In this document: positions 1-64,000 of the stretch, in pieces | How positions within the stretch are numbered: the first letter of the stretch is position 1 | Layout of the letters: every line of letters starts with the position of its first letter | Assembly: GCF_000212735.1 (NCBI RefSeq) | Contig: NC_015513.1 | Span: 1 to 64,000, forward strand | Direction of reading: 5' to 3' | DNA from: Haliscomenobacter hydrossis DSM 1100 | Lineage (GTDB): Bacteria; Bacteroidota; Bacteroidia; Chitinophagales; Saprospiraceae | DNA length: 64,000 nucleotides | Notes under the pieces: model-generated | Seen by the model: only the letters and a program-made list of their open reading frames with translations | The model's database searches: none | What the model was told of the DNA's origin: nothing | Made by a program: the position numbers and the translations under genes

Positions 1-5
1 TCCTT

Positions 6-746
6 TTGATCGCCTGCTGGTGGTGGCTTTTTTTCAAAAAAAAGCGACCCAAGGCCACCACGTTTCCAACACCGTGGAGGTCCATCCTAAGCAAAAAAGT
101 TGCTTTTTATATGGAGCTTTCAGCAGGAGAAAAGGTCCGTTTTGAGGAGAGTGTACTCCTGTTTTTGGACAAAGTCCGCATCACTGGCATTGACACTGAC
201 CTGAATGATACCGACAAACTGCTGGTAGCTGCGAGTGCAGTCATCCCGCTCTTCGGATTTCCAGGATGGCGTTACCGCAACCTGCGCGAGGTGCTTTTAT
301 ACGATGGGCCATTCAACCAGGACTACGAGACTGAGCAGGGCAAAGCCCGCAATATCCTGGGCATGGTGGGCAGCGGCAGCATGAACCATATGATGATTTT
401 GTCCAAACCAGCCCTGCACCAAGGCTTTGATCAGCAGCGTTCCCACCACAATGTAGGCATCCACGAGTTTGTTCACTTGCTCGACAAAGCAGACGGTGCT
501 ACGGATGGCCACCCGGAAGCGTTACTCCCACAACCCTACTTGACACCCTGGTTGAAACTGATGCACCGCGAAATTGCAGCGATCAAAGCCGGAAGGTCTG
601 ATATCAATGTTTATGGCAGTACCAACGAGGCCGAGTTTTTTAGCGTTGTCAGTGAATATTTTTTCCAACAGCCGGAGCGCCTGGAAAAAAACCACCCGGC
701 GCTGTTTAATATGTTGGAAAAGATTTTTAGGCAAGATTTGGCGTAG
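6..746 (+). CDS. mtfA: MtfA-like zinc metallopeptidase (M90), 5' end outside window
   Basis: Seen: the frame is open to the window edge and the first codon available is only a TTG at base 6, so the true start probably lies upstream. A hydrophobic, Trp-rich stretch at residues 3-10 resembles a membrane anchor followed by a basic patch. The zinc-binding motif HEFVH is near residues 152-156 and a second conserved acidic element, NEAEFF, near residue 208. Known: MtfA/M90 proteins are about 250-270 residues with an HExxH zinc site and a downstream Glu ligand; E. coli MtfA binds the glucose repressor Mlc. Inferred: a zinc aminopeptidase-like protein; no Mlc partner is visible here, so the physiological role is open. 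The gene ends toward convergent neighbours and is followed by two hairpins. Confidence 0.8.
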   Translation: MIACWWWLFFKKKRPKATTFPTPWRSILSKKVAFYMELSAGEKVRFEESVLLFLDKVRITGIDTDLNDTDKLLVAASAVIPLFGFPGWRYRNLREVLLYDGPFNQDYETEQGKARNILGMVGSGSMNHMMILSKPALHQGFDQQRSHHNVGIHEFVHLLDKADGATDGHPEALLPQPYLTPWLKLMHREIAAIKAGRSDINVYGSTNEAEFFSVVSEYFFQQPERLEKNHPALFNMLEKIFRQDLA

Positions 747-776
747 TTAAATTTAGACGCTGATAGTCGGAAAAAC

Positions 777-840
777 GATGGCACCGCTCTTACACGGTGC
801 CATCTATGTTTGCCCAAGGTAAACGGAATGCCTTCCGTTT
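777..840. terminator. Two hairpins between convergent genes
   Basis: A 10-bp perfect stem (gatggcaccg at 777-786 with cggtgccatc at 795-804, 8-base loop) is followed by a 7-bp stem (aaacgga at 821-827 with tccgttt at 834-840). They lie between the end of the peptidase gene and the end of the leftward DUF4249 gene, where a bidirectional terminator is expected. No long T-run follows the first stem on the + strand, so factor-independent termination is likely but not certain. Confidence 0.55.
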
Positions 841-870
841 TACAGCAAACTTAACCCTCTCCTAATTTCT

Positions 871-1704
871 TTACTGGGTCACGTTTAGGTATAAAGTATC
901 CGAACTGATCGCTGTAAATATCCCCAGGCCGTTTTTGACATTGGTTGGAGGCGACTTCAGGTTCTGCGAATTGTCGCCCGAGTCTTGGTACAGCAGTGCG
1001 TATTCCGGGTTGATGTGGTACAAAATGACCCGGTGTTGGCCGTAGTATTGAAACTGCCTGCTGTTGATCTCGAAGGAGTTATTTTGCGTGGGTTCAACCC
1101 GAAACAAACGCGAGGGCAGGTCGCCTCCACCAAACATACCAAGGTCAAAAATTGGGTCGGGATCGGTTTCGGTATTTTCCACCACCAGGAGGTAATAGGT
1201 CAAGTCGGGATTGTTCCAACTGAATTTGACGGGATCGGGAAAATTTAAACTCCCGGAAGGTGGAAAGCTGATTTGCGGAATTTTAATGGAACGCGCATCC
1301 TGGGTAAAATCCTCCGGTTTGGCCAAAACTTTGGTTTCCGCACTCACGGTTTTTCCCTGGAACTCAAACTCCAGCTGATAGTTTTCCCCAACTTTGATTT
1401 GCAGGCCATTATTGCCCATGCGGTAAATGCCATCTCCCTGGGGGATCAGGCTATAGGACTGATTGCCCGCTTTGATGCGGATGTCGAGCTTATCCAGGTC
1501 TGCGGGATCTAAATTGAGGTCATCGGCAAAGGGAGATTTTCGGCTGATTTTTAACTCCACTGGATTGTCAGCGTACAAATAGCCTTCTACCACGGGCTGG
1601 TCGTTGAAGCTTACCGCGTTATTGTCTTCGCAGGCCTGAAAAGCCATGCCCATCATCAGAACCAAGGCCAGGATGCGGTATTGGATGAAAGTATACTTTT
1701 TCAT
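871..1704 (-). CDS. DUF4249 family lipoprotein
   Basis: The 277-residue protein begins with a lipoprotein signal (hydrophobic core followed by AFQAC, Cys near residue 25), so it is probably an outer-membrane or periplasmic lipoprotein. After the signal come an Ig-like beta-rich part (EGYLYADNPVELKISR region) and a body typical of DUF4249. Known: DUF4249 proteins in Bacteroidota are usually encoded directly after a TonB-dependent receptor carrying a carboxypeptidase-regulatory-like domain, as here, with 12 bases separating the genes on the same strand. Inferred: an accessory surface lipoprotein to that receptor, by analogy with SusD but not homologous to it. The ligand is unknown. Confidence 0.8.
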   Translation of the reverse strand: MKKYTFIQYRILALVLMMGMAFQACEDNNAVSFNDQPVVEGYLYADNPVELKISRKSPFADDLNLDPADLDKLDIRIKAGNQSYSLIPQGDGIYRMGNNGLQIKVGENYQLEFEFQGKTVSAETKVLAKPEDFTQDARSIKIPQISFPPSGSLNFPDPVKFSWNNPDLTYYLLVVENTETDPDPIFDLGMFGGGDLPSRLFRVEPTQNNSFEINSRQFQYYGQHRVILYHINPEYALLYQDSGDNSQNLKSPPTNVKNGLGIFTAISSDTLYLNVTQ

Positions 1705-1716
1705 AGGGATCGTGGA

Positions 1717-4491
1717 TTAAAATTTCATGGTAAAAGTGAGATTGGGCGTAAAACCCAGATAGTTTTTGTCCACTTCGTATACACTGCCGTCTTCAATCTG
1801 GTATTCTTTGTACCACACGTTTTTGCGGCCGTAAACATTGAACAGGGATAGTCCCAAACTGCCGCGTTCCGAGCCATCAGGTCGGGGATTGAAATTGCAG
1901 GTCAAACCCACATCGAAGCGGTGGTAGTCGGGCAAACGGCTGCCGTTTTTGGCACTCGTGGTGATGTAATCTTCCTCAACGCCATCCAGTAAGGTGATGC
2001 TGTACCCGCCGTCAGGAGCAGTGTAAGGACGGCCCGTGGCGTAAATCCAGGTGGCCGAAAGGTCCCAGCGACCCATTTTGCGCATGGCTACTGCTTTGAA
2101 CTCATGGCTGACATCCTGATTGGCGGCAAAATATTCCTCCCCGTAAATGTCGATTTGGTTGCGCGCCTGGCCCAGGGTATAACTCACCCACCCGGTGATA
2201 CTGCCACTTTTTTTCTGTGCCAAAAACTCGATGCCCTGGGAATACCCTCGCCCAGAATAGAAGTTCTCTTCATAACTGATTTGTCCGGGGCGCAAGGCGT
2301 AGCGCAAGGAGTATTCCGAGATGCCATCCAGTTTTTTGTAATACGTTTCAACGGAAAACAAGTATTTTGGCGTTTCATAAGCCGTGCCCAGGATGTAATG
2401 CCAGGCTGAACTTACGGGTACGTTTTGGTCGTTGGAAAGGATCCAAAAATCCCGACTACCCGAGAGCAAATCTTCACGTACCACCCGGTTGGCAAACTGG
2501 TAGTACTTGCCCCAGGCCGCGTTTGCCCGGAACCTGGAGCTGATCCGATAGGTCGCGTTCAGGCGTGGTTCGAAATAAGTTTTTCCGGTAGGTTCAAAAT
2601 ACGATACCCGCAGCCCCGGCGTAAGGTCGATTTTTTTATTAGACAGGTGGATTTTGTCTTGTACATAAACAGCGCCCAGTACCCCTTTGTCTTTCCGATC
2701 TAAAATAGAGAGGGTATCGTTTTGGCCAAAATTGTAGGCAATATCGTAGTTGGTAAATGCAAAGCCAAAACTTACACTATTCCCTTCGTTGAGGTCATAC
2801 GTAAAATCAGAGCGCAGGCTCCAATCCTTCACGTTGTTGGTTTCGATCAAGCCGTTACGCACCTCGCGTTCTTCGCCATCAGCATTGGTGAAACTGCCTT
2901 GCATGGTACGGTCGCGGTCCGAGTAATAATTGGAAAAACTCAAAAGGGTATTGCCGTATAACTTGGGCGAAAACCGGCGCGACCATTTCAAACTGCTTCC
3001 GATGTTGCCGTAATTGGTGAGGTCGGTGTTGTTGATGCCACCATCGTCACTGCCGCCGAATAAGCCGCCAAAATTGATGCTGGTACTGTTGTCCAGGTAA
3101 TCAGTGCCATTGAAAAAGCTTAACGCAAAAATGTCGGACTTACCCGCGCGCCAAGTCACCTTTCCATTCAAGTCGTAGAAGTAAGAAGCCACCGTTGAGT
3201 TGAAACTGGGTCCACCTGAGCCGCCAAAAGGACCACCGCCGCCACCTAGTCGTCGACCCGGCCCCGGCCCTTCTTCTTCGTCCTTAAACCGATTGAAAAT
3301 TTGGTTGTAAATCGGGCCCCTCCAGGATCGTCTCCCGGTGGCCAGATAGCTGATTTTTTTGCCAATCGGCCCTTCGACATAGGCATTGGCGCTGAGCAAG
3401 CTGATGTCGCCGCCCGCTGCAAAACGTTTGGAGTTGCCCTCTTTGCCCGTGATTTCGGTTACGCTGGACAAGCGCCCGCCAAACCGCGACTCAAAGCCTC
3501 CCCTGTACAACTGCAAATCTTTCAGTGCATTGTAATTGAAGGCGGAGAAAAAACCGTACAAATGGTCTACGTGGTACACCGTAAACCCATCGTACAAAAT
3601 CAGGTTTTGATCGGGTGTGCCGCCGCGCACAAAAAGGCCAGAGGTGCTTTCATTGGCGGCAGACACCCCTGGCAAAAGCTGTAAAGAACGCATAATATCC
3701 CGTTCCCCTACGTTCGGTAGTTTGGCCAATTGTTTGGGTGTAAGTTGTACAATGCTACCCGCTTCATTGGGACGCATGAGGGCTTCGCTTTGGGCGGTAA
3801 TCGTGACTTCATCCAGTTGAAGGGAACCTTCCGGGATCATCTCAATGACCAGATTGGTTTTGGACAAATTCGGAGACAGGCCCAATTCCTGTGTTTTGTA
3901 GCCCAAATAAGAAATGATCAGCGTATTGGTATCAGTCGGTACTTTGTGCAAAGTGAAATAACCATCCGGGTTGGAATTGGCACCTAAACTGGATTTTTTG
4001 ACCTGGATATTGGCAAAAGGTAAGGATTCGCCAGTGCTGGCATCTTTGATTACCCCGCTTAGGGTAAAATTGCTGGCGCTGGGTGGGCCTTGGTATTTTT
4101 TTTGCGCTTGCCCAGGTCTTTGGCTATTGGGATCATCGGTACGTCGCATCAAATAGATGACCTGGTCTTTGCCATTCAGGTACCACTTGAGTTGCAGGCG
4201 CTTACACCAGCGGTTGAGTACTTCTTCAAGGCTCAGGTTAAAGGGACGGTCTTCGATGGTGGTGCTGCTGAGCAATTTCGGATTCCCCTCGAAACGGATT
4301 CCCGTCTCCGCTTGCAATTGCCGCAGCACTTCGGCCAGGGTGCCGTGGTAAAAACGATCCAGTTTGTAGGAATGCAGCAATTTCACAATGGTCAGCGAAT
4401 CCACGGACCCATTGCCATTACTTTGAGCGCTGAGTGTAACGCCTGTCCCCAGTAAAAACAAACACAGTAGGCTAGTAAATATTCGATTCAT
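1717..4491 (-). CDS. TonB-dependent receptor with STN and carboxypeptidase-regulatory-like domains
   Basis: I start it at the ATG at 4491 (MNRIFTSLL) because it opens directly into a signal peptide ending SAQ; a longer upstream frame adds 39 non-conserved residues. Order in the 924-residue protein: signal peptide, STN (secretin/TonB short N-terminal) domain about residues 35-110, CarboxypepD_reg-like beta-sandwich about 135-215, plug domain about 225-340 (VRGG and DGF motifs), then the beta-barrel, ending in an aromatic residue (TFTMKF). Gly-rich loops near residues 405-420 are probably extracellular. Known: STN-bearing receptors can signal to anti-sigma factors, but no FecR gene adjoins this one. 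A LytTR/LytS pair lies directly upstream on the same strand and may control it. Confidence 0.9.
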   Translation of the reverse strand: MNRIFTSLLCLFLLGTGVTLSAQSNGNGSVDSLTIVKLLHSYKLDRFYHGTLAEVLRQLQAETGIRFEGNPKLLSSTTIEDRPFNLSLEEVLNRWCKRLQLKWYLNGKDQVIYLMRRTDDPNSQRPGQAQKKYQGPPSASNFTLSGVIKDASTGESLPFANIQVKKSSLGANSNPDGYFTLHKVPTDTNTLIISYLGYKTQELGLSPNLSKTNLVIEMIPEGSLQLDEVTITAQSEALMRPNEAGSIVQLTPKQLAKLPNVGERDIMRSLQLLPGVSAANESTSGLFVRGGTPDQNLILYDGFTVYHVDHLYGFFSAFNYNALKDLQLYRGGFESRFGGRLSSVTEITGKEGNSKRFAAGGDISLLSANAYVEGPIGKKISYLATGRRSWRGPIYNQIFNRFKDEEEGPGPGRRLGGGGGPFGGSGGPSFNSTVASYFYDLNGKVTWRAGKSDIFALSFFNGTDYLDNSTSINFGGLFGGSDDGGINNTDLTNYGNIGSSLKWSRRFSPKLYGNTLLSFSNYYSDRDRTMQGSFTNADGEEREVRNGLIETNNVKDWSLRSDFTYDLNEGNSVSFGFAFTNYDIAYNFGQNDTLSILDRKDKGVLGAVYVQDKIHLSNKKIDLTPGLRVSYFEPTGKTYFEPRLNATYRISSRFRANAAWGKYYQFANRVVREDLLSGSRDFWILSNDQNVPVSSAWHYILGTAYETPKYLFSVETYYKKLDGISEYSLRYALRPGQISYEENFYSGRGYSQGIEFLAQKKSGSITGWVSYTLGQARNQIDIYGEEYFAANQDVSHEFKAVAMRKMGRWDLSATWIYATGRPYTAPDGGYSITLLDGVEEDYITTSAKNGSRLPDYHRFDVGLTCNFNPRPDGSERGSLGLSLFNVYGRKNVWYKEYQIEDGSVYEVDKNYLGFTPNLTFTMKF

Positions 4492-4660
4492 AAACGCAAG
4501 TTTTAGCTCAAAAACCCCAAATAATCTTGATGATTTCGGGCTAAAGATGAAGCATCTGCACCGTTGCGTTGGTCGGGTAGCTGACGCTCGTGACCAAGTG
4601 TATACCAAGCCTGAAAATGTGGAGATGAGTAGGGGAAATGTGGAGATGGAGAGTTTTTGC

Positions 4661-5383
4661 CTACTTCAGTTTAAAATAGTTGTCTACGCGTTCACGAAAC
4701 GATTCGCCCAGGGGCAATTCATGCCCTTTAATGACCAGAGCATTTTTGCGCAGCGCATCTATTTTGTCCAAAGCCACAATGTAAGAGCGGTGAATACGGG
4801 AAAAATCAGGACTGGGCAAGGCTTCTTCTACTGCCTTTAGATTCATCCGCGTGACCAGGGGCTTGGGAGCGTTTTGCAAAAAGATTTTTACATAATCCTT
4901 GAGCCCTTCTACAAACAGGATTTCCTTAAAAGAGACTTTGACCAGACTGTAATCAATGTGTACCATCATGAAGTCCGCCTTTGCATTTTCTTCACCGGAG
5001 ACCAGCTCGGCAGTTGTTACCCGCTTACGAAGTTGATGCCATTCCTGGGCTTTGTTACAGGCTTTGAAAAAACGCTCGAAGCTCACTGGTTTCACTAAAT
5101 AATCGAGTGCATTCAGGTCATAGCTCTCCAAGGAATATTGTTTGTGTGCGGTTACGAATACAATCAAGGGAGGCTGGCTCAAAGATTTTACAAAAGACAT
5201 TCCATCCAACCCCGGCATCTGGATGTCGAGAAAAATGAGGTCGGGTTGATGTTCATGGATGGCTTGAATGGCCTCAAAGGCATTTTTACAACGCCCCACA
5301 TTGGTGATAAAGGGGATGCGCGACAGATTGTCTTCCAACAAATCCAGGGCGAGTGGCTCATCATCTACAATAATGCACTTCAT
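4661..5383 (-). CDS. LytTR-family response regulator
   Basis: The 240-residue protein has a receiver domain at about residues 1-120, with the acidic pocket in IIVDDEP, the phospho-acceptor Asp in FLDIQMPGLDG, the Thr in FVTAH and the Lys in LVKPVS. A LytTR DNA-binding domain follows at about 140-238 (FVEGLKDYVKIF, HRSYIVALDKID). Known: LytTR regulators are phosphorylated by LytS-type kinases and bind direct repeats upstream of targets. The gene follows the kinase gene by 12 bases on the same strand, so the two are almost certainly co-transcribed. The receptor/DUF4249 pair downstream, across a 169-base gap, is a plausible target. Confidence 0.93.
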   Translation of the reverse strand: MKCIIVDDEPLALDLLEDNLSRIPFITNVGRCKNAFEAIQAIHEHQPDLIFLDIQMPGLDGMSFVKSLSQPPLIVFVTAHKQYSLESYDLNALDYLVKPVSFERFFKACNKAQEWHQLRKRVTTAELVSGEENAKADFMMVHIDYSLVKVSFKEILFVEGLKDYVKIFLQNAPKPLVTRMNLKAVEEALPSPDFSRIHRSYIVALDKIDALRKNALVIKGHELPLGESFRERVDNYFKLK

Positions 5384-5395
5384 GTGGTTCAGGCT

Positions 5396-6454
5396 TTATT
5401 CTCCCAATTCAATGTCCAATTCGACCAAAAATTCACCTTCCAGTTGTTCGACCTTAAAGGTAAAACGTTGAGGATAAATCAACTCCAGACGCCTGCGCAG
5501 GTTGCTCAAGCCCAGCCCAGCGGAGGGAATATTTTCTTCAGCGGATTTGTTGAGCAGTGCCACGTTGCTGCAACTGTTTTTGAGCATCAATACCAGGTGA
5601 TGTTGTTCCTTCACCTCCAGCTTTAAATCGATGTAAGGTGCCCCCATTACTTGCGAACTGTACTTGAACGCATTTTCAATCAAGGGAATCAACAGCATGG
5701 GTGCAATTTGCTGATGTTGAATGGCGGTGTCGTCAATGTTGATGTTCAGGCTGATGTGTTCATCAAAACGCAATCGTTGCAAATTGATGTAGCTTTGGAT
5801 GTAGTCAATTTCACTTTTGAGGGGGATAAAATCCTGATCGGTTTCGTAAATCGTGTAGCGCATCAACTCCGACAACTTGAGCAGTGAAGGCTCCAACAAC
5901 TCCGATTTTTTACGCGCCAGGGCCGTAAGGCTGTTCAACACGTTGAACAAAAAATGTGGACTGATTTGGGAGCGCAAAAAACGCAGCTCGGAGCGCAGGT
6001 TTATAGTTTCCCGCTCTTTGTACAGTTTTTCCTTGTTGCGGTGCTCGATAAAAATCCGGAACCCCGAGCTAAGCACGATCGTAATCAAACCGGGGAAGAA
6101 TAAAAAAAACCAACGCATCATTCTAAAATCCCGATCCGCCAAAAGTGGTTGGTCTGGCATGTCTGGCAATTCAGGAAAAGGGAAATGGTACAAAGCCAAA
6201 GCCCTGAGCGCCAGCACGACCAAGATACCTAAGCCGTAAGCCAAATATTTTTTTTTGAAAAAATACTGCGGCATCAGCCAATAGGCATTCAGGTAAAAAA
6301 TCAGGATTTGCAGCAGGCTACTTATCCAAAACAAACTGGGCGGCCGGGGCAATTTGATTACAGCTGCGGATCCTGACCAGGTGGAAAGAATGGGCAAGGA
6401 GTAAAACACCGCCCAGGCCAGCAGGTGATAGAATATGATGCGGTATTTCGGCAT
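5396..6454 (-). CDS. LytS-type sensor histidine kinase (His_kinase PF06580)
   Basis: The 352-residue protein has four predicted membrane segments in the first ~140 residues (one around LFWISSLLQILIFYL), then a short coiled linker. The His_kinase core carries the phospho-acceptor His in SQISPHFLFNVLNSL, followed by the ATPase N-box (NAFKYSS) and G-box (GLGLSNLRRRL). There is no extracytoplasmic sensory domain beyond the membrane segments, as is usual for this Bacteroidota class. It is the first gene of the leftward kinase-regulator pair. The signal it senses cannot be told from sequence. Confidence 0.93.
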   Translation of the reverse strand: MPKYRIIFYHLLAWAVFYSLPILSTWSGSAAVIKLPRPPSLFWISSLLQILIFYLNAYWLMPQYFFKKKYLAYGLGILVVLALRALALYHFPFPELPDMPDQPLLADRDFRMMRWFFLFFPGLITIVLSSGFRIFIEHRNKEKLYKERETINLRSELRFLRSQISPHFLFNVLNSLTALARKKSELLEPSLLKLSELMRYTIYETDQDFIPLKSEIDYIQSYINLQRLRFDEHISLNINIDDTAIQHQQIAPMLLIPLIENAFKYSSQVMGAPYIDLKLEVKEQHHLVLMLKNSCSNVALLNKSAEENIPSAGLGLSNLRRRLELIYPQRFTFKVEQLEGEFLVELDIELGE

Positions 6455-6648
6455 TGTGCAGTGTCATTTGTAGTCCGGATACCAAAGGTAAAGCAATTCA
6501 TAGGTAATGCGAAAGAGGTAGGAAGGGTTAGAGAAATTAGGCAATTACGATTTTGAACCCAACATCCAATTATTAGGATTTTATAAACATGAGTTATTTA
6601 AACATTCCACAGATTTCAGCATCTTGCACTCCAACACCAATGTAGACC

Positions 6649-7464
6649 ATGAGCGAATTCCAATGCTACCAATTCAAGTCCTTTGACCGTCCACTGACTG
6701 AAGACGAGTGCAAAGAGGTGGGCACCTGGTCGAGTCGGGCACAGGTCACGGCCAATTCGGCGACGTTTATCTACCACTACGGCGATTTCCGCAAAAGCCC
6801 CGAATGGGCGGTAGAACTGTACTTCGATGCCATGATTTATTTTGCCAATTGGGGCACCCGACGACTGCTGTTTCGGCTTCCAACTTCCATGATTGACGCC
6901 AAAGCACTGAAAAAGTTTTGCATCGAAAACGATTGGAGTTCCGATTTCATCAACTTCCAAAAAAAAGGGGCAGTTTACCTGCTCTATTTGCATTTGTCCA
7001 ATGAGGAAGGCGGAGTGTGGATGGAAGAAGATGATTTTGACATAGACGTACTAGGCAAAATCCGGGATGACCTGATGGAGGGCGATTACCGAGCGCTGTA
7101 CTTGCTTTGGGCTAAATTTGCTACTGCTGAAACAGACGACGACGAGGAAGATCAAGATAAAAAGGCCAAATTGCAGCTTCCTCCACCGGTACCACCCAAT
7201 CTGAAAAAATTGAATGCGACCTTAAAAGCCTTCATCGAGTTTTTTGAAATTGATGAATCGATTGTGTCGGCCGCTCAAGCTGCCAGTGTTGAGCGTGCAA
7301 AAGAGGCTGTTGATTACAAAAAATTGCTTCAACTGCTTCCAGATGAAGAAAGGATTGAATGGTTGGAGCGCGTGATAAACGGGGAGCCTAAATTGAGTGT
7401 GCTTCTAAAAAAAACGGCTGGAGAAGTTGGGGAAATCGTGAGGAGGAGAGCGGCCATGACATGA
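6649..7464 (+). CDS. Uncharacterised conserved protein (short form)
   Basis: No function is recognised. The 271-residue protein is soluble, with no signal peptide or membrane segment. The N-terminal ~125 residues (start MSEFQCYQFKSFDRPLTEDE, then YHYGDF, ANWGTRRLLFRLP) resemble a widespread bacterial family that I recall being long, with a Pro-rich hinge (here LPPPVPPNLKKLN near residue 180) and an extra C-terminal helical region. An acidic run near residues 160-170 (ETDDDEEDQDKK) precedes the hinge. From memory, relatives continue by roughly 100 residues or more past where this one stops, so it may be C-terminally truncated. The downstream 98 bases hold nothing recognisable. Confidence 0.6.
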   Translation: MSEFQCYQFKSFDRPLTEDECKEVGTWSSRAQVTANSATFIYHYGDFRKSPEWAVELYFDAMIYFANWGTRRLLFRLPTSMIDAKALKKFCIENDWSSDFINFQKKGAVYLLYLHLSNEEGGVWMEEDDFDIDVLGKIRDDLMEGDYRALYLLWAKFATAETDDDEEDQDKKAKLQLPPPVPPNLKKLNATLKAFIEFFEIDESIVSAAQAASVERAKEAVDYKKLLQLLPDEERIEWLERVINGEPKLSVLLKKTAGEVGEIVRRRAAMT

Positions 7465-7562
7465 GTTCGAAGATTTATAACTCTAATGTACAATGTTAGA
7501 TATGGATAGTGCTAATGCTTACACGATAAATTTGTATTCAATCCTTTCGAAAATCCCCGAAC

Positions 7563-8669
7563 TTATGTTATTTTAAAGTCAACCAACTCGTAGTTAACAT
7601 TTCGTCCGCCTTCCCCAGTTTGTTGCAAGATGCCTTTTTCTACCAGGTCTTTGATGTCCCGCAAGGCGGTGTCGGTAGAAGTTTTGGCAATTTTAGCCCA
7701 TTTAGAGCTTTGTAGTTTGCCTTCAAAACCGTCAAAGAGTTTGTTGAGCATCAATCGTTGGCGTTCGTTGATGGCAGTATGTTCGTGTAGTTTCCAAAAC
7801 TCGGCTTTGCGCACTATTTTTTGGGTAGTGTTTTCGGTGGCGAGCAGCGCATTTTTGAGGCAATGCAAAAACCAATCGAGCCATTCCGTGATGTCGCCTG
7901 AGCTGTGTTGCACTTGTTGCAATACTTCGTAATAGCGTTTGCGTTCGGCCAATATTTGGCTCGACATGCTGTAAAAACGTTCTCCACTGCCTTCGGCACG
8001 GGCAAGCAACATGTCGGTGATGGCTCTGCCAATTCTGCCGTTTCCGTCATCAAAGGGGTGAATGATGATGAACCAAAAGTGCGCGATGGCAGCTTTTAAA
8101 ACCGGGTCAATGCTATTTTCATTATTGAACCAATCCAGGAATTTGTCCATTTCCGTTTTTACCAAGGCGGGATTTACGGCTTCGTAATGCACTTTTTCTT
8201 TGCCCATTGCACCCGAAACCACTTGTATTTCGGCGCTGCGGTAGCGGCCCACTTCTATTTTGTAAGGTCCGCTGTACCCTGTGGGGAAAAGTGCGGCGTG
8301 CCAACCACACAAACGTTTTTCGGTTAAAGGCGTGGAATGGCGTTGAGTGGCATCCAGCATCATTTCCACCACACCTTCGATGTGGCGACTGCTTGGCACC
8401 AGTCCTGCAGTGTTGATCCCCAAACGCCGGGCAATGGACGAACGCACCTGGTCATAATTGAGCAATTCGCCTTCTATCTCTGATGATTTTACTACGTCTA
8501 GGGTTAAGGTGGTAAGCGTAGCTTCTTCCTTAGCAGAAAAGCCCAAAGCGTTCATTTGTCCGATTATTTTGCCTTGCATGTGCCGCACCTCACCAAATAC
8601 GACGTTGATGGCTTTGTCCTGCCAGGAGAAATGGGTCCAGTTAGGGTGCTCGTAGATGTATTTTGGCAT
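7563..8669 (-). CDS. Fic family AMP-transferase-like protein with DUF4172 and winged-helix domains
   Basis: I choose the ATG at 8669 (MPKYIYEHPNWTHF), a typical start for this family; 65 extra codons upstream run into palindromic DNA and look non-coding. Order in 368 residues: DUF4172-type N-terminal domain; an inhibitory helix motif SSEIEG near residue 60, fitting the (S/T)xxxE(G/N) pattern of self-inhibited class II Fic proteins; the Fic core with HPFDDGNGRIGR near 201-212, carrying the catalytic His; then a C-terminal winged helix-turn-helix (SSKWAKIAKTSTDTALRDI). Known: Fic enzymes mostly transfer AMP from ATP to hydroxyl groups of target proteins. Two 13-bp direct repeats lie just upstream and may serve autoregulation through the winged helix. 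Confidence 0.9.
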   Translation of the reverse strand: MPKYIYEHPNWTHFSWQDKAINVVFGEVRHMQGKIIGQMNALGFSAKEEATLTTLTLDVVKSSEIEGELLNYDQVRSSIARRLGINTAGLVPSSRHIEGVVEMMLDATQRHSTPLTEKRLCGWHAALFPTGYSGPYKIEVGRYRSAEIQVVSGAMGKEKVHYEAVNPALVKTEMDKFLDWFNNENSIDPVLKAAIAHFWFIIIHPFDDGNGRIGRAITDMLLARAEGSGERFYSMSSQILAERKRYYEVLQQVQHSSGDITEWLDWFLHCLKNALLATENTTQKIVRKAEFWKLHEHTAINERQRLMLNKLFDGFEGKLQSSKWAKIAKTSTDTALRDIKDLVEKGILQQTGEGGRNVNYELVDFKIT

Positions 8670-8700
8670 GGATTGGAAGGTTTTGCGGTAAATGTAGGGG

Positions 8701-8746
8701 TTTTTTGCCGCATTTTTGCGGGGGTTGTTGTGTTTTTTTGCCGCAT
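8701..8746. repeat. Two 13-bp direct repeats 33 bp apart upstream of fic
   Basis: The sequence ttttttgccgcat occurs at 8701-8713 and again at 8734-8746. The 33-bp spacing is close to three helical turns, and the nearer copy ends 32 bp upstream of the Fic start codon at 8669. The position suits an operator for the Fic protein's own winged-helix domain or another regulator. This is inference; the repeats could also be leftovers of a decayed element. Confidence 0.45.
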
Positions 8747-8809
8747 GGGGGTAGACAGAGGCTTGTGTTTTTTGGATGTTCTCGCTAGTATTGCATACCG
8801 TCCGAGACG

Positions 8810-8909
8810 TTGCGTTCGGGCGGGCAATCGAAGCACAAAAGGCGAATTTATGACTAAAGTTCAATTGAAAACTGCTATTGAGTTTTGTACTTCAGCCCGC
8901 CTGACGCAA
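8810..8909. repeat. Imperfect palindrome A, attC-like, downstream of the FGE-fold gene
   Basis: Arm 8810-8840 (ttgcgttcgggcgggcaatc and following) pairs with arm 8883-8909 (ending gcccgcctgacgcaa). Two or three unpaired bulge positions interrupt the stem and a 42-base loop lies between the arms. The palindrome starts 8 bases after the stop codon (8918-8920) of the leftward FGE-fold gene. A bulged stem immediately after a cassette gene is the architecture of integron attC sites, but canonical GTTRRRY/RYYYAAC core boxes are not evident. It may instead be a terminator or a REP-type palindrome. Confidence 0.5.
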
Positions 8910-8917
8910 AATCTTTG

Positions 8918-9637
8918 TTAATGGTCCGTTGTTTTTTCTGTCAAGTTTCTTGCCATTCTAAATCCAAGGTCGTCAATTTTAAATTTTAAAGGATGACTTC
9001 TTCTTCGAGTTGTCGCCATTACACTTCGCTCTTCGTCAGCCCAACCGCCACCTCTAAAAACTCTGTATGAGCCATAAACTGTTTCGTCATAAATGTCCGA
9101 ACACCATTCCCAAACGTTGCCGAGCATATCGTAAAGTCCCCAAGAATTAGGTTCTTTTTGTCCAACGATATGCGTTGTCATTGATGAATTGTCTTTGAAC
9201 CAAGCCGCACTATTTATATCTCCATATCTAATTCCAGTTGTCCCAGCCTTACAAGCATATTCCCATTCTGCCTCGGTCGGTAAACGAAATCCATTTGCGG
9301 TGATGTCAAATGAAATTTCTTCGCTATCCTTTTTGATTTCATAACAAGGATTTAGTCCCGTTTGATTTGATAACTTATTGCAAAAAATCACAGCCTCTTT
9401 CCAAGTAACTGTCTCAACAGGATGTCTGTTACCTTTTATTGTACTTGGGTCTTCATTTGTAATTGAAAAATATAATTCTTGTGTTACTGGAAATTTTGCA
9501 AGCAAAATAGGTTTTACCTCAACAGTCCATCTCTCTTTTGTTCTGTCGTCTCTCAATTCAATTTTTCCTCTTGGTATTTCCACCATTTGGTGATCAAAGG
9601 TTGAGATTTCAATCGTTTTGTTTTCTTCTTCGGTCAC
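8918..9637 (-). CDS. SUMF1/FGE-fold protein lacking the catalytic cysteines
   Basis: The 239-residue protein spans one complete sulfatase-modifying-factor fold: the opening around IPRGKIELRD, then RLPTEAEWEYACKAG near residue 118, GNVWEWCSD near 172, and the closing FRGGGW and LGFRMAR elements. Known: true formylglycine-generating enzymes use two Cys near the C-terminus just before the GFR element. Here that stretch reads MATTRRRSHPLKFK with no Cys, so it is probably not an active sulfatase activator. Many SUMF1-fold proteins in Bacteroidota are structural or ligand-binding. No signal peptide is seen. It is bracketed by palindromes A and B like a gene cassette, and its Lys/Ile-rich, AT-richer codon use differs from most neighbours. 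Confidence 0.75.
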   Translation of the reverse strand: MTEEENKTIEISTFDHQMVEIPRGKIELRDDRTKERWTVEVKPILLAKFPVTQELYFSITNEDPSTIKGNRHPVETVTWKEAVIFCNKLSNQTGLNPCYEIKKDSEEISFDITANGFRLPTEAEWEYACKAGTTGIRYGDINSAAWFKDNSSMTTHIVGQKEPNSWGLYDMLGNVWEWCSDIYDETVYGSYRVFRGGGWADEERSVMATTRRRSHPLKFKIDDLGFRMARNLTEKTTDH

Positions 9638-9691
9638 TTGCTTTTTTATTGGTCAATAATTGTCTGTTGATGTGGTTGCCCTACAATGACC

Positions 9692-9782
9692 GCTAACGCG
9701 CTGCGGCTTGACGAAGTTCCGAAAAATAATGGAGCGAAGAGATTGTTTTTCGGAATTTTGCAAAACCGCAGTTGTACGTAAG
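9692..9782. repeat. Imperfect palindrome B, attC-like, upstream of the FGE-fold gene
   Basis: Arm 9701-9726 (ctgcggcttgacgaagttcc then gaaaaa) pairs with arm 9746-9771 (tttttcggaattttgcaaaa then ccgcag). About 21 of 26 positions pair, with clustered mismatches in the middle and a 19-base loop. On the minus strand the ends read gtacaac and gcgttagcgg, close to but not matching the RYYYAAC and GTTRRRY boxes of attC sites. It sits 55 bp upstream of the FGE-fold start codon, where the attC of a preceding cassette would lie. No integrase gene is in the window. Confidence 0.5.
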
Positions 9783-10067
9783 GCGACCCCTGACGACCCC
9801 AGCCAGCAATCTTTGGAATCACCCGTAAATCTTCAAATTGGCCAAAGACCTTGTGAATTCCCCCCAGCCGCCCCCATACCCTAAAAATCCATGTTTAAGA
9901 TAAGATTGTACAAAAATCTCACCCATACTTTATAGATTTTTGAACGCTAAATTAAGGCGCATTCAAGTGCGGCCATGAAAAGTAAAATGGATCAAGACTC
10001 AGGGGTAAAATCCGTTTTGTAGGTCTTCTTAGAAACTACACCATTGTTTACCAACACGCTCGTTTAC
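9783..10067. other. Non-coding gap before the cytochrome gene set
   Basis: This 285-bp stretch has no supported gene. The first half is C-rich (runs of cccc near 9859-9875). The second half is AT-rich and contains tatagatttttg at 9931-9942 with a ttg 22 bases upstream of it, a weak resemblance to the Bacteroidota TTTG/TAnnTTTG promoter. It presumably holds the promoter of the rightward genes that follow. Confidence 0.3.
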
Positions 10068-11588
10068 ATGCTAACAACCGAACTGATAGGTCGCTTCCAT
10101 CCACTGATTGTACACATGCCCATCGGCATCTTGTTCTTTGCCTTTGCACTGATGGTTTTTCAGCGCATTCGAAAAATTGACATTGATGTGGTGATCAGCT
10201 TTGCGTTGTTTTCAGGTGCATTGTGCTCAGTCGCTGCTTGTGTGGCGGGCTGGGTTTTGGCGCAATCGGGGGAATACGACGCGGCGCTGGTCTCGGTACA
10301 CCAATGGACCGGAATTGCGACCACCGCCTTGGCCGCGCTGGCTTTTGCAATCAAACGTTTCCGCTGGATCTTTATGATCAGCACGGTCATCCTGTTGACC
10401 TTGGCGGGCCATTACGGAGGAAATTTAACCCACGGCGAAGACTACCTTTTCCCCAAAAAGAAAACCGCGCAACAGCTAAGCATTCCCAATCTGGATAGCC
10501 TACAAACGGCAGAATTGGCCAGTACTAACGCCAGTACGGCTACAAACTCCGGCAATGAAGGCGTTCCACAAACCGTTGAACGAAAAACCTTTATTTACCG
10601 CGATTACGTGGTGCCTATTTTGGAAAACAAGTGTTACAGTTGCCATTCGGCTACCAAAATGAAAGGGGGACTTCGCCTGGATACCGAAGCATTCATCAAA
10701 AAAGGTGGAAAAAACGGCAGCATCCTGAGTCCCGGAAATCCCAACGCCAGCAGCATCTTCAGCTGCTTGCTGCTCCCCCCCGACGATGACAACCACATGC
10801 CCCCCAAAGGCAAACCCCAGCTCAGCGAACAGGAAATTGCCGCCCTGCATTTTTGGATCAAAAAGGGCGCATCTTTCCAGGAACAGATCGAAACCATTAC
10901 CATTGGCGCAGGTAGCAACCCGACTGCACTGGCGATCCCCAGCCTCAAATTGAGTGAGTTCCCCAAAGCCCCCAACGTCGATAGTGTCACCAAGGGATCA
11001 ATCAATGTACCCGGAAGCAGCTCCAGTCAAGAGGCCGGTATCCTGAGTACCCCCGTCGATGCAGCAACACCCGCGGCCTTGACTCAATTGCAACAAAATA
11101 ACATCATCATCAGCGATTTTGGCCAGGGCAGCAATTACCTCATGGCGAATTTTGTCAATGTAAAAAAATACCGCGCCGCATTGCTGGATGACTTAAAAAG
11201 CATCAACAATCAAGTGTTGAGAATCCGCTTGAGCAATCAACCGGTGCAGGACGATGACCTCAAAAAATTGGCTAGTTTTAAAAACTTAACCTGGCTCAAT
11301 TTGGAAAAAACCAGCATTAGCGACGCTGGTCTGCCGCATTTACAAAACCTGCCCAACCTGGAACAACTCAACTTGTACGGAACGAACATTACGGATCGAG
11401 GACTACTGGCACTGCCGAAATGCGTCCACTTGAAAACGCTCTACTTGTGGCAAACCAAAGTCAGTACCACGGGAGTTGAACAATTGAAAAAGGCCATGCC
11501 ACAATTACAAATCGTGATGGGGGGATTCCAATTTGTCAAACCCGATTCCATGGGCGCAGGCAAAAAAGAACTCAAACAGGCCCTCTAA
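10068..11588 (+). CDS. DUF2231 membrane domain, planctomycete-type cytochrome c and leucine-rich-repeat protein
   Basis: I prefer the ATG at 10068 (MLTTELIGRFHPLIVHMPIG), the usual opening of DUF2231-type membrane domains, over an upstream TTG. Order in 506 residues: four membrane segments to about residue 125; a low-complexity linker; a PSC1-type domain with the haem-binding CYSCH near residue 188, GGLRLD and HMPPKGKPQLSEQE; a second Ser/Thr-rich linker; then three or four leucine-rich repeats at about 385-480. Known: such proteins are encoded beside DUF1501 and DUF1549/1553 proteins, chiefly in Planctomycetota and marine Bacteroidota, and are linked to polysaccharide use without a proven reaction. 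It is followed 11 bases later by the DUF1501 gene. Confidence 0.85.
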   Translation: MLTTELIGRFHPLIVHMPIGILFFAFALMVFQRIRKIDIDVVISFALFSGALCSVAACVAGWVLAQSGEYDAALVSVHQWTGIATTALAALAFAIKRFRWIFMISTVILLTLAGHYGGNLTHGEDYLFPKKKTAQQLSIPNLDSLQTAELASTNASTATNSGNEGVPQTVERKTFIYRDYVVPILENKCYSCHSATKMKGGLRLDTEAFIKKGGKNGSILSPGNPNASSIFSCLLLPPDDDNHMPPKGKPQLSEQEIAALHFWIKKGASFQEQIETITIGAGSNPTALAIPSLKLSEFPKAPNVDSVTKGSINVPGSSSSQEAGILSTPVDAATPAALTQLQQNNIIISDFGQGSNYLMANFVNVKKYRAALLDDLKSINNQVLRIRLSNQPVQDDDLKKLASFKNLTWLNLEKTSISDAGLPHLQNLPNLEQLNLYGTNITDRGLLALPKCVHLKTLYLWQTKVSTTGVEQLKKAMPQLQIVMGGFQFVKPDSMGAGKKELKQAL

Positions 11589-11599
11589 ATTCAAGCAAC

Positions 11600-13030
11600 A
11601 TGAACATCTTCGAAGAATACAATAGCAAAGTCAATCGCCGCGAATTTTTATCCGGCAGTGTACTGGGTTTGGGCGCTACCGCGCTGAGCAGCCTGCTGAC
11701 CGGCAATGAGTTTTTGAGCAACGACAACAATTTGCCCCATTTCCCGCCCAAAGCCAAACGGGTCATTTATTTGTTCCAAAGTGGCGCCCCTTCCCAATTG
11801 GAGTTGTTTGATTACAAACCCAAATTAAAGGAGATGTTTGGGCAGGAATTGCCCGCTTCCATTCGGGGCGAACAGCGGGTATCCGGCATGACGGCCAATC
11901 AGCGCTCTTTTCCGCTGGCTTATGGCAAATTTACTTTTGGTCAATATGGCCAGGGCCGCATTTGGCTCAGCGACCTCTTGCCGTACCACCAACAGATCGC
12001 CGATGAGCTGTGTGTCGTCAAATCGGTTCATACCGAAGCCATCAACCACGATCCTGCGGTGACCTTTATCCAAACCGGCAGCCAGCAGGGTGCACGTCCC
12101 AGTTTTGGCTCCTGGATCAGCTACGGACTGGGCTCCGAGAATAAAAACCTGCCTGCTTTTTGTGTACTCTTATCGCGTTCCACCAGCTACGACCAACCGC
12201 TGTACGCCAAGTTGTGGAACAATGCCTTTTTGCCTTCCGAACACCAGGGCGTCTTGTTCCGCTCCGGCGATGATCCCATTTTGTACCTCAACGACCCACC
12301 CGGGGTCGACAAAGTGACCCGCCGGGACATGCTGGATGTATTGGCCAAATTGCACAAACAGCAATTGGAAACCGTGCTCGACGACGAACTCAACAGCCGC
12401 ATTTCCCAGTACGAAATGGCCTACCGCATGCAAACTGCGGTGCCCGATACTTTGGATGTAAGCAAAGAACCCGATTGGGTTTTCGACCTCTATGGCCCCC
12501 AGGCCCGCAAACCGGGAACCTACGCCGCCAACTGCCTCCTGGCGCGCAAACTCATTGAAAACGACGTGCGTTTTGTCCAATTGTACCACCAGGGTTGGGA
12601 CCAACACGGCAATTTGCCGACCGATATTAAAAAATTGGCCAAAGATGTGGATCAGGCCTCGGCTGCCCTGATTTTGGACCTCAAACAACGTGGACTGCTG
12701 GAGGATACCCTCGTGATCTGGGGTGGAGAATTTGGCCGGGGTTGTTATTCCCAAGGCAAATTAACCCCCGACAATTATGGGCGCGACCACCATCCCCGCT
12801 GCTACTCCATCTGGATGGCTGGCGCCGGGGTGAAAAAAGGGTTTACCTACGGCGAAACGGATGATTTTGGCTACAACATCATCAAAGACCCGGTGCATGT
12901 TCACGATTACCAGGCTACCATCATGCACCTCTTGGGCATCGATCACGAGCGTTTTACTTTCAAGTTTCAGGGCCGACGTTACCGCTTGACCGATGTGGCC
13001 GGACATGTGGTCAAAGACCTTTTATTGTAA
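11600..13030 (+). CDS. DUF1501 protein (sulfatase/phosphatase-like fold, Tat signal)
   Basis: The 476-residue protein opens with a twin-arginine-type signal (NRREFLSGSVLGLGATALSS, residues 12-31), implying folded export. The body matches DUF1501: VIYLFQSGAPSQLELFDYKP near 56, MTANQRSFPLAYGKF, INHDPAVTFIQTGSQQGARP near 146, LYHQGWDQHGN near 330, IWGGEFGRG near 373 and DHHPRCYSIWMAGAGVKKG near 395. Known: DUF1501 is related to the alkaline-phosphatase superfamily, and the His/Asp-rich motifs suggest metal binding, but no substrate is established. It is the middle gene of a three-gene set whose conserved order suggests a shared extracytoplasmic oxidative or hydrolytic role. Confidence 0.88.
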   Translation: MNIFEEYNSKVNRREFLSGSVLGLGATALSSLLTGNEFLSNDNNLPHFPPKAKRVIYLFQSGAPSQLELFDYKPKLKEMFGQELPASIRGEQRVSGMTANQRSFPLAYGKFTFGQYGQGRIWLSDLLPYHQQIADELCVVKSVHTEAINHDPAVTFIQTGSQQGARPSFGSWISYGLGSENKNLPAFCVLLSRSTSYDQPLYAKLWNNAFLPSEHQGVLFRSGDDPILYLNDPPGVDKVTRRDMLDVLAKLHKQQLETVLDDELNSRISQYEMAYRMQTAVPDTLDVSKEPDWVFDLYGPQARKPGTYAANCLLARKLIENDVRFVQLYHQGWDQHGNLPTDIKKLAKDVDQASAALILDLKQRGLLEDTLVIWGGEFGRGCYSQGKLTPDNYGRDHHPRCYSIWMAGAGVKKGFTYGETDDFGYNIIKDPVHVHDYQATIMHLLGIDHERFTFKFQGRRYRLTDVAGHVVKDLLL

Positions 13031-13053
13031 ATTTTTATCGACAACGCTTCAAT

Positions 13054-16000
13054 ATGAACCAGCGCAATATAGTATCAGGTTTTGTCATCTTGCTGTTGTT
13101 TCTGGCCGCCAAACCTTTGGTGGAAACGGACCCGCAACCCAGGGTCAAAAAGCAGACCTCACCCCACAAAACAGAATCGATTGGTTCTAAGCTTGACGCT
13201 TTTGCGCAGCTTCGCTGCTTATTTGTTTCACCACGACGACACGACGACACGACGTTTTTCGCGCTTCGCGCTTCAAAAAACACGACGCTTGCGTCGTGTA
13301 GTGCGGAGCAAAACGTCGTGTCGTCGTGTCGTCGTGGTGAAAAAACATTTTGGCGTAGCCAAAATACATCGCTTGTGTTGAAAAAAGCGGAATCAGACCT
13401 TACCCACCTGTTCTCAGCAGCGACCAAGGTAAAAGCCACTAAAACAACAATCAGCCCCGCAGAACCCAAGCTTGATTTCAACAGCCAAATCAAACCCATT
13501 CTCGCCGACCGTTGCTTCAAATGCCATGGCCCCGACGAAAACAAAGTAGACGCTGGCCTCCAACTCACCTCCTTTAAAAAAGCCACCGCCCTTTTGGAAT
13601 CTGGCAAACGGGCCATTGTCCCCTTCAAACCCCAGGAAAGTGAATTGGTCAAACGCATCCTCACCACCGATCCAGATGACGTAATGCCTTCGCCCAAATC
13701 CAACCTCAGCCTCACTGAGGCCGAAAAAAAATTGCTCATCCAGTGGATTGAACAAGGTGCCGAATACCAGGAACATTGGGCCTTTATCCCCCCAGCAACC
13801 CATCAGGTTCCAAGCGTCCAAAACAAAACCTGGGTCAAAAATCCGATCGATTATTTCATTGCCCAAAAACTGGAAGAAAAGGGCCTCAAACCCAATGCGG
13901 AGGCAAACAAAGAAACCCTGATTCGGCGACTATACCTGGATTTGACGGGCCTACCCCCCAGTGTGGCCGAAGTTCGTTCCTTTGTGAATGACCCCTCTCC
14001 CCTAGCCTACCCAAACCTGGTCGATCTTTTGTTGGCCTCCCCCCATTATGGCGAACGCATGGCGCTGGAATGGCTGGATGTGGCGCGTTATGCCGACTCA
14101 CATGGCTATCAGGACGACGGCTTGCGCAATACTTACCCCTACCGCGACTGGGTGATTCGGGCTTTTAACCAAAACTTGCCTTTCCACGAATTCATCACCT
14201 GGCAACTGGCGGGAGACCTCCTGCCCAACCCCACCCGCGATCAACTCCTGGCCACTTGTTTCAACCGCAACCACCAACAAAGCCAGGAAGGAGGCGTGGT
14301 AGACGAAGAATACCGCGTAGAATACGTGGCCGACCGGGTGAACACTTTTGGCAAAGCTTTTTTGGGCCTCACCACCGAGTGTGCCCGTTGCCATACCCAC
14401 AAATACGACCCGATCGAGCACAAAGATTATTACTCCCTCTTCGCGTTTTTCAACCAAAACAACGACACCGGGATTGTGCCTTACAATGGCGAAGCTTCGC
14501 CTACCGTGATCTTGCCCAGCCCGGCTGCCGAAAAAAGCCTGGACAGTTTGCGTGCCACGATGCAGCCTCACCTGTCTAAAGTAAAAGTGTCCAAACAGTA
14601 CCTTCAAGACCTGGAAAAATGGATGCAGTCCCTCCAGACCGAAGCCAAAAACGTCCTCAGCAAACCATCGGGTCGGGTGCTCCACCTCGATTTTGAGACC
14701 CTTGACACGACCCTCACCATTGATCACGTCACCCCGCCATCCAAAGAAGAACTGGCGAAACGCGCCAAAGAAATTGAAAAAAGTAAAAAAGACAGTACGG
14801 TCAAAATCAAACCCCTGGCCAAAATCAAGGGTTTTCGGAACCTCGAAAAAAGCGATACCAGCCTCAAAGCGGCTTCATTTTTAGGAGACCGCGATAAATA
14901 CCCGCAGCAGACCGAGGGTAAAAAAGGGCATGGAATTATTTTTCGTGGCGACGCTGGAATGTACACTGGCCCAGCCCTCAATTATGACCGTCAGCAGCCT
15001 TTTTCGCTCAGCATTTGGGTCAAACTACTCAAAAAAGGGGAGGAAGGCCCCATCTTCAACCGCACCAATGGGGATGCGGAAGGTTATCGCGGCTGGCTTT
15101 GTAAACTGCACAAAGATGGCACCTTGTCCTTCCAGTTCAACCACGTTTGGCCAGCCAATGCCATCGATTTTCGAACCATCGATTCGCTTAAAGTGGGCGA
15201 GTGGACCCACCTTGCCCTGACGTATGATGGCAGCAGCAAAGCGGCGGGAGTGCGCTTTTGGATCAATGGTATGACTCCGAAGTACGAACTGTTGACCGAT
15301 GATTTGCAAAAAAGCATCGTTTTTGCCCGCCATCAGTTCATCCGCGCCAAGAAAAACTTCATGCTGGGGATGGAACAAGGCAACAACTCCAAAACGATCC
15401 AGCATGTTGCGATGGATGAATTGCAGGTGTTCAATCGGCAATTGTCCGAAATCGAAGTATTGGATCTCTTTGACGAACAGCAGCGCATCACCACGCTATT
15501 GGCCAAACCCACGCTCAATGCGACCGAACAACAACAAGTCCTGGAATTTTACCTGCTCCGGGGGCTACAGCCGGAATTTGCCGCCAGTCAGGCCAGCTTA
15601 TTGGTTTTGCGCCAGCAGGAAAACGAGTTGGTGACCGATCAGGAGGAGGTGATGATCATGCGCGACCGCCAGGCTTACCGCAAAACCTATATCCTCAATC
15701 GGGGCGCCTACGATGCTCCCTCTGATATCGAAGTGACCCCGGGTACCCTGGGCAAGGTTTTTCCTTTTGATGAAAAAAAATACCCGCGCAACCGCCTCGG
15801 TTTGGCGCAATGGTTGTTGGCACCCGAAAATCCTCTTTTTGCCCGGGTGGCGGTAAACCGCTACTGGCAAATGCTTTTTGGCAAAGGTTTGGTCGAAACC
15901 CAGGAGGATTTTGGCAACCAGGGGGCACTTCCCTCCCACCCGGCTTTGCTGGATTGGCTGGCGCTTGATTTTAGGGCCAAAAACTGGGATGTGAAGGCAT

Positions 16001-16731
16001 TTATCCGTCAAATTGTGCTGTCGGCTACTTACCGGCAATCGTCCATCCCTACGCCAATGGCCAAGGAACTGGATTTCAGCAATAACCTGTATAGCCGCTA
16101 CCCGGCGCACCGTTTGTCCGCCGAGTTGGTGCGCGACAATGCCCTGGCCGCCAGTGGATTGTTGGTGCCGCAAATTGGTGGCCCTAGCGTGTACCCTTAC
16201 CAGCCTGCTGGATTGTGGGAAGCCCTGGCGACGCGCAATGCCACGGTCTATGTGCAAAATCACGGCGATAGTTTGTACCGCCGCAGCCTGTACACGATTT
16301 TGAAACGGAGTGCTCCGCCCCCCTCTATGCTCAATTTTGATGCAACGGATCGCTCGTATTGTGTGGTGAGGCGGCAAAAAACGGCTTCGCCCCTACAAGC
16401 TTTGGTGCTGATGAACGATCCGCAGTTTGTGGAGGCCGCCCGTATTTTGGCCGAAAAAATGGTCAAAAGTTCGCCCCAGGTGGCCGCGCGCCTGGAGTAT
16501 GGTTTTCAAGCCTTGATCAGCCGCAAACCGCGTGCCGATGAATTGTTGGAACTGAGTCGTTTGTTTGAAAAACAATGGGCCTATTTTCAGCAGCATCCTG
16601 AGTTGGCTAGCCAATTGTTGAAAGTGGGTGAGTTCCCCCGCGACGCTCAATTGAACGAAGCAGAGGTAGCGGCGTACACCATTGTGGCGTCTACCTTGAT
16701 GAACTTTGATGAGTTTTCGGTGAAGCGTTAA
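13054..16731 (+). CDS. PSC1/DUF1549/LamG/DUF1553 protein with in-frame palindromic insertion
   Basis: The 1225-residue protein has a signal anchor at residues 4-21 (IVSGFVILLLFLAAK). Then comes an odd Arg/Ser/Asp-rich insert at about 48-108, encoded by hairpin DNA (13206-13364). The cytochrome-type domain follows with CFKCH near 154; DUF1549 at about 255-470 includes a second CARCH near 442; a LamG-type jelly roll spans about 640-800; DUF1553 runs from about 890 to 1190 (MLFGKGLVETQEDFGNQG). Known: relatives pass from the signal peptide through a short linker to the cytochrome domain, so the insert lies in a tolerant linker. Likely a periplasmic multi-domain redox protein working with the two genes upstream; its chemistry is not established. 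Confidence 0.88.
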   Translation: MNQRNIVSGFVILLLFLAAKPLVETDPQPRVKKQTSPHKTESIGSKLDAFAQLRCLFVSPRRHDDTTFFALRASKNTTLASCSAEQNVVSSCRRGEKTFWRSQNTSLVLKKAESDLTHLFSAATKVKATKTTISPAEPKLDFNSQIKPILADRCFKCHGPDENKVDAGLQLTSFKKATALLESGKRAIVPFKPQESELVKRILTTDPDDVMPSPKSNLSLTEAEKKLLIQWIEQGAEYQEHWAFIPPATHQVPSVQNKTWVKNPIDYFIAQKLEEKGLKPNAEANKETLIRRLYLDLTGLPPSVAEVRSFVNDPSPLAYPNLVDLLLASPHYGERMALEWLDVARYADSHGYQDDGLRNTYPYRDWVIRAFNQNLPFHEFITWQLAGDLLPNPTRDQLLATCFNRNHQQSQEGGVVDEEYRVEYVADRVNTFGKAFLGLTTECARCHTHKYDPIEHKDYYSLFAFFNQNNDTGIVPYNGEASPTVILPSPAAEKSLDSLRATMQPHLSKVKVSKQYLQDLEKWMQSLQTEAKNVLSKPSGRVLHLDFETLDTTLTIDHVTPPSKEELAKRAKEIEKSKKDSTVKIKPLAKIKGFRNLEKSDTSLKAASFLGDRDKYPQQTEGKKGHGIIFRGDAGMYTGPALNYDRQQPFSLSIWVKLLKKGEEGPIFNRTNGDAEGYRGWLCKLHKDGTLSFQFNHVWPANAIDFRTIDSLKVGEWTHLALTYDGSSKAAGVRFWINGMTPKYELLTDDLQKSIVFARHQFIRAKKNFMLGMEQGNNSKTIQHVAMDELQVFNRQLSEIEVLDLFDEQQRITTLLAKPTLNATEQQQVLEFYLLRGLQPEFAASQASLLVLRQQENELVTDQEEVMIMRDRQAYRKTYILNRGAYDAPSDIEVTPGTLGKVFPFDEKKYPRNRLGLAQWLLAPENPLFARVAVNRYWQMLFGKGLVETQEDFGNQGALPSHPALLDWLALDFRAKNWDVKAFIRQIVLSATYRQSSIPTPMAKELDFSNNLYSRYPAHRLSAELVRDNALAASGLLVPQIGGPSVYPYQPAGLWEALATRNATVYVQNHGDSLYRRSLYTILKRSAPPPSMLNFDATDRSYCVVRRQKTASPLQALVLMNDPQFVEAARILAEKMVKSSPQVAARLEYGFQALISRKPRADELLELSRLFEKQWAYFQQHPELASQLLKVGEFPRDAQLNEAEVAAYTIVASTLMNFDEFSVKR
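13206..13364. repeat. Compound palindromic element inserted in frame in the DUF1553 gene
   Basis: The core is a perfect 33-bp inverted repeat: 13226-13258 (tttcaccacgacgacacgac and on) against 13310-13342. Inside it lie gcgcttcgcgc near 13261 and the perfect hairpin cacgacgc-tt-gcgtcgtg at 13281-13298. Outside it lie gcagcttcgctgc at 13206-13218 and ttttggc-gta-gccaaaa at 13348-13364. Four hairpins around a long stem look like a REP/BIME-type genomic repeat and not protein-coding sequence, yet the frame stays open through it. Composition (cgacgacacgac) is unlike the rest of the gene. Confidence 0.9.
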
Positions 16732-16825
16732 TCTGGTAAATTCACGTTGTTAATATAATCGTCAAGCAAGTAAGTAGTTTTTAGAGCTTGTTTAAGCTTT
16801 TAGGAAACACAAACATCAGATTCCA

Positions 16826-17407
16826 ATGAAAACGCAAGAAAACAGGAAGGAATCAGCGCTGTGGGAAGCTTTTAAAAAAGGAGACAAAGACGCATTTGGA
16901 TGCATCTATGAGCAATATGTAGAGGCCTTGTTCACCTATGGGTTTTATTTTGCCAAAGACAAAGCTTTGGTGGAAGATGCCATCCATGAATTGTTTGTCG
17001 AACTGTGGCGGATGCGGGCTAATTTGAGTGACACAACCTCCATTAAATACTATCTATTCCGAGCTTTACAACGCAAAATTTGTCATTTAATGGATCAAGA
17101 AACGGTGTTTTCAAAATTTGTAGACACCGCTAATTTGGGCAGTGACGCTGAAGCTTCCATCGAAGAGAGTTTGATTGCGCAAGAACAATCCGAAGAATAC
17201 AAACAAATTTTATCAAAGGGCTTGGTCTTATTGCCCCAACGCCAATTGCAGGCGGTTCATTTGCGCTTTTTCGACAATTTGGACACAGGTGAAATTGCCG
17301 AAATCATGGGGATGAATGAGCAATCGGTGCGCAACATCATCAGCAGGGCGCTGCACAAACTGCGGACCTCCTTTTCCCTATTCTTGTTCTTTTGGCTTTT
17401 TTGGTAA
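16826..17407 (+). CDS. ECF sigma factor (FecI-like)
   Basis: The 193-residue protein has sigma-70 region 2 at about residues 20-90 (FTYGFYFAKDKALVEDAIHELFVELW) and region 4 at about 130-180 (LPQRQLQAVHLRFF, IAEIMGMNEQSVRNIISRAL). Known: Bacteroidota ECF sigmas of this kind drive SusC/SusD operons under control of an adjacent FecR anti-sigma factor and an STN-bearing SusC; all three are present here in order. The C-terminus ends in an unusual hydrophobic tail, SLFLFFWLFW. It is followed by the FecR gene after 144 bases. Confidence 0.93.
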   Translation: MKTQENRKESALWEAFKKGDKDAFGCIYEQYVEALFTYGFYFAKDKALVEDAIHELFVELWRMRANLSDTTSIKYYLFRALQRKICHLMDQETVFSKFVDTANLGSDAEASIEESLIAQEQSEEYKQILSKGLVLLPQRQLQAVHLRFFDNLDTGEIAEIMGMNEQSVRNIISRALHKLRTSFSLFLFFWLFW

Positions 17408-17551
17408 AAGTTTACAAAAGTTTTTCCAAAAAAACGAGTTGAAAAGCCAAAAAATTCCTTTATTCAATAGTGATTCAACTTAAAGCAGGTTAAAACCAAT
17501 CGATAAGTTTTGAATCCGTACACCAGCACAGTTATCAATGAACCGGGCGTC

Positions 17552-18661
17552 ATGAATTACAAAGACTATAAGGTTGAAGATTTTTTACTGGATGAAGCCT
17601 TCATAGCTTGGGCTAAAAAAGCGGATGGTGATGCCTTCTGGCAGGCTTTTTTTCAAGAGCACCCTACCCAAAAGGCCATTGCGACCCAAGCCAAAAATAT
17701 GGTGGTATTGGCTCAGGAGCAAATCGATCAGCAACAAAAGGAAAGACTCAAATCTCGAATCCTCCATGATTTAGAACCTGAACAATCCAATCAAGAGGAG
17801 CCGCGGTCATTGTATCGCACGATGGCTTACTGGCCGGCAGCGGCAGTTGTATTGCTGCTTGTAGTTGGATTGGCCTGGTTTTTTGCCGTTCGTCCATCCA
17901 AGCTGTTTGGGCCAGCGACGCATCAAGTCTATCAAGATTTGGTGAAACAAGCGGAAGTACCGCTTGTAGAAGTATACAATGCGGAAGAGCAGCCGAAACT
18001 GGTCGTTCTGAGTGATCAAAGTTCGGTTTTATTGCAAAAAGGTAGCCGCTTGAGTTACCCTAAATCTTTTGATGGCTTAGCACGGAGAGAGCTTTATCTG
18101 TCTGGAGAGGCTTTTTTCGAGGTAGCCAAAAATCCGGAAAAGCCTTTTTTTGTATATGCCAATGAACTGGTCACCAAAGTATTGGGAACCAGCTTCACCG
18201 TCAAGGCTTATGAAAACGACAAAAAGGTAGTGGTGATGGTCAAAACGGGTAAGGTCACCGTTTATGCCAACAAAGAAACCCGCATCAAAACCACTGCAAC
18301 GGCTAATCGCAGTACCGACGGGGTGGTGTTGACCCCCAATCAGCAAATCTATTACAATCGCTCCGATGCCCAATTACTCAAAGCGCTGATTCAAAAACCG
18401 GCCTTACAAGATTTGGGTTCTGCCCAATTTTTATCCTTTGAATTTGATGACGCTCCTTTGTCCAAGGTTTTGCAACTTTTGGAGCAGGCCTACGGTGTAG
18501 ATATTGTTTATGATGAAGAACTTCTGGCTTCCTGTAAGCTTACCGCTTCTTTGGCGGATGAGCCCTTGTTTGAAAAAATAAAATTGATTTGCCTCAGTAT
18601 AGATGCGGAATACGAAATAATCGACGCCCAAATTGTCCTTAGTTCAAAAGGATGTATGTGA
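17552..18661 (+). CDS. FecR family anti-sigma factor
   Basis: I start it at the ATG at 17552 (MNYKDYKVEDFLLDEAF), a form typical of this family; a TTG 42 bases earlier is less likely. The 369-residue protein has an N-terminal sigma-binding part (residues 1-85), one membrane segment at about 101-122 (AAAVVLLLVVGLAWFF), a periplasmic FecR domain (VVLSDQSSVLLQKGSRLSYP, REL/GEAFFEV, VLGTSFTVKAY) and a C-terminal DUF4974/STN-like domain (FEFDDAPLSKVLQLLEQAYG). Known: FecR releases its sigma factor on contact with the N-terminal STN domain of a loaded SusC. The SusC just downstream carries such a domain, so the signalling chain is complete in this locus. Confidence 0.93.
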   Translation: MNYKDYKVEDFLLDEAFIAWAKKADGDAFWQAFFQEHPTQKAIATQAKNMVVLAQEQIDQQQKERLKSRILHDLEPEQSNQEEPRSLYRTMAYWPAAAVVLLLVVGLAWFFAVRPSKLFGPATHQVYQDLVKQAEVPLVEVYNAEEQPKLVVLSDQSSVLLQKGSRLSYPKSFDGLARRELYLSGEAFFEVAKNPEKPFFVYANELVTKVLGTSFTVKAYENDKKVVVMVKTGKVTVYANKETRIKTTATANRSTDGVVLTPNQQIYYNRSDAQLLKALIQKPALQDLGSAQFLSFEFDDAPLSKVLQLLEQAYGVDIVYDEELLASCKLTASLADEPLFEKIKLICLSIDAEYEIIDAQIVLSSKGCM

Positions 18662-18685
18662 TTGGGAAGCCAGACAAAAAAAAAT

Positions 18686-18766
18686 TTTGATAAAAGTGAG
18701 TTGTTTTTCCCAATGCCCCCATTTAGTAGGTAGCAGGCTAAAACAACTTTGTTCACTTTTATCAAA
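18686..18766. promoter_or_regulatory. Long inverted repeat between fecR and susC
   Basis: tttgataaaagtga at 18686-18699 and gttgtttt at 18700-18707 pair with aaaacaac at 18740-18747 and tcacttttatcaaa at 18753-18766. The result is a 22-bp stem with a 5-base bulge (tttgt) on one side and a 32-base loop. The distal arm ends 8 bases before the SusC start codon. As RNA it could form a leader hairpin masking the start of susC; as DNA it could be a dyad operator or processing site. No T-run follows, so it is not a standard terminator. Confidence 0.65.
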
Positions 18767-18774
18767 CGCTCATT

Positions 18775-21700
18775 ATGGGTAAAAGAATTACTTTTTGTCT
18801 AAACTCACTGGTCACAATCATGAGAATAAGTTTGATACAATTCTCTTTGGCCGTAACTTTTTCCAGCATTGCCATGGCCCACGACATCAAAGGCCAGGAT
18901 GTACTGGATCAAAAGATTACTTTGGAGTTGCGAGACCAGAGTGTAAAGTCTGTACTTCAAGCGATCGAAACCTTAGTCGATGTGCGTTTTATGTACAGTT
19001 CCAGTCGCATTTCTACCAATAAGAAGATCAATGTGGTGGCTCGAAAAGAGCCTTTGGGAGACGTATTGGATAAAATGCTGCGCCCTTTGCAGTTGACGTA
19101 CCAAATCTCTGGTCGCCAAATTGTGATCAAACGGGGTAAACAGCCACCTGGTTCGAACGACGACCGCTCTTCGTCAGGGTTTGAGCTCGTTCCGAGTGAA
19201 CTTAATGCCGAAATTTTATTGCCCAACACCATTGCCGTTACGGGAGAAATTACCGACGATCAAGGAAGTCCCATTTTGGGCGCTACCGTTCAGGTGAAAG
19301 GTACCGAAAGCGGCGCCGTGACCGATCAGGAGGGAAAATTTACCCTGCAAGTAGCCGACCTCAATGTGATACTGATCGTGTCTTATATTGGTTTTGAGAC
19401 GCAAGAAATTAGCCTCAATGGCCGTGAATTCATCAAAATAACCCTGGCCGTAGACACCAAATCCTTGAGTGAACTGGTGGTAGTTGGCTACGGCGTTCAA
19501 AAAAAGATCAACACGACCGGAGCCATTTCTTCCATCGGTACCAAAGAACTCATTCAGTCGCCGGTTGCCAACATCAGCAACTCGCTGGTCGGCCGCTTGC
19601 CCGGTTTGTTTGCGACTCAATCCGGTGGTGAACCCGGCAACGATGGCTCCAAAATCAGGATCAGAGGTGTAGGTACTTTTTCGGGCAATACAGACCCTTT
19701 GGTACTGGTAGATGGCATCGAGGTATCGAATTACAACAACATTGATCCCAATGAAATTGAATCGGTTACGATCCTGAAAGACGCCTCGTCTACAGCCGTC
19801 TACGGCATCAGGGGTGCCAATGGGGTACTGATCATCACCACCAAACGGGGCAAAACCGGTGCACCAAAGATCAGTTATACCGCCAATCAGGGCTTCAATT
19901 CATTCACTGCACTGCGGGAAAATATGAATAGTGCGGATTATGCCACCCACTTTAATACAGCGCTAAAGGCTGATGCCTATGTTACTGGGGCGGCTTATGT
20001 TCCACGATACACGCCAACTGATATAGAACTGTACGCCAATGGTCAAGACCCCATTTTTCACCCGAACTCCAATTGGTTTGACATTATGTTTAGAAAGGTA
20101 TCCACTCAAGCCCAACACAACCTCAGCATCAGTGGCGGGCAAAAAAGAGTGCGGTATTTTATTTCGGGGGGTTACTACAACCAGCAAGGTTTGTTCAAAG
20201 ACACCAGAGACATCATCGACGCTTTTTCTCCACAGTCGATTTTTAGAAGATACAACATTCGCTCCAACTTTAATTTTGACATCACCTCGCGGTTAAAAAT
20301 GGCGCTGGACTTGTCCTCTCAAACCGAAATCCGCTCCGGCAACAACAATTCGACTACCGAACGGGTCATTGGCGATATTGCCCGGACCAGTTCATTGGAA
20401 ACACCTGGGGTGGTAGATGGCAAAATTGTGAACATTTTCACTGGTTCCAGAAACAATCCCTACGTGAGTTTGCTCTATCCAAACGCCGCGGGAGGGGTCA
20501 AACGGTCGTACCGCAATTACCTCAATGGGTCAATGCGCTTTGATTATGACCTTGGGCTGATCACCAAAGGTTTGTCGGCAAATGGATTTATGGCCATTCA
20601 AACCTATAACGATCAGCAAATCATCAATACCAAAACGCTGATCACCTATTTGGCCGTAAGGTTACCCGACGGCACGATCAATTACGTACCGAGCACCACC
20701 GAAGCACAGTTCAACTTTAACCAATCGGGGACTTACAATCGACGCATTACCGCCCAATTCGGGATCGACTACAAAAGAACTTTTGGCAAACACGGAGTTA
20801 CAGCTTTGCTGCTGTACAACCAGCAAAAAACAACCGACCCTTCTTTTGCCTTTTTAATCCCCAAAGGTTATCAAAGTTATGTAGGCCGGGCCACTTATGA
20901 TTTCGGTGGCCGCTATTTGGCAGAGGTAAATGTGGGGTACAATGGTACCGAAAATTTTGCGCCTGGCAAACGTTTTGGCTTGTTTCCGGCGTATTCCTTG
21001 GGCTGGGTTTTGTCGCAGGAAGCTTTTTTTCCTACGCAAGAACTGGTTTCCTTCCTGAAAATCAGGGGTTCATACGGCGAGGTTGGCAATGACAACATCG
21101 GGGGAAGCCGGTTTTTGTATCGACCCACCAGCTATTCTATGGCGGGTAACATTTATTATTTTGGCAATGTGGGGGCTACCTACGCAGGCTTCACCGGACT
21201 TCGGGAAGGCGCTACCGGCAACCCGGATGTGACCTGGGAACGCGCAGTCAAGCAAAACCTCGGGGTGGAAATTCGGATGTTCAAGGATAAGCTCAGTTTC
21301 ACCGGGGATGTATTTAAAGAAAACCGCAGTGATATCCTGGCTACCCCTCAAACCATTTCCAACATCACCGGGCTATCACAACCTGCGACGAACCTGGGCA
21401 GAATGGAAAATAAAGGCTATGAAGCCGACCTTACTTTTACCAACAACGCTGGAGAGTTTGGCTACCGCATCTCTACCAACTACAGCTTCGCCCGCAACAA
21501 AGTGCTCTTCAGAGATGAAATACCGAACCAATACGCCTACCAAAACCGCACCGGACAACGCCTGGGACAAAATTTCGGCCTCATTGCCGATGGCCTTTAC
21601 AATAGCTGGGAAGAAGTAAATGACGCCAATCGACCCGTTTACCAATCAGTAAACAACCGCGTACAACCTGGAGACATTAGATTCAGGGATGTCAATGGTG

Positions 21701-22251
21701 ACGGGATCATCAATGATTTTGATCAGGTACCCATTGGTTATTCCAATATTCCCGAAATCACCTACGGCATTTCTCTGGGGGGCAACTACAAAGGTTTCGA
21801 CCTCTCGGTTTTGTTTCAGGGCGTGGGGAATGTGTCTTTGTATTATACCCGCTTTCAAAGAACCTCCGGTTATGGTGGTGCCCCTCCCGAAGGATCCCCC
21901 AATTATTTAATCGAAAGCTGGACTCAGGAACGTTTCGAGGCCGGTTTACCCATCAACTTCCCCCGTTTTTCGGTGAGTACAAGTCCCAATAATGCGGGTT
22001 CCAGTTTTTTCCTGGCCGACGCCAGTTACCTGCGCATCAAAAACGTAGAAATAGGCTATTCAGCCAATCCGAAACTACTGAAGAAATTAGGGGTCAGTTC
22101 CTGCCGGCTTTACGCCAATGCCAATAACCTGTTTACCTGGGATAAAGTATATCCTGGAATTGACCCGGAAAACACCTCGACCGGAGATACCAATACCGAA
22201 CCTTATCCCTTGGTGCGAACCATCAATTTCGGCCTCAATGTTAACTTCTAA
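18775..22251 (+). CDS. SusC-like TonB-dependent transporter with STN domain
   Basis: Order in the 1158-residue protein: a signal peptide ending near AMAH (about residue 37), an STN domain at about 45-118 (LRDQSVKSVLQAIETLVDVRF), a CarboxypepD_reg-like domain at about 158-235, the plug at about 245-365 with the SusC signature LVVVGYGVQKK and VRGVGTF-like and DGIE motifs (IRIRGVGTFSG), then the barrel. Known: SusC/RagA proteins form the outer-membrane pore that is capped by a SusD lipoprotein, and the STN extension signals to FecR. The partner susD follows after 11 bases. The hairpin upstream may control it independently of fecIR. Confidence 0.95.
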   Translation: MGKRITFCLNSLVTIMRISLIQFSLAVTFSSIAMAHDIKGQDVLDQKITLELRDQSVKSVLQAIETLVDVRFMYSSSRISTNKKINVVARKEPLGDVLDKMLRPLQLTYQISGRQIVIKRGKQPPGSNDDRSSSGFELVPSELNAEILLPNTIAVTGEITDDQGSPILGATVQVKGTESGAVTDQEGKFTLQVADLNVILIVSYIGFETQEISLNGREFIKITLAVDTKSLSELVVVGYGVQKKINTTGAISSIGTKELIQSPVANISNSLVGRLPGLFATQSGGEPGNDGSKIRIRGVGTFSGNTDPLVLVDGIEVSNYNNIDPNEIESVTILKDASSTAVYGIRGANGVLIITTKRGKTGAPKISYTANQGFNSFTALRENMNSADYATHFNTALKADAYVTGAAYVPRYTPTDIELYANGQDPIFHPNSNWFDIMFRKVSTQAQHNLSISGGQKRVRYFISGGYYNQQGLFKDTRDIIDAFSPQSIFRRYNIRSNFNFDITSRLKMALDLSSQTEIRSGNNNSTTERVIGDIARTSSLETPGVVDGKIVNIFTGSRNNPYVSLLYPNAAGGVKRSYRNYLNGSMRFDYDLGLITKGLSANGFMAIQTYNDQQIINTKTLITYLAVRLPDGTINYVPSTTEAQFNFNQSGTYNRRITAQFGIDYKRTFGKHGVTALLLYNQQKTTDPSFAFLIPKGYQSYVGRATYDFGGRYLAEVNVGYNGTENFAPGKRFGLFPAYSLGWVLSQEAFFPTQELVSFLKIRGSYGEVGNDNIGGSRFLYRPTSYSMAGNIYYFGNVGATYAGFTGLREGATGNPDVTWERAVKQNLGVEIRMFKDKLSFTGDVFKENRSDILATPQTISNITGLSQPATNLGRMENKGYEADLTFTNNAGEFGYRISTNYSFARNKVLFRDEIPNQYAYQNRTGQRLGQNFGLIADGLYNSWEEVNDANRPVYQSVNNRVQPGDIRFRDVNGDGIINDFDQVPIGYSNIPEITYGISLGGNYKGFDLSVLFQGVGNVSLYYTRFQRTSGYGGAPPEGSPNYLIESWTQERFEAGLPINFPRFSVSTSPNNAGSSFFLADASYLRIKNVEIGYSANPKLLKKLGVSSCRLYANANNLFTWDKVYPGIDPENTSTGDTNTEPYPLVRTINFGLNVNF

Positions 22252-22262
22252 TCCTTGCTGCC

Positions 22263-24068
22263 ATGAAAAAAATTATACTCATCATTCCGGTCATACTCTG
22301 CTTGTTCATCATTTCTGCTTGTAAAAAGGAGTTTTTAGACAAAGCACCAGGTGTAGACCTTACCGAAGATAATGTATTCCTTACCAAAGCGAACCTAGAG
22401 AGTTTCCTCGCTACGGTATACAAGTACAGCATGCATTCCAACTTTCGTTACCGGGACCAGGGCAATATCCCTTTCTCTCAGGTAAACAGCACCGATTGCA
22501 TTCATCCCAGTTCCAGCATTAGCGATGAAGGAGATGCATCTGAAGCTGCTTTTGTCAACAACAATCGCTGGAACGAGGGCTTGGTGCTTCCTTCAAACAT
22601 CATCAATGTTGAAGACTTTCGCTACTTCATCCGCTGGATCGCCATGCGGCAAATTGCCCTGGTGATCAACAGAATAGATGAAGTTCCCGATGCCGATGAG
22701 GCCTACAAAAAGCAAGTTGTTGCCGAAGTCAAGTTTTTAAGGGCCTTGATGTACATGGAAATGCTCAAACGTTACGGGGGGGTACCAATTGTGGATCAAA
22801 TGTTTGAACCCGGCGAAGCCGTGAATGTACCCCGTAGCTCATTTGAAGATTGTGTGAAGTTCATCCTCAAAAATCTGGATGAGGCGATCCCGAATCTACC
22901 TCCCATTTATTCTGCTTCCCAAACCGGCAGAGCAACCTCAGTAGCCGCGCTGGCCCTGAAATCGGAAGTATTGTTGTATGCGGCCAGTCCACAGTACAAC
23001 ACCGCCACCCCCATCTTGAGTATGGCCAACCCAGCCGACAACAAGTTGATTTGTTATGGCAATTACGACGTAAACCGCTGGAAATTGGCCGCCGATGCAG
23101 CCAAAGAAGCCCTGGATTTTGCCCTGGCCAATGGTTATGGGTTGATTGATGAACCCAATAATCGCAGTCCCAAAGAGCTGGACAATGGCACCGTGGGACC
23201 ATTGGGCAATTACCGCGCATCCTGGGAGATACACAACAATAAAGAGCTGATCCTGATGTTCCAGGGCGGCCAATTGGCCGGTGGAATTACGAACATCGGA
23301 AACGCGCCCTTGACGTTTATTAACCCGGCCTGTTTTGGTTCTTTCTGGAGTGGGATCAGTGTTCCGCTTAACTTTATTCGGAAATATGAAGACACCTTGG
23401 GGCAGGTCGTCACTTGGGATGTTAAGGGTGGACCCGACTTGATTGCTAAATACCGCTCCCTCGATCCCCGCTTTAAACAAACCATGGCTTATACCAATAG
23501 CTACTATACAGCGCGGGACCCCATCGCGCAAATTTACAATGGAGGGAAAGATTACGTCAATTGTAAAGGTGGACTCTGGCTGCGGAAATACATCCCCCGC
23601 AACGCCACCAGCGGCAATTTTGTGATGAATGACGTATTGTTTCGGGTCAACGAACTTTACCTGAATTACGCAGAAGCTTTAAATGAATTCAGCGCAGCAC
23701 CACCTCCTGAAGCCTATGCGGCGGTAAATGCCATCAGAAGCCGTTCGAAGATGCCCAATCTACCCGAAGGCCTCAGCAAAGAGCAATTCAGGGAACGGGT
23801 AAGAAATGAAATTGCCATTGAATTGGTCGCCGATGACCACCGCTTTTGGGACGTCAAACGTTGGTTGATTGCCGAAAACGAGGGGGTCATGAAAGGAAAC
23901 TTTGATGGCCTGAGAATCAACCGGGTTGGTACAGCACCCAATTATACCTACAGCTGGGAGCCCTATACTTTTGAAACCAGAACCTTCAACCGCAACATGT
24001 ATTTGCACCCCTTTCCACAAAGTGAAGTGCTGAAAGGTAATTTAATACAAAACCCGGGTTGGCAATAG
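22263..24068 (+). CDS. SusD/RagB-like glycan-binding lipoprotein
   Basis: The 601-residue protein carries a lipoprotein signal with lipobox FIISAC (Cys near residue 20), TPR-type helices that dock on SusC (EVKFLRALMYMEMLKRYGGVP near 160), and the C-terminal RagB/SusD signature (FRVNELYLNYAEALNEF, EIAIELVADDHRFWDVKRW near 525). Known: SusD caps the SusC pore at the outer face and binds oligosaccharide through aromatic residues. It is encoded 11 bases after its SusC. The ligand cannot be deduced, though the neighbouring GH10, GH28-like and GH36 genes suggest plant or algal glycans. Confidence 0.94.
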   Translation: MKKIILIIPVILCLFIISACKKEFLDKAPGVDLTEDNVFLTKANLESFLATVYKYSMHSNFRYRDQGNIPFSQVNSTDCIHPSSSISDEGDASEAAFVNNNRWNEGLVLPSNIINVEDFRYFIRWIAMRQIALVINRIDEVPDADEAYKKQVVAEVKFLRALMYMEMLKRYGGVPIVDQMFEPGEAVNVPRSSFEDCVKFILKNLDEAIPNLPPIYSASQTGRATSVAALALKSEVLLYAASPQYNTATPILSMANPADNKLICYGNYDVNRWKLAADAAKEALDFALANGYGLIDEPNNRSPKELDNGTVGPLGNYRASWEIHNNKELILMFQGGQLAGGITNIGNAPLTFINPACFGSFWSGISVPLNFIRKYEDTLGQVVTWDVKGGPDLIAKYRSLDPRFKQTMAYTNSYYTARDPIAQIYNGGKDYVNCKGGLWLRKYIPRNATSGNFVMNDVLFRVNELYLNYAEALNEFSAAPPPEAYAAVNAIRSRSKMPNLPEGLSKEQFRERVRNEIAIELVADDHRFWDVKRWLIAENEGVMKGNFDGLRINRVGTAPNYTYSWEPYTFETRTFNRNMYLHPFPQSEVLKGNLIQNPGWQ

Positions 24069-24135
24069 CTCATGCTAGGCTTGGTACCGTCACTGCGCGC
24101 GCAACCATATTTGACAACCGCCTTCAAAAGTCATC

Positions 24136-27048
24136 ATGAAATCAATATATAAAACCAGCGTACAACTTATTGTACTCTTTATCCTCCTACTCGCTCAGGC
24201 TTCGTTTGCACAAACTGCCGAGAGTGATACGATAAACCTGGGCACTGCACCGGTTACCTCCCTTTTTTCGGGGCAAAGGAACATCGCATTTGGCACGCAG
24301 CCTGCCCAACACGTCAGCACGGCCATTTCAACCGTTTATGGCCGTGATTTGGAAAAAAACTTTAACCTGAACCTGGGCAATACCCTTTATGGCCGCCTGA
24401 GTGGTTTAGTTGTCACCCAAGGGGGATCCGAACCCGGTGTCGCTACCCCTGGTATGCTGATTCGGGGCATCAATACGTTTGGTGGGGCCAGCAATGCTCC
24501 ATTGTACATCATTGATGGGTTCATCAGCAATGGTACGGGTCCTGCAAATGCATTTATGCAATTGACACCCGAAGAAATTGAGTCCATCTCCGTACTAAAA
24601 GACGCAGCTGCCACTGCCCTTTATGGTGCCCGTGCGGCAAACGGCGTAGTATTGGTCACGACCAAAGCGGGGAAAGAAGGCCAATTGAAAGTTTCCTTTA
24701 CCACCCGTCAGGGCTTTAACCAGGCGCAGGCCTTGCCCCAATTTTTGAATGCCTACGATTACAGCGTATTGTACAACGAGGCGCTGAACAACGATGGCTT
24801 GCCTATCCGCTATACCGATGCAGATCTCGAAGCGTATAAAGATGGCTCCGACCCCGTTTTCCATCCCGATGTGGATTGGTATGATCAAGTGTTGAGGCCC
24901 GCGTCGTATGCTTCCAGCTACAATTTGAATTTTGGCGGTGGCGACAAGTTTGTCCGGTACTTTGTGTCGCTAAACGCCCTGAGCAGCCAGGGTTTGTTCA
25001 AAAAATTTGGCGACCTCAGCGATGAGAGCATTGATTCAAAATATGCGAAATACAATTTTCGGTCCAATTTAGACATTTCGCTCTCCAGAAGATTGTCTGC
25101 TGAGTTTAGAATTGCGGGCTCCATTGAGGCAAGCAGCAATCCGAATAACTACACGACGGGGTCGACCTTTAGTTTGTTGCAATCCTTGCCACCCAATGCC
25201 TTTCCGGTGTACAATCCGAATGGAAGCTACGGCGGCAATGCCTTGTACGCCAACCCGGTGGGCAATTTGATCTCCACGGGTTTTTACAACAACAATTCCC
25301 GCACCATTTTGTCTTCCTTGAAATTTACCGAGCAGCTGGACATGATCACCAAAGGTTTGAGTGTGTCTGCGGCCGTTTCCATCAACAATTACTTTGAACA
25401 GGGTTCCCGGAAATCCAAACAGTACCCTCGCTATTCATTGGCGCGGGGGGTAACCGGGGATACCATTTATAGCCCTCCCGTGGGTCAGCTGACGTCCTTA
25501 TCGGGTGCCGAGGAGACCCTGGATCAATATCGGAATTTCATCGTGCAGGCTTTTTTGAACTACCAAAGAACCTTCGGCAAGCACGATATTTCGGCGATGG
25601 TCATGATGAACAACGACAACGTTACGCTGTTTGGACCCGCTTCTGATCCGTCAAACCCCACGGCGAATTCTACCGATCCCTACAAACACAATAGCGCTGC
25701 GGGCCGACTCACCTATGTCCTCAATGAGAAGTACATCGCTGAATTTTCGTTGGGCTACATGGGCAGCGAGATTTTTGCCCCCGAAAAAAGATATGGCTTC
25801 TTTCCAGCTGGTTCTGTCGGATGGATCCTGTCTAACGAAGGGTTTTTGAAGCAAAGTCAAGCCATCAATTTTTTAAAGCTGCGGGCTTCCTACGGCTTGG
25901 TGGGTAACGACATCATTGCCTCGCAAGGATTGTCTACCCGGTATGCCTATACTCCAACTTTTGGGGGTGGGGGCTATTTTTTTGGTACGGGTAACACTGG
26001 CGTTGGTGGTTTTGCCGAAAATGCCATCGCCAACAACAACGTAACCTGGGAAAAAGAAAAATCTTTGAACGTAGGACTAGACATTGCCTTCTTCAAACAT
26101 TTCGAAGCCTCTTTTGACTATTTCAACCGCGATCGCTACGATATCCTGGTTGGTTCAAACAGTACCATTCCCCTCTACCTCGGGGTCATTACGCCAACGC
26201 TCAACCAGGGCAAAACCAACAACAATGGGTTTGATTTTGCTTTGCGGTACAATAGCGATACCAAAAAGACACTCCAGTTTTTTGCCGCAGCCAATGTATT
26301 TTATGCGACCAGTAAAATTGTATTCAATGCGGAGGCCATTCAATTGAACCCCCTACTGCTCAGTACAGGCAATAAGATTGGGCAACCGCTGGGACTCAAA
26401 GCCATTGGTTTTTACTCCGCCGATGACATTGCCCAGCGCTCGATCGATCCTAAAAGTGTACCAGGCGTATTGACCGAAGTAATCCGAGCGGGAGACATCA
26501 AATACCAGGACATCGGCGGGCCAGAAGGCAAACCAGATGGAATCATTGATGGCAATGACCGCATGCCCATCGGCAACCCTAGCCAGCCAGCATTAAGTGG
26601 GGGCTTACACACGGGACTGCGGTACAAAGGATTTGATTTGGATTTGGTATTCCAGGGGGTAACGGGTAATACCGTTTATCTGGGTGGAAATACTTTTCAT
26701 GCGTTTCAGAGCAATGGGCAAGTTGCGCCCATTGCCTTTGGTCGCTGGACACCCCAAACTGCGGAATCGGCCACCTACCCGCGGCTCTCGTCCAGAGACA
26801 ACCTCAACAATTACCAGTTTTCTTCCTTCTGGCAACGGGATGGCAGCTTCATCAAATTGCGCAGTGCCGAGATTGGCTATTCTTTACCCGCCCAATTGAC
26901 GGATAAAGTCAGAATTTCATCGGCCAGGATTTTCATCAATGGAACCAATCTTTTCTCCTGGGATAACCTTGAAGACGGCGACCCTGAGTCATTGACTGGC
27001 TATCCGGTCATGAGAACCTTGACCCTTGGGCTGAACATTCAATTGTAA
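24136..27048 (+). CDS. SusC-like transporter lacking STN and regulatory-like domains
   Basis: The 970-residue protein has a signal peptide ending SFAQ (about residue 27), an atypical 40-residue linker (INLGTAPVTSLFSGQRNIAF), then directly the plug (LYGRLSGLVVTQGG, LIRGINTFGG, YIIDGF, LKDAAATALYGARAANGVV) and the barrel. The usual CarboxypepD_reg-like domain and the VVVGYG segment are absent or degenerate, so it should not signal to FecR and may depend on the first SusC for induction. It is followed 9 bases later by its own SusD, forming a second transport pair, probably for a different oligomer of the same polymer. Confidence 0.93.
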   Translation: MKSIYKTSVQLIVLFILLLAQASFAQTAESDTINLGTAPVTSLFSGQRNIAFGTQPAQHVSTAISTVYGRDLEKNFNLNLGNTLYGRLSGLVVTQGGSEPGVATPGMLIRGINTFGGASNAPLYIIDGFISNGTGPANAFMQLTPEEIESISVLKDAAATALYGARAANGVVLVTTKAGKEGQLKVSFTTRQGFNQAQALPQFLNAYDYSVLYNEALNNDGLPIRYTDADLEAYKDGSDPVFHPDVDWYDQVLRPASYASSYNLNFGGGDKFVRYFVSLNALSSQGLFKKFGDLSDESIDSKYAKYNFRSNLDISLSRRLSAEFRIAGSIEASSNPNNYTTGSTFSLLQSLPPNAFPVYNPNGSYGGNALYANPVGNLISTGFYNNNSRTILSSLKFTEQLDMITKGLSVSAAVSINNYFEQGSRKSKQYPRYSLARGVTGDTIYSPPVGQLTSLSGAEETLDQYRNFIVQAFLNYQRTFGKHDISAMVMMNNDNVTLFGPASDPSNPTANSTDPYKHNSAAGRLTYVLNEKYIAEFSLGYMGSEIFAPEKRYGFFPAGSVGWILSNEGFLKQSQAINFLKLRASYGLVGNDIIASQGLSTRYAYTPTFGGGGYFFGTGNTGVGGFAENAIANNNVTWEKEKSLNVGLDIAFFKHFEASFDYFNRDRYDILVGSNSTIPLYLGVITPTLNQGKTNNNGFDFALRYNSDTKKTLQFFAAANVFYATSKIVFNAEAIQLNPLLLSTGNKIGQPLGLKAIGFYSADDIAQRSIDPKSVPGVLTEVIRAGDIKYQDIGGPEGKPDGIIDGNDRMPIGNPSQPALSGGLHTGLRYKGFDLDLVFQGVTGNTVYLGGNTFHAFQSNGQVAPIAFGRWTPQTAESATYPRLSSRDNLNNYQFSSFWQRDGSFIKLRSAEIGYSLPAQLTDKVRISSARIFINGTNLFSWDNLEDGDPESLTGYPVMRTLTLGLNIQL

Positions 27049-27057
27049 ATCCTTTAA

Positions 27058-28803
27058 ATGAAAGCTGAAATGAAAATATATAGCTACCTGTTTGCAGTTT
27101 GTAGCGTCCTTGCTTTGGCGAGCTGCGAAAAACTGGACCGGGATTTCGTCACGACCATTGGTCGCAATGAAATTGAACAATCATTTGGCAATGTGCAGTC
27201 ACTGTTAAATGCCATTTATGCCGACCTTCCCGATGGCACCTTGTACATCGGCGGCGCAGCCATGATGGATGCTGCTACCGATGAAGCAGAGTTTACGGCG
27301 GAAACCAATGCCGTCCAAAGTTTCAACTCCGGTAGTTGGAACGCGGTGAGCAATCCTGATTTTGTTTGGGATCGCTATTACCGGGGCATCCGCAAAGTGA
27401 ACCAATTTCTGTTGTCTACGGGTAAAGTGAACCTTGACCCCTGGAAATTGGATCCCAATCCATCGGCGCAAACCGTTTATCAAACCAACCTGGCGGCCAT
27501 CAAAAGATGGGCTTACGAGGCGAGATTTTTAAGGGCCTTTATGTATTTTGAGTTGGTAAAACGTTACGGCGGAGTGCCCCTACTCAACCAGGCCCTCGAA
27601 GTAGACGCCGATTTTTCAAAAACCCAGCGCAATACCCTGGACGATTGTATCAAATTCATCGTCAGTGAGTGTGATTCGGCGGCCCTACAATTGCCGCTCA
27701 ATGCGACTACCTTGCCTTATGTGGCGGCCACGGATTTGGGTAGGGTAACCAAGTTGAGCGCCTTGGCCTTAAAAAGCCGGGTATTGTTGTATGCGGCCAG
27801 CGAATTGTTCAACAACCCCTCCTGGGCCGCTGGGTATGCCAAACCAGAGTACATTTCCTTGCCTGCCGGAGACCGCAATGCCCGCTGGAAAGCGGCTTCT
27901 GATGCCGCCAAGGCCGTCATTGACGCCGCGCCATTGCCCACCTTGGGCGCTTACAAGGCGTTGTTCAATACCTTCAACAACGCAGAAATTATTTTTACCC
28001 GCCGGAATGGGGCGAGCAACCAGTTTGAACGCATCAACTCCCCGATTGGATTCCCTCAAGGGCAAAGTGGCAATACGCCTTCCCAGAATCTGGTCGATGC
28101 CTACGAGGTAAAAGTAAATGCCACTACGGCGGTCAAGTTTGATTGGAACGATCCGGTCATGGCGGCTAACCCTTATGCAAACCGCGATCCACGTTTGGAA
28201 ATGACCATCGTGAGGAATGATGCCACCTTTGGCACCCCTTCCCGCAAGGTGCAATTGTATACCTCAGGACTCGATGGCAAACCCATCACCAACGCCTCTA
28301 AAACTGGCTATTACTTGAGAAAATACCAAATCGAAAGTTTGAACCTGAACAACAACAATACCGGGGTACACAGCTGGATCATTTTCCGTTACCCGGAAAT
28401 TTATTTGAACTATGCCGAGGCCTTGAACGAGTGGAGTCCAGGCAATCCAGACATCAAAACATTCTACGACCGGGTCAGAAGCAGAACCGGAGTAACCATG
28501 CCCGGTTTGCCCACTGGTTTGTCGCAAGCAGAGGTCAGAGAAGCGATTCGGAACGAAAAAAGGGTGGAATTTGCCTTTGAAGACCATCGTTTTTGGGATG
28601 TGCGCCGCTGGATGCAAGGGGCCACTTATTTTGGTGCCCCACTCCGCGGAGTTGACATTACCCGCGACGCAACGAGTGGCGCATTCACTTATACGCCTAA
28701 CACCGTGGAGCAGCGCACTTTTGACCCCAAAATGTACCTGTACCCGATCCCGCAAAACGACCTGAACATTTCGCCCTTGATCGTACAAAATCCATTGTGG
28801 TAA
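27058..28803 (+). CDS. SusD/RagB-like lipoprotein, second pair
   Basis: The 581-residue protein begins MKAEMKIYSYLF; the second Met (27070) is an equally good start because the signal peptide core and lipobox (LALASC) follow it. It has the same architecture as the first SusD: EARFLRAFMYFELVKRYGGV near residue 160, and the C-terminal IFRYPEIYLNYAEALNEWSP and FEDHRFWDVRRW motifs. It is 9 bases downstream of the second SusC. Sequence divergence from the first SusD in the middle region suggests a different ligand. Confidence 0.94.
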   Translation: MKAEMKIYSYLFAVCSVLALASCEKLDRDFVTTIGRNEIEQSFGNVQSLLNAIYADLPDGTLYIGGAAMMDAATDEAEFTAETNAVQSFNSGSWNAVSNPDFVWDRYYRGIRKVNQFLLSTGKVNLDPWKLDPNPSAQTVYQTNLAAIKRWAYEARFLRAFMYFELVKRYGGVPLLNQALEVDADFSKTQRNTLDDCIKFIVSECDSAALQLPLNATTLPYVAATDLGRVTKLSALALKSRVLLYAASELFNNPSWAAGYAKPEYISLPAGDRNARWKAASDAAKAVIDAAPLPTLGAYKALFNTFNNAEIIFTRRNGASNQFERINSPIGFPQGQSGNTPSQNLVDAYEVKVNATTAVKFDWNDPVMAANPYANRDPRLEMTIVRNDATFGTPSRKVQLYTSGLDGKPITNASKTGYYLRKYQIESLNLNNNNTGVHSWIIFRYPEIYLNYAEALNEWSPGNPDIKTFYDRVRSRTGVTMPGLPTGLSQAEVREAIRNEKRVEFAFEDHRFWDVRRWMQGATYFGAPLRGVDITRDATSGAFTYTPNTVEQRTFDPKMYLYPIPQNDLNISPLIVQNPLW

Positions 28804-28826
28804 CCAGCACTAATAAAAAATCACCA

Positions 28827-29681
28827 ATGAAAAAATACCTTTTCTTCAGCAACTTTTGGGCCCTACTTTTCCTGGGATTTGTCGTTCTGTTTGCCTCCTG
28901 TGACCAACAAGGGCTCATCGGAGAAGCCATTTATCCAACTCAAAACTTCTACATGTCTCAGGCTGCAGTAGCCACAGTAGGCCCTGGTGCCAATGGCATT
29001 TATACCATCACGCCGCGCATTGAAGGCGTAGCGACCAGGTTCATCATTGACGCAGCCACCAAAAAATTCAACGTGCCATTAGGGGTGATCCGTTCCGGAG
29101 TCAGTCTTGATGGTGATGTCGATGTAAGTGTGTTAACCAATACCGATACCATCAATAAGTTGATCGCGCTCAACAAGTTTGCGGTGGCTGACCCTGCGGT
29201 TACAACCGAACTCCTTCCAGCGAGTGCGTTTACATTACCCGGATCGCTTACCGTCAAAGATGGGGAGAGCAATGCAAATTTTATACTGCCGATCGATTTG
29301 AATTTTTTAATCAATAGCCTGAATGACAATCCTAAAAAAAGGTACGCCATGGGGGTGTCCATCAAGCCCAACACCAACGCGGATAATCCCCAAATCGTGC
29401 CACTCCGCACCACGGTAATCTTAATTGACCCCGCTCAGGTTTTACTGGCGGCGGCTAATTTTTCATCGTTCGTGTATACGGAAACCAAAACCGGGAATTT
29501 CAGCAATGGTACGGCCAACGGCGTCTCCTATTCCTGGAATTTCGGTGATGGATCGCCAGCGGAAACCACCGCTTCGCCAAGCCATAAATATGCTGCGGCG
29601 GGCACATACACGGTTACCTTAACCGCAACCGGGGTTGCCGGGCCTCCTTCAGTGAAAACAGCAAGTATCGTGATTCCCTAA
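28827..29681 (+). CDS. DUF1735 lipoprotein with PKD domain
   Basis: I start it at the ATG at 28827 (MKKYLFFSNFWALLF) because it opens a lipoprotein signal (LFASC, Cys near residue 25). The 284-residue product has an N-terminal DUF1735 domain at about 30-140, typical of surface glycan-binding proteins encoded after susD. A C-terminal PKD domain at about 208-284 carries the signature SYSWNFGDGSP and SHKYAAAGTYTVTLT. Known: proteins at this position are often SusE/SusF-like glycan binders. Inferred: a surface binding protein of the same locus. A hairpin follows the stop codon. Confidence 0.85.
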   Translation: MKKYLFFSNFWALLFLGFVVLFASCDQQGLIGEAIYPTQNFYMSQAAVATVGPGANGIYTITPRIEGVATRFIIDAATKKFNVPLGVIRSGVSLDGDVDVSVLTNTDTINKLIALNKFAVADPAVTTELLPASAFTLPGSLTVKDGESNANFILPIDLNFLINSLNDNPKKRYAMGVSIKPNTNADNPQIVPLRTTVILIDPAQVLLAAANFSSFVYTETKTGNFSNGTANGVSYSWNFGDGSPAETTASPSHKYAAAGTYTVTLTATGVAGPPSVKTASIVIP

Positions 29682-29714
29682 AGCATGCCTAAAACAAAAA
29701 TTTTTAGACATGCT
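29682..29714. terminator. Hairpin after the DUF1735 gene
   Basis: agcatgcctaaaa (29682-29694) pairs with ttttagacatgct (29702-29714), a 13-bp stem with one mismatch and an AT-rich loop, beginning directly after the stop codon. No T-run follows on the + strand, so it may act as a partial terminator or RNA-stabilising end separating the transport genes from the hydrolase genes. Confidence 0.45.
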
Positions 29715-29748
29715 CTCTCTTCAACATGCGCTGCATGAATGCTAAACA

Positions 29749-31808
29749 ATGAACCTTCAACAAGCTCAAAAATTCACCCACTTGAGGTGCTTTGTAACCC
29801 TTGGTTTGCTGGCACTTGCTCAGGGAATCCTGGCTCAATTGCCAGCCGCTGAATCCTTGTTGAGCAATGGCTTGAATTCCTTCGAAGTGTACGGATCCAC
29901 TGCCCCCCATGCCCTGGTTGAGGAAGTGGCGGTGACCGGACAGCCCTTCACCAAAGCTTTGCGGGTCAATACCTTTAAGCAGGCAGTAGACAAAGGGAAT
30001 TACGGATTGAGAGCGGACATCAATACGAATTTGCACAAAGGTGACGTGCTTTGGATTTCATTCAAAGCACGTTGCCTCGAGAGCACCCGCGAAACGGGAG
30101 AAGCCTCGTTTGAGTTTCGTTTTGACCAGTTGGTAAATGGAAAATACCAGTGGCCATCTTACCTCGAACGAGGGGTATCTGTTGGAAAAGAATGGACAGA
30201 AACCAGTCTCCCCTTTGTCCTTCCCAAAGATGTAAAACCCGCAGATGTACGTCTGATTTTCAAGTTCGACACCTATGCACAACGCTTCGAACTAGGACCG
30301 GTGACCTTTTTGAACTATGGTCCAGGGGTAAAACTGAGCGATTTGCCGCGCAGCTTTGTCCGGTACGAAGGCAGTGAACCCGATGCCCCCTGGCGTAGTG
30401 CTGCTGCCGAACGCATTGAAAAATACCGCAAAGGTGATTTGAGCATCAAGGTGATTGATGCTAAAGGAAAACCTGTCCCCGGCGCTCAAGTTGCCGTTCG
30501 AATGAAACGCAATGCCTTCAATTGGGGCACCTCCACCAATACTCAACGGCTCCTGGACACCCTGCGACCAGAGTCGAAAATCTACCGCGATACCTTGCTG
30601 AAATATTTCAATCAGGTGGTGCTGGAAAACGAAATGAAGTGGTCTGCGTGGACGGATCCGCATAATCCACACGAGCAAACCCTCAAGGGAATCCAGTGGT
30701 TAAAAGCCCATAACATTCCGGTGCGTGGACACGTAATGGTTTGGCCATCTTTTCAGCATTCTCCGAAAATTGTGGCTGAACTGAAAAACGATACCGCCGC
30801 TTTGCGTGCGCTCGTGTTTCGTCACATCGAGGAACAGCTCAGCAAAATGAAGGGCCAGTTCACGGAATGGGATGTCGTCAATGAACCCTACGCCCACCAC
30901 GATTGGCTGGACCTGTTGGGCAAAGAGGAAATGGTGAAATGGTTCAAAGCTGCCCGCGCCGGAGCACCCGGTGTCAAACTGTTTTTGAACGACTATACCA
31001 TGTTTCATCTGTCGATTACCCACAAATCCCCTAATTAGGTTTGTGGTTGATATTGAGCATTTTACTGCGGCTTCAGAACCCCCGACCCCTAAAGGGGAGC
31101 ACATTTTAGGTAACTAAAAGGCCTTACTTTTTCTAAAAAGGGGGAAATATTACGATTATCGAAAATATACTCCCCTTTAGGGGTTGGGGGTTCTGAAGCT
31201 AAAGCACAATCTCGCATTCAATGTGCGGATTTGTGGGTAATCGACAGATGTTTCATGGCGAAGGCCCCAATGCTGCCAGCGAAGCTTTTTACAACAATGT
31301 AAAATTCCTCCAGGAAAACGGAGCGCCCATTGATGCCATCGGTGAGCAAGGACACATTGGTGGCACGCCTCCGGCGATCCCCAAAGTAATCGAACGCCTG
31401 AATCGCTTTGCCGAATTGGGCTTACCGATTCAAATATCCGAGTTCGACATCAACAGCAACGACGACGACTTGAAAGCGCGTTACTTGTCGGATTTTATGA
31501 CTGCCGTTTTTAGTCATCCAGCTACGGTTGGTTTTTTGCAATGGGGTTTCTGGGAGGCGCAACACTGGTTCCCCGCAGCTGCTTTGTGGAATAGAGATTG
31601 GACCCTGCGCAAGCATGGAAAAGCCTTTACCGATTTGGTAAGCAAAACCTGGTGGACAAATTTTGACGGGAAAACAGCGCCTGACGGGGTCAGTAAATTG
31701 CGCGGTTTTTGCGGGGATTACGAGATCACCATCACCTACAAGGGCAAAACGAGCAAACAGCAGTATACCTTGGACAATCAGGGCGGAGTTCTGGTGGTGA
31801 AATTGTAA
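29749..31808 (+). pseudogene. GH10 endo-xylanase gene split by a 239-bp mobile element
   Basis: Removing the element (31009-31247) and one 9-bp target copy restores a single frame of 603 residues. It comprises a signal peptide ending GILAQ, a CBM4/9-like beta-sandwich at about 30-200, and a GH10 barrel from about 245. The acid/base Glu is in EWDVVNEP (about residue 375) before the insertion and the nucleophile Glu in QISEFDIN (about 481) after it, so neither fragment can be active alone. The 5' frame now runs into the element and stops at 31038; the 3' part can be read from an ATG inside the element at 31221. Known: GH10 enzymes cleave beta-1,4-xylan. The insertion looks recent because no other frame damage is seen. 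Confidence 0.92.
31009..31247. mobile_element. 239-bp non-autonomous element (MITE), copy 1, with 9-bp target duplication
   Basis: The terminal inverted repeats read ctgtcgattacccacaaatc at the left and its complement at the right. The direct repeat atgtttcat flanks it at 31000-31008 and 31248-31256. Inside is a second inverted repeat built on cagaacccc..aggggag. It carries no transposase. An almost identical copy lies inverted at 60720-60959, beside an IS50/Tn5-type element whose intact end (taattgacag with tttgtgggt) matches these termini. The 9-bp duplication is the size known for the IS50/Tn5 group, so that transposase is the likely mover. Confidence 0.93.
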
Positions 31809-31872
31809 ATCGACTGGCATACGTTACCGTTTTTTGATTGCCAATAGTTTTTAATGTAAAAAACATTACCTT

Positions 31873-33189
31873 ATGAAGCGCAGAACTTTCATCAAAAACG
31901 CCTCAATTGCCAGTGCAGGAGGGTTAACTATCCTGAACTTTCCGGTATTCGGCAAAAATGCACCCAGCAATAAAGTAGTGGTCGCCGTAATGGGGGTCAA
32001 CAGCCGTGGGGCTTACCACGCCGAAAAATTTGCTGAAATTCCCGGCGTAGAGGTAGCTTACCTCTGCGATGTGGAAGATGGGGCAATCAAAAAAGGGTTG
32101 AGCGCGGTCAAAAATGCCGCTCGGAAGCCCACGGTAGAAAAAGACATCCGCAAGCTGGTCAGCAAAAATGACTTTGATGCCCTGGTCATCGCTGCACCCG
32201 ACCACTGGCACGCTCCTGCCGCCCTCCTTGGCCTGGCCAACGGCAAACACGTTTACGTTGAAAAGCCTTGCAGCCACAATCCCCAGGAAGGTGAAATGCT
32301 CATTGCCGCGCAAAAAAAATACGGCAAAATTGTCCAGGTAGGTAGCCAGCGCCGCTCCTTCCCTACCCTGATCGAAGCCGTCAAAGAAGTGCGCGGTGGC
32401 TTGATTGGCAACCCGTACATGGCCAAAGCCTGGTACACCAATTCGCGCAAATCGATTGGGGTAGGAAAATCCATCCCGGTGCCCGCCACCCTGGATTTTG
32501 ACCTATGGCAAGGCCCCGCACCGCGTAAGGCTTTCCAAGACAATTTGGTACACTACAATTGGCATTGGTTTTGGCATTGGGGCACAGGTGAAGCCTGCAA
32601 CAATGGCAACCACGAGATTGATTGCTGCCGCTGGTTCTTAGGGGTTGACTTCCCGACCAAGGTAACCTCGGCAGGTGGGCGCTATGCTTTTAAAGACGAT
32701 TGGGAAACCCCCGATACCCAAATTGCTTCCTTTGAATTTGGCAACAACAAAACCATCACCTGGGAAGGCCGCAGTTGCAACTCCTACCCCATCGAAGGCA
32801 GCGGCCGTGGCTTCATCATCTATGGAGACAAAGGTACGCTGGTCAACTATGGCGGTGGGGATTACAAAGTATACGATACGGCCAACAAGCTGGTCAAAGA
32901 AATCAAATCGAACGTCAAAGCTGATCCAAATAATACCGTGAGCGCCAGCGGCAATGCCGACATGTATCACTTGAGCAACTTCATCGAAAGTGTGCGGGGG
33001 AACGCAACGGTTACAGCCTCGGTCGAAGAAGGTCACCGCAGTGTGCTGCTTTGTCACCTGGCCAACATTGCCCAACGCACCGGAACAACCCTACAATGCG
33101 ACCCACAAAACGGACGCATCCTCAACAACAAAGTTGCCACAAAATTGTGGGGACGGGCTTACGAAAAAGGCTGGGAAATGACGGTTTAA
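31873..33189 (+). CDS. Gfo/Idh/MocA oxidoreductase with Tat-like signal
   Basis: The 438-residue protein begins MKRRTFIKNASIASAGGLTI, a twin-arginine-type signal, so it is probably exported folded with its cofactor. The Rossmann fold opens at VAVMGVNSRG (about residue 35), and the conserved EKPCSHNPQEG near 133 is the family's catalytic EKP motif. A C-terminal domain with WHWFWHWGTGEACNNGNHEID near 235 is typical of the exported GFO_IDH_MocA subgroup. Known: these enzymes use NAD(P)-type cofactors to oxidise or epimerise sugars; exported members hold their cofactor tightly, and some act on glycosides by redox-assisted hydrolysis. It lies between the xylanase and the GH28-like gene. Confidence 0.9.
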   Translation: MKRRTFIKNASIASAGGLTILNFPVFGKNAPSNKVVVAVMGVNSRGAYHAEKFAEIPGVEVAYLCDVEDGAIKKGLSAVKNAARKPTVEKDIRKLVSKNDFDALVIAAPDHWHAPAALLGLANGKHVYVEKPCSHNPQEGEMLIAAQKKYGKIVQVGSQRRSFPTLIEAVKEVRGGLIGNPYMAKAWYTNSRKSIGVGKSIPVPATLDFDLWQGPAPRKAFQDNLVHYNWHWFWHWGTGEACNNGNHEIDCCRWFLGVDFPTKVTSAGGRYAFKDDWETPDTQIASFEFGNNKTITWEGRSCNSYPIEGSGRGFIIYGDKGTLVNYGGGDYKVYDTANKLVKEIKSNVKADPNNTVSASGNADMYHLSNFIESVRGNATVTASVEEGHRSVLLCHLANIAQRTGTTLQCDPQNGRILNNKVATKLWGRAYEKGWEMTV

Positions 33190-33216
33190 AACCACACTAC
33201 TGGAATTTTGCTCGGA

Positions 33217-33368
33217 GGACATGAATAGCCCCTGGCTTTAGCCTGGGGTCATGGAGATTCTCTCTTGATTGGGCTTTAGCCCCAGCCTTTATTTTCAAAT
33301 CAGGGCTAAAGCCCAAATCGGAGGGTATTGCGACGACCCCAGGCTAAAGCCAGGGGCTATTCAAGTCC
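33217..33368. repeat. Nested palindromic repeat between genes
   Basis: A 34-base arm at 33217-33250 (ggacatgaatagcccctggc and on) pairs with 33335-33368 with a single mismatch. Inside, gattgggctttagccc at 33267-33282 pairs with gggctaaagcccaaatc at 33303-33319. Each arm is itself built from ggctttagcc/ggctaaagcc units. The unit recalls dispersed intergenic palindromes known from many Bacteroidota and Cyanobacteria. It fills most of the gap after the oxidoreductase gene and may also end transcription. Confidence 0.88.
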
Positions 33369-33433
33369 TTCGCTTATGAAAAATAGAAATGTCCAGTTGA
33401 GTGGTTTAAAACCACCACAGAAAGTATAAACGT

Positions 33434-33613
33434 ATGGATTTTTTCAAAAAAGCGGGTTTGAGTCTAGGTGTGACCTTACTCGCCCTGGCGTGCTATGCCC
33501 AGCAAGCAAACACATTCTCTCTTTTCCCAAAAAATAAAAACCCAAACCATGAAAAACATGAGCTTACTGCTGTTCCTTTTTTGTTTGTGGAGTGCTGCTT
33601 GCGACAAGCCTGA
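33434..33613 (+). pseudogene. Remnant: orphan signal peptide of a lost secreted protein
   Basis: A 59-codon frame begins MDFFKKAGLSLGVTLLALAC and continues YAQQ, a convincing secretory signal. It then passes into sequence that overlaps, in another frame, the start of the following gene (33549), and stops at 33613. The mature part is missing. The simplest reading is that a secreted protein gene once stood here and was deleted from just after its signal sequence. A small genuine peptide is possible but less likely. Confidence 0.5.
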
Positions 33614-35000
33614 AGTAGGCGCTCCCGTCGTTCCCACTACCCCAACTGCCAGTGGAAAACTGATCGTTTATCCAGCCCCCGGGGATTTAAGCAGCGTAGA
33701 ACACCTAGCGCAATCCAATGATTACAAAGTAGAAGTTCGGCGAAATGGGGATACCGATTACCAAACCATCTTTGTGTACAAAACCGATAATTATTGGGTG
33801 GACACTTATTTTGGTAGCAAACCCAAGCCACAAACTGCCGCCTCTTTCAGCAGTTTTGCCTTCAGCGAAACGGCGGTGGACATAAAAATCACCTGCAATT
33901 TTCCCGCCAATAAGGTTACGATCAGGCCCTTGAACTTTGGCATCAACCCCGTTCAGAATGGCAACGTGATCAGCTTTACCCTGAGCGAACCCAAAAAAGT
34001 TTCGATCGAAGTAAATGACCGCAGCAATCCGCTGTTTTTGTTTGCCGAGGCACCAGATGTAGCACCTATTGCCGCGACCCATTATTACGGGCCAGGTGTG
34101 CACCACATTGGTTTGCAAAAAACCATTAAATCCAATGAAACCGTATACATCGCTGCTGGAGCAGTTGTAGAAGGCTCTTTTTTAATCCCCTACAACACCC
34201 AGAACGTCAGCATCAAAGGTCGGGGTATCCTCTCGATGGGCGAATGGAAGCACGAGTCCACTGCGGTAAGCTGGTTGGGTGCACATTCGGCCATCAAAGC
34301 AAACGGAGTCAGCAACCTGCAAATGGAAGGTTTGATCATTGCCAACAGTTGCGGTTGGACCATTCCCATTTACAACAGCGACAACCTGACGTTCAACAAC
34401 CAATTCAAGAACCTCAAACTGGTCTCCTGGAATGGAAATTCCGATGGTTTTTGGGTCAATGGCCGCAACCACCTCATCGACGATTGTTTTATTTTCAACA
34501 ATGACGACATCTTCATGTCGCACGGCGCGACCAATTGTAAAATTTCCAACATCGTAGCCTGGGGTGGCCCCTGGGGAAGATTGTATTGGTTGAGCGAACA
34601 AACTTCAACCAGCAACATCCTTTTTGAAAACATCAACCTCATTGGAAAAGATGGCGGCGTGGCAGTTATTCTGGTCGACGAAGAGAAGGGTACCAAAATA
34701 GCGATGAGCAACATTACTTTTCGGAACCTGCGCATCGAAGCGCATCCCAAAACCAGCAGCTACAATACCAATAAATTCCTCGTATTGAATTCCGGTTACA
34801 AAGGGGTGAGCAATTGGTTGTTTGAAAACCTGACCATCGACGATAAAAATGTGGATGAAGGGGATCTGCTGGGAACGGCCAATAGCCCCATCAACGGCAT
34901 CAAGTTTAAAAATTTCAAACTAGGTGGCGCCAAAGTGAATTCACTGTTGGATGCCAACATGGACAAAAATGAATTTGCCACGGGTATCACTTTTGAATAA
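33549..35000 (+). CDS. GH28/GH49-like right-handed beta-helix glycosidase
   Basis: I start it at the ATG at 33549 (MKNMSLLLFLFCLWSAAC), which opens a lipoprotein signal with Cys near residue 18. The 483-residue protein has an N-terminal beta domain to about 180 and then a parallel beta-helix. The helix contains NSDGFWVNG near 296, NNDDIFM near 316 and SHG near 322, which line up with the NTD, DD and GHG catalytic motifs of GH28 polygalacturonases; GH49 dextranases share this fold and pattern. The enzyme probably hydrolyses a backbone glycosidic bond of a pectin-like or dextran-like glycan at the cell surface. The exact family needs a profile search. Confidence 0.7.
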   Translation: MKNMSLLLFLFCLWSAACDKPEVGAPVVPTTPTASGKLIVYPAPGDLSSVEHLAQSNDYKVEVRRNGDTDYQTIFVYKTDNYWVDTYFGSKPKPQTAASFSSFAFSETAVDIKITCNFPANKVTIRPLNFGINPVQNGNVISFTLSEPKKVSIEVNDRSNPLFLFAEAPDVAPIAATHYYGPGVHHIGLQKTIKSNETVYIAAGAVVEGSFLIPYNTQNVSIKGRGILSMGEWKHESTAVSWLGAHSAIKANGVSNLQMEGLIIANSCGWTIPIYNSDNLTFNNQFKNLKLVSWNGNSDGFWVNGRNHLIDDCFIFNNDDIFMSHGATNCKISNIVAWGGPWGRLYWLSEQTSTSNILFENINLIGKDGGVAVILVDEEKGTKIAMSNITFRNLRIEAHPKTSSYNTNKFLVLNSGYKGVSNWLFENLTIDDKNVDEGDLLGTANSPINGIKFKNFKLGGAKVNSLLDANMDKNEFATGITFE

Positions 35001-35029
35001 TCAGTACTATTCATCAAGATCAGACCATC

Positions 35030-37102
35030 ATGAAATACTTCATTTGTTTTTGCTGTCTACTTGCTTTGCTTCCATTGATGCAAGCCCAAGACATCAAATC
35101 TTGCACAGCTACCTTAAAAAACGACACGTTATACGTTGCCAATAATCGGATTTCCAGAACTTACCTCTGGAATCAAGGCAACCTCATTTCACGCGCATTG
35201 AGCGACAAGGCCAATCGAAAAACCTGGCTGATGAGCGGCAATAAACCCGATTTGATCTTCCCGGGGCAAGGTGAAAAGGCTGAAAATGCGCGCTTTGAGG
35301 CAAAAATTGTGTCCAAAACGTCCGTCACGCCCGAGTACCTGAGCGCAGAAGTCACTTATTTTTTGGACAAACTGGAGGTCAAGCGGGTGTTTCGGATTTA
35401 TCCCGATTGCCCGGCTATTGCTTGCGACCTCTATTTTCGGGGCAGCTCTACTGCCGTTTGGCTTCAGCCAGGCACCAACCTGGCAGATATGGTCAACCTC
35501 GAAAAACTCACCGCCAGCACTGCCGGGAACAATACCCCCGTTATTGAAAAATTAGAATTACCCGGTCGGCATTGGCGCTTGGATGCCGTGGAGTTTTCGG
35601 ACATTACCGATCGCTTCAACAACCTAGTGAACACCGTTCAGGCCATCTCTTACCGACCCAATTTGTACCGTGGTAATCTGCTTTTTGCCCACGACAATAC
35701 CAGCAACTACGGGGTGTTTATGCTCAAAGAAGCCCCTACCTCCAATGTGCAATTGGCCTATCCTGGCGGCGATTTTCTCACCGAGTTTGGCACCCTGCGG
35801 ATCATTGGTGCGGGCTTGAACCCGGCGGATTTACATCCCTCGGAATGGCGACGCGGTTATGGATTTGTAACCGGAGTCTATGCGGGTGATCCCAACAATC
35901 GCTACAAAGCCCTGCGTACCTATCAGCGCAAACTGCGCATCCATGTGCCAGGACGAGACGAAATGATCCTCATGAACACCTGGGGTGACCGCGGCCAGGA
36001 TACCCGGGTCAGTGAAAAATTTGCCCTGCTGGAATTGGAAGCGGGGGCTAAACTGGGCATTACCCATTTTCAACTGGATGATGGTTGGGAATCGGGGCGT
36101 TCTTCTAATTCCGCGTTTAAAGGGGGATCTTTGGAAAAAATCTGGGACAATCCCAAATACTGGGAACCGCATCCCGAAAAATTTCCCAACGGACTCGCTC
36201 CCGTCGTAAAAAAAGGCAAAGAACTGGGCATTGAGGTCTGCCTGTGGTTCAATCCCAGTAGAGACAACAGCAACGAAAATTGGGAAAAGGATGCCGATGT
36301 TTTGATCGGAATTTACCAGAAATACGGCATTCGTACCTTCAAGATTGATGGGGTGGCACTGCCGGATAAACTGGCGGAGGTGAATTTTCGGAAGTTTCTG
36401 GACAAAGTCAGCCAGGCCACGGATCACCAGGTGGTGTTCAATCTGGATGTCACCGCCAACCGCCGGGGAGGCTACCATTACCTTAATGAGTATGGCAATA
36501 TTTTTCTGGAAAACCGCTATACGGACTGGACCAATTATTACCCCTACACTACCCTGCGCAACTTGTGGATGTTGTCAAAATACGTCCCGGCGCAAAACTT
36601 CCAGATTGAGTTTTTGAACAAATGGCGCAACCTGGATAAATACCCGGCCAACGACCCTTTTGCCCCCCAAAACTACTCCTTTGATTACCTTTTTGCCATC
36701 ACCATGTTTGCACAGCCCCTCGCCTGGTTTGAAGGCACGGGTCTGCCCGCCGAAGCATTTTCGACTTCCAAGCTAATCAAGACCTACCTCCAGCACAATA
36801 CCAAAATTCACGCTGGCCAAATTTTCCCGATCGGCAATGAACCGGATGGCCTGCAATGGACGGGTTTCCAATCGATTGGCAATGCGCAATCCGGCTACCT
36901 CCTGGTGTTTCGCGAAGCCACTGCCGAAGCCAGAAAGGCCGTAAAAACCTGGTTGCCAGCTGGCAAAAAAGTAAAATGTACGCTGATCGCTGGTGCCGGG
37001 AAATCCTTCGAAAGCCTAGTTCAGGCGGAAGGCAGTGTCACCTTTGAATTGCCCAGTAAGAACAGTTTTGCGTTGTACCACTATTCAATCACCGAAAAGT
37101 AA
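35030..37102 (+). CDS. GH36-type alpha-galactosidase
   Basis: The 690-residue protein has a signal peptide ending MQAQ (about residue 20), an N-terminal beta-supersandwich to about 310, and a TIM barrel from about 315 (MNTWGDRGQD). The barrel shows the substrate-binding DDGW in ITHFQLDDGWESG near 348 and the nucleophile Asp in TFKIDGVAL near 438. The LENRYTDWTN region near 495 is where the acid/base Asp is expected. Known: GH36 retaining enzymes release terminal alpha-galactose or related sugars; some members act on alpha-N-acetylgalactosamine. It follows the GH28-like gene by 29 bases and is probably co-transcribed. Confidence 0.82.
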   Translation: MKYFICFCCLLALLPLMQAQDIKSCTATLKNDTLYVANNRISRTYLWNQGNLISRALSDKANRKTWLMSGNKPDLIFPGQGEKAENARFEAKIVSKTSVTPEYLSAEVTYFLDKLEVKRVFRIYPDCPAIACDLYFRGSSTAVWLQPGTNLADMVNLEKLTASTAGNNTPVIEKLELPGRHWRLDAVEFSDITDRFNNLVNTVQAISYRPNLYRGNLLFAHDNTSNYGVFMLKEAPTSNVQLAYPGGDFLTEFGTLRIIGAGLNPADLHPSEWRRGYGFVTGVYAGDPNNRYKALRTYQRKLRIHVPGRDEMILMNTWGDRGQDTRVSEKFALLELEAGAKLGITHFQLDDGWESGRSSNSAFKGGSLEKIWDNPKYWEPHPEKFPNGLAPVVKKGKELGIEVCLWFNPSRDNSNENWEKDADVLIGIYQKYGIRTFKIDGVALPDKLAEVNFRKFLDKVSQATDHQVVFNLDVTANRRGGYHYLNEYGNIFLENRYTDWTNYYPYTTLRNLWMLSKYVPAQNFQIEFLNKWRNLDKYPANDPFAPQNYSFDYLFAITMFAQPLAWFEGTGLPAEAFSTSKLIKTYLQHNTKIHAGQIFPIGNEPDGLQWTGFQSIGNAQSGYLLVFREATAEARKAVKTWLPAGKKVKCTLIAGAGKSFESLVQAEGSVTFELPSKNSFALYHYSITEK

Positions 37103-37106
37103 AGCC

Positions 37107-38216
37107 ATGGTTACTGCTCAACAATCATTTTTTTGCCGATTCATGATCCTGGTTTTATGTTCCGTGTTGTATCAGTGTGCTTATGCCCGCCAGTATTACC
37201 TCAACAGCAACTCCGGTAATGATTCCCAGGCGGGAATTGCCCGGGATAAAGCCTGGAAATCCCTGGCATCTTTACACCAGCGGAATTTTCTACCGGGCGA
37301 CACCATCAATTTTGAATGTGGCTCGGGGTGGGATACTGGTTTGGAGATCAACGACAGTGGAAGCCCCGACAAACCCATCGTTTTTCGGGCCATCGGCACG
37401 GGGAGTAAACCGGTTTTTAGTCAGGCTAAGGCAGGTGGAAAAGCCGTTAATATTTTGAGCAGTTATGTCATCCTCGATGCTGTGCTCGCCAAAGATGCCC
37501 AGTATGCCGCGGTCAACATCGCCAAAGGTGCCAATCACAACATCATCCGCAATTGTGAAATGAGCAATGCTGGGGCTGGAGTAATGATCTCCGGAAAATA
37601 CAACCTCATCACCCAGAACTACGCCCACGACCTAGTGATGGTAAAAAACACCCCTGGAGGCGACGACGATTATGGCGCCGTAGCCTTTTGGGTATTTAAT
37701 TCCAACAACGAAATTTCTTACAATCGGGCCACACGCTGTCGAGCCCCTAGCCTGGACTATGGTTCCGACGGCGGTTTTTTTGAAATTTACAGCAATGGTG
37801 ATAGCTCATATGTGCACCACAATTACGCCGAAGATTGTAATGGCTTTTTGGAAGTGGGAGGTGGCACCGCGCGTCATGTCATGGTGTCCCATAATGTATC
37901 ACTGGAGAATGGGGAGTGGACTTTTCATGTGAGTGGGAAATTCCGCGCTGACATTCAGGATTTTAGAATGGAGCACAATACCATCATTTCCAAAAAAGGC
38001 ACCAAATGGAACAACATACTGGGTTTGGGCAGGGATGCCCCGAATTTACCTACGGTGATTTTTAGCCACAACCTCGTCATCATTGGTGGGGAGTCAGGCG
38101 AAAAAGTGGCCCGCCACGGCAATTTCACGCATGAAAACAACACCTACTTCCTGCTGGATGGTGCTCAGTTGGGTTATACCTTGCATGCTTCCGAAAACAT
38201 ATCAAATGTCAATTAA
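37107..38216 (+). CDS. Secreted right-handed beta-helix protein (pectate-lyase-like/NosD-like)
   Basis: The chosen ATG at 37107 (MVTAQQSFFCRF) lies 4 bases after the alpha-galactosidase stop codon and leads to a signal peptide ending AYAR (about residue 28). The 369-residue product has YYLNSNSGNDSQAG, typical of the N-cap of beta-helix lyases, then repeated NxI/NxY rungs (NHNIIRNCEMSN, YNLITQNYAHD, NNEISYNRATRC, SSYVHHNYAEDC). Known: this fold covers polysaccharide lyases, epimerases and non-catalytic binders. Catalytic residues cannot be assigned. It ends the tight hydrolase run and is followed by a strong hairpin. Confidence 0.75.
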   Translation: MVTAQQSFFCRFMILVLCSVLYQCAYARQYYLNSNSGNDSQAGIARDKAWKSLASLHQRNFLPGDTINFECGSGWDTGLEINDSGSPDKPIVFRAIGTGSKPVFSQAKAGGKAVNILSSYVILDAVLAKDAQYAAVNIAKGANHNIIRNCEMSNAGAGVMISGKYNLITQNYAHDLVMVKNTPGGDDDYGAVAFWVFNSNNEISYNRATRCRAPSLDYGSDGGFFEIYSNGDSSYVHHNYAEDCNGFLEVGGGTARHVMVSHNVSLENGEWTFHVSGKFRADIQDFRMEHNTIISKKGTKWNNILGLGRDAPNLPTVIFSHNLVIIGGESGEKVARHGNFTHENNTYFLLDGAQLGYTLHASENISNVN

Positions 38217-38237
38217 GTACTCGGTCGATTTTAACCT

Positions 38238-38270
38238 ATTGACGGGGTGACTCGAAGTCACCCCGTCAAT
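38238..38270 (+). terminator. Strong hairpin terminator
   Basis: attgacggggtgac (38238-38251) pairs perfectly with gtcaccccgtcaat (38257-38270) over 14 bp around a 5-base loop (tcgaa). It lies 21 bases after the beta-helix gene stop. Only a short AT stretch follows, not a clean T-run, but stem strength and position make it the best transcript end in this locus. Confidence 0.75.
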
Positions 38271-38338
38271 TTACCTTCAATTTTCAATGAGTTAGAAATC
38301 CAACCCATTATTCGCATAATTAACTAAAAACAACCATC

Positions 38339-39334
38339 ATGTGGTGTTTGTGCTTTGTTTTCACCCATTTATTCAACTTAGCCAGGCCTGAGTTTCCAAT
38401 TCAGCCAGATAAGTTCAGCCAGCTTGATCCAAGTGTGGGTATTTCCCAACCAAGAGTAGCACCCTCCATGCAGATTGATACCGGGAAATCCCCCTTCTTA
38501 CCTGCGCCACTGACAATGGAAGGTGCTCCCCCACCCCGAAAGCTCCACGAGGTGGAGCAAATTCTGGGTACTGCCCTGAAAAGCAAGAAAAATAAAAAAC
38601 TGGCGGAACTGCGCATTGTGCTTTGTGCTGCCGAAAAAGACCCCGGCCATACCAAAGTCGGCTTGCATGATTACCCGCTCTGGCAGTCTCGCTGGACCAG
38701 GTTGTTGAATATGGGGCAGTACGTTGAAGCGGAACCTGCGATCCATTGGCCCAGCCCCGAGCAATGGCAACATGCCGATCTCATCGTATTCAACGCCTAC
38801 AATCCAACCTGGAGTTTGGAAAAAGATTCGCTGAAACTCAAAGACCGTGGCCAGGAACTGGAACAATTCCTGGCCCGTGGTGGTGGCTTGGTCTTTATTC
38901 ATTTTGCCTTGAATGCTGGGCCTAATGGCCCTAATGCCCGAGCTTTGGCTGCCTATACGGGTCTGGCTTTACATCGGGGGCAGACCCGCTACCGACTGAC
39001 CAAAGAATGGCTAATTGACACCAGCCATCCCTTGGCCAAAGGTTTTAGCAACTTGCAAATTCCAGATGAATGTTACTGGAATTTTGCCGGAAATCTTGAT
39101 TCCAGCGCGAAAGTCTTGGCCAATAACCTGCAAGAGGACAGTTTGAGGCCCCAAATGTGGACCCGGGAGCATGGCGCAGGGCGGGTCTTTGTGAGTGTGC
39201 CCGGCCATCACACCTGGACTTTTGATGATCCACTGTACCGAATCCTCATCTTCAGGGGCATGATGTGGGCTGCTCGTCAACCAATGGATCGTCTGGCGCC
39301 GCTGAGTATCCTGGGCGCCCGGGTGGAACCATAA
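38339..39334 (+). CDS. ThuA-domain protein
   Basis: The 331-residue protein starts MWCLCFVFTHLFNL, a short hydrophobic leader. The ThuA-like (class I glutamine-amidotransferase-like) fold runs from about residue 100: LRIVLCAAEKDPGHTK, ADLIVFNAYNPTW near 145, GGGLVFIHFALNAG near 182, GRVFVSVPGHHTWTFDDP near 285, closing RILIFRGMMWAARQP. Known: ThuA proteins accompany Gfo/Idh/MocA and GMC oxidoreductases in 3-keto-sugar metabolism, and ThuA/ThuB oxidise trehalose to 3-ketotrehalose. It stands alone after the hairpin terminator and may have its own promoter. Role inferred only from fold and neighbours. Confidence 0.8.
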   Translation: MWCLCFVFTHLFNLARPEFPIQPDKFSQLDPSVGISQPRVAPSMQIDTGKSPFLPAPLTMEGAPPPRKLHEVEQILGTALKSKKNKKLAELRIVLCAAEKDPGHTKVGLHDYPLWQSRWTRLLNMGQYVEAEPAIHWPSPEQWQHADLIVFNAYNPTWSLEKDSLKLKDRGQELEQFLARGGGLVFIHFALNAGPNGPNARALAAYTGLALHRGQTRYRLTKEWLIDTSHPLAKGFSNLQIPDECYWNFAGNLDSSAKVLANNLQEDSLRPQMWTREHGAGRVFVSVPGHHTWTFDDPLYRILIFRGMMWAARQPMDRLAPLSILGARVEP

Positions 39335-39465
39335 GTAGTATACCCACTTCTTTTCTGCGTCATGGCTTGAGGTGATGGTGAATTGTTGCAAATTTGGTTG
39401 AAAAGGCGCAGCATAAAGTGAGTTTAAAGGTCTTTTGCCCTAAAGCAGAATGAAGGTTTTTTCGC

Positions 39466-39473
39466 TACCTTTG
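39466..39473 (+). promoter_or_regulatory. Bacteroidota-type -7 box TACCTTTG
   Basis: TACCTTTG at 39466-39473 is an exact match to the TAnnTTTG -7 element and ends 19 bases before the ATPase start codon at 39493, which would give a very short leader. A TTTG further upstream (39434-39437) is 28 bases away, more than the usual 19-21 spacing, so the -33 element is weak. Confidence 0.4.
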
Positions 39474-39492
39474 TAGCAAAAGCAATCACCCT

Positions 39493-41010
39493 ATGCGTGT
39501 ATTTAATACCTCTGGTCCCAATATTCCTGCAAAGCACTATACCCTGCTGCGTGAAGCACTGGTGGAGCAGGGCATCCAGATGGTACAAGAAGAGCGTTAT
39601 TTTACCATTTGGGCACCACGCCAGACGGGGAAGAGTACCTATTTTTTGCTCCTCAAAGCTGCCTTGGAAAAACAAGGATATGCTGTTCTCAAAATCAATG
39701 TAGAGGATTTGATCAACGCATCGCTGGAGACCTTGGTTGCTCGGCTGGAGCAGGAGTTTCGGGCCATTGGCATCACCTTAACCCCCATTGATAGTCTGGG
39801 TGACTTGACCAACTTCATCTCCAATTTATCCCTTAAAAAATTGGTGCTCATTGTAGATGAAATTGAAGGGCTCAATCCAGCACTATTGGGGCAGTTTTTA
39901 CATGCCATCCGCAGTCTGTACCACAGTCGCGATCAAAATCCACTCAAAAGTGCCATTTTGGTTGGCGTTAGCAATATTGTGGGGGTTATGGAAGACAATG
40001 CCAGTCCTTTCAACATCGCAGACACACTCAATATCCCTTATTTCACGGATGCAGAAACCGGGCAGTTACTTCAACAGCACGAGCTAGAAAGTGGGCAAAT
40101 TTTTGCCCCTAAAGTGATTGAAGAAATCCGTCGCATTACGGCCAATCAACCAGGATTGGTCAATGGTTTTGCGCAACAGTTAGTATCTCGCAGCCAGGGT
40201 AAATCCACGATCAGCTACGAAGATTACCTCGAGGTAGAAGATTGGTACCTGAATGAGGCCATCGATAAAAACTTCGCCAACATCCTGAAGCAGGCCAAAA
40301 AGCATCGGACTTTTTTGGAAAAATTACTGTTTCGCGAAATCGAAGTCCCCTTTGAGATAGACCGTGAGACGATTAAAGCCCTGCATGTTAACGGCCTCAT
40401 TCGTCGAAATGCCGCCGGGATGGTAGAATTTTGGGTGCCTTTTTACAAAAAGTGGCTTCAAAAAGCCTTTTACCCTTATACCAACGGCGAAAAAGAAGAG
40501 CTCAGCAGCAGTTTGTATGCGCCAGAATTTTTCACCCAAGCGGGCAAATTGGCGATTGACAAACTCATTGACGCGTACAAGGCTTACGTCAAAAGAAGAG
40601 GTTTTGCCGTGTTCCGCGAAAAAGATGAAGCGGGCAATTATACCTCCATCAAAGAATCAGGTCTCATTTACAGTTTTGAAACCTTTATTGCGGCTTTTTT
40701 ATTACAAGCCCAGGGCAAAAGTTACCGGGAAGCGAATACTGGCCTGGGAAAAAGTGATTTGATTCTCAACATCAAAGGTGAAGAGATTTTGTTTGAGAGC
40801 AAGAAGTACTATGGTTTTGCCCAGTTTGAGGCGGGCAAAAAGCAACTGGCCTATTATGCCGAAAGTCTGGCACTTCAGGAAGCGGTGTACTTGGTTTTTG
40901 CTCCCAATCACCTGCGGTATCCGGCTCTGGTGCAAGAAGGACAGGAAGAAATTCGAGGTGTACACATCACTACTTTTTTGATCGATTACGATGAAGAGAA
41001 GGATTTTTGA
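39493..41010 (+). CDS. AAA-like ATPase with C-terminal PD-(D/E)XK nuclease-like domain
   Basis: The 505-residue protein has a Walker A motif in APRQTGKST near residue 40 and Walker B in LVLIVDEIEG near 117. An alpha-helical lid and winged-helix-like region follow to about 330. The C-terminal domain has GLGKSDLILNIKGEEILFESKKY near 420, reading as D-(x)n-E-x-K of the PD-(D/E)XK nuclease superfamily. Known: such AAA-like/DUF1703-type proteins occur in many copies in Bacteroidota and their function is unproven; defence or mobile-element roles have been proposed. It has its own promoter-like box and no operon partner, and interrupts the sugar genes, suggesting separate arrival. Confidence 0.78.
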   Translation: MRVFNTSGPNIPAKHYTLLREALVEQGIQMVQEERYFTIWAPRQTGKSTYFLLLKAALEKQGYAVLKINVEDLINASLETLVARLEQEFRAIGITLTPIDSLGDLTNFISNLSLKKLVLIVDEIEGLNPALLGQFLHAIRSLYHSRDQNPLKSAILVGVSNIVGVMEDNASPFNIADTLNIPYFTDAETGQLLQQHELESGQIFAPKVIEEIRRITANQPGLVNGFAQQLVSRSQGKSTISYEDYLEVEDWYLNEAIDKNFANILKQAKKHRTFLEKLLFREIEVPFEIDRETIKALHVNGLIRRNAAGMVEFWVPFYKKWLQKAFYPYTNGEKEELSSSLYAPEFFTQAGKLAIDKLIDAYKAYVKRRGFAVFREKDEAGNYTSIKESGLIYSFETFIAAFLLQAQGKSYREANTGLGKSDLILNIKGEEILFESKKYYGFAQFEAGKKQLAYYAESLALQEAVYLVFAPNHLRYPALVQEGQEEIRGVHITTFLIDYDEEKDF

Positions 41011-41178
41011 TTAAAAATTAAATAGAATATTGTTTAGGAACGGAAATGCAACTATACCTCATTTCCGTTTCCAATTGATCGGCACTTATCTCAATTAAGC
41101 ACTTTATTAGCACTGGCAATTTAAAATTCAAAGACCCATATCGACCCCTCTTGTTTATTCCTGCTGGAAAGGGTCCAA

Positions 41179-42069
41179 TTACTTCTCCCCTTCCATTTTC
41201 CGGTATTTTGCTGGCGAAACCCCCATTTGTTGCTTAAACAGCCGCGAAAAATAAAAGGGGTCACTGATGCCAATTTGCAGGGCAATTTCATTGATCCGCA
41301 ACTGGCTAAAATGCAACAATTGACAAGCTCTTTGAATCCGCAATTGATTGAAATATTCAATCGGAGCATAGCCGGTATCTTCTTTAAATTTTCTGGAAAA
41401 AAAGGAAGTCGAAAGGTGCACCGATTGGGCAATTTGCTCCAAACTCAACGATTGTAAGAGATTATCTTGCATCAACTTTATGGCCCGCTCAGTTGAGCTG
41501 ATGACCTGGTTCTCGGTGTTGTTTTGCTGAAAATGCTCCAGGGTAATAAAGGTGCTGAGGTAATGCGGAAACAATTGATTGGCAAAATACAAGTTGCCGA
41601 TGCTAAATCCTTTGGCAAAGGTGTTGGCAATTTGTTTGAACAGTTCGTTCCTTTCCTCCGAAAAACCCACCTGAACCGTTTGGAAAACCTCGGTTGGCTG
41701 GCCCATGAGCGCTTGAACTACCTCATCCGCCTGGCTCCCCAACAAATGAAACCAATAAATTGTCCAGGGTTTTTTAATGTCGGCAGAATAGGAATGAGCG
41801 CAGTTTTTGGGAATTACAAACAACTCGCCAGCTTTGAGTTCGAGCTTTTGTTGGGCCAGTTGAATCCAGCCCTTTCCCCCACTGCAATACAGGAGAATGA
41901 CCTGCGAAGTACCCCTCGGCCGTTGGTAGTAGTGATACAGCGCTTTGGGGTAAAAACCCATTCGACAAATGTACAAGGCATTGATCAAAGGCAATTCTGC
42001 ACACTTGTTCCGCGCTGCCTTGGGTACATCGATAATCAACTGTCCACTAAAACCGCTGCTTTTTTGCAT
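41179..42069 (-). CDS. AraC family transcriptional regulator
   Basis: The 296-residue protein has an N-terminal cupin-like ligand domain (residues ~20-130, GELFVIPKNCAHSYSADIKKPWTIYWFHLLG) and a C-terminal pair of helix-turn-helices (~195-290: SLEQIAQSVHLSTSFFSRKFKEDTG and LRINEIALQIGISDPFYFSRLFKQQMGVSP). Known: AraC/XylS sugar regulators of this form bind a sugar in the cupin and activate nearby operons. It is divergent from the GH38-like gene with only 44 bases between the start codons, so it very likely controls that gene and the run behind it. Confidence 0.92.
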   Translation of the reverse strand: MQKSSGFSGQLIIDVPKAARNKCAELPLINALYICRMGFYPKALYHYYQRPRGTSQVILLYCSGGKGWIQLAQQKLELKAGELFVIPKNCAHSYSADIKKPWTIYWFHLLGSQADEVVQALMGQPTEVFQTVQVGFSEERNELFKQIANTFAKGFSIGNLYFANQLFPHYLSTFITLEHFQQNNTENQVISSTERAIKLMQDNLLQSLSLEQIAQSVHLSTSFFSRKFKEDTGYAPIEYFNQLRIQRACQLLHFSQLRINEIALQIGISDPFYFSRLFKQQMGVSPAKYRKMEGEK

Positions 42070-42113
42070 AATAATGTAACTTTATTTCGGTTCTGCTTAT
42101 TAAAAAAAATTCT

Positions 42114-44687
42114 ATGCAACAGTTCCTTGTTTTGTTCTTTTTCTGCATAGCCTGGAATATGCCAGCGCAATCGATTCAACACCTTTACCTTGCCAACGAC
42201 GACCATACTGATTACATGTGGACGGGCAACGAAGTGCAGTACGACAGCGCCTTTGTAAAAATGCTCGACTATTACCTCCTTCAAATAGACGCTACAAAAA
42301 ACAATGCCCCCGATTTTCAAACCCGCTTTAATTGCGATGGCAGCTATTGGTTGCACATTTATGAAAAATACCGCAGCCCGGCGCAGTTCAATCGCCTGGT
42401 CGCCGCCCTTCGCTCGGGGCACATCAGCAGCCCGCTCAACACCCTCGTGAGCACTTACGGGGCCCAACCCACGGAGGCGGTCATTCGGGGCATGTACTAC
42501 GCTGGCCAAATGGAGCGCCGCCTGGGCTTGCGCTTCCCGCTGGCCGTGGCGATGGAAAACCAAACCCTACCCCTGGGTTTGAGCTCCTTGTGGGCAGGTT
42601 CGGGGGCCAAGTACAGTTGGCGGGGAGTATGCGGCTGCGCCAGCCGGTTGGCCAATACCCAACTCGCTCAACGCCAGCACCAACTCTATCAGTACCGAGG
42701 ATTGGATGGGCAGGGCGTGACCATGAAATGGTACAGCCTCAAGGGCGACAACCGTTCATTGGGCGGCTATGGAGAGGCCCGCCAGGATAAAGAATTAAAG
42801 GATGCCACCCACAGTTTAGCCCAAACGATCAGCGAACTTAGTAAGCTTTGCGACAGCTCTTCCACTGCTTATCCTTTCAAGATCGCCGGTGCCTTTGGGT
42901 ATGGCTGGGATGATCTCGATACCTACGTTGCACCAGCTTTTGTGACTGCAGCCCAAGCCGGAACTACTCTGCAACGCAAAGTGAGGGTCTCGAATGAAGT
43001 AGACTTTTTTGAAGACGTTCACAACACTTACCCCAACTTGCCCCATGAATCCCTTGCTTACGGCAATGAGTGGGACACCTATTGCGCCTCGATGAACGAA
43101 ACCACCGCCCAAGTGCGCCGCGCCACCGAAAAACTGCGCAGTGCCGAAGCCCTCGCAACCGTGGTCGCACTTCGTGATAAAACCTTTGGCCAGCAATTGC
43201 AACAACTGCGCAATCGGGCCTGGGAGGGTTTTGGTTTGTATTGGGAGCACGACTGGACCGCCGACGGCCCCGTCAAACACCCAGAGCGCGCCGCCTGGCA
43301 AATCCGCATCCAACAACAAATTACGACTTACATCGATACCTTATTCAACCTGGCGCGTACCCGCCTGGGGGGGCAACTGGCCAAAACTGTACTTCCCCGC
43401 TTTTATGTTTTTAACCCGCTCAGTTGGGTCCGAAATGATGTGGCCGATTTGGAATACGCCGGAATTTATCCGGTCAGGGTCATGGATGTAAGCACCGGTC
43501 AGGAAGCCAGTAGTCAGTTGATTCAGCAAAATGGCCAGCGGTATTTGCGGGTCTGGGCTGAAAACATTCCCTCGGTGGGGTATAAAGTATTTGAAATCCA
43601 GCCTGGTTCGCCCAAACCACAAACAGCAGCAGCTTTGGTCAATGGCGAAGTGGTCCAAAACCAATTTTACCGCATCCACTTGCGCAAGTCCGGAGTGATT
43701 ACCGAGCTATACGATAGCCTGGCGCAGCGGCAATTGGTCAAAGCGACCGATGGCAGATACCTCAATGACTTGGGCGCTACTCAACTGGACGAAGGCGAAA
43801 ATTTGGTGGTGGAAAATGCCGGCCCCGTGTCCGTCACCCTCAAGGCCGTTTCCAAACACCCCTTGCAGCACAGCGTTCGACTGACCTTGTACAAAAACAG
43901 CCCCCGCATCGACATCCAAAATAACATTGAGGAAAATTTTCAAGACCTAAAAACCTGGGCATTTTCCACGGCTTTAAACCAACCCCGCACCCAACACGAG
44001 GAACTAGGGGCTATTCTCAGCGCCAAAAAACAAACCCGTGGTGGACATTATGCCGCGCAAAACGCCCGTTACGACTGGTTGACTTTCAATCATTTTGCTG
44101 ACTTGAGCGAAGCCAATTATGGCCTTACCTTATCCAACCTGGATTGTAGCTTTTTTAAACTGGGCAACAGCAGTCCCGACTCCTTATGGGAGCACTCCGC
44201 CCAATTGAATGCCCTGGCTGGCGGTCAAACGGATGGACCAAAACTGGGTATTCCTGCTCAAAATGGCGCAACTGACTTGCGTTACCACTTTGCCCTGCGC
44301 AGCCATCAACAAGCTTTTGACGCTACTGAGGCCATGAAATTTGCCCTGGAACATCAAAACCCGCTCGTAACGGCCATGCTCGCTGGGGCAAGTACTCCAA
44401 AGTCTAAACAATTGCATTACTCACTCCTTCGCATCACCGACCCTGGTGTATTGCTTTGGGCCATAAAACCTGCGGAAGAGGGCATGGAACAGGGGCTGAT
44501 TACCCGGTTTTGGAACATTAACAATGAGGTGAAAAAACCAAATATTCACTTTGCGAAGCCCCTTCAGCAGTTGTGGGAAAGCACTCATTTGGAGACCAAC
44601 CTAGCCAAATTGAGCCCCCGAAAAGGGATACTAAGTGAAACTTTTCAGGCTCAACAGCTAAAAACTTTCCGCTGTTGGTTGAAGTAG
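42114..44687 (+). CDS. GH38-like (alpha-mannosidase-type) protein
   Basis: The 857-residue protein has a signal peptide ending PAQS (about residue 18) followed at once by LYLANDDHTDYMW, matching the HxD zinc-ligand motif near the N-terminus of GH38 alpha-mannosidases. A long helical middle (~250-400) and beta-rich C-terminal half (from RFYVFNPLSWVRNDVADLE near 438, resembling the post-barrel domain of GH38) follow. The usual nucleophile motif DPFGHS is not visible; the corresponding region reads WAGSGAKYSWRGVCGC. It may therefore be a divergent subgroup with a different specificity or no hydrolase activity. First of a three-gene rightward run with esterase and sulfatase. Confidence 0.6.
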   Translation: MQQFLVLFFFCIAWNMPAQSIQHLYLANDDHTDYMWTGNEVQYDSAFVKMLDYYLLQIDATKNNAPDFQTRFNCDGSYWLHIYEKYRSPAQFNRLVAALRSGHISSPLNTLVSTYGAQPTEAVIRGMYYAGQMERRLGLRFPLAVAMENQTLPLGLSSLWAGSGAKYSWRGVCGCASRLANTQLAQRQHQLYQYRGLDGQGVTMKWYSLKGDNRSLGGYGEARQDKELKDATHSLAQTISELSKLCDSSSTAYPFKIAGAFGYGWDDLDTYVAPAFVTAAQAGTTLQRKVRVSNEVDFFEDVHNTYPNLPHESLAYGNEWDTYCASMNETTAQVRRATEKLRSAEALATVVALRDKTFGQQLQQLRNRAWEGFGLYWEHDWTADGPVKHPERAAWQIRIQQQITTYIDTLFNLARTRLGGQLAKTVLPRFYVFNPLSWVRNDVADLEYAGIYPVRVMDVSTGQEASSQLIQQNGQRYLRVWAENIPSVGYKVFEIQPGSPKPQTAAALVNGEVVQNQFYRIHLRKSGVITELYDSLAQRQLVKATDGRYLNDLGATQLDEGENLVVENAGPVSVTLKAVSKHPLQHSVRLTLYKNSPRIDIQNNIEENFQDLKTWAFSTALNQPRTQHEELGAILSAKKQTRGGHYAAQNARYDWLTFNHFADLSEANYGLTLSNLDCSFFKLGNSSPDSLWEHSAQLNALAGGQTDGPKLGIPAQNGATDLRYHFALRSHQQAFDATEAMKFALEHQNPLVTAMLAGASTPKSKQLHYSLLRITDPGVLLWAIKPAEEGMEQGLITRFWNINNEVKKPNIHFAKPLQQLWESTHLETNLAKLSPRKGILSETFQAQQLKTFRCWLK

Positions 44688-44731
44688 CTTAAAAAGTATG
44701 CTTAATTTTAGGAAACCCTAATACCGGCATC

Positions 44732-45547
44732 ATGAAAAACCTGATCATCCTTTTTGCTTTTTTGTCGCTGCCCATTTTGGGTGTAGCCCAGTCGAAAAAT
44801 CAGTCTTCAATGGGCAACAGCGGGTTGCTTAAACTCCCCAAGCCCAACAAAGTTTGGGTGTTTCTGTTGGCTGGACAGTCCAATATGGCGGGAAGAGGAC
44901 TGGTAGAAGCTCAAGATACTGTAAGCGACCCACGTATCTTCAGCATCAATGCCCAGGCTGAGGTCATCGTCGCCAAAGAGCCTTTGCACTTCTATGAGCC
45001 GGGTCGGGCTGGGCTGGATTGTGGCTTGTCTTTTGGCAAAGCCTTACTCAAAGGGGTTCCCAAAAAGGTTTCCATTCTACTCCTGCCCACTGCCGTAGGT
45101 GGAAGCGCGATGCGGCAATGGCTTGGAGATTCTACCTACCGGGAGGTTAAACTCTGGTCTAATTTTTTGGAAAAGGTAGCTTTGGGTAAAAAACACGGTC
45201 GAATCAAAGCCGTTTTGTGGCACCAGGGCGAAAGTGATGCGAATGACAAAAACATCCCGCTTTATCCGGAAAACCTGGCCCGCTTGTTGCAAAACTTCCG
45301 CCGTGCGGTAGGCAGTCCTCAACTCCCTGTCTTGATGGGCGAGCTGGGGGCTTTTTCTCAAAATCCGCAACAATGGCAAAAAATCAACCAACTCATCAAC
45401 GCTCATGCGGCCAAGGATCCATTTACGACCGTAATTTCCACCCAGGATTTGCAGCACAAAGGGGATAAAATTCATTTCAACTCGGCCGGGCAAAGGCTCC
45501 TGGGGCAGCGTTTTGCGGAAGCGTATTTGCAAAAGTTTAAACCATAA
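44732..45547 (+). CDS. SASA-domain carbohydrate O-acetylesterase
   Basis: The 271-residue protein has a signal peptide ending GVAQS (about residue 20). The SASA/GDSL-type block I, VFLLAGQSNMAGRG near 44-57, carries the nucleophile Ser; LLLPTAVGGSAMRQW supplies the oxyanion Gly; VLWHQGESDAND near 162 is the conserved HQGE; and DKIHFNSAGQRLLGQRF near 248 has the catalytic Asp/His. Length and motifs fit CE6/sialate-O-acetylesterase-like enzymes that remove acetyl groups from glycans such as xylan. It lies 44 bases after the GH38-like gene. Confidence 0.88.
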   Translation: MKNLIILFAFLSLPILGVAQSKNQSSMGNSGLLKLPKPNKVWVFLLAGQSNMAGRGLVEAQDTVSDPRIFSINAQAEVIVAKEPLHFYEPGRAGLDCGLSFGKALLKGVPKKVSILLLPTAVGGSAMRQWLGDSTYREVKLWSNFLEKVALGKKHGRIKAVLWHQGESDANDKNIPLYPENLARLLQNFRRAVGSPQLPVLMGELGAFSQNPQQWQKINQLINAHAAKDPFTTVISTQDLQHKGDKIHFNSAGQRLLGQRFAEAYLQKFKP

Positions 45548-45564
45548 AGGGCGCTAAGAACAAA

Positions 45565-45657
45565 ATGAAGTTTTACGAAAAATATTACGAAGAAAAAGGT
45601 GATACTACGCTCGTTTTCACCAAGACCAATACCGCCCCGATTGGTACCCAACTGTAG
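45565..45657 (+). pseudogene. Short frame of unknown origin before the sulfatase
   Basis: A 30-codon frame (MKFYEKYYEEKGDTTLVF and on, ending IGTQL) opens 17 bases after the esterase stop. It is not recognised. Together with the fused N-terminus of the following sulfatase it suggests that sequence was deleted here, leaving gene remnants. It could also be chance. Confidence 0.25.
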
Positions 45658-45694
45658 GTGGAATTTGATACATTGTGTAGCAAAAAGCAACATC

Positions 45695-47200
45695 ATGATT
45701 AAGCGTAGACATTTTCTCCACAACACCATCTGGACAAGCAATGGCGTCCTTACTTTTCGCTATCCAATTGGCTGGATCACATCAGGTCTATTGCTAATTG
45801 TTTTTCTTTGGTTGTTGAACACAGCAGCAGTACCCAGTCCAACGCCTCCGCTGGACAGGCCCAATATCCTTTTTTGCATCGCCGATGATTGGTCCCTGCA
45901 CGCCGGGGTGTACGGTGATGCGGTGGTGAAAACGCCACATATAGATCGTATCGCCAGCAGCGGGATAAAGTTCAAAAACGCTTTTTGCGCAGCTCCATCC
46001 TGTTCGCCCTCGCGAGCCGCCATCCTGACTGGTCGGTATCCACACCAATTGGACGAAGGCGGGAATTTGTGGGGAACCCTTCCCAAAAAATACCCCAATT
46101 ACAGCGATTTACTCGAAAAAAGTGGCTATTACGTGGGTATAGAAGGTAAAGGTTGGGGCCCCGGAAAATACGAAGTGGGCGGCTATGCCCAGAATCCTGC
46201 GGGGAAATCTTACAAAAATTTCACAGATTTTTGGCACAACAAACCTAAAAACCAGCCTTTCTGCTACTGGTTTGGCTCACATGACCCTCACCGGCCTTAT
46301 GAAAAAGGCCAGGGCAAAGCGGCAGGCCTTGATCCAACTCAGGTGAAAGTCCCTGCGTGGCTACCCGATACCCCTGAGATACGGGAAGACATTGTGGATT
46401 ACTATTTTGAAATTCAGCGTTTCGACCGCGAATTGGGCGAAATTGTGGAAAAATTGCGACAAAGCGGGGAACTGTCCAATACCCTCATCGTCATTACGGG
46501 CGACAATGGCATGCCTTTCCCCCGCGCCAAAGCCAATGTTTACGACGGAGGTAGTAATGTTCCTTTGATTATTTGCTGGGAAAATCAGCTCAAGGCGCAA
46601 CCTAAAATAGAGGAGACGCTAGTAAGCTTGGTGGATTTGGCACCCACCTTTCTTGAATCTGCCAAGCTACCTATTCCTCTGGAAATGAGGGGTAAAAGTT
46701 TGTTGCCATACTTGACAAAAAAGACTAAATCCCATCGTAGCGAAGTGTTTTTGGAGCGCGAACGTCACGCCAACGTGCGGCGCGACAATCAAAGCTATCC
46801 CATTCGGGCAATCCGAACCAAAGATTTTTTGTACATCAAAAACCTCCAACCGCTGCTGTACCCTGGTGGTGATCCTGAACTGTGGTTTGCGGTAGGTGAG
46901 TACGGAGACGTAGACGGTTCGCCGAGCAAGACCTTGATTTTGAGCGATACCCTGAAATTTCAGCCCTACTTTCAGTTGGCTTTTGCCAAGCGTCCTGCCG
47001 AAGAACTTTACGATTTGCGCATCGATCCTTTTCAACTCAAGAATGTTGCCAATCAAGCACCTTACGGTAAGGTGCAAAAAGCCCTGTTCAAAAAGATAAA
47101 CGATTGGCAGAAAAGTACCCAGGATCCACGCTTTACAGGTGGAGATCCCTTCAGCACCTATCCTTATTATGGAGGTGCGGTCAAAAAAGACTCCAAATGA
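45695..47200 (+). CDS. Sulfatase (S1 family) with anomalous fused N-terminus
   Basis: The 501-residue protein matches type I sulfatases: PNILFCIADDWSLHAGVYGD near 50 has the metal-binding Asp pair; APSCSPSRAAILTGRYP near 100 contains the C-x-P-x-R signature whose Cys becomes formylglycine; HDPHRPYEKG and VITGDNGMPFP supply further metal ligands. It resembles heparan N-sulfatase/S1_8-like enzymes. The first ~20 residues, MIKRRHFLHNTIWTSNGVLT, look like the Tat-type leader of a different protein fused in front of a normal signal (YPIGWITSGLLLIVFLWLL). Cys-type activation needs an FGE or anSME; the FGE-fold protein at 8.9 kb lacks the catalytic Cys, so the maturase must lie elsewhere. Confidence 0.87.
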   Translation: MIKRRHFLHNTIWTSNGVLTFRYPIGWITSGLLLIVFLWLLNTAAVPSPTPPLDRPNILFCIADDWSLHAGVYGDAVVKTPHIDRIASSGIKFKNAFCAAPSCSPSRAAILTGRYPHQLDEGGNLWGTLPKKYPNYSDLLEKSGYYVGIEGKGWGPGKYEVGGYAQNPAGKSYKNFTDFWHNKPKNQPFCYWFGSHDPHRPYEKGQGKAAGLDPTQVKVPAWLPDTPEIREDIVDYYFEIQRFDRELGEIVEKLRQSGELSNTLIVITGDNGMPFPRAKANVYDGGSNVPLIICWENQLKAQPKIEETLVSLVDLAPTFLESAKLPIPLEMRGKSLLPYLTKKTKSHRSEVFLERERHANVRRDNQSYPIRAIRTKDFLYIKNLQPLLYPGGDPELWFAVGEYGDVDGSPSKTLILSDTLKFQPYFQLAFAKRPAEELYDLRIDPFQLKNVANQAPYGKVQKALFKKINDWQKSTQDPRFTGGDPFSTYPYYGGAVKKDSK

Positions 47201-47232
47201 AGCGATTTTTCAACCCTAATCTTTTCAACTTA

Positions 47233-47937
47233 TCAGAGACTGAGTTGGTCACCAATCTGTTTAGCACTTGCTTTCAGCGTCTGAATGATGTCGTTCCGGT
47301 GCTCAGGGGTGCAGCGGTACTCCGGCAAAAACACACTCAACCCGGCAACAACCGTATTATTTACCACGATGGGTACGGCAAAGCCGCGGATGTGCCCGTT
47401 TCCCATAAAGGTCATGGTCAGGCCTTCTTTTTTGATTTGGGCCAGGACTTCGAGCAATTTTTCCATCGAACTCCCCTCCTCCCAAAGTGCTGGATCGGGC
47501 AGGCCATTGTGTTGGATGAAACGCTCTAGTTCTTTTTCGGACAAATAAGCCAGGAGCAAACGTCCACTGGCGGTTTCGTATACATTGCGCTCCGAACGCA
47601 TTTTTACCTGAATTTCCTGCTCCGAGTTGACCACGTGTAAAATGTAGCGCTTATAATTGCGCAATACCCCGAGCAGGCAGGATTCATTGAGCTTCGCGGT
47701 CAGTTTTTCCATGACCTCGCGGGCCGCAATGACCAGATCCTGGCCATAAGGCACTTCATTGGTCAAGCGGTACGCCGCTGGTCCGAGGCGGTAGCCTTTC
47801 TTTTTGCCAATGTGCTCCAGGTACCCTTTGTGTACCAGGGTTTTGTTGATGTTGGCGGCAGTCGCCTGATTGAGTTGGAGTTCATCTGCTATCTCGGTTA
47901 GCGTGATGGATTGCCCGTTGCGTTGGGCAACCAGCAC
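47233..47937 (-). pseudogene. IclR family regulator, 5'-truncated at a deletion junction
   Basis: The 234-codon frame holds most of an IclR protein: a winged helix-turn-helix (TLTEIADELQLNQATAANINKTL) and the C-terminal effector domain (SERNVYETASGRLLLAYLS, IRGFAVPIVVNNTVVAGLSVFLPEY). The first helix and the ATG start are missing: the frame begins only at a GTG (47937) and upstream merges into the antisense of a SusC gene. Relatives begin about ten residues earlier. If the GTG is used, a slightly shortened protein might still be made, so loss of function is probable but not proven. It formerly faced a divergent susC, the expected target. Confidence 0.8.
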
Positions 47938-47939
47938 TG

Positions 47940-48563
47940 GTGTATTATGATTTTGTAAAAACGGGCATCTGGCAGCTCGGCGAAGACGTCGACGCCAAAA
48001 AATATGGTTCCGTTGTTGGTGGCATCAAAGTCAAGGATGTCAATGGCAATGGCAGCATTGATCCTGGCGATCGGCAAATTCTGGGCTCTGATGTCCCCGA
48101 TTTGGTAGGCGGGATGACGCATCGATTCGAGTTCAAAGGTTTTGACCTTTCCGTTTTGACTTTTGCCCGTTTTGGCAGCACCATTCAAAGCCCTTTTCAT
48201 GGTTCATTCCGCTATTTGTCGGGCCGGATCAACCAATACAACATCGATTATTGGACCAAAAACAATCCAACCAACGAATACCCTCAGCCGAATGTCAATC
48301 AGACCTCACCCCTATACGGCTCTACCCTCTCCTATTTTGATGGCTCCTTCATCAAAATCAGGAACATCAACCTGGGCTACAGTTTTGCACCAGCACTGTT
48401 GGAGAAATTGAGGCTGCAATCCTTGCGCATCTACGTCAGCGCCCAAAATCCGCTGGTGTTTTCGCCTTACACGTCCATACACAATGGCATCGATCCCGAA
48501 TTCCCTACCACCAGTACACCTTCGGTCAGAACCTTTTTGCTTGGCATCAACACCAAATTTTAA
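47940..48563 (+). pseudogene. SusC C-terminal fragment
   Basis: The 207-codon open frame matches only the last fifth of a SusC barrel: VKDVNGNGSIDPGDRQILGS (the conserved calcium-loop-like turn), GMTHRFEFKGFDLSVL, SYFDGSFIKIRNINLGYSF and the terminal LLGINTKF. Signal, plug and most of the barrel are missing. The break coincides with the truncated start of iclR on the other strand, so one deletion removed both 5' ends and the shared promoter. The intact susD follows 11 bases later and is now without its transporter and probably without its promoter. Confidence 0.9.
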
Positions 48564-48574
48564 CCATCGCAACC

Positions 48575-50230
48575 ATGAAAAAGAACCTACTTTTCTTCTT
48601 TCTGGGGATCTGTTTTTTCCTCTCCTCTTGTTTGAGTCAACTCGAAGAAGATGTACGCTCGCAAGTTACGGATAGCCATTTGAGCACAGCAGCAGGTTTT
48701 CAGGAGGCGGTCAACGCCTCGTATGCCTCCCTTAAAACGGTTTTTTGTGCCCTGGAAGACAATGGTATCATTCCCCTCCTGACCACGTTTGGCACCGATA
48801 CCTATACCAATGGTTTTGATGGTGGATTCAAAATGATGAATTTTTACAACAGCGACCTCAATCCCCGCACCAACGCCATCACGTTCAATTGGAACAACTT
48901 GTATACCGCCATCAATACGTGCAATGCCGTCGTCAGCCGGGCACCCAATGTAACGGGTTTGACGGATGCGGTGAAAAATACCCGCGTTGCCGAGGTCCGG
49001 TTCATTCGGGCTGAATACTACTTTTTACTGGTGCAGCTGTTTGGCCCGGTTCATTTGTCCCTCAGCGAAACCACCGGGGTACAAACCACGGCGACACGAT
49101 CGCCCGTGAAAGACATTTACGATGCCATTGTCCAAGATCTGGAATTCGCCATTCAGAATCTGCCCATTAACCCTGCGCAATATGGCCGGGTGACCAAACC
49201 CGCCGCCGAAAATTTATTGGCGATGGTTTATTTGGCCCGCGCTACCTCCGAAGCCAAACAAGCGCAGGATTACGCCAAAGCAGCTGAACTGGCCAAGGGC
49301 GTAATCAGCAAATACAATTTTAAACTACTGGATGATTTTGCCAAAATATTTGAACAAGGTTCCGCTGAAAAAAACGCGGAAGTAATCTGGGCCATCCAAA
49401 ACACTAAAGATGTGATCGCCAATGGTCCCGGGAACACCATGCACTTGTATTTCATCATGAAGTACGACGATTTGATCGGGATGCAACGCGATATCGCCAA
49501 TGGTCGGCCTTATGCCCGCTACAAACCGACCGATTTTGTGCTGAATACCCTGTTTGATCGGAAGTTGGATAGCCGGTATGAAAAAAGTTTTAAGCGGGTG
49601 TTTTATTGCAACAAACCGGGCACCTACACCATCAACGGCAAAGCGGTTGCGCTGGCCGCAGGCGATACCGCCGTGTATTTGCCCGATCGGGAATGGAGTG
49701 CCGCCGAAATCAGCCGGGCGAAATACAGCGTGTTTCCGCCCAGCCGTCAAAATGAGCGCGTTTTTCCCACGCTCATCAAGCACCTTGACCCGCAACGTCA
49801 AGGCATCAACGACCAGCCTGGGTCCCGAGACTTCTTGTTTTTTCGGCTTGCCGAAACCTACCTCGTCGCCGCGGAAGCGCTCCTCATGAGTGGAAACAGC
49901 GCCGAGGCCGCCACCTACCTCAATATGGTGCGGCGGCGGGCCGCAAAAAGTGGAGCTACTCCTGCCGAAACGGAAGCCAACCGTCTGGCCATGGAAATCA
50001 CGCCCAACCTCTTGACCCTTGATTTTGTGTTGGATGAGCGCGCCAGAGAGCTACTGGGTGAAGGCAACCGCTGGATTGATTTGGTGCGTACGGGTAAACT
50101 CATTGAAAGGGTAAAAAAATACAATCCCGTTGCTGCCGCCAATATTCAGGACTTCCACGTTTTGCGGCCTATTCCGCAACAACAAATCGACCGCACCGAG
50201 GGTGAGTTCAAGCAAAATCCCGGGTACTAA
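48575..50230 (+). CDS. SusD/RagB-like lipoprotein orphaned by the susC deletion
   Basis: The 551-residue protein has a lipoprotein signal (FFLSSC, Cys near residue 18), the SusD helical core (EVRFIRAEYYFLLVQLFGPV near 135), and the C-terminal signature (FRLAETYLVAAEALLMSGN and LDERARELLGEGNRWIDLVR near 490). The frame is intact. Since a SusD lid needs its SusC pore and the partner gene is destroyed, this gene may be non-functional or use another transporter. A terminator follows. Expression may depend on read-through from the sulfatase run. Confidence 0.92.
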   Translation: MKKNLLFFFLGICFFLSSCLSQLEEDVRSQVTDSHLSTAAGFQEAVNASYASLKTVFCALEDNGIIPLLTTFGTDTYTNGFDGGFKMMNFYNSDLNPRTNAITFNWNNLYTAINTCNAVVSRAPNVTGLTDAVKNTRVAEVRFIRAEYYFLLVQLFGPVHLSLSETTGVQTTATRSPVKDIYDAIVQDLEFAIQNLPINPAQYGRVTKPAAENLLAMVYLARATSEAKQAQDYAKAAELAKGVISKYNFKLLDDFAKIFEQGSAEKNAEVIWAIQNTKDVIANGPGNTMHLYFIMKYDDLIGMQRDIANGRPYARYKPTDFVLNTLFDRKLDSRYEKSFKRVFYCNKPGTYTINGKAVALAAGDTAVYLPDREWSAAEISRAKYSVFPPSRQNERVFPTLIKHLDPQRQGINDQPGSRDFLFFRLAETYLVAAEALLMSGNSAEAATYLNMVRRRAAKSGATPAETEANRLAMEITPNLLTLDFVLDERARELLGEGNRWIDLVRTGKLIERVKKYNPVAAANIQDFHVLRPIPQQQIDRTEGEFKQNPGY

Positions 50231-50237
50231 AAAAACG

Positions 50238-50278
50238 TAGCCACAAAATATTACTTTATCTTGTGGCTATGTTTTTTT
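50238..50278 (+). terminator. Rho-independent terminator after susD
   Basis: tagccacaa (50238-50246) pairs with ttgtggcta (50261-50269), a 9-bp stem with a 14-base loop, followed by tg and seven T residues (50272-50278). It begins 8 bases after the susD stop codon. Confidence 0.8.
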
Positions 50279-50292
50279 CATGACCGTTTACC

Positions 50293-51165
50293 ATGAAACC
50301 AATCCTAAAGATCGTCGATACCCAACAGAGCGAAGCCTTCCAACTGATGAAGGTGATGGATCCCTATTTTTTCCCTTCCTGGCATTTTCATCCCGAATTG
50401 GAAATCATGCTGGTCCAGGAAGGAGCCGGAATTCGTTTTGTAGGCAATAGCATGGAACGTTTTCAAGCCGGAGATCTGGTTTTGTACGGAAGCAATATTC
50501 CGCACCTTTACCGCAGCGACAAGGAGTATTACCAAAAGGACTCCCCGCTCATTTCAAAAGCCACCGTCATCTATTTCAAAGAGAATTTTTTAGGGGAAAG
50601 TTTTTTGCAAGTCCCGTCCATGGCCCCCATCAAAAAACTCCTGGCGCTTTCCCGACGGGGCATCAAATTTAAGGGCAATGCCAAAGCAAAACTCCAGGAA
50701 CTCATTCCCGGACTGGAAGGCCAAAAGAACAGCATTGGCCGGATCATCGACTTGCTGGCGATTTTGAAAATCATGGCCGAAACCAAAGAGTACGACTTGC
50801 TGCTGCAAACGGATTTTACCAAATACGTGAGTGAAAACGAATGTGAACGCATCAATAAAGTATACCAGTTCATCATTGATCATTACACCGAAAACCCAAC
50901 CCTCGATGAGGTATCCGACATTGCCAACATGAGTGCAACCGCTTTTTGTCGCTTTTTTAAATCACATACCCAGAAGACCTATACCCAGTTTTTGAACGAC
51001 ATTAAAATCGACAATGCCTGCCGCTTGTTGCTGGATAAAAAAATGAGCATCTCTCAAATTTGTTTTGAAACAGGTTTCAATAACTTTACCCACTTCAATA
51101 GTCAATTCAAAAAAATCATCGGCATTACGCCCAAGCAGTACCAGGCTACTCATTTGAATCGGTAA
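50293..51165 (+). CDS. AraC family transcriptional regulator
   Basis: The 290-residue protein has an N-terminal cupin domain (WHFHPELEIMLVQEGAG near 30, GDLVLYGSNIPHLYRSD near 62) and a C-terminal AraC DNA-binding domain (~190-288: NPTLDEVSDIANMSATAFCRFFKSHTQ and MSISQICFETGFNNFTHFNSQFKKIIGITP). It is strongly similar in layout to the convergent neighbour on the other strand (51175-52101); the WHFHxExE opening and GxxIPHLY/GKNVPHLF segments match, so the two are probably diverged duplicates. They end 9 bases apart, tail to tail. Confidence 0.93.
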   Translation: MKPILKIVDTQQSEAFQLMKVMDPYFFPSWHFHPELEIMLVQEGAGIRFVGNSMERFQAGDLVLYGSNIPHLYRSDKEYYQKDSPLISKATVIYFKENFLGESFLQVPSMAPIKKLLALSRRGIKFKGNAKAKLQELIPGLEGQKNSIGRIIDLLAILKIMAETKEYDLLLQTDFTKYVSENECERINKVYQFIIDHYTENPTLDEVSDIANMSATAFCRFFKSHTQKTYTQFLNDIKIDNACRLLLDKKMSISQICFETGFNNFTHFNSQFKKIIGITPKQYQATHLNR

Positions 51166-51174
51166 AGTACAGTG

Positions 51175-52101
51175 TCATCTATCCATTTTCTTCCGATAGT
51201 CCACCGGACTTCCCTGAAACTGCTTGCGGAATAAGCGATTGAAATTCGACAGGTTTTTAAAGCCCGACTCGTAACAAATCTCGAGAATCGACCAATCGGT
51301 TTCTTTCAACAAACGGCAACTCTCATTCAGGCGCATTTCGATGACAAAGCTGAGGAAGGACTTCTGTGTGCGCGATTTGAAATACCGGCAAAAGGCCGAC
51401 TCGGACAGATTGACCAATTTGGCCGCAGCCTGGATGGTGATGTCGTTTTTGTAGTGCAGCAGGGCATATTCCAGCACTTTGTGCATTTTTAGGCTGTCTT
51501 TGACATTGATGCCGCTGATGGTATTGATGGAAAGGGGTTGCAATTCGGAGGAAGTAGACAGTAGGCCAAAAATTTCGATCAAACCCTTCAAACGCCCAAT
51601 TTTCCCCGCCTCCAGCATCTCGTATAGAAGGTGTTTGATCTTCATGCGCGTTTCGCCCAAAACCATGATGCCATTCATCGAGAGCGCCAGCACCTGTTTC
51701 ATCTCGCTCATCTCTGGAGCGTTAAAAAATTGCTTGCCCAAAAAACCTTCCAAAAACTGCACCACAATCGAACTGGGTTTGACACTTGAGCCAGCTTGGT
51801 AAAATGAATCATCCGCCTTGAACAAGTGGGGGACGTTTTTGCCAATCAACGCAATTTCCCCTTCCTGGTAGCTGGAAAAACTGTTGCCGATAAATTTCAT
51901 CCCAAAGCCCCGCTCACAATACACCAGTTCGTATTCTTCATGAAAATGCCAAGGCGTTTCGAAGTACGGGGACTCGTATCGATTCACGATGAACGAACTT
52001 CCCGTAGAAAGGGGAAGCTTCTGAAAAAGGGCGTTTTTGTTTAACTTTATTTTGGTCAAAATAGTATCATTAAAAGTTTGTTTGTAGTGGCAAGATAACA
52101 A
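51175..52101 (-). CDS. AraC family transcriptional regulator, paralogue of its neighbour
   Basis: The frame opens at an ATG at 52101 (MLSCHYKQ), giving 308 residues; the conserved cupin starts only near residue 30 (LPLSTGSSFIVNRY), so the true start may be later at a non-ATG codon. Motifs: PWHFHEEYELVYCERGFG, GEIALIGKNVPHLF, then the DNA-binding domain (DITIQAAAKLVNLSESAFCRYFKSRTQ, WSILEICYESGFKNLSNFNRLFRK). It is divergent from the SDR gene with 67 bases between starts, so it is the best candidate regulator of the oxidoreductase cluster at 52-59 kb. Confidence 0.92.
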   Translation of the reverse strand: MLSCHYKQTFNDTILTKIKLNKNALFQKLPLSTGSSFIVNRYESPYFETPWHFHEEYELVYCERGFGMKFIGNSFSSYQEGEIALIGKNVPHLFKADDSFYQAGSSVKPSSIVVQFLEGFLGKQFFNAPEMSEMKQVLALSMNGIMVLGETRMKIKHLLYEMLEAGKIGRLKGLIEIFGLLSTSSELQPLSINTISGINVKDSLKMHKVLEYALLHYKNDITIQAAAKLVNLSESAFCRYFKSRTQKSFLSFVIEMRLNESCRLLKETDWSILEICYESGFKNLSNFNRLFRKQFQGSPVDYRKKMDR

Positions 52102-52168
52102 GAGGAGTTGTTTTTTTGTACTATAGTCCGGTTTAACTTCAACTCATTGGTATTATTCTGACCAAGCC

Positions 52169-52948
52169 ATGCTGAAAAATAAAAAAATTGTCATCATAGG
52201 CGGCACCACCGGAATCGGGCTTTCAGCTGCCAAAGCCTTTGTCCATGCAGGAGCGCAGGTGGTTTTGGTGGGCAGAAATCCGGAAAGTGGCCAGGCTGCT
52301 CAAGCATTGTTGGGCGATAAAGCCGCCGTGATGGCCGCAGATGCTACCGACCCTGCCACTGCCGAAAAGGCCATTGATTTGTGCCTCGAAGCTTTTGGCG
52401 ATTTTGATGGTTTGTACCACGTAGCGGGTGGCAGTGGACGCAAGTTTGGCGATGGCCCGCTGCACGAACTCAGTCTGGAAGGCTGGAACAAAACCTTTGA
52501 GCTGAACCTTACCAGCCTCATGCTCTCCAATCAGGCCGCCATCCGCAGGTTTCGGGCTTTGGGCAAAGCCGGTACAATCCTGAATATGGGTTCCGTATTG
52601 GGTTTTTCACCTTCTCCTAAATACTTCGTCACCCATGCTTACGCGGCGACAAAATCAGCCGTGATTGGATTTACCAAATCCATTGCCGCCTATTACGCTG
52701 CCGATAACATTCGGGTCAATCTCCTGGCACCAGCCTTGGTGGAAACGCCCATGTCGGAACGCGCCAGCAGAGATGAGACCATCCTGAGCTTTGTCAAAAC
52801 CAAACAGCCGCTGGATGGGGGTCGCAACGGCAGGCCCGAAGATTTGGATGGTGCGGCCATTTATTTCATGTCGGATGCTTCCAAATTCACTACGGGCCAA
52901 ACTTTGTATGTGGATGGTGGTTGGGAGGTGTCTGAGGGGCAGTATTGA
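52169..52948 (+). CDS. SDR family NAD(P)-dependent oxidoreductase
   Basis: The 259-residue classical SDR has the cofactor motif GGTTGIGLSAA near residue 11, NMGSVLGF with the catalytic Ser near 146, YAATKSA (YxxxK) near 160, and the C-terminal FTTGQTLYVDGGW closing strand. A VAGGSGRKFG segment stands where NAG usually occurs. Known: classical SDRs oxidise secondary alcohols or reduce ketones of sugars and many small molecules. First gene of the rightward oxidative cluster; a palindromic repeat separates it from the SIS gene. Confidence 0.92.
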   Translation: MLKNKKIVIIGGTTGIGLSAAKAFVHAGAQVVLVGRNPESGQAAQALLGDKAAVMAADATDPATAEKAIDLCLEAFGDFDGLYHVAGGSGRKFGDGPLHELSLEGWNKTFELNLTSLMLSNQAAIRRFRALGKAGTILNMGSVLGFSPSPKYFVTHAYAATKSAVIGFTKSIAAYYAADNIRVNLLAPALVETPMSERASRDETILSFVKTKQPLDGGRNGRPEDLDGAAIYFMSDASKFTTGQTLYVDGGWEVSEGQY

Positions 52949-52952
52949 AACC

Positions 52953-53094
52953 CCGCCTGCGGCGGATGATCTAGACATAATTCCCCCGCAGATCACGCAG
53001 ATTTACGCAGATAATGTCCTTTTTGAAAAAAATCTGCGTAAATCTGCGTGATCTGCGGGCTACTTTTTTCGCTTAAAAGCTCCGCCGCAGGCGG
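52953..53094. repeat. Nested palindromic repeat between SDR and SIS genes
   Basis: The outer arms ccgcctgcggcgga (52953-52966) and tccgccgcaggcgg (53081-53094) pair perfectly over 14 bp. The inner arms cccgcagatcacgcagattt (52985 to 53012) and their complement at 53032-53059 pair perfectly over 28 bp. The inner unit is made of two near-repeats, gcagatcac and gcagattta. The unit atctgcgtgatctgcggg is familiar as a dispersed intergenic repeat in Bacteroidota. It follows the SDR stop by four bases. Confidence 0.92.
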
Positions 53095-53139
53095 TGGCTA
53101 AATTTTCATAATTTCAACTCAACAGAATCGCGAGATCCG

Positions 53140-53946
53140 ATGTCTTATACACAAACCTACCTCCAAAAATGCCAGGGCCTACTGGAAACTGTAGCCCAGC
53201 AAGAAAAAAACATCCAGCGCGTAGCCACCATTTTTGCCAAGTCCATCCTCGCTGGCCGCATGGTCCACGTGTTTGGCAGCGGCCACAGCCGCATCATGGT
53301 GGAGGAAATGTGGCCTCGTTACGGTTCCTTTCCCGGCTTTAATCCCATCGTCGAATTGTCCCTGACTTTTCACAACCTCGTCGTGGGTGCCAATGGGCAA
53401 CGGCAGGCCATGTTTTTGGAAAATATACCCGGCCTGGCTACTCAAATTTTGCGGAATTTCGACCTGTCTGACGTAGATTCGGCGCTGATCATTTCTTCCT
53501 CCGGCTGCAATGTGGTGCCCATCGAAATGGCCGAGTTGTTTCAACAAAAAGGCATCAAAACCGTGGGCATCATTTCCAAACTGCATTCCGAGGCCAGTAC
53601 CAGCAAACGTCCCGATGGCCACAAACTGCAAGACTTCTGCGACATTGTACTCGATTCGGGCGCACCTGTCGGCGATGCGATGGTACACATTGAAAACCTG
53701 GATACCCCCGTGGCACCAGGCTCTACCGTGGGGTCTTGTATGCTCATCAATTGCATCAAAGCCGAGTTGGCCAATTTGCTGACCCAGGCAGGCCACCCGC
53801 CCAAAGTATTGACTGCCGGAGCGGTGATTGGTGCCGAACGTGCCACCGAGTTGTTTCAAGCAGCTTACGACGAGCACGCCCATCGCATTTCGAGGATGTA
53901 CAAAAAAGTGGGGATTCCGAGCTACGTTTCTGAGGAAAACCAATAA
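53140..53946 (+). CDS. SIS-domain sugar-phosphate-binding protein (UPF0309-like)
   Basis: The 268-residue cytosolic protein matches the UPF0309 group of SIS proteins: VHVFGSGHSRIMVEEMWPRYG near residue 45, IISSSGCNVVPIEMAELFQQKG near 118, and DIVLDSGAPVGDA. Known: SIS domains bind phosphosugars and act as isomerases, deacetylase partners or regulators; UPF0309 members occur with amino-sugar or phosphosugar genes. Five bases separate it from the FAD oxidoreductase gene, so the two form an operon. Confidence 0.87.
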   Translation: MSYTQTYLQKCQGLLETVAQQEKNIQRVATIFAKSILAGRMVHVFGSGHSRIMVEEMWPRYGSFPGFNPIVELSLTFHNLVVGANGQRQAMFLENIPGLATQILRNFDLSDVDSALIISSSGCNVVPIEMAELFQQKGIKTVGIISKLHSEASTSKRPDGHKLQDFCDIVLDSGAPVGDAMVHIENLDTPVAPGSTVGSCMLINCIKAELANLLTQAGHPPKVLTAGAVIGAERATELFQAAYDEHAHRISRMYKKVGIPSYVSEENQ

Positions 53947-53951
53947 AGACG

Positions 53952-55298
53952 ATGTACAAGAACCTGAAAACCATCGAAGGGGTCGATATTCTGGTGGTCG
54001 GCGCAGGCTCGGCAGGTTGTACCGCCGCATTGGCCGCCGCTTCTCCCAAGTATCGTATATTGCTGGTGGAACGTTATGGGTTTTTAGGCGGTTCATCTAC
54101 CCAAATGCTGGATACTTTTTACGGTTTTTTTACGCCCAGTGAAACGCCCAAAAAGATAGTCGGCGGCTGGCCAGATGTGGTGGTCAACACCCTGGATGAT
54201 TACGGAGAAGTTTTTCTACGCCCCAATACTTACGGAGCGGGTACCGGTGTAAACTACAACCCCGAACGCCTCAAAAACGTGTGGGATACGCTCCTGCTCC
54301 AAGCTGGAGTCGACTTTTTGCTGCATACCACGTTAATCGATGTCAACCCTTTGCCCGACGGGCGTTACGAATGCATCTTTTGGAACAAATCCGGCTTTTG
54401 GAAAGTCATCCCTCAACGCATCATCGACGCCTCAGGCGACGCTGATTTTTGCCATCTGGCGGGTTTTGATTATGAAATCGCCGGAGAACAGGAGCCCGCC
54501 CAAAGCATGACCACCACCTTCCGCATGGCCAACGTAGACCTGGATGTTTTTGAACAAGCAGGTGGAAAAAAAGCCTTGGCTCAAATCATGGCCGAAACCA
54601 CCCATCCCCTACCCCGCAAAGAAGGCTCGGCACACGCCATGAACATGCCCAAGTGTATCTCCACCGTAGCGGTAAAAGTAGGCGGACTCAGTGCGCTCAA
54701 CGTGCAAGACCTGACCAAAGCCGAAGTAGAAGGCCGCCGACAAGCATTTGTATTTGAAGCGTTTTTTCAACAGGAAGTCCCGGGATACCGTGATGCAAAA
54801 ATCATTGGCTTGTCCACCCAGATTGGGGTGCGTGAAACCCGCCGGGTGTATGGCGAAAAGCGCTTGACGAAGGAAGAATGTATGGCGGCGCAAATTCCAA
54901 ACGACTCGATTTTGCTGTGTGGTGCCCCCATTGAAGACCATCGTGAAGACAAAAATGGTGAAAGTGAAACATACTGGCAATACATCCCCCAAGGAGGTAT
55001 TTACGGCGTAGCCTATGGCACCATTGTGCCCAAAAATAGCCATGAGGTGTGGGTCATAGGCAGGTGCTTCTCCGCCACGCACGATGCGCATGCCTCTTGT
55101 CGCTCAATGGCACAGACCATGGCCATGGGGCAGGCTGCCGGACTGGCCGTGCTGCAATCGCTCGATCGTGACAGTTCTGCCAGCGAGCTGGATGTATCCA
55201 AGTTACGCGACAACTTGCTGCAACTAGGTGCAATATTGGAAACACCCAATCAACCTGCTTTTACGGGAAAAGACCAATGGAAACTCAATTTTGCCTGA
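53952..55298 (+). CDS. FAD-dependent oxidoreductase
   Basis: The 448-residue protein opens with a dinucleotide-binding motif VDILVVGAGSAGCTAALAAA (near residue 10) and the RYGFLGGSSTQM FAD-contact segment (near 38). A second nucleotide-contacting block, RIIDASGDADFCHLAGFDYE, is near 155, and the C-terminal VIGRCFSATHDAHASCRSMAQTMAMGQAAGLA closes the FAD site near 370. It fits the PF12831 FAD-dependent group found in sugar and sugar-acid clusters. It carries no export signal. Substrate unknown. Confidence 0.85.
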   Translation: MYKNLKTIEGVDILVVGAGSAGCTAALAAASPKYRILLVERYGFLGGSSTQMLDTFYGFFTPSETPKKIVGGWPDVVVNTLDDYGEVFLRPNTYGAGTGVNYNPERLKNVWDTLLLQAGVDFLLHTTLIDVNPLPDGRYECIFWNKSGFWKVIPQRIIDASGDADFCHLAGFDYEIAGEQEPAQSMTTTFRMANVDLDVFEQAGGKKALAQIMAETTHPLPRKEGSAHAMNMPKCISTVAVKVGGLSALNVQDLTKAEVEGRRQAFVFEAFFQQEVPGYRDAKIIGLSTQIGVRETRRVYGEKRLTKEECMAAQIPNDSILLCGAPIEDHREDKNGESETYWQYIPQGGIYGVAYGTIVPKNSHEVWVIGRCFSATHDAHASCRSMAQTMAMGQAAGLAVLQSLDRDSSASELDVSKLRDNLLQLGAILETPNQPAFTGKDQWKLNFA

Positions 55299-55299
55299 T

Positions 55300-56256
55300 A
55301 TGCCATTTATTCGAACCATCTTAGGCGATTTGCCCAGCGAAAAAATGGGCATCACTTTTTCACATGAACACGTGGTGATTGAGGAAAACTATGTCACCCT
55401 GGATCACCCAGGGTTTTTATTGAACGATGTGGAAAAAATCAGCACCGAGTTGTGGGGCTTAAAAAACCTGGGTTGCGCTACGATGGTGGATACGATGCCG
55501 GTCAATGCGGGAAGAAACCCCACCAAGTCTGCCACAATTTCCCGTCAAACGGGCATCCAACTCATCGTCCCTACGGGCATCCACCTCGAACAATATTACC
55601 CGGCCAGTCATTGGCGCTATAGGTATACCGAAGATCAATTGAGCGATTTGTTCATTGCCGACATAGAGCTGGGTATCGATCGTTTTGATTACAATGGGCC
55701 CATTGTTCAAAGGACTGCCCATCGCGCCGGATTGATCAAACTGGCTACCGGCGATGAGTCGATCACAGCTCATCAGGAGAAAATTTTTCGAGCTGTGGTC
55801 AACGCACATCGGGCTACGGGTGCTCCAATCCTCACCCATACCAACGCTGGCAAACACGCGCTGGCCCAAGCCGAATATTTTGCCAAACTGGGTGCCAATC
55901 TCCAGCACATTGTGCTTTCGCACGTGGATAAAAATCGGGATTTGGGTTACCAGTATGCCTTGATGCAAACGGGCGTGAGTGTAGAATACGATAGTGCCTT
56001 TCGCTGGAAAACTGGAGCGGAAAACTGGACCTATACTTTGCTGGAAAAATTGTTGCCGCACTATCCCGGGCAAATTACGGTAGGTATGGATGCGGCCAAA
56101 AACAGCTATTGGCGAGCGTATGGTGGCAAACCGGGCTTGGATTTTTTACTAACTACTTTTGTCGAGGAACTGAATCAACGGGATTTGGGCCATTACTTTA
56201 AAGCAATCTTTATCGAAAATCCAGCACGGATTTTTAGTTTTGAACAACAACTTTAA
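55300..56256 (+). CDS. Phosphotriesterase-family protein, probable lactonase
   Basis: The ATG at 55300 follows the previous stop by one base, indicating translational coupling; an upstream in-frame start inside that gene is unlikely. The 318-residue protein has the family's metal-binding HxH in GITFSHEHVVIEE near residue 21, a central Lys/Glu region, ILTHTNAGKHAL near 180, VLSHVDKNRD near 208 and GMDAAKNSYW near 265. Known: most natural members of this family hydrolyse lactones or esters, not phosphotriesters. Inferred: opens a sugar lactone made by the GMC or Gfo/Idh/MocA enzyme encoded beside it. Confidence 0.85.
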   Translation: MPFIRTILGDLPSEKMGITFSHEHVVIEENYVTLDHPGFLLNDVEKISTELWGLKNLGCATMVDTMPVNAGRNPTKSATISRQTGIQLIVPTGIHLEQYYPASHWRYRYTEDQLSDLFIADIELGIDRFDYNGPIVQRTAHRAGLIKLATGDESITAHQEKIFRAVVNAHRATGAPILTHTNAGKHALAQAEYFAKLGANLQHIVLSHVDKNRDLGYQYALMQTGVSVEYDSAFRWKTGAENWTYTLLEKLLPHYPGQITVGMDAAKNSYWRAYGGKPGLDFLLTTFVEELNQRDLGHYFKAIFIENPARIFSFEQQL

Positions 56257-56291
56257 CACGACAACAATTCAACCCATAAACTATAAACAAC

Positions 56292-57497
56292 ATGGCCAAT
56301 ATATGCATTCTGGGAGGCGGATTCATCGGGCGTTTTTACGCCGAATCCTTATGCGGCAGACGGAGCAAAGACAACGTTACGGTTGTTTTTTCCCGCAGTG
56401 AAACCTCTGTGGCGCGGTTTGCTGCGGATTATTCCGTACCCCACCACTTCACCGACATGGAAGCAGCCGTACAACACCCGGGTGCCGATTTGGTCGTCAT
56501 TGCCTTGCCCAATTATCAACACGAGGAAGCCGTTCATTTGTGCGTAAAACACAAAAAAGCGGTGTTGTGCACCAAACCCCTGGGACGAAACGCCGCCGAA
56601 GCCCTGCGCATGATGCAGGCTTGTGAGAAAGCTGGAATCTTTGCGGGCTACCTCGAAGATTTGTGCTATACCCCCAAGTTTTTGAAGTCATTGAGCAGTG
56701 TAAAAAGTGGCGCAATTGGTCGGATCCTCTGGGCTAAATCCAGAGAAACGCACCCCGGGCCGCACTCCGACTGGTTTTGGGACCTGAACTACGCTGGCGG
56801 AGGTGCCATTTTGGACATGGGTTGTCACTGTGTGGAAATTTCCAGAAACTTCATTGGCAAAGACGTGAAACCCGTCGAAGTCATGTGCTGGGCCGATACC
56901 CAAGTCAAACCCATCGACGCCGAAGACCACGCCATTGGTTTGGTAAAATACGAAAACGGTGCCATCGGTCAATTTGAAGTTTCCTGGACCTTTCGCGGCG
57001 GCATGGATTTGCGCGATGAGGTTATGGGCACTGAAGGAACCATCTGGCTGAACTCCTGGCTGCGTACGGGTTTTGAAATGTTCACCAGCGGTGCCGGAGA
57101 TGGTGGCTACGTGGTGGAAAAAGCCGAAAGCTCCAGCGGTTGGCAGTTCCCCGTGGGCGATGAGGCCCACGAATTGGGCTACACCAACATGTTCATCGAC
57201 ATGTTTGATGCTTTTGAAAAAGGCCACCAACCCAGCGAAACTTTCTACGACGGGTATGTGGTCAATGCCATCATTGACGCGGCCTACAAATCGGCCAAAA
57301 CCAAATTGTGGGAACCCGTAGACTTACCCGTTTGGCGCGGCTTGACCGGCTTGAGCAAACCTTCCGTGTACCAGGAATACGATCAGGAGCACTGGTTCAT
57401 CAAAGAAGAGATTTTGCCGAATGGGGATAAAAAGGTCATCGTCAAAAAAAAGGCCTCTGGTGAAATTCTGGAAATTGAAACCTTGAAAACCAAATAG
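56292..57497 (+). CDS. Gfo/Idh/MocA family oxidoreductase, cytosolic
   Basis: The 401-residue protein has no signal peptide. Its Rossmann motif is ILGGGFIGRFYAESL (residue 5), the EKP-equivalent motif reads CTKPLGRNAAEAL near 96, and the C-terminal domain carries GGGAILDMGCHCVEISRNF near 170 with the conserved GxxxDxxxH-like helix. It differs from the exported family member at 31.9 kb, so it should act on imported sugars with free NAD(P). It lies 35 bases after the lactonase-like gene and 4 bases before the GMC gene. Confidence 0.9.
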   Translation: MANICILGGGFIGRFYAESLCGRRSKDNVTVVFSRSETSVARFAADYSVPHHFTDMEAAVQHPGADLVVIALPNYQHEEAVHLCVKHKKAVLCTKPLGRNAAEALRMMQACEKAGIFAGYLEDLCYTPKFLKSLSSVKSGAIGRILWAKSRETHPGPHSDWFWDLNYAGGGAILDMGCHCVEISRNFIGKDVKPVEVMCWADTQVKPIDAEDHAIGLVKYENGAIGQFEVSWTFRGGMDLRDEVMGTEGTIWLNSWLRTGFEMFTSGAGDGGYVVEKAESSSGWQFPVGDEAHELGYTNMFIDMFDAFEKGHQPSETFYDGYVVNAIIDAAYKSAKTKLWEPVDLPVWRGLTGLSKPSVYQEYDQEHWFIKEEILPNGDKKVIVKKKASGEILEIETLKTK

Positions 57498-57501
57498 TCC
57501 C

Positions 57502-59199
57502 ATGAATAGCACGAAAAAACGTACTTACGATGCCATCGTGATTGGATCGGGCATCAGTGGTGGCTGGGCCGCGAAAGAGCTTTGTGAAAAAGGATTAAAA
57601 ACCCTGGTTTTGGAGCGAGGTCGGGATGTCAAACACATCGAGGACTATCCTACCACCCTAATGAACCCTTGGGAATTCGAGCACCGGGGGGAATTGCCGC
57701 TGGAGGTTCAAAAAGCCAACCCCATTGCCAATCGCTGCTACATTTTTAAGGAAGATGCAGCACATTTTGTGGTCAAAGATGCCGAGCATCCCTACATCCA
57801 GGACAAACCTTTTGACTGGATTCGCGGCTATCAAGTTGGCGGCAAATCCTTGCTTTGGGCCCGCCATACCCAACGTTGGAGCAAGTACGATTTTGAAGGC
57901 CCGGCTCGGGATAACTTCGCCGTTGCCTGGCCCATTGGGTACGATGATGTAGCGCCTTGGTACAGCCATGTGGAAAAATTTGCTGGCATTGCTGGCAATC
58001 GCGATGGGCTGGATACCTTGCCCGATGGCGAGTTTTTGCCTCCCTTTGAAATGAGCTGTGTAGAAACCTATTTCAAAGAAAAGCTCAAAGAAAAATACCC
58101 CCAACGCCACGTCATCAGCGCCCGAATGGCCCATTTGACCAAACCTCAGCCCATTCATTTGCAACAAGGCCGGGGTAAATGTATGAACCGCACCATCTGC
58201 CAGCGCGGCTGCCCTTTTGGTGGTTATTTCAGCAGCAACGCCTCTACCTTGCCCTGGGCTGCACAAACCGGGAAAATGACCTTGCGCCCCAACTCAGTGG
58301 TTCATTCCATCATTTTTGATGAAAAAAAACAACGAGCAACGGGCGTGAGGGTTTTGGATGCTGAAACCAAAGAGATGATGGAGTTTTATGCCCGCATCAT
58401 TTTTGTCAACGCCGCGGCATTCAACACCAATTTGATCTTACTCAATTCGACCTCTAATCGTTTTCCCAATGGCCTGGGCAACGACAATGGCCTGATGGGC
58501 AAATATGTCGCTTTTCACAATTACCGGGCCAGAGTAAGTGCTGATTTCGATGGTTTTATGGATCGTACTACCGATGGCAAACGCCCGGGCAGTAGCTACA
58601 TGCCCCGATTTCGGAATGTGTACCAGCAAGAAACGGACTTTCTACGCGGTTACGCCACGGTGCTCTGGGCTGAACGGGAGCAATCCTTCAGTTCAGATGG
58701 CATTGGTGTTGATTTAAAAACGAACATAACTGCTAGGCGGCTGGGCAATTGGAAAGTAGGCATGTTGATGATGGGGGAAACCATCCCCAAAGACAGCAAT
58801 TACCTGGCCTTGGATAAGCAACAACTCGATCCTTTTGGCATGCCAAAGCTGAAGATCTCCATTGACTACGACGACAATGATGAAAGGATGATCAAAGATT
58901 TTTTTGAGCAAAGTGAAGCCATGTTTTCAAGTGCAGGTTTCCGCAATTTCAAAACCTCGGATTCTCACCAGGCGCCGGGGCTAGACATCCACGAAATGGG
59001 CGGAGTCAGAATGGGCAAAGACCCCCAGACCTCTTTGCTCAACGCTTGGAACCAGTTGCACGTCTGCAAAAATGTGTTTGTGACGGATGGGGCTTGTATG
59101 ACTTCCACCTCTACCCAGAACCCATCATTGACCTATATGGCACTTGCGGCTCGGGCTGCAGATTTTGCCGTAAAGGAATTGAAGACGAGGAAGTTGTGA
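57502..59199 (+). CDS. GMC family oxidoreductase
   Basis: The 565-residue FAD enzyme opens with the motif YDAIVIGSGISGGWAAKELC (residue 8) and LERGRDV (residue 34). Further FAD and substrate segments are SLLWARHTQRW near 116 and CMNRTICQRGCPFGGYFSS near 230; the GMC_oxred_C domain has the catalytic His in HEMGGVRMG near 495 and the Asn in STQNPSLTYMALAAR near 537. The Cys-rich RTICQRGCPFG segment is seen in sugar-oxidising members such as gluconate or fructose dehydrogenase large subunits and pyranose 2-oxidase relatives. There is no export signal. Last gene of the oxidative operon. Confidence 0.9.
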   Translation: MNSTKKRTYDAIVIGSGISGGWAAKELCEKGLKTLVLERGRDVKHIEDYPTTLMNPWEFEHRGELPLEVQKANPIANRCYIFKEDAAHFVVKDAEHPYIQDKPFDWIRGYQVGGKSLLWARHTQRWSKYDFEGPARDNFAVAWPIGYDDVAPWYSHVEKFAGIAGNRDGLDTLPDGEFLPPFEMSCVETYFKEKLKEKYPQRHVISARMAHLTKPQPIHLQQGRGKCMNRTICQRGCPFGGYFSSNASTLPWAAQTGKMTLRPNSVVHSIIFDEKKQRATGVRVLDAETKEMMEFYARIIFVNAAAFNTNLILLNSTSNRFPNGLGNDNGLMGKYVAFHNYRARVSADFDGFMDRTTDGKRPGSSYMPRFRNVYQQETDFLRGYATVLWAEREQSFSSDGIGVDLKTNITARRLGNWKVGMLMMGETIPKDSNYLALDKQQLDPFGMPKLKISIDYDDNDERMIKDFFEQSEAMFSSAGFRNFKTSDSHQAPGLDIHEMGGVRMGKDPQTSLLNAWNQLHVCKNVFVTDGACMTSTSTQNPSLTYMALAARAADFAVKELKTRKL

Positions 59200-59497
59200 G
59201 GTGATTGGGAGTTTTCTGGCGTTCATCTTTTGTACGGCCAGTGTTGTCGCTGTGCCCGACTCTTTGGCCTTGTCCAGCGGGCAGGGAATCTTGTGCAAGG
59301 TACATAGTTTAGTCCGTTATGGCAATTCCCATAACGGGCTTCTAGTGCCAGAATGAAGTCTTTGGTGGCCTTCAATCGAAGGAAATCTGCTACCATTTTG
59401 ACTTTGCTATTTCCTCCTTATGCCGTAGGTGTTCTTCGAAAAACCTAAAGACAACTCTCTGTCTACTCCATTAACTTGCGTTGAAAAGAAAATGTAG
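59200..59497. other. Non-coding gap with one hairpin
   Basis: No gene is supported in these 298 bp. A hairpin ccgttatgg/ccataacgg occupies 59314-59337 with a short loop and no T-run, and may end transcripts from either side. Several short frames on the minus strand look random. Part of the stretch may be an eroded insertion, but I recognise no family. Confidence 0.4.
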
Positions 59498-60352
59498 TTA
59501 CTCCAATTCCCCATCCAACTTCATCCCCGCCTTCAATTGCTTCACCGCAGGAAGACCCAGCAATACATTCATTTGATCGATTGCGGTTTTATTCAAAATC
59601 TGTAAGCGTAGGGCTTGGTCACAATCCCACTCCAGCAATTTGGCATTCAGTGCCTCCAGGTTGGACAGCACAATGAGTTGTTCAGAAGTGGCATGATCAC
59701 GCATGTTGCCCTTCAATTCCGGGTTTTGTTGCTTCCATACTTTCGCGGTAAGCCCAAAGAGTGCCGTATTCAATAAATCTGCCTCCGAGGCAAAGACGAC
59801 GCCTTCCTTTTTGCTGTGCATCAGCTGTGGGGGCATCAGATATTCCCGCACAGCTTCGGTGTGAATCCGGTAGTTGGCTTTGGAAAGCAAACGTTTGACG
59901 CTCCAATCTAGCGACTTGACTTTGTTCTCTTCCTCCTTTAGCCGCTGGTAATCCTTGATCAGGAAGAGTTTGAACCGGGGACTCAGCCAGGTGCCAAATT
60001 CAAAGGCGATGTCCTTATGGGCAAAGGTTCCGCCATAGCGCCCGGTTTTGGACACTATCCCTACCGCTTGCACGCGCTCAATCCACTCTTTAGCGGAGAT
60101 GTAAAAACTGTTCAGGCCGGTTTGGCTTTTAATCCCTGCAAATTCGTAGGGATTAAAATTTGGATTGTGTAACTCTTCCCAAAGACCGAGAAACTCAATG
60201 GTGTTGCGGTTGCGCATCCACGTTTGTAACACCAGGTCGGTCCGCTCGCTGGAACTGCGGGCCATGTCCGTTAGTGAAATGTAGTCGTCCTCCTGTATCG
60301 ATAGGAGGCGTATTTGTACGCCTTCTACATCCAATTGCTGCTTTTTGCTCAT
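59498..60352 (-). CDS. KilA-N domain DNA-binding protein
   Basis: Starting at the ATG at 60352 (MSKKQQLDVEGVQIR) gives 284 residues; a start 21 bases earlier is also possible. The N-terminal KilA-N domain spans about residues 15-135: YISLTDMARSSSERTD, VLQTWMRNRNTIEFLGLWEELHNP, IYSAKEW-like FYISAKEWIERVQAVG, and GGTFAHKDIAFEFGTWLSP. The C-terminal half is helical and unassigned. Known: KilA-N proteins come from phages and mobile elements and bind DNA. It stands alone beside an IS element and a plasmid-type Rep gene, consistent with mobile-element cargo. Confidence 0.88.
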   Translation of the reverse strand: MSKKQQLDVEGVQIRLLSIQEDDYISLTDMARSSSERTDLVLQTWMRNRNTIEFLGLWEELHNPNFNPYEFAGIKSQTGLNSFYISAKEWIERVQAVGIVSKTGRYGGTFAHKDIAFEFGTWLSPRFKLFLIKDYQRLKEEENKVKSLDWSVKRLLSKANYRIHTEAVREYLMPPQLMHSKKEGVVFASEADLLNTALFGLTAKVWKQQNPELKGNMRDHATSEQLIVLSNLEALNAKLLEWDCDQALRLQILNKTAIDQMNVLLGLPAVKQLKAGMKLDGELE

Positions 60353-60373
60353 CTCCTTACGTTCATTCTGCAC

Positions 60374-60693
60374 TTAAAGGTACGTTTTTATCCACATCGA
60401 GAGCAGGGAACGCTTACATTGATTCATTTTTTTAAGTAAAAATGTAAATAATTATCAAAATTAAATTTTACTCAGACGTTTTTTCCTTATAAAATTTTAA
60501 AATTAAAAACCAATCCTGAGTTTAAAACACCCTGTAAAATCTGGGTACTTTCTCAGTATCTCCTGTGTCAATAAAATGTTACTTACACAGAAAGCAGTAC
60601 TGCTCCTCCCCCAGGGTAAACGCATAAAAATTTGAGCTAGCAGCACAATGTATTCAGCTAGAAACACTACGAAGGACATTAGATTTATCCCTG
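60374..60693. other. AT-rich non-coding gap
   Basis: These 320 bp contain no supported gene. The part nearest the KilA-N gene is strongly AT-rich (around 60430-60510) and probably contains its promoter; on the minus strand TACCTTTA, one base off the TAnnTTTG box, occurs about 20 bases before the start codon. Nothing else is recognised. Confidence 0.35.
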
Positions 60694-60719
60694 CTAAGGT
60701 GTTCTAAGGTGCCTAAGGT

Positions 60720-60959
60720 CTGTCGATTACCCACAAATCCGCACATTGAATGCGAGATTGTGCTTTAGCTTCAGAACCCCCAACCCCTAAAGGGGAGTAT
60801 ATTTTCGATAATCGTAATATTTCCCCCTTTTTTAGAAAAAGTAAGGCCTTTTAGTTACCTAAAATGTGCTCCCCTTTAGGGGTCGGGGGTTCTGAGGCCG
60901 CAGTAAAATGCTCAATATCAACCACAAACCTAATTAGGGGATTTGTGGGTAATCGACAG
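60720..60959. mobile_element. MITE copy 2 (240 bp), at the left end of the IS
   Basis: This is the reverse complement of the element at 31009-31247, identical as far as I compared apart from one extra base in an A/T run (six against five, near 60830). It has the same termini, ctgtcgattacccacaaatc and its complement. No 9-bp direct repeat brackets it: gcctaaggt is on the left and cctcaaaat on the right. It occupies the place where the left terminus of the adjoining IS should be, so it either inserted there or recombined with that terminus. Confidence 0.92.
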
Positions 60960-60993
60960 CCTCAAAATAGATTTGGGGTACTCGGAAAGAAGT

Positions 60994-61761
60994 TCATTGA
61001 GAGAATGTAATGTAAGCATCAACAAGAGTTTTGAGTCTTTCTAGGGCTCTGGTCAAGATGATGATACCAGGTACGGGCTGTCGTTTAGAAGGCAAAAAGC
61101 CACCAATTCGGCCCAAGGTGATGCAAAACTGCTTGACGGTTGGGGGGCTTTTGGGGTCATAGTGGACGTCAAGGTTTAGCCTTTTTTCCGCATAGGTATA
61201 AAGGACCTTGTAGCTGAGGTCATCGATGCCGATTTGATCGATGGTTTGATCTGGATCGGTATCGCAGTAGTATCGGAGTTGTAGAGCATCCATAGCGGCA
61301 ATACTGTAGGTAGTGATGGCATTTTTGAGTCGATGAGGTAAAGCTAATTGAAGTTTTTCAACCGAAGCGCCACCACTCTTTAAAATAAAATGGAAGCGTT
61401 CGATGATCCATCTTAACACGTAGTAGCGACAAATCTGGACGGCATCCTGGAAGGATTGCACATCTAAAGAAGTCAACAATCGCCAATGGATAGTATGTTC
61501 CTGATCTTGCTTGGCTGGGACTTCCCGGATATCTACCACATTCAAGGCAATTGGAGGGAGGTGTTGCTTATGGGGCAAGGGGTTTTTCAATTTTACTACT
61601 ACGGCACCAAATCTTATTTCCAGATTAGCCGTACGCCACCTTTTGCTTGTCGAACAAAATACCTGAGTTTGGTAGGTTCCTTGAGCGGTCCAACTATCAA
61701 CGGTCGGGCCTAAATTGCTCTGACCATCGCACAGTTTGCGATCATGGTTGGAGCGGATCAA
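60994..61761 (-). pseudogene. Transposase, C-terminal part (frame 2)
   Basis: This 255-codon frame continues the transposase from IRSNHDRKL onwards. It contains the catalytic Glu in the Y-(2)-R-(3)-E-(6)-K signature (YYVLRWIIERFHFILKSG near residue 120) and the C-terminal Tn5-dimerisation-like region. It begins only at a TTG that lies in the T-run where the two frames overlap. Relatives read the two parts as one chain (HF-LIRSNHDR), so either one T has been lost from the run (five instead of six) or ribosomes slip back one base at the TTT before the TGA stop. A simple mutation is more likely for this family. Confidence 0.85.
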
Positions 61762-62426
61762 AAATGCATCCCAGGAGCTGATCGCTCAGCAAACAATTCT
61801 AGAATATCAGCTTCTCGATCTGCAACATAAACCACCTCAAGTCCTTGGGTTTGGCTAAAAGTTTGTCCGCAATCAAAGTGATCAAGCCAGCGAGCGCTTT
61901 CCTTATCTTGAATTGGTTCGTGGAGACGCTCTGCGCTTTTGCCCAGTTTCTCGTCCTTACGGATATGAAAAGTTTGCTTCAATAACCCAAGAGGCTGGCC
62001 TTGTTCGCTCACCAAAAGGCTATTATGCAAATGCAGACCCCGATGTTTGATGTATTTCAGAGGGCCAAGATGTTTAGCGCAGCGGTGGCGGGTGTAGTTC
62101 AACTCAACTGTATCACTAATTTGCAAAACCCTAAGTGGACGCTCTTTACTTGGTGGTAAGCTACTGATAATATCCTGAAAATGAAGCGCCAACTGTCCTT
62201 GTGGGGTCACTTTTTCGTTATCCCACAGCCGATATGTCCCTTTGATAGCTTTCCATTCCAGGTTCGCTTGGGGTACCGTCGCATTCATTTGTGCACTCAA
62301 ATGACGTAAAACGCTCCGATAACGACTTTCCAATCGCTTATCTCCCAAGCAAGATGTACTATATTTTTTGCCCCTTTCATTCAGCAAAAAATACATTTTT
62401 GTTTTGCTTACATTACATAACCTCAA
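61758..62426 (-). pseudogene. Transposase, N-terminal part (frame 1)
   Basis: The 222-codon frame has the Tn5-type N-terminal DNA-binding domain (SCLGDKRLESRYRSVLRHLS, TYRLWDNEKVTPQGQLALHF) and the first two catalytic Asp residues, in LQISDTVELNYT and VVYVADREADILELF. It ends at a TGA directly after a run of five T (61760-61764 region) where the second frame takes over. Together the two frames supply a full DDE triad, about 477 residues, matching the length of IS50 transposases. Confidence 0.87.
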
Positions 62427-62503
62427 TGAACTTCTTGGTCGTTTACGCTCAAATCCAGATTTGTCGGTTTTGTGGGTAATTGACAGACCTTAGAACACCT
62501 TAG

Positions 62504-62799
62504 GGGACTAAATTTTCACATTAGACCCATTAGAATGGCATTAATTTTTTGTTTTTGAAGGTACTTTAATCCGCTTGCCCTAGGCTCCTCCCCTACCCGA
62601 TCGCCTCAATGAAAATTGACCGGTGTTCAGGTTTGAACATCACTAGATTGGTATTGACTTTTTATTTGTATTTTTCTCAATTGTATTAATGAGATAATTT
62701 TAACTGAGTAAAAAAATACTCAAACCATCACCTATATTGTGCGATTAAAATTTAAGCTGAAAGGCTCCTTTACCCAACTTAAAACTTAAAACTTAACCC
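62504..62799. other. Non-coding gap between the IS and rep
   Basis: No gene is supported in these 296 bp. The stretch from 62640 to 62760 is AT-rich. Just before the rep stop codon is a short tandem, aacttaaaacttaaaacttaa (near 62778-62798). No clear iteron array or dnaA-box cluster is visible, but the upstream side of rep, where iterons are usual, lies outside the window. Confidence 0.3.
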
Positions 62800-64000
62800 C
62801 TACTTCCGCACCCCAATAAAGCGCTCCAAGGCTTCCAACCTTGGCCCATACTCCAATGCAATCTCCTGAAACTCCACCTCGTTTTCCGCAATAATGAACA
62901 AGGACACCGCCTCCCGCAACTCCGCGTCCGTCCGGTAAGTCGCTACATCTTCTGCGTCAGCACCAATCTGCTTTAGGCGCTTTTGGTACTGCGGCACCTT
63001 TTTTACTTTTTCAATCGCGCGCATCCGAGCGTTTTCATCCCGCTCTACAATCTTGCGGATGAAGTTGTTCCGAGCCGCCATATAAGCCGTGGCCAATTCT
63101 TCGTACTCTACCTTGGCCAGCTGGATTTCTTTTTCCAATTGCTCTTTGCTCACCACTGGATCCTGATAGCCGTTTTTCAAGGCCTCGATAAAAAAGCCGG
63201 CTGGGTTGTTGACTTTGTGTGCCCGCACGGCCCGTTCGGTTACGGCTACTGCTTGGCGCAGGCGCTCTTCGGGGGTGTCGCGCAAGAGGCTGGCGAAGGC
63301 GACCGGACTCACCCCCCAGGCTTTGACTACCGGGTGTTCGAATTCCATAAACAAGCGGTCGGCTCGTTCTGCTTCAGGGTCGGTACTGCGGTCCTCCAGA
63401 GTAAAGGCCAACCCTTGTTCAAACAAGGTCTGTTGGATGGGGAGCCCCCGTGCTTGCTCCAGCTCTTTTTTGTCTTTGGCGCGAAAGTTAAAGCGCAAGG
63501 CGGTCACCTTGCGGCCTTGTTTGATTTTTTCTATGTTGGTGATCGAAAGGTCGGTGTACTCGTTGATCTCTTTGCGGGCGGGTTCAATGATGCGGGCGTA
63601 AAAATTGGCAAACAAGGGGTATTCCTTGTCCAACTCCAACATGTGCTTCATATCCGTGATGGCCAGAGTCCGGTGACCAATGGATTCGTATTGCTTGATG
63701 AGCTCGTACATCCGAATGGGGTACGCACCGAGTTTGACTACATTTTGTAAATCGTAGGCGGTAAAGTTTTTTTGCAACTCCAAAAGCAAGGGTTTCATCT
63801 CGGGGTCGATCGTCACGTCGATGTACTCGTGACTGGCTGCCGCCTTCAGCCCCTCCTGCCCTTGTTTCATGTAGTCTACACTGCGGATGACGTGGTACTG
63901 CATCTCCCGCTTGATGCCCTCTTCAGATACGTAGGGTACGTAAAAGCGCTTGCCCATCAAACTGTCGGCGGCCTCGCGCAAATAGGCGTAGGATTGTCCT
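62800..64000 (-). CDS. Rep_3-type plasmid replication initiator, 5' end outside window
   Basis: The frame is open to the window edge (first candidate start a TTG at 63981), so it is 5'-partial, with at least 393 codons. Two winged-helix units typical of Rep_3 initiators can be seen: one around YDLQNVVKLGAYPIRMYELIKQY near residue 95, and one around FANFYARIIEPARKEINEYT and ITNIEKIKQGRKVTALRFNF near 150-170. The C-terminal third is helical with a conserved VSPVAFASLL and an Arg/Lys-rich tail, probably lineage-specific. Known: Rep_3 proteins bind iterons to start plasmid replication. It implies that the window is either a plasmid or a chromosomal region with an integrated plasmid. Confidence 0.8.
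   Translation of the reverse strand, partial: GQSYAYLREAADSLMGKRFYVPYVSEEGIKREMQYHVIRSVDYMKQGQEGLKAAASHEYIDVTIDPEMKPLLLELQKNFTAYDLQNVVKLGAYPIRMYELIKQYESIGHRTLAITDMKHMLELDKEYPLFANFYARIIEPARKEINEYTDLSITNIEKIKQGRKVTALRFNFRAKDKKELEQARGLPIQQTLFEQGLAFTLEDRSTDPEAERADRLFMEFEHPVVKAWGVSPVAFASLLRDTPEERLRQAVAVTERAVRAHKVNNPAGFFIEALKNGYQDPVVSKEQLEKEIQLAKVEYEELATAYMAARNNFIRKIVERDENARMRAIEKVKKVPQYQKRLKQIGADAEDVATYRTDAELREAVSLFIIAENEVEFQEIALEYGPRLEALERFIGVRK

Follow-up and report, generated by a model that had tools for sequence, protein, structure and literature searches.

The window analyzed here is the whole stretch of 64,000 nucleotides from Haliscomenobacter hydrossis DSM 1100 and is taken as bases 1–64000 of plasmid pHALHY03, a name assigned by the order of sizes in PMC3156403. 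The genome comprises 8,771,651 bases in four contigs, including the chromosome (C1, 8,371,686 bases) and this plasmid (C4, 92,189 bases). The locus of interest contains genes for an ECF sigma factor, FecR, two SusC/SusD pairs (the second named by eye), a PKD protein, a GH10 protein, a GFO/IDH protein, a GH28-like protein, a melibiase-like protein, a beta-helix protein, and ThuA. The GH10 gene is split by a short MITE, and a second copy of this element lies next to a broken insertion sequence (IS) further along the window. The features are as follows.

29749–31038, forward strand: GH10 5′ part; native sequence up to 31008, stop codon 31036–31038 within the MITE
30883–30885, forward strand: codon of the acid/base Glu (residue 379, WDVVNEP), assigned by motif position
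31000–31008: target-site duplication ATGTTTCAT, left copy, which doubles as GH10 codons
31009–31247, forward strand: MITE, 239 bp, a sequence with 20 full-length copies in the genome
31009–31029, forward strand: left 21-bp terminal inverted repeat (TIR) CTGTCGATTACCCACAAATCC, sharing 19 of 21 positions with the IS end
31059–31113: first arm of the inverted repeat within the MITE, 82% complementary to 31156–31210
31156–31210: second arm of the inverted repeat within the MITE
31221–31808, forward strand: GH10 3′ ORF, with its ATG from the MITE; native GH10 sequence restarts at 31257
31227–31247, reverse strand: right 21-bp TIR, a perfect inverted repeat of the left TIR
31248–31256: target-site duplication ATGTTTCAT, right copy
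31440–31442, forward strand: codon of the nucleophile Glu (residue 482 of the joined frame, ISEFD), assigned by motif position
60720–60959, reverse strand: further MITE copy of 240 bp with the majority sequence
60960–62486, reverse strand: broken partner IS that lacks 19 end bases and has its transposase in two frames

The initial annotation had described a 239-bp element with perfect TIRs between direct repeats, and exactly this arrangement was found, with 21-bp TIRs bounding 31009–31247 and ATGTTTCAT on both sides; the span of 31000–31256 given there corresponds to the element plus the direct repeats on its two sides. With the element and one repeat taken out, the 603-aa frame predicted there was recovered without interruption, reading NDYTMFHGEGPN over the join and containing no further stop or frameshift. 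The 5′ and 3′ ORFs match adjoining parts of the Pfam GH10 model (PF00331, positions 9–175 and 176–300, respectively), and the best solved relative is 7d88 (E 4.8e-56). The joined frame thus qualifies as a GH10 protein, with a catalytic domain and both catalytic glutamates in motifs conserved in six homologues. In GH10 enzymes, the Glu in WDVVNEP is the acid/base and that in ISEFD the nucleophile, and their codons here (30883–30885 and 31440–31442) flank the insertion, in agreement with the earlier claim that they lie on opposite sides. Comparison with uninterrupted relatives had been set beforehand as a test of the reconstruction. In a homologue pattern scan of the genome contig collection, seven loci were found, of which six (L144–L149, 52–67% identity) match through the join, each as one open frame with LFLNDYTMFHG at that point and with similar identity on both sides (49–67% before and 58–74% after), and the seventh (L150) is a fragment ending short of the join.

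The insertion adds 248 bp and shifts the reading frame, and the 3′ ORF from 31221 is without the acid/base Glu. Because 248 is not a multiple of three, the 5′ product stops at 31036–31038, and the two catalytic glutamates are separated, the GH10 enzyme should be inactivated. The in-frame ATG at 31221 that the element was said to supply is present, and its use is putative. One may imagine that the split gene is kept in use, either through halves that are made separately from this ATG and assemble, or through the MITE acting as a switch by precise excision, which would restore the frame; both halves are otherwise undamaged, yet this is equally expected from a recent insertion. The 5′ half ends in a foreign tail, no signal peptide was seen by eye in the 3′ half, and all six homologues covering the join are unsplit, and continued use of the gene is thus considered very improbable.

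The claim that the locus has lost its “main backbone enzyme” was overstated, because the genes of the locus do not identify a xylan program; three further GH10 genes with open frames are intact on the chromosome. Close counterparts were searched with the first half of the protein (E 1e-20) in 40 genomes including its own, giving matches in 13, none of which exceeds 35% identity outside the window. In the plasmid collection, from which the window's own record may be excluded, no DNA match to the GH10 region was obtained in near mode, and a protein search gave five records with GH10s of 28–34% identity. A synteny comparison by tblastn of 12 neighboring proteins against the seven homologue loci with flanks of up to 5 kb gave only SusC-like matches, in L144. 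The plasmid GH10 gene was likely acquired horizontally. The split gene would be a clean example of how a very small passenger element can silence a CAZyme gene within a SusC/SusD locus, a loss that gene calling would show merely as two partial genes.

The designation of the element as a MITE was borne out by its short length, TIRs, target-site duplication, and multiple copies. The genome search for the 239-bp sequence that the initial annotation had suggested gave 20 full-length copies, two on C4 (both inside the window) and 18 on C1. Thirteen of these are identical over 240 bp, five more have one or two differences, and the remaining two have 21 and 46. Four sibling MITEs share the same ends with a different interior; many partial MITE-like matches and single ends (e.g., C1:5209510) were left out of this count of 20 and four. 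Since there are 20 full-length copies, 14 of which have perfect 9- or 10-bp direct repeats (six are without a perfect repeat), the element is not a chance arrangement. A length of 239 bp leaves no room for a transposase gene, and the near-constant length of the duplication, the near-identity of the copies, and the ends shared with an IS are likewise those of a MITE. The palindromic interior CCCCTAAAGGGG was also found without IS-type ends nearby at three loci (L025, L027, and L029, around base 1500), for which reason the MITE may have captured another repeat.

Relative to the majority sequence, the GH10 copy has one private substitution and a 1-nt deletion that it has in common with the copy at C1:2287295. 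The earlier description of the insertion as recent therefore stands in a relative sense, with 13 of 20 copies identical, two differences in the GH10 copy, and a gene otherwise free of stops and frameshifts; the private substitution tempers it. Misplacement of a repeat inside an intact GH10 gene was also considered, given the 20 full-length repeats of the element and a genome assembled in 2011 from 454 and Illumina data (PMC3156403). Such an artefact is contradicted by the exact 9-bp duplication at the junctions and by the private substitution. Moreover, 454 reads are long enough for single reads to span a 239-bp element. An assembly error is accordingly regarded as a shade more improbable even than continued use of the split gene. 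The insertion is real, clean, and relatively recent, and it is an ordinary kind of event.

A candidate driver of the MITE resides in the same genome. Matching end pairs occur 1546–1549 bp apart at five chromosomal places, in addition to the broken copy on the plasmid. An intact 462-aa transposase is encoded in four of these six IS copies, which are identical to one another over 1549 bp, and the copies at C1:4279575 and on C4 have the same three 1-nt deletions. The transposase matches the IS4-family model NF033590 with 301.7 bits (cut-off, 160) as well as Pfam Tnp_DNA_bind, and is homologous to the Tn5 transposase over residues 6–458 (E 8.7e-27); at E 1e-60, it was found in one of 40 genomes, its own. 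The TIRs of the MITE and the IS agree at 19 of 21 positions. Because the ends match, the duplication is 9 bp, the MITE is present in multiple copies, and intact identical IS copies exist, the explanation in which we have high confidence is that the non-autonomous MITE entered the plasmid GH10 gene through the action of the transposase encoded by the resident 1549-bp IS4-family, Tn5-like IS. The transposase would act on the MITE in trans, and movement would probably proceed by cut and paste. At 60720–62486 of the window, the second MITE directly adjoins the broken IS with its frameshifted transposase inside an array of CTNAGG units, an arrangement that looks like a MITE-adjacent deletion.

No DNA match to the MITE was found in the plasmid collection in distant mode. 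The element is unnamed in the titles or abstract starts of the listed literature on Haliscomenobacter insertion sequences and transposases, and likewise in those of the listed matches on MITEs with Bacteroidetes or the IS4 family and on REP targets with MITEs. A literature search joining MITEs with polysaccharide utilization and glycoside hydrolases found nothing, and the string “transpos-” is absent from the genome paper (PMC3156403).

The flanks of the other copies contain arrays of CTNAGG units, mostly 9–11 bases apart, which form long hairpins once the element is removed. Of 30 insertions (20 MITEs, four siblings, and six ISs, one of which lacks an end), 26 are in CTNAGG arrays, with the array at C4 60720–62486 judged from its repeats rather than folded. 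One MITE, at C1:6226212, is in another hairpin, which is without CTNAG repeats. Three insertions are in open frames, namely, the GH10 copy (604 codons) and the ISs at C1:4279575 (415 codons) and C1:8243721 (419 codons). Two of the five end-complete IS copies therefore sit in open frames, and among the 24 MITEs only the GH10 copy lies neither in a CTNAGG array nor in the other hairpin. The frame containing the IS at C1:4279575–4281120 (L061 and L170) reads like a YD/RHS repeat protein. The GH10 target is the near-palindrome CCATGTTTCATGG, and its duplicated sequence ATGTTTCAT is without the CTNAG core, which is present in 12 of the 14 perfect MITE repeats. In this genome, a CTNAGG hairpin arm is the usual landing site of the IS and the MITE, and the GH10 copy is a stray. 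Both arms of one hairpin can be occupied, by two MITEs at C1:529508/529801 and by an IS in one arm and a MITE in the other at C1:2285673 and C1:6098398. The left and right flanks of the MITE copies at L018 and L019 (around base 1500) correspond to the two arms of a single hairpin that lacks its loop, which is the pattern to be expected if two MITEs, one in each arm, had recombined.

The hairpins form a family seen in Haliscomenobacter (examples are L081, L082, L087, L116, and L143, around base 1500). A pattern of three arm units matched this genome 33 times and three other Haliscomenobacter genomes 100, 141, and 210 times, with no match in a fourth, and a reversed-pattern control gave none in four of these genomes and one in the fifth. 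Among 80 genomes of the family including its own, five others have one to three matches, which is about the control level (controls reach two). By our own count, the 33 matches correspond to 21 places, of which 13 are occupied by an IS or MITE and eight are empty. A simple hairpin finder gives no count, as it flagged a single place in 400 kb and overlooked the array already known from the window. Rfam at gathering thresholds gave no match in the window or in three hairpin loci. In a test of arm similarity with the 26 of 33 hairpins that have a recognizable center (seven were dropped for want of one), arms of the same hairpin were more alike than arms taken from different hairpins of one type, the observed total being reached in none of 2000 within-type permutations; an arm's own counterpart ranked strictly first in just six of the 26.

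Relatives of the MITE were found in sister species. Full-length matches with 78–80% identity are present in two Haliscomenobacter genomes (G001 and G004) and partial matches only in a third (G002), with none in the fourth (G003); in one genome from outside the genus (G016), short matches are limited to the MITE interior. Among three full-length relatives, one is in a CTNAG array (L105 in G004). The other two, both in G001, are free of CTNAGG units, over 100 bases to the left and to the right in the case of L106, which has the direct repeat GTGTAAGGT; L110 has no perfect direct repeat. These two relatives outside arrays speak against a strict hairpin rule, as do the two end-complete IS copies in open frames of this genome. 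At 22 sister-species hairpin loci among the matches listed of 451 (about 11 distinct hairpins in three species), no TIR occurs within 150 bases of an arm.

Two readings of the target choice may be considered. In the first, the Tn5-like IS and its MITEs would have colonized a genus-specific hairpin family as a safe harbor, the hairpin or clustered-repeat architecture rather than merely CTNAG would set the target, and the GH10 copy would be a rare escape. In its favor, an element is present at 13 of the 21 places in this species and at none of the 22 listed loci from three sister species. In the second, the hairpin preference is only apparent, since a short CTNAG-type sequence alone guides insertion and gene-hitting insertions have been purged. 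The perfect direct repeats with CTNAG (12 of 14 MITEs, all four siblings, and one of four ISs) are consistent with the second reading, as are the reported IS10 preference for NGCTNAGCN (PMC4574204), the placement of just one of three sister-species relatives in an array, and the genic position of most such sites, as 30 of 36 CCTNAGG and six of eight ACCTNAGRC sites in a 400-kb sample lie in open frames of at least 100 codons. Against it, no full copy occurs at any lone CTNAG site in this genome, and the MITE at C1:6226212 occupies a hairpin without CTNAG repeats. Of the six sampled CCTNAGG sites outside such frames, two flank an occupied hairpin and the other four, one of which may be an arm remnant, are without a full copy, although these numbers are small. 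Lone sites outside genes thus exist with no full copy there, which hints at an array preference, although purging of insertions that hit genes may also have shaped this picture. The statement that targets of the Tn5 type are most effective when similar sequences are clustered around them (PMC1525189) fits such a preference. Guidance by the short sequence alone is given a probability approaching even. The safe-harbor reading, which had been rated similarly, was marked down slightly because two of the three full-length sister-species relatives lie outside arrays, and it is put forward tentatively, at somewhat below an even chance. A MITE, the IS4-family element that likely drives it, and a hairpin family seen in one genus are thereby linked into one system in the Bacteroidota, and the empty sites in sister species make the target choice testable.

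Among known systems, Tn5/IS50 and Tn10/IS10 are similar in their homologous transposase (Tn5 Tnp) and 9-bp duplication. The ends presumably resemble the Tn5 outside end as well. In contrast to these transposons, nearly all copies here are in hairpin repeats, and MITEs (24) outnumber ISs (six). The CTNAG-type palindromic target is similar to the IS10 consensus NGCTNAGCN given in PMC4574204. A MITE of Porphyromonas gingivalis (PMC4596501), also in Bacteroidota, contains a minisatellite according to the title of the paper. Insertion of the IS4 family into palindromic repeats is already known from ISRm22 of Sinorhizobium meliloti, of which all 10 tabulated copies are inside REP sequences (Tobes and Pareja 2006, PMC1525189). 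Most copies are likewise in palindromic repeats in the present genome (26 of 30), in contrast to the sister species (one of three full-length MITEs). Imperfect direct repeats occur in some copies of both systems, for which recombination or adjacent deletion was offered in the case of ISRm22 (PMC1525189). Unlike ISRm22 with its 6-bp repeats, the duplications here are 9–10 bp, the CTNAGG hairpins are seen in Haliscomenobacter, and MITEs are more numerous than ISs. What is new is the concentration of the IS and MITE in CTNAGG hairpins, with the GH10 copy as an unusual stray, and this hairpin-biased IS4/MITE pair raises an ordinary event somewhat.
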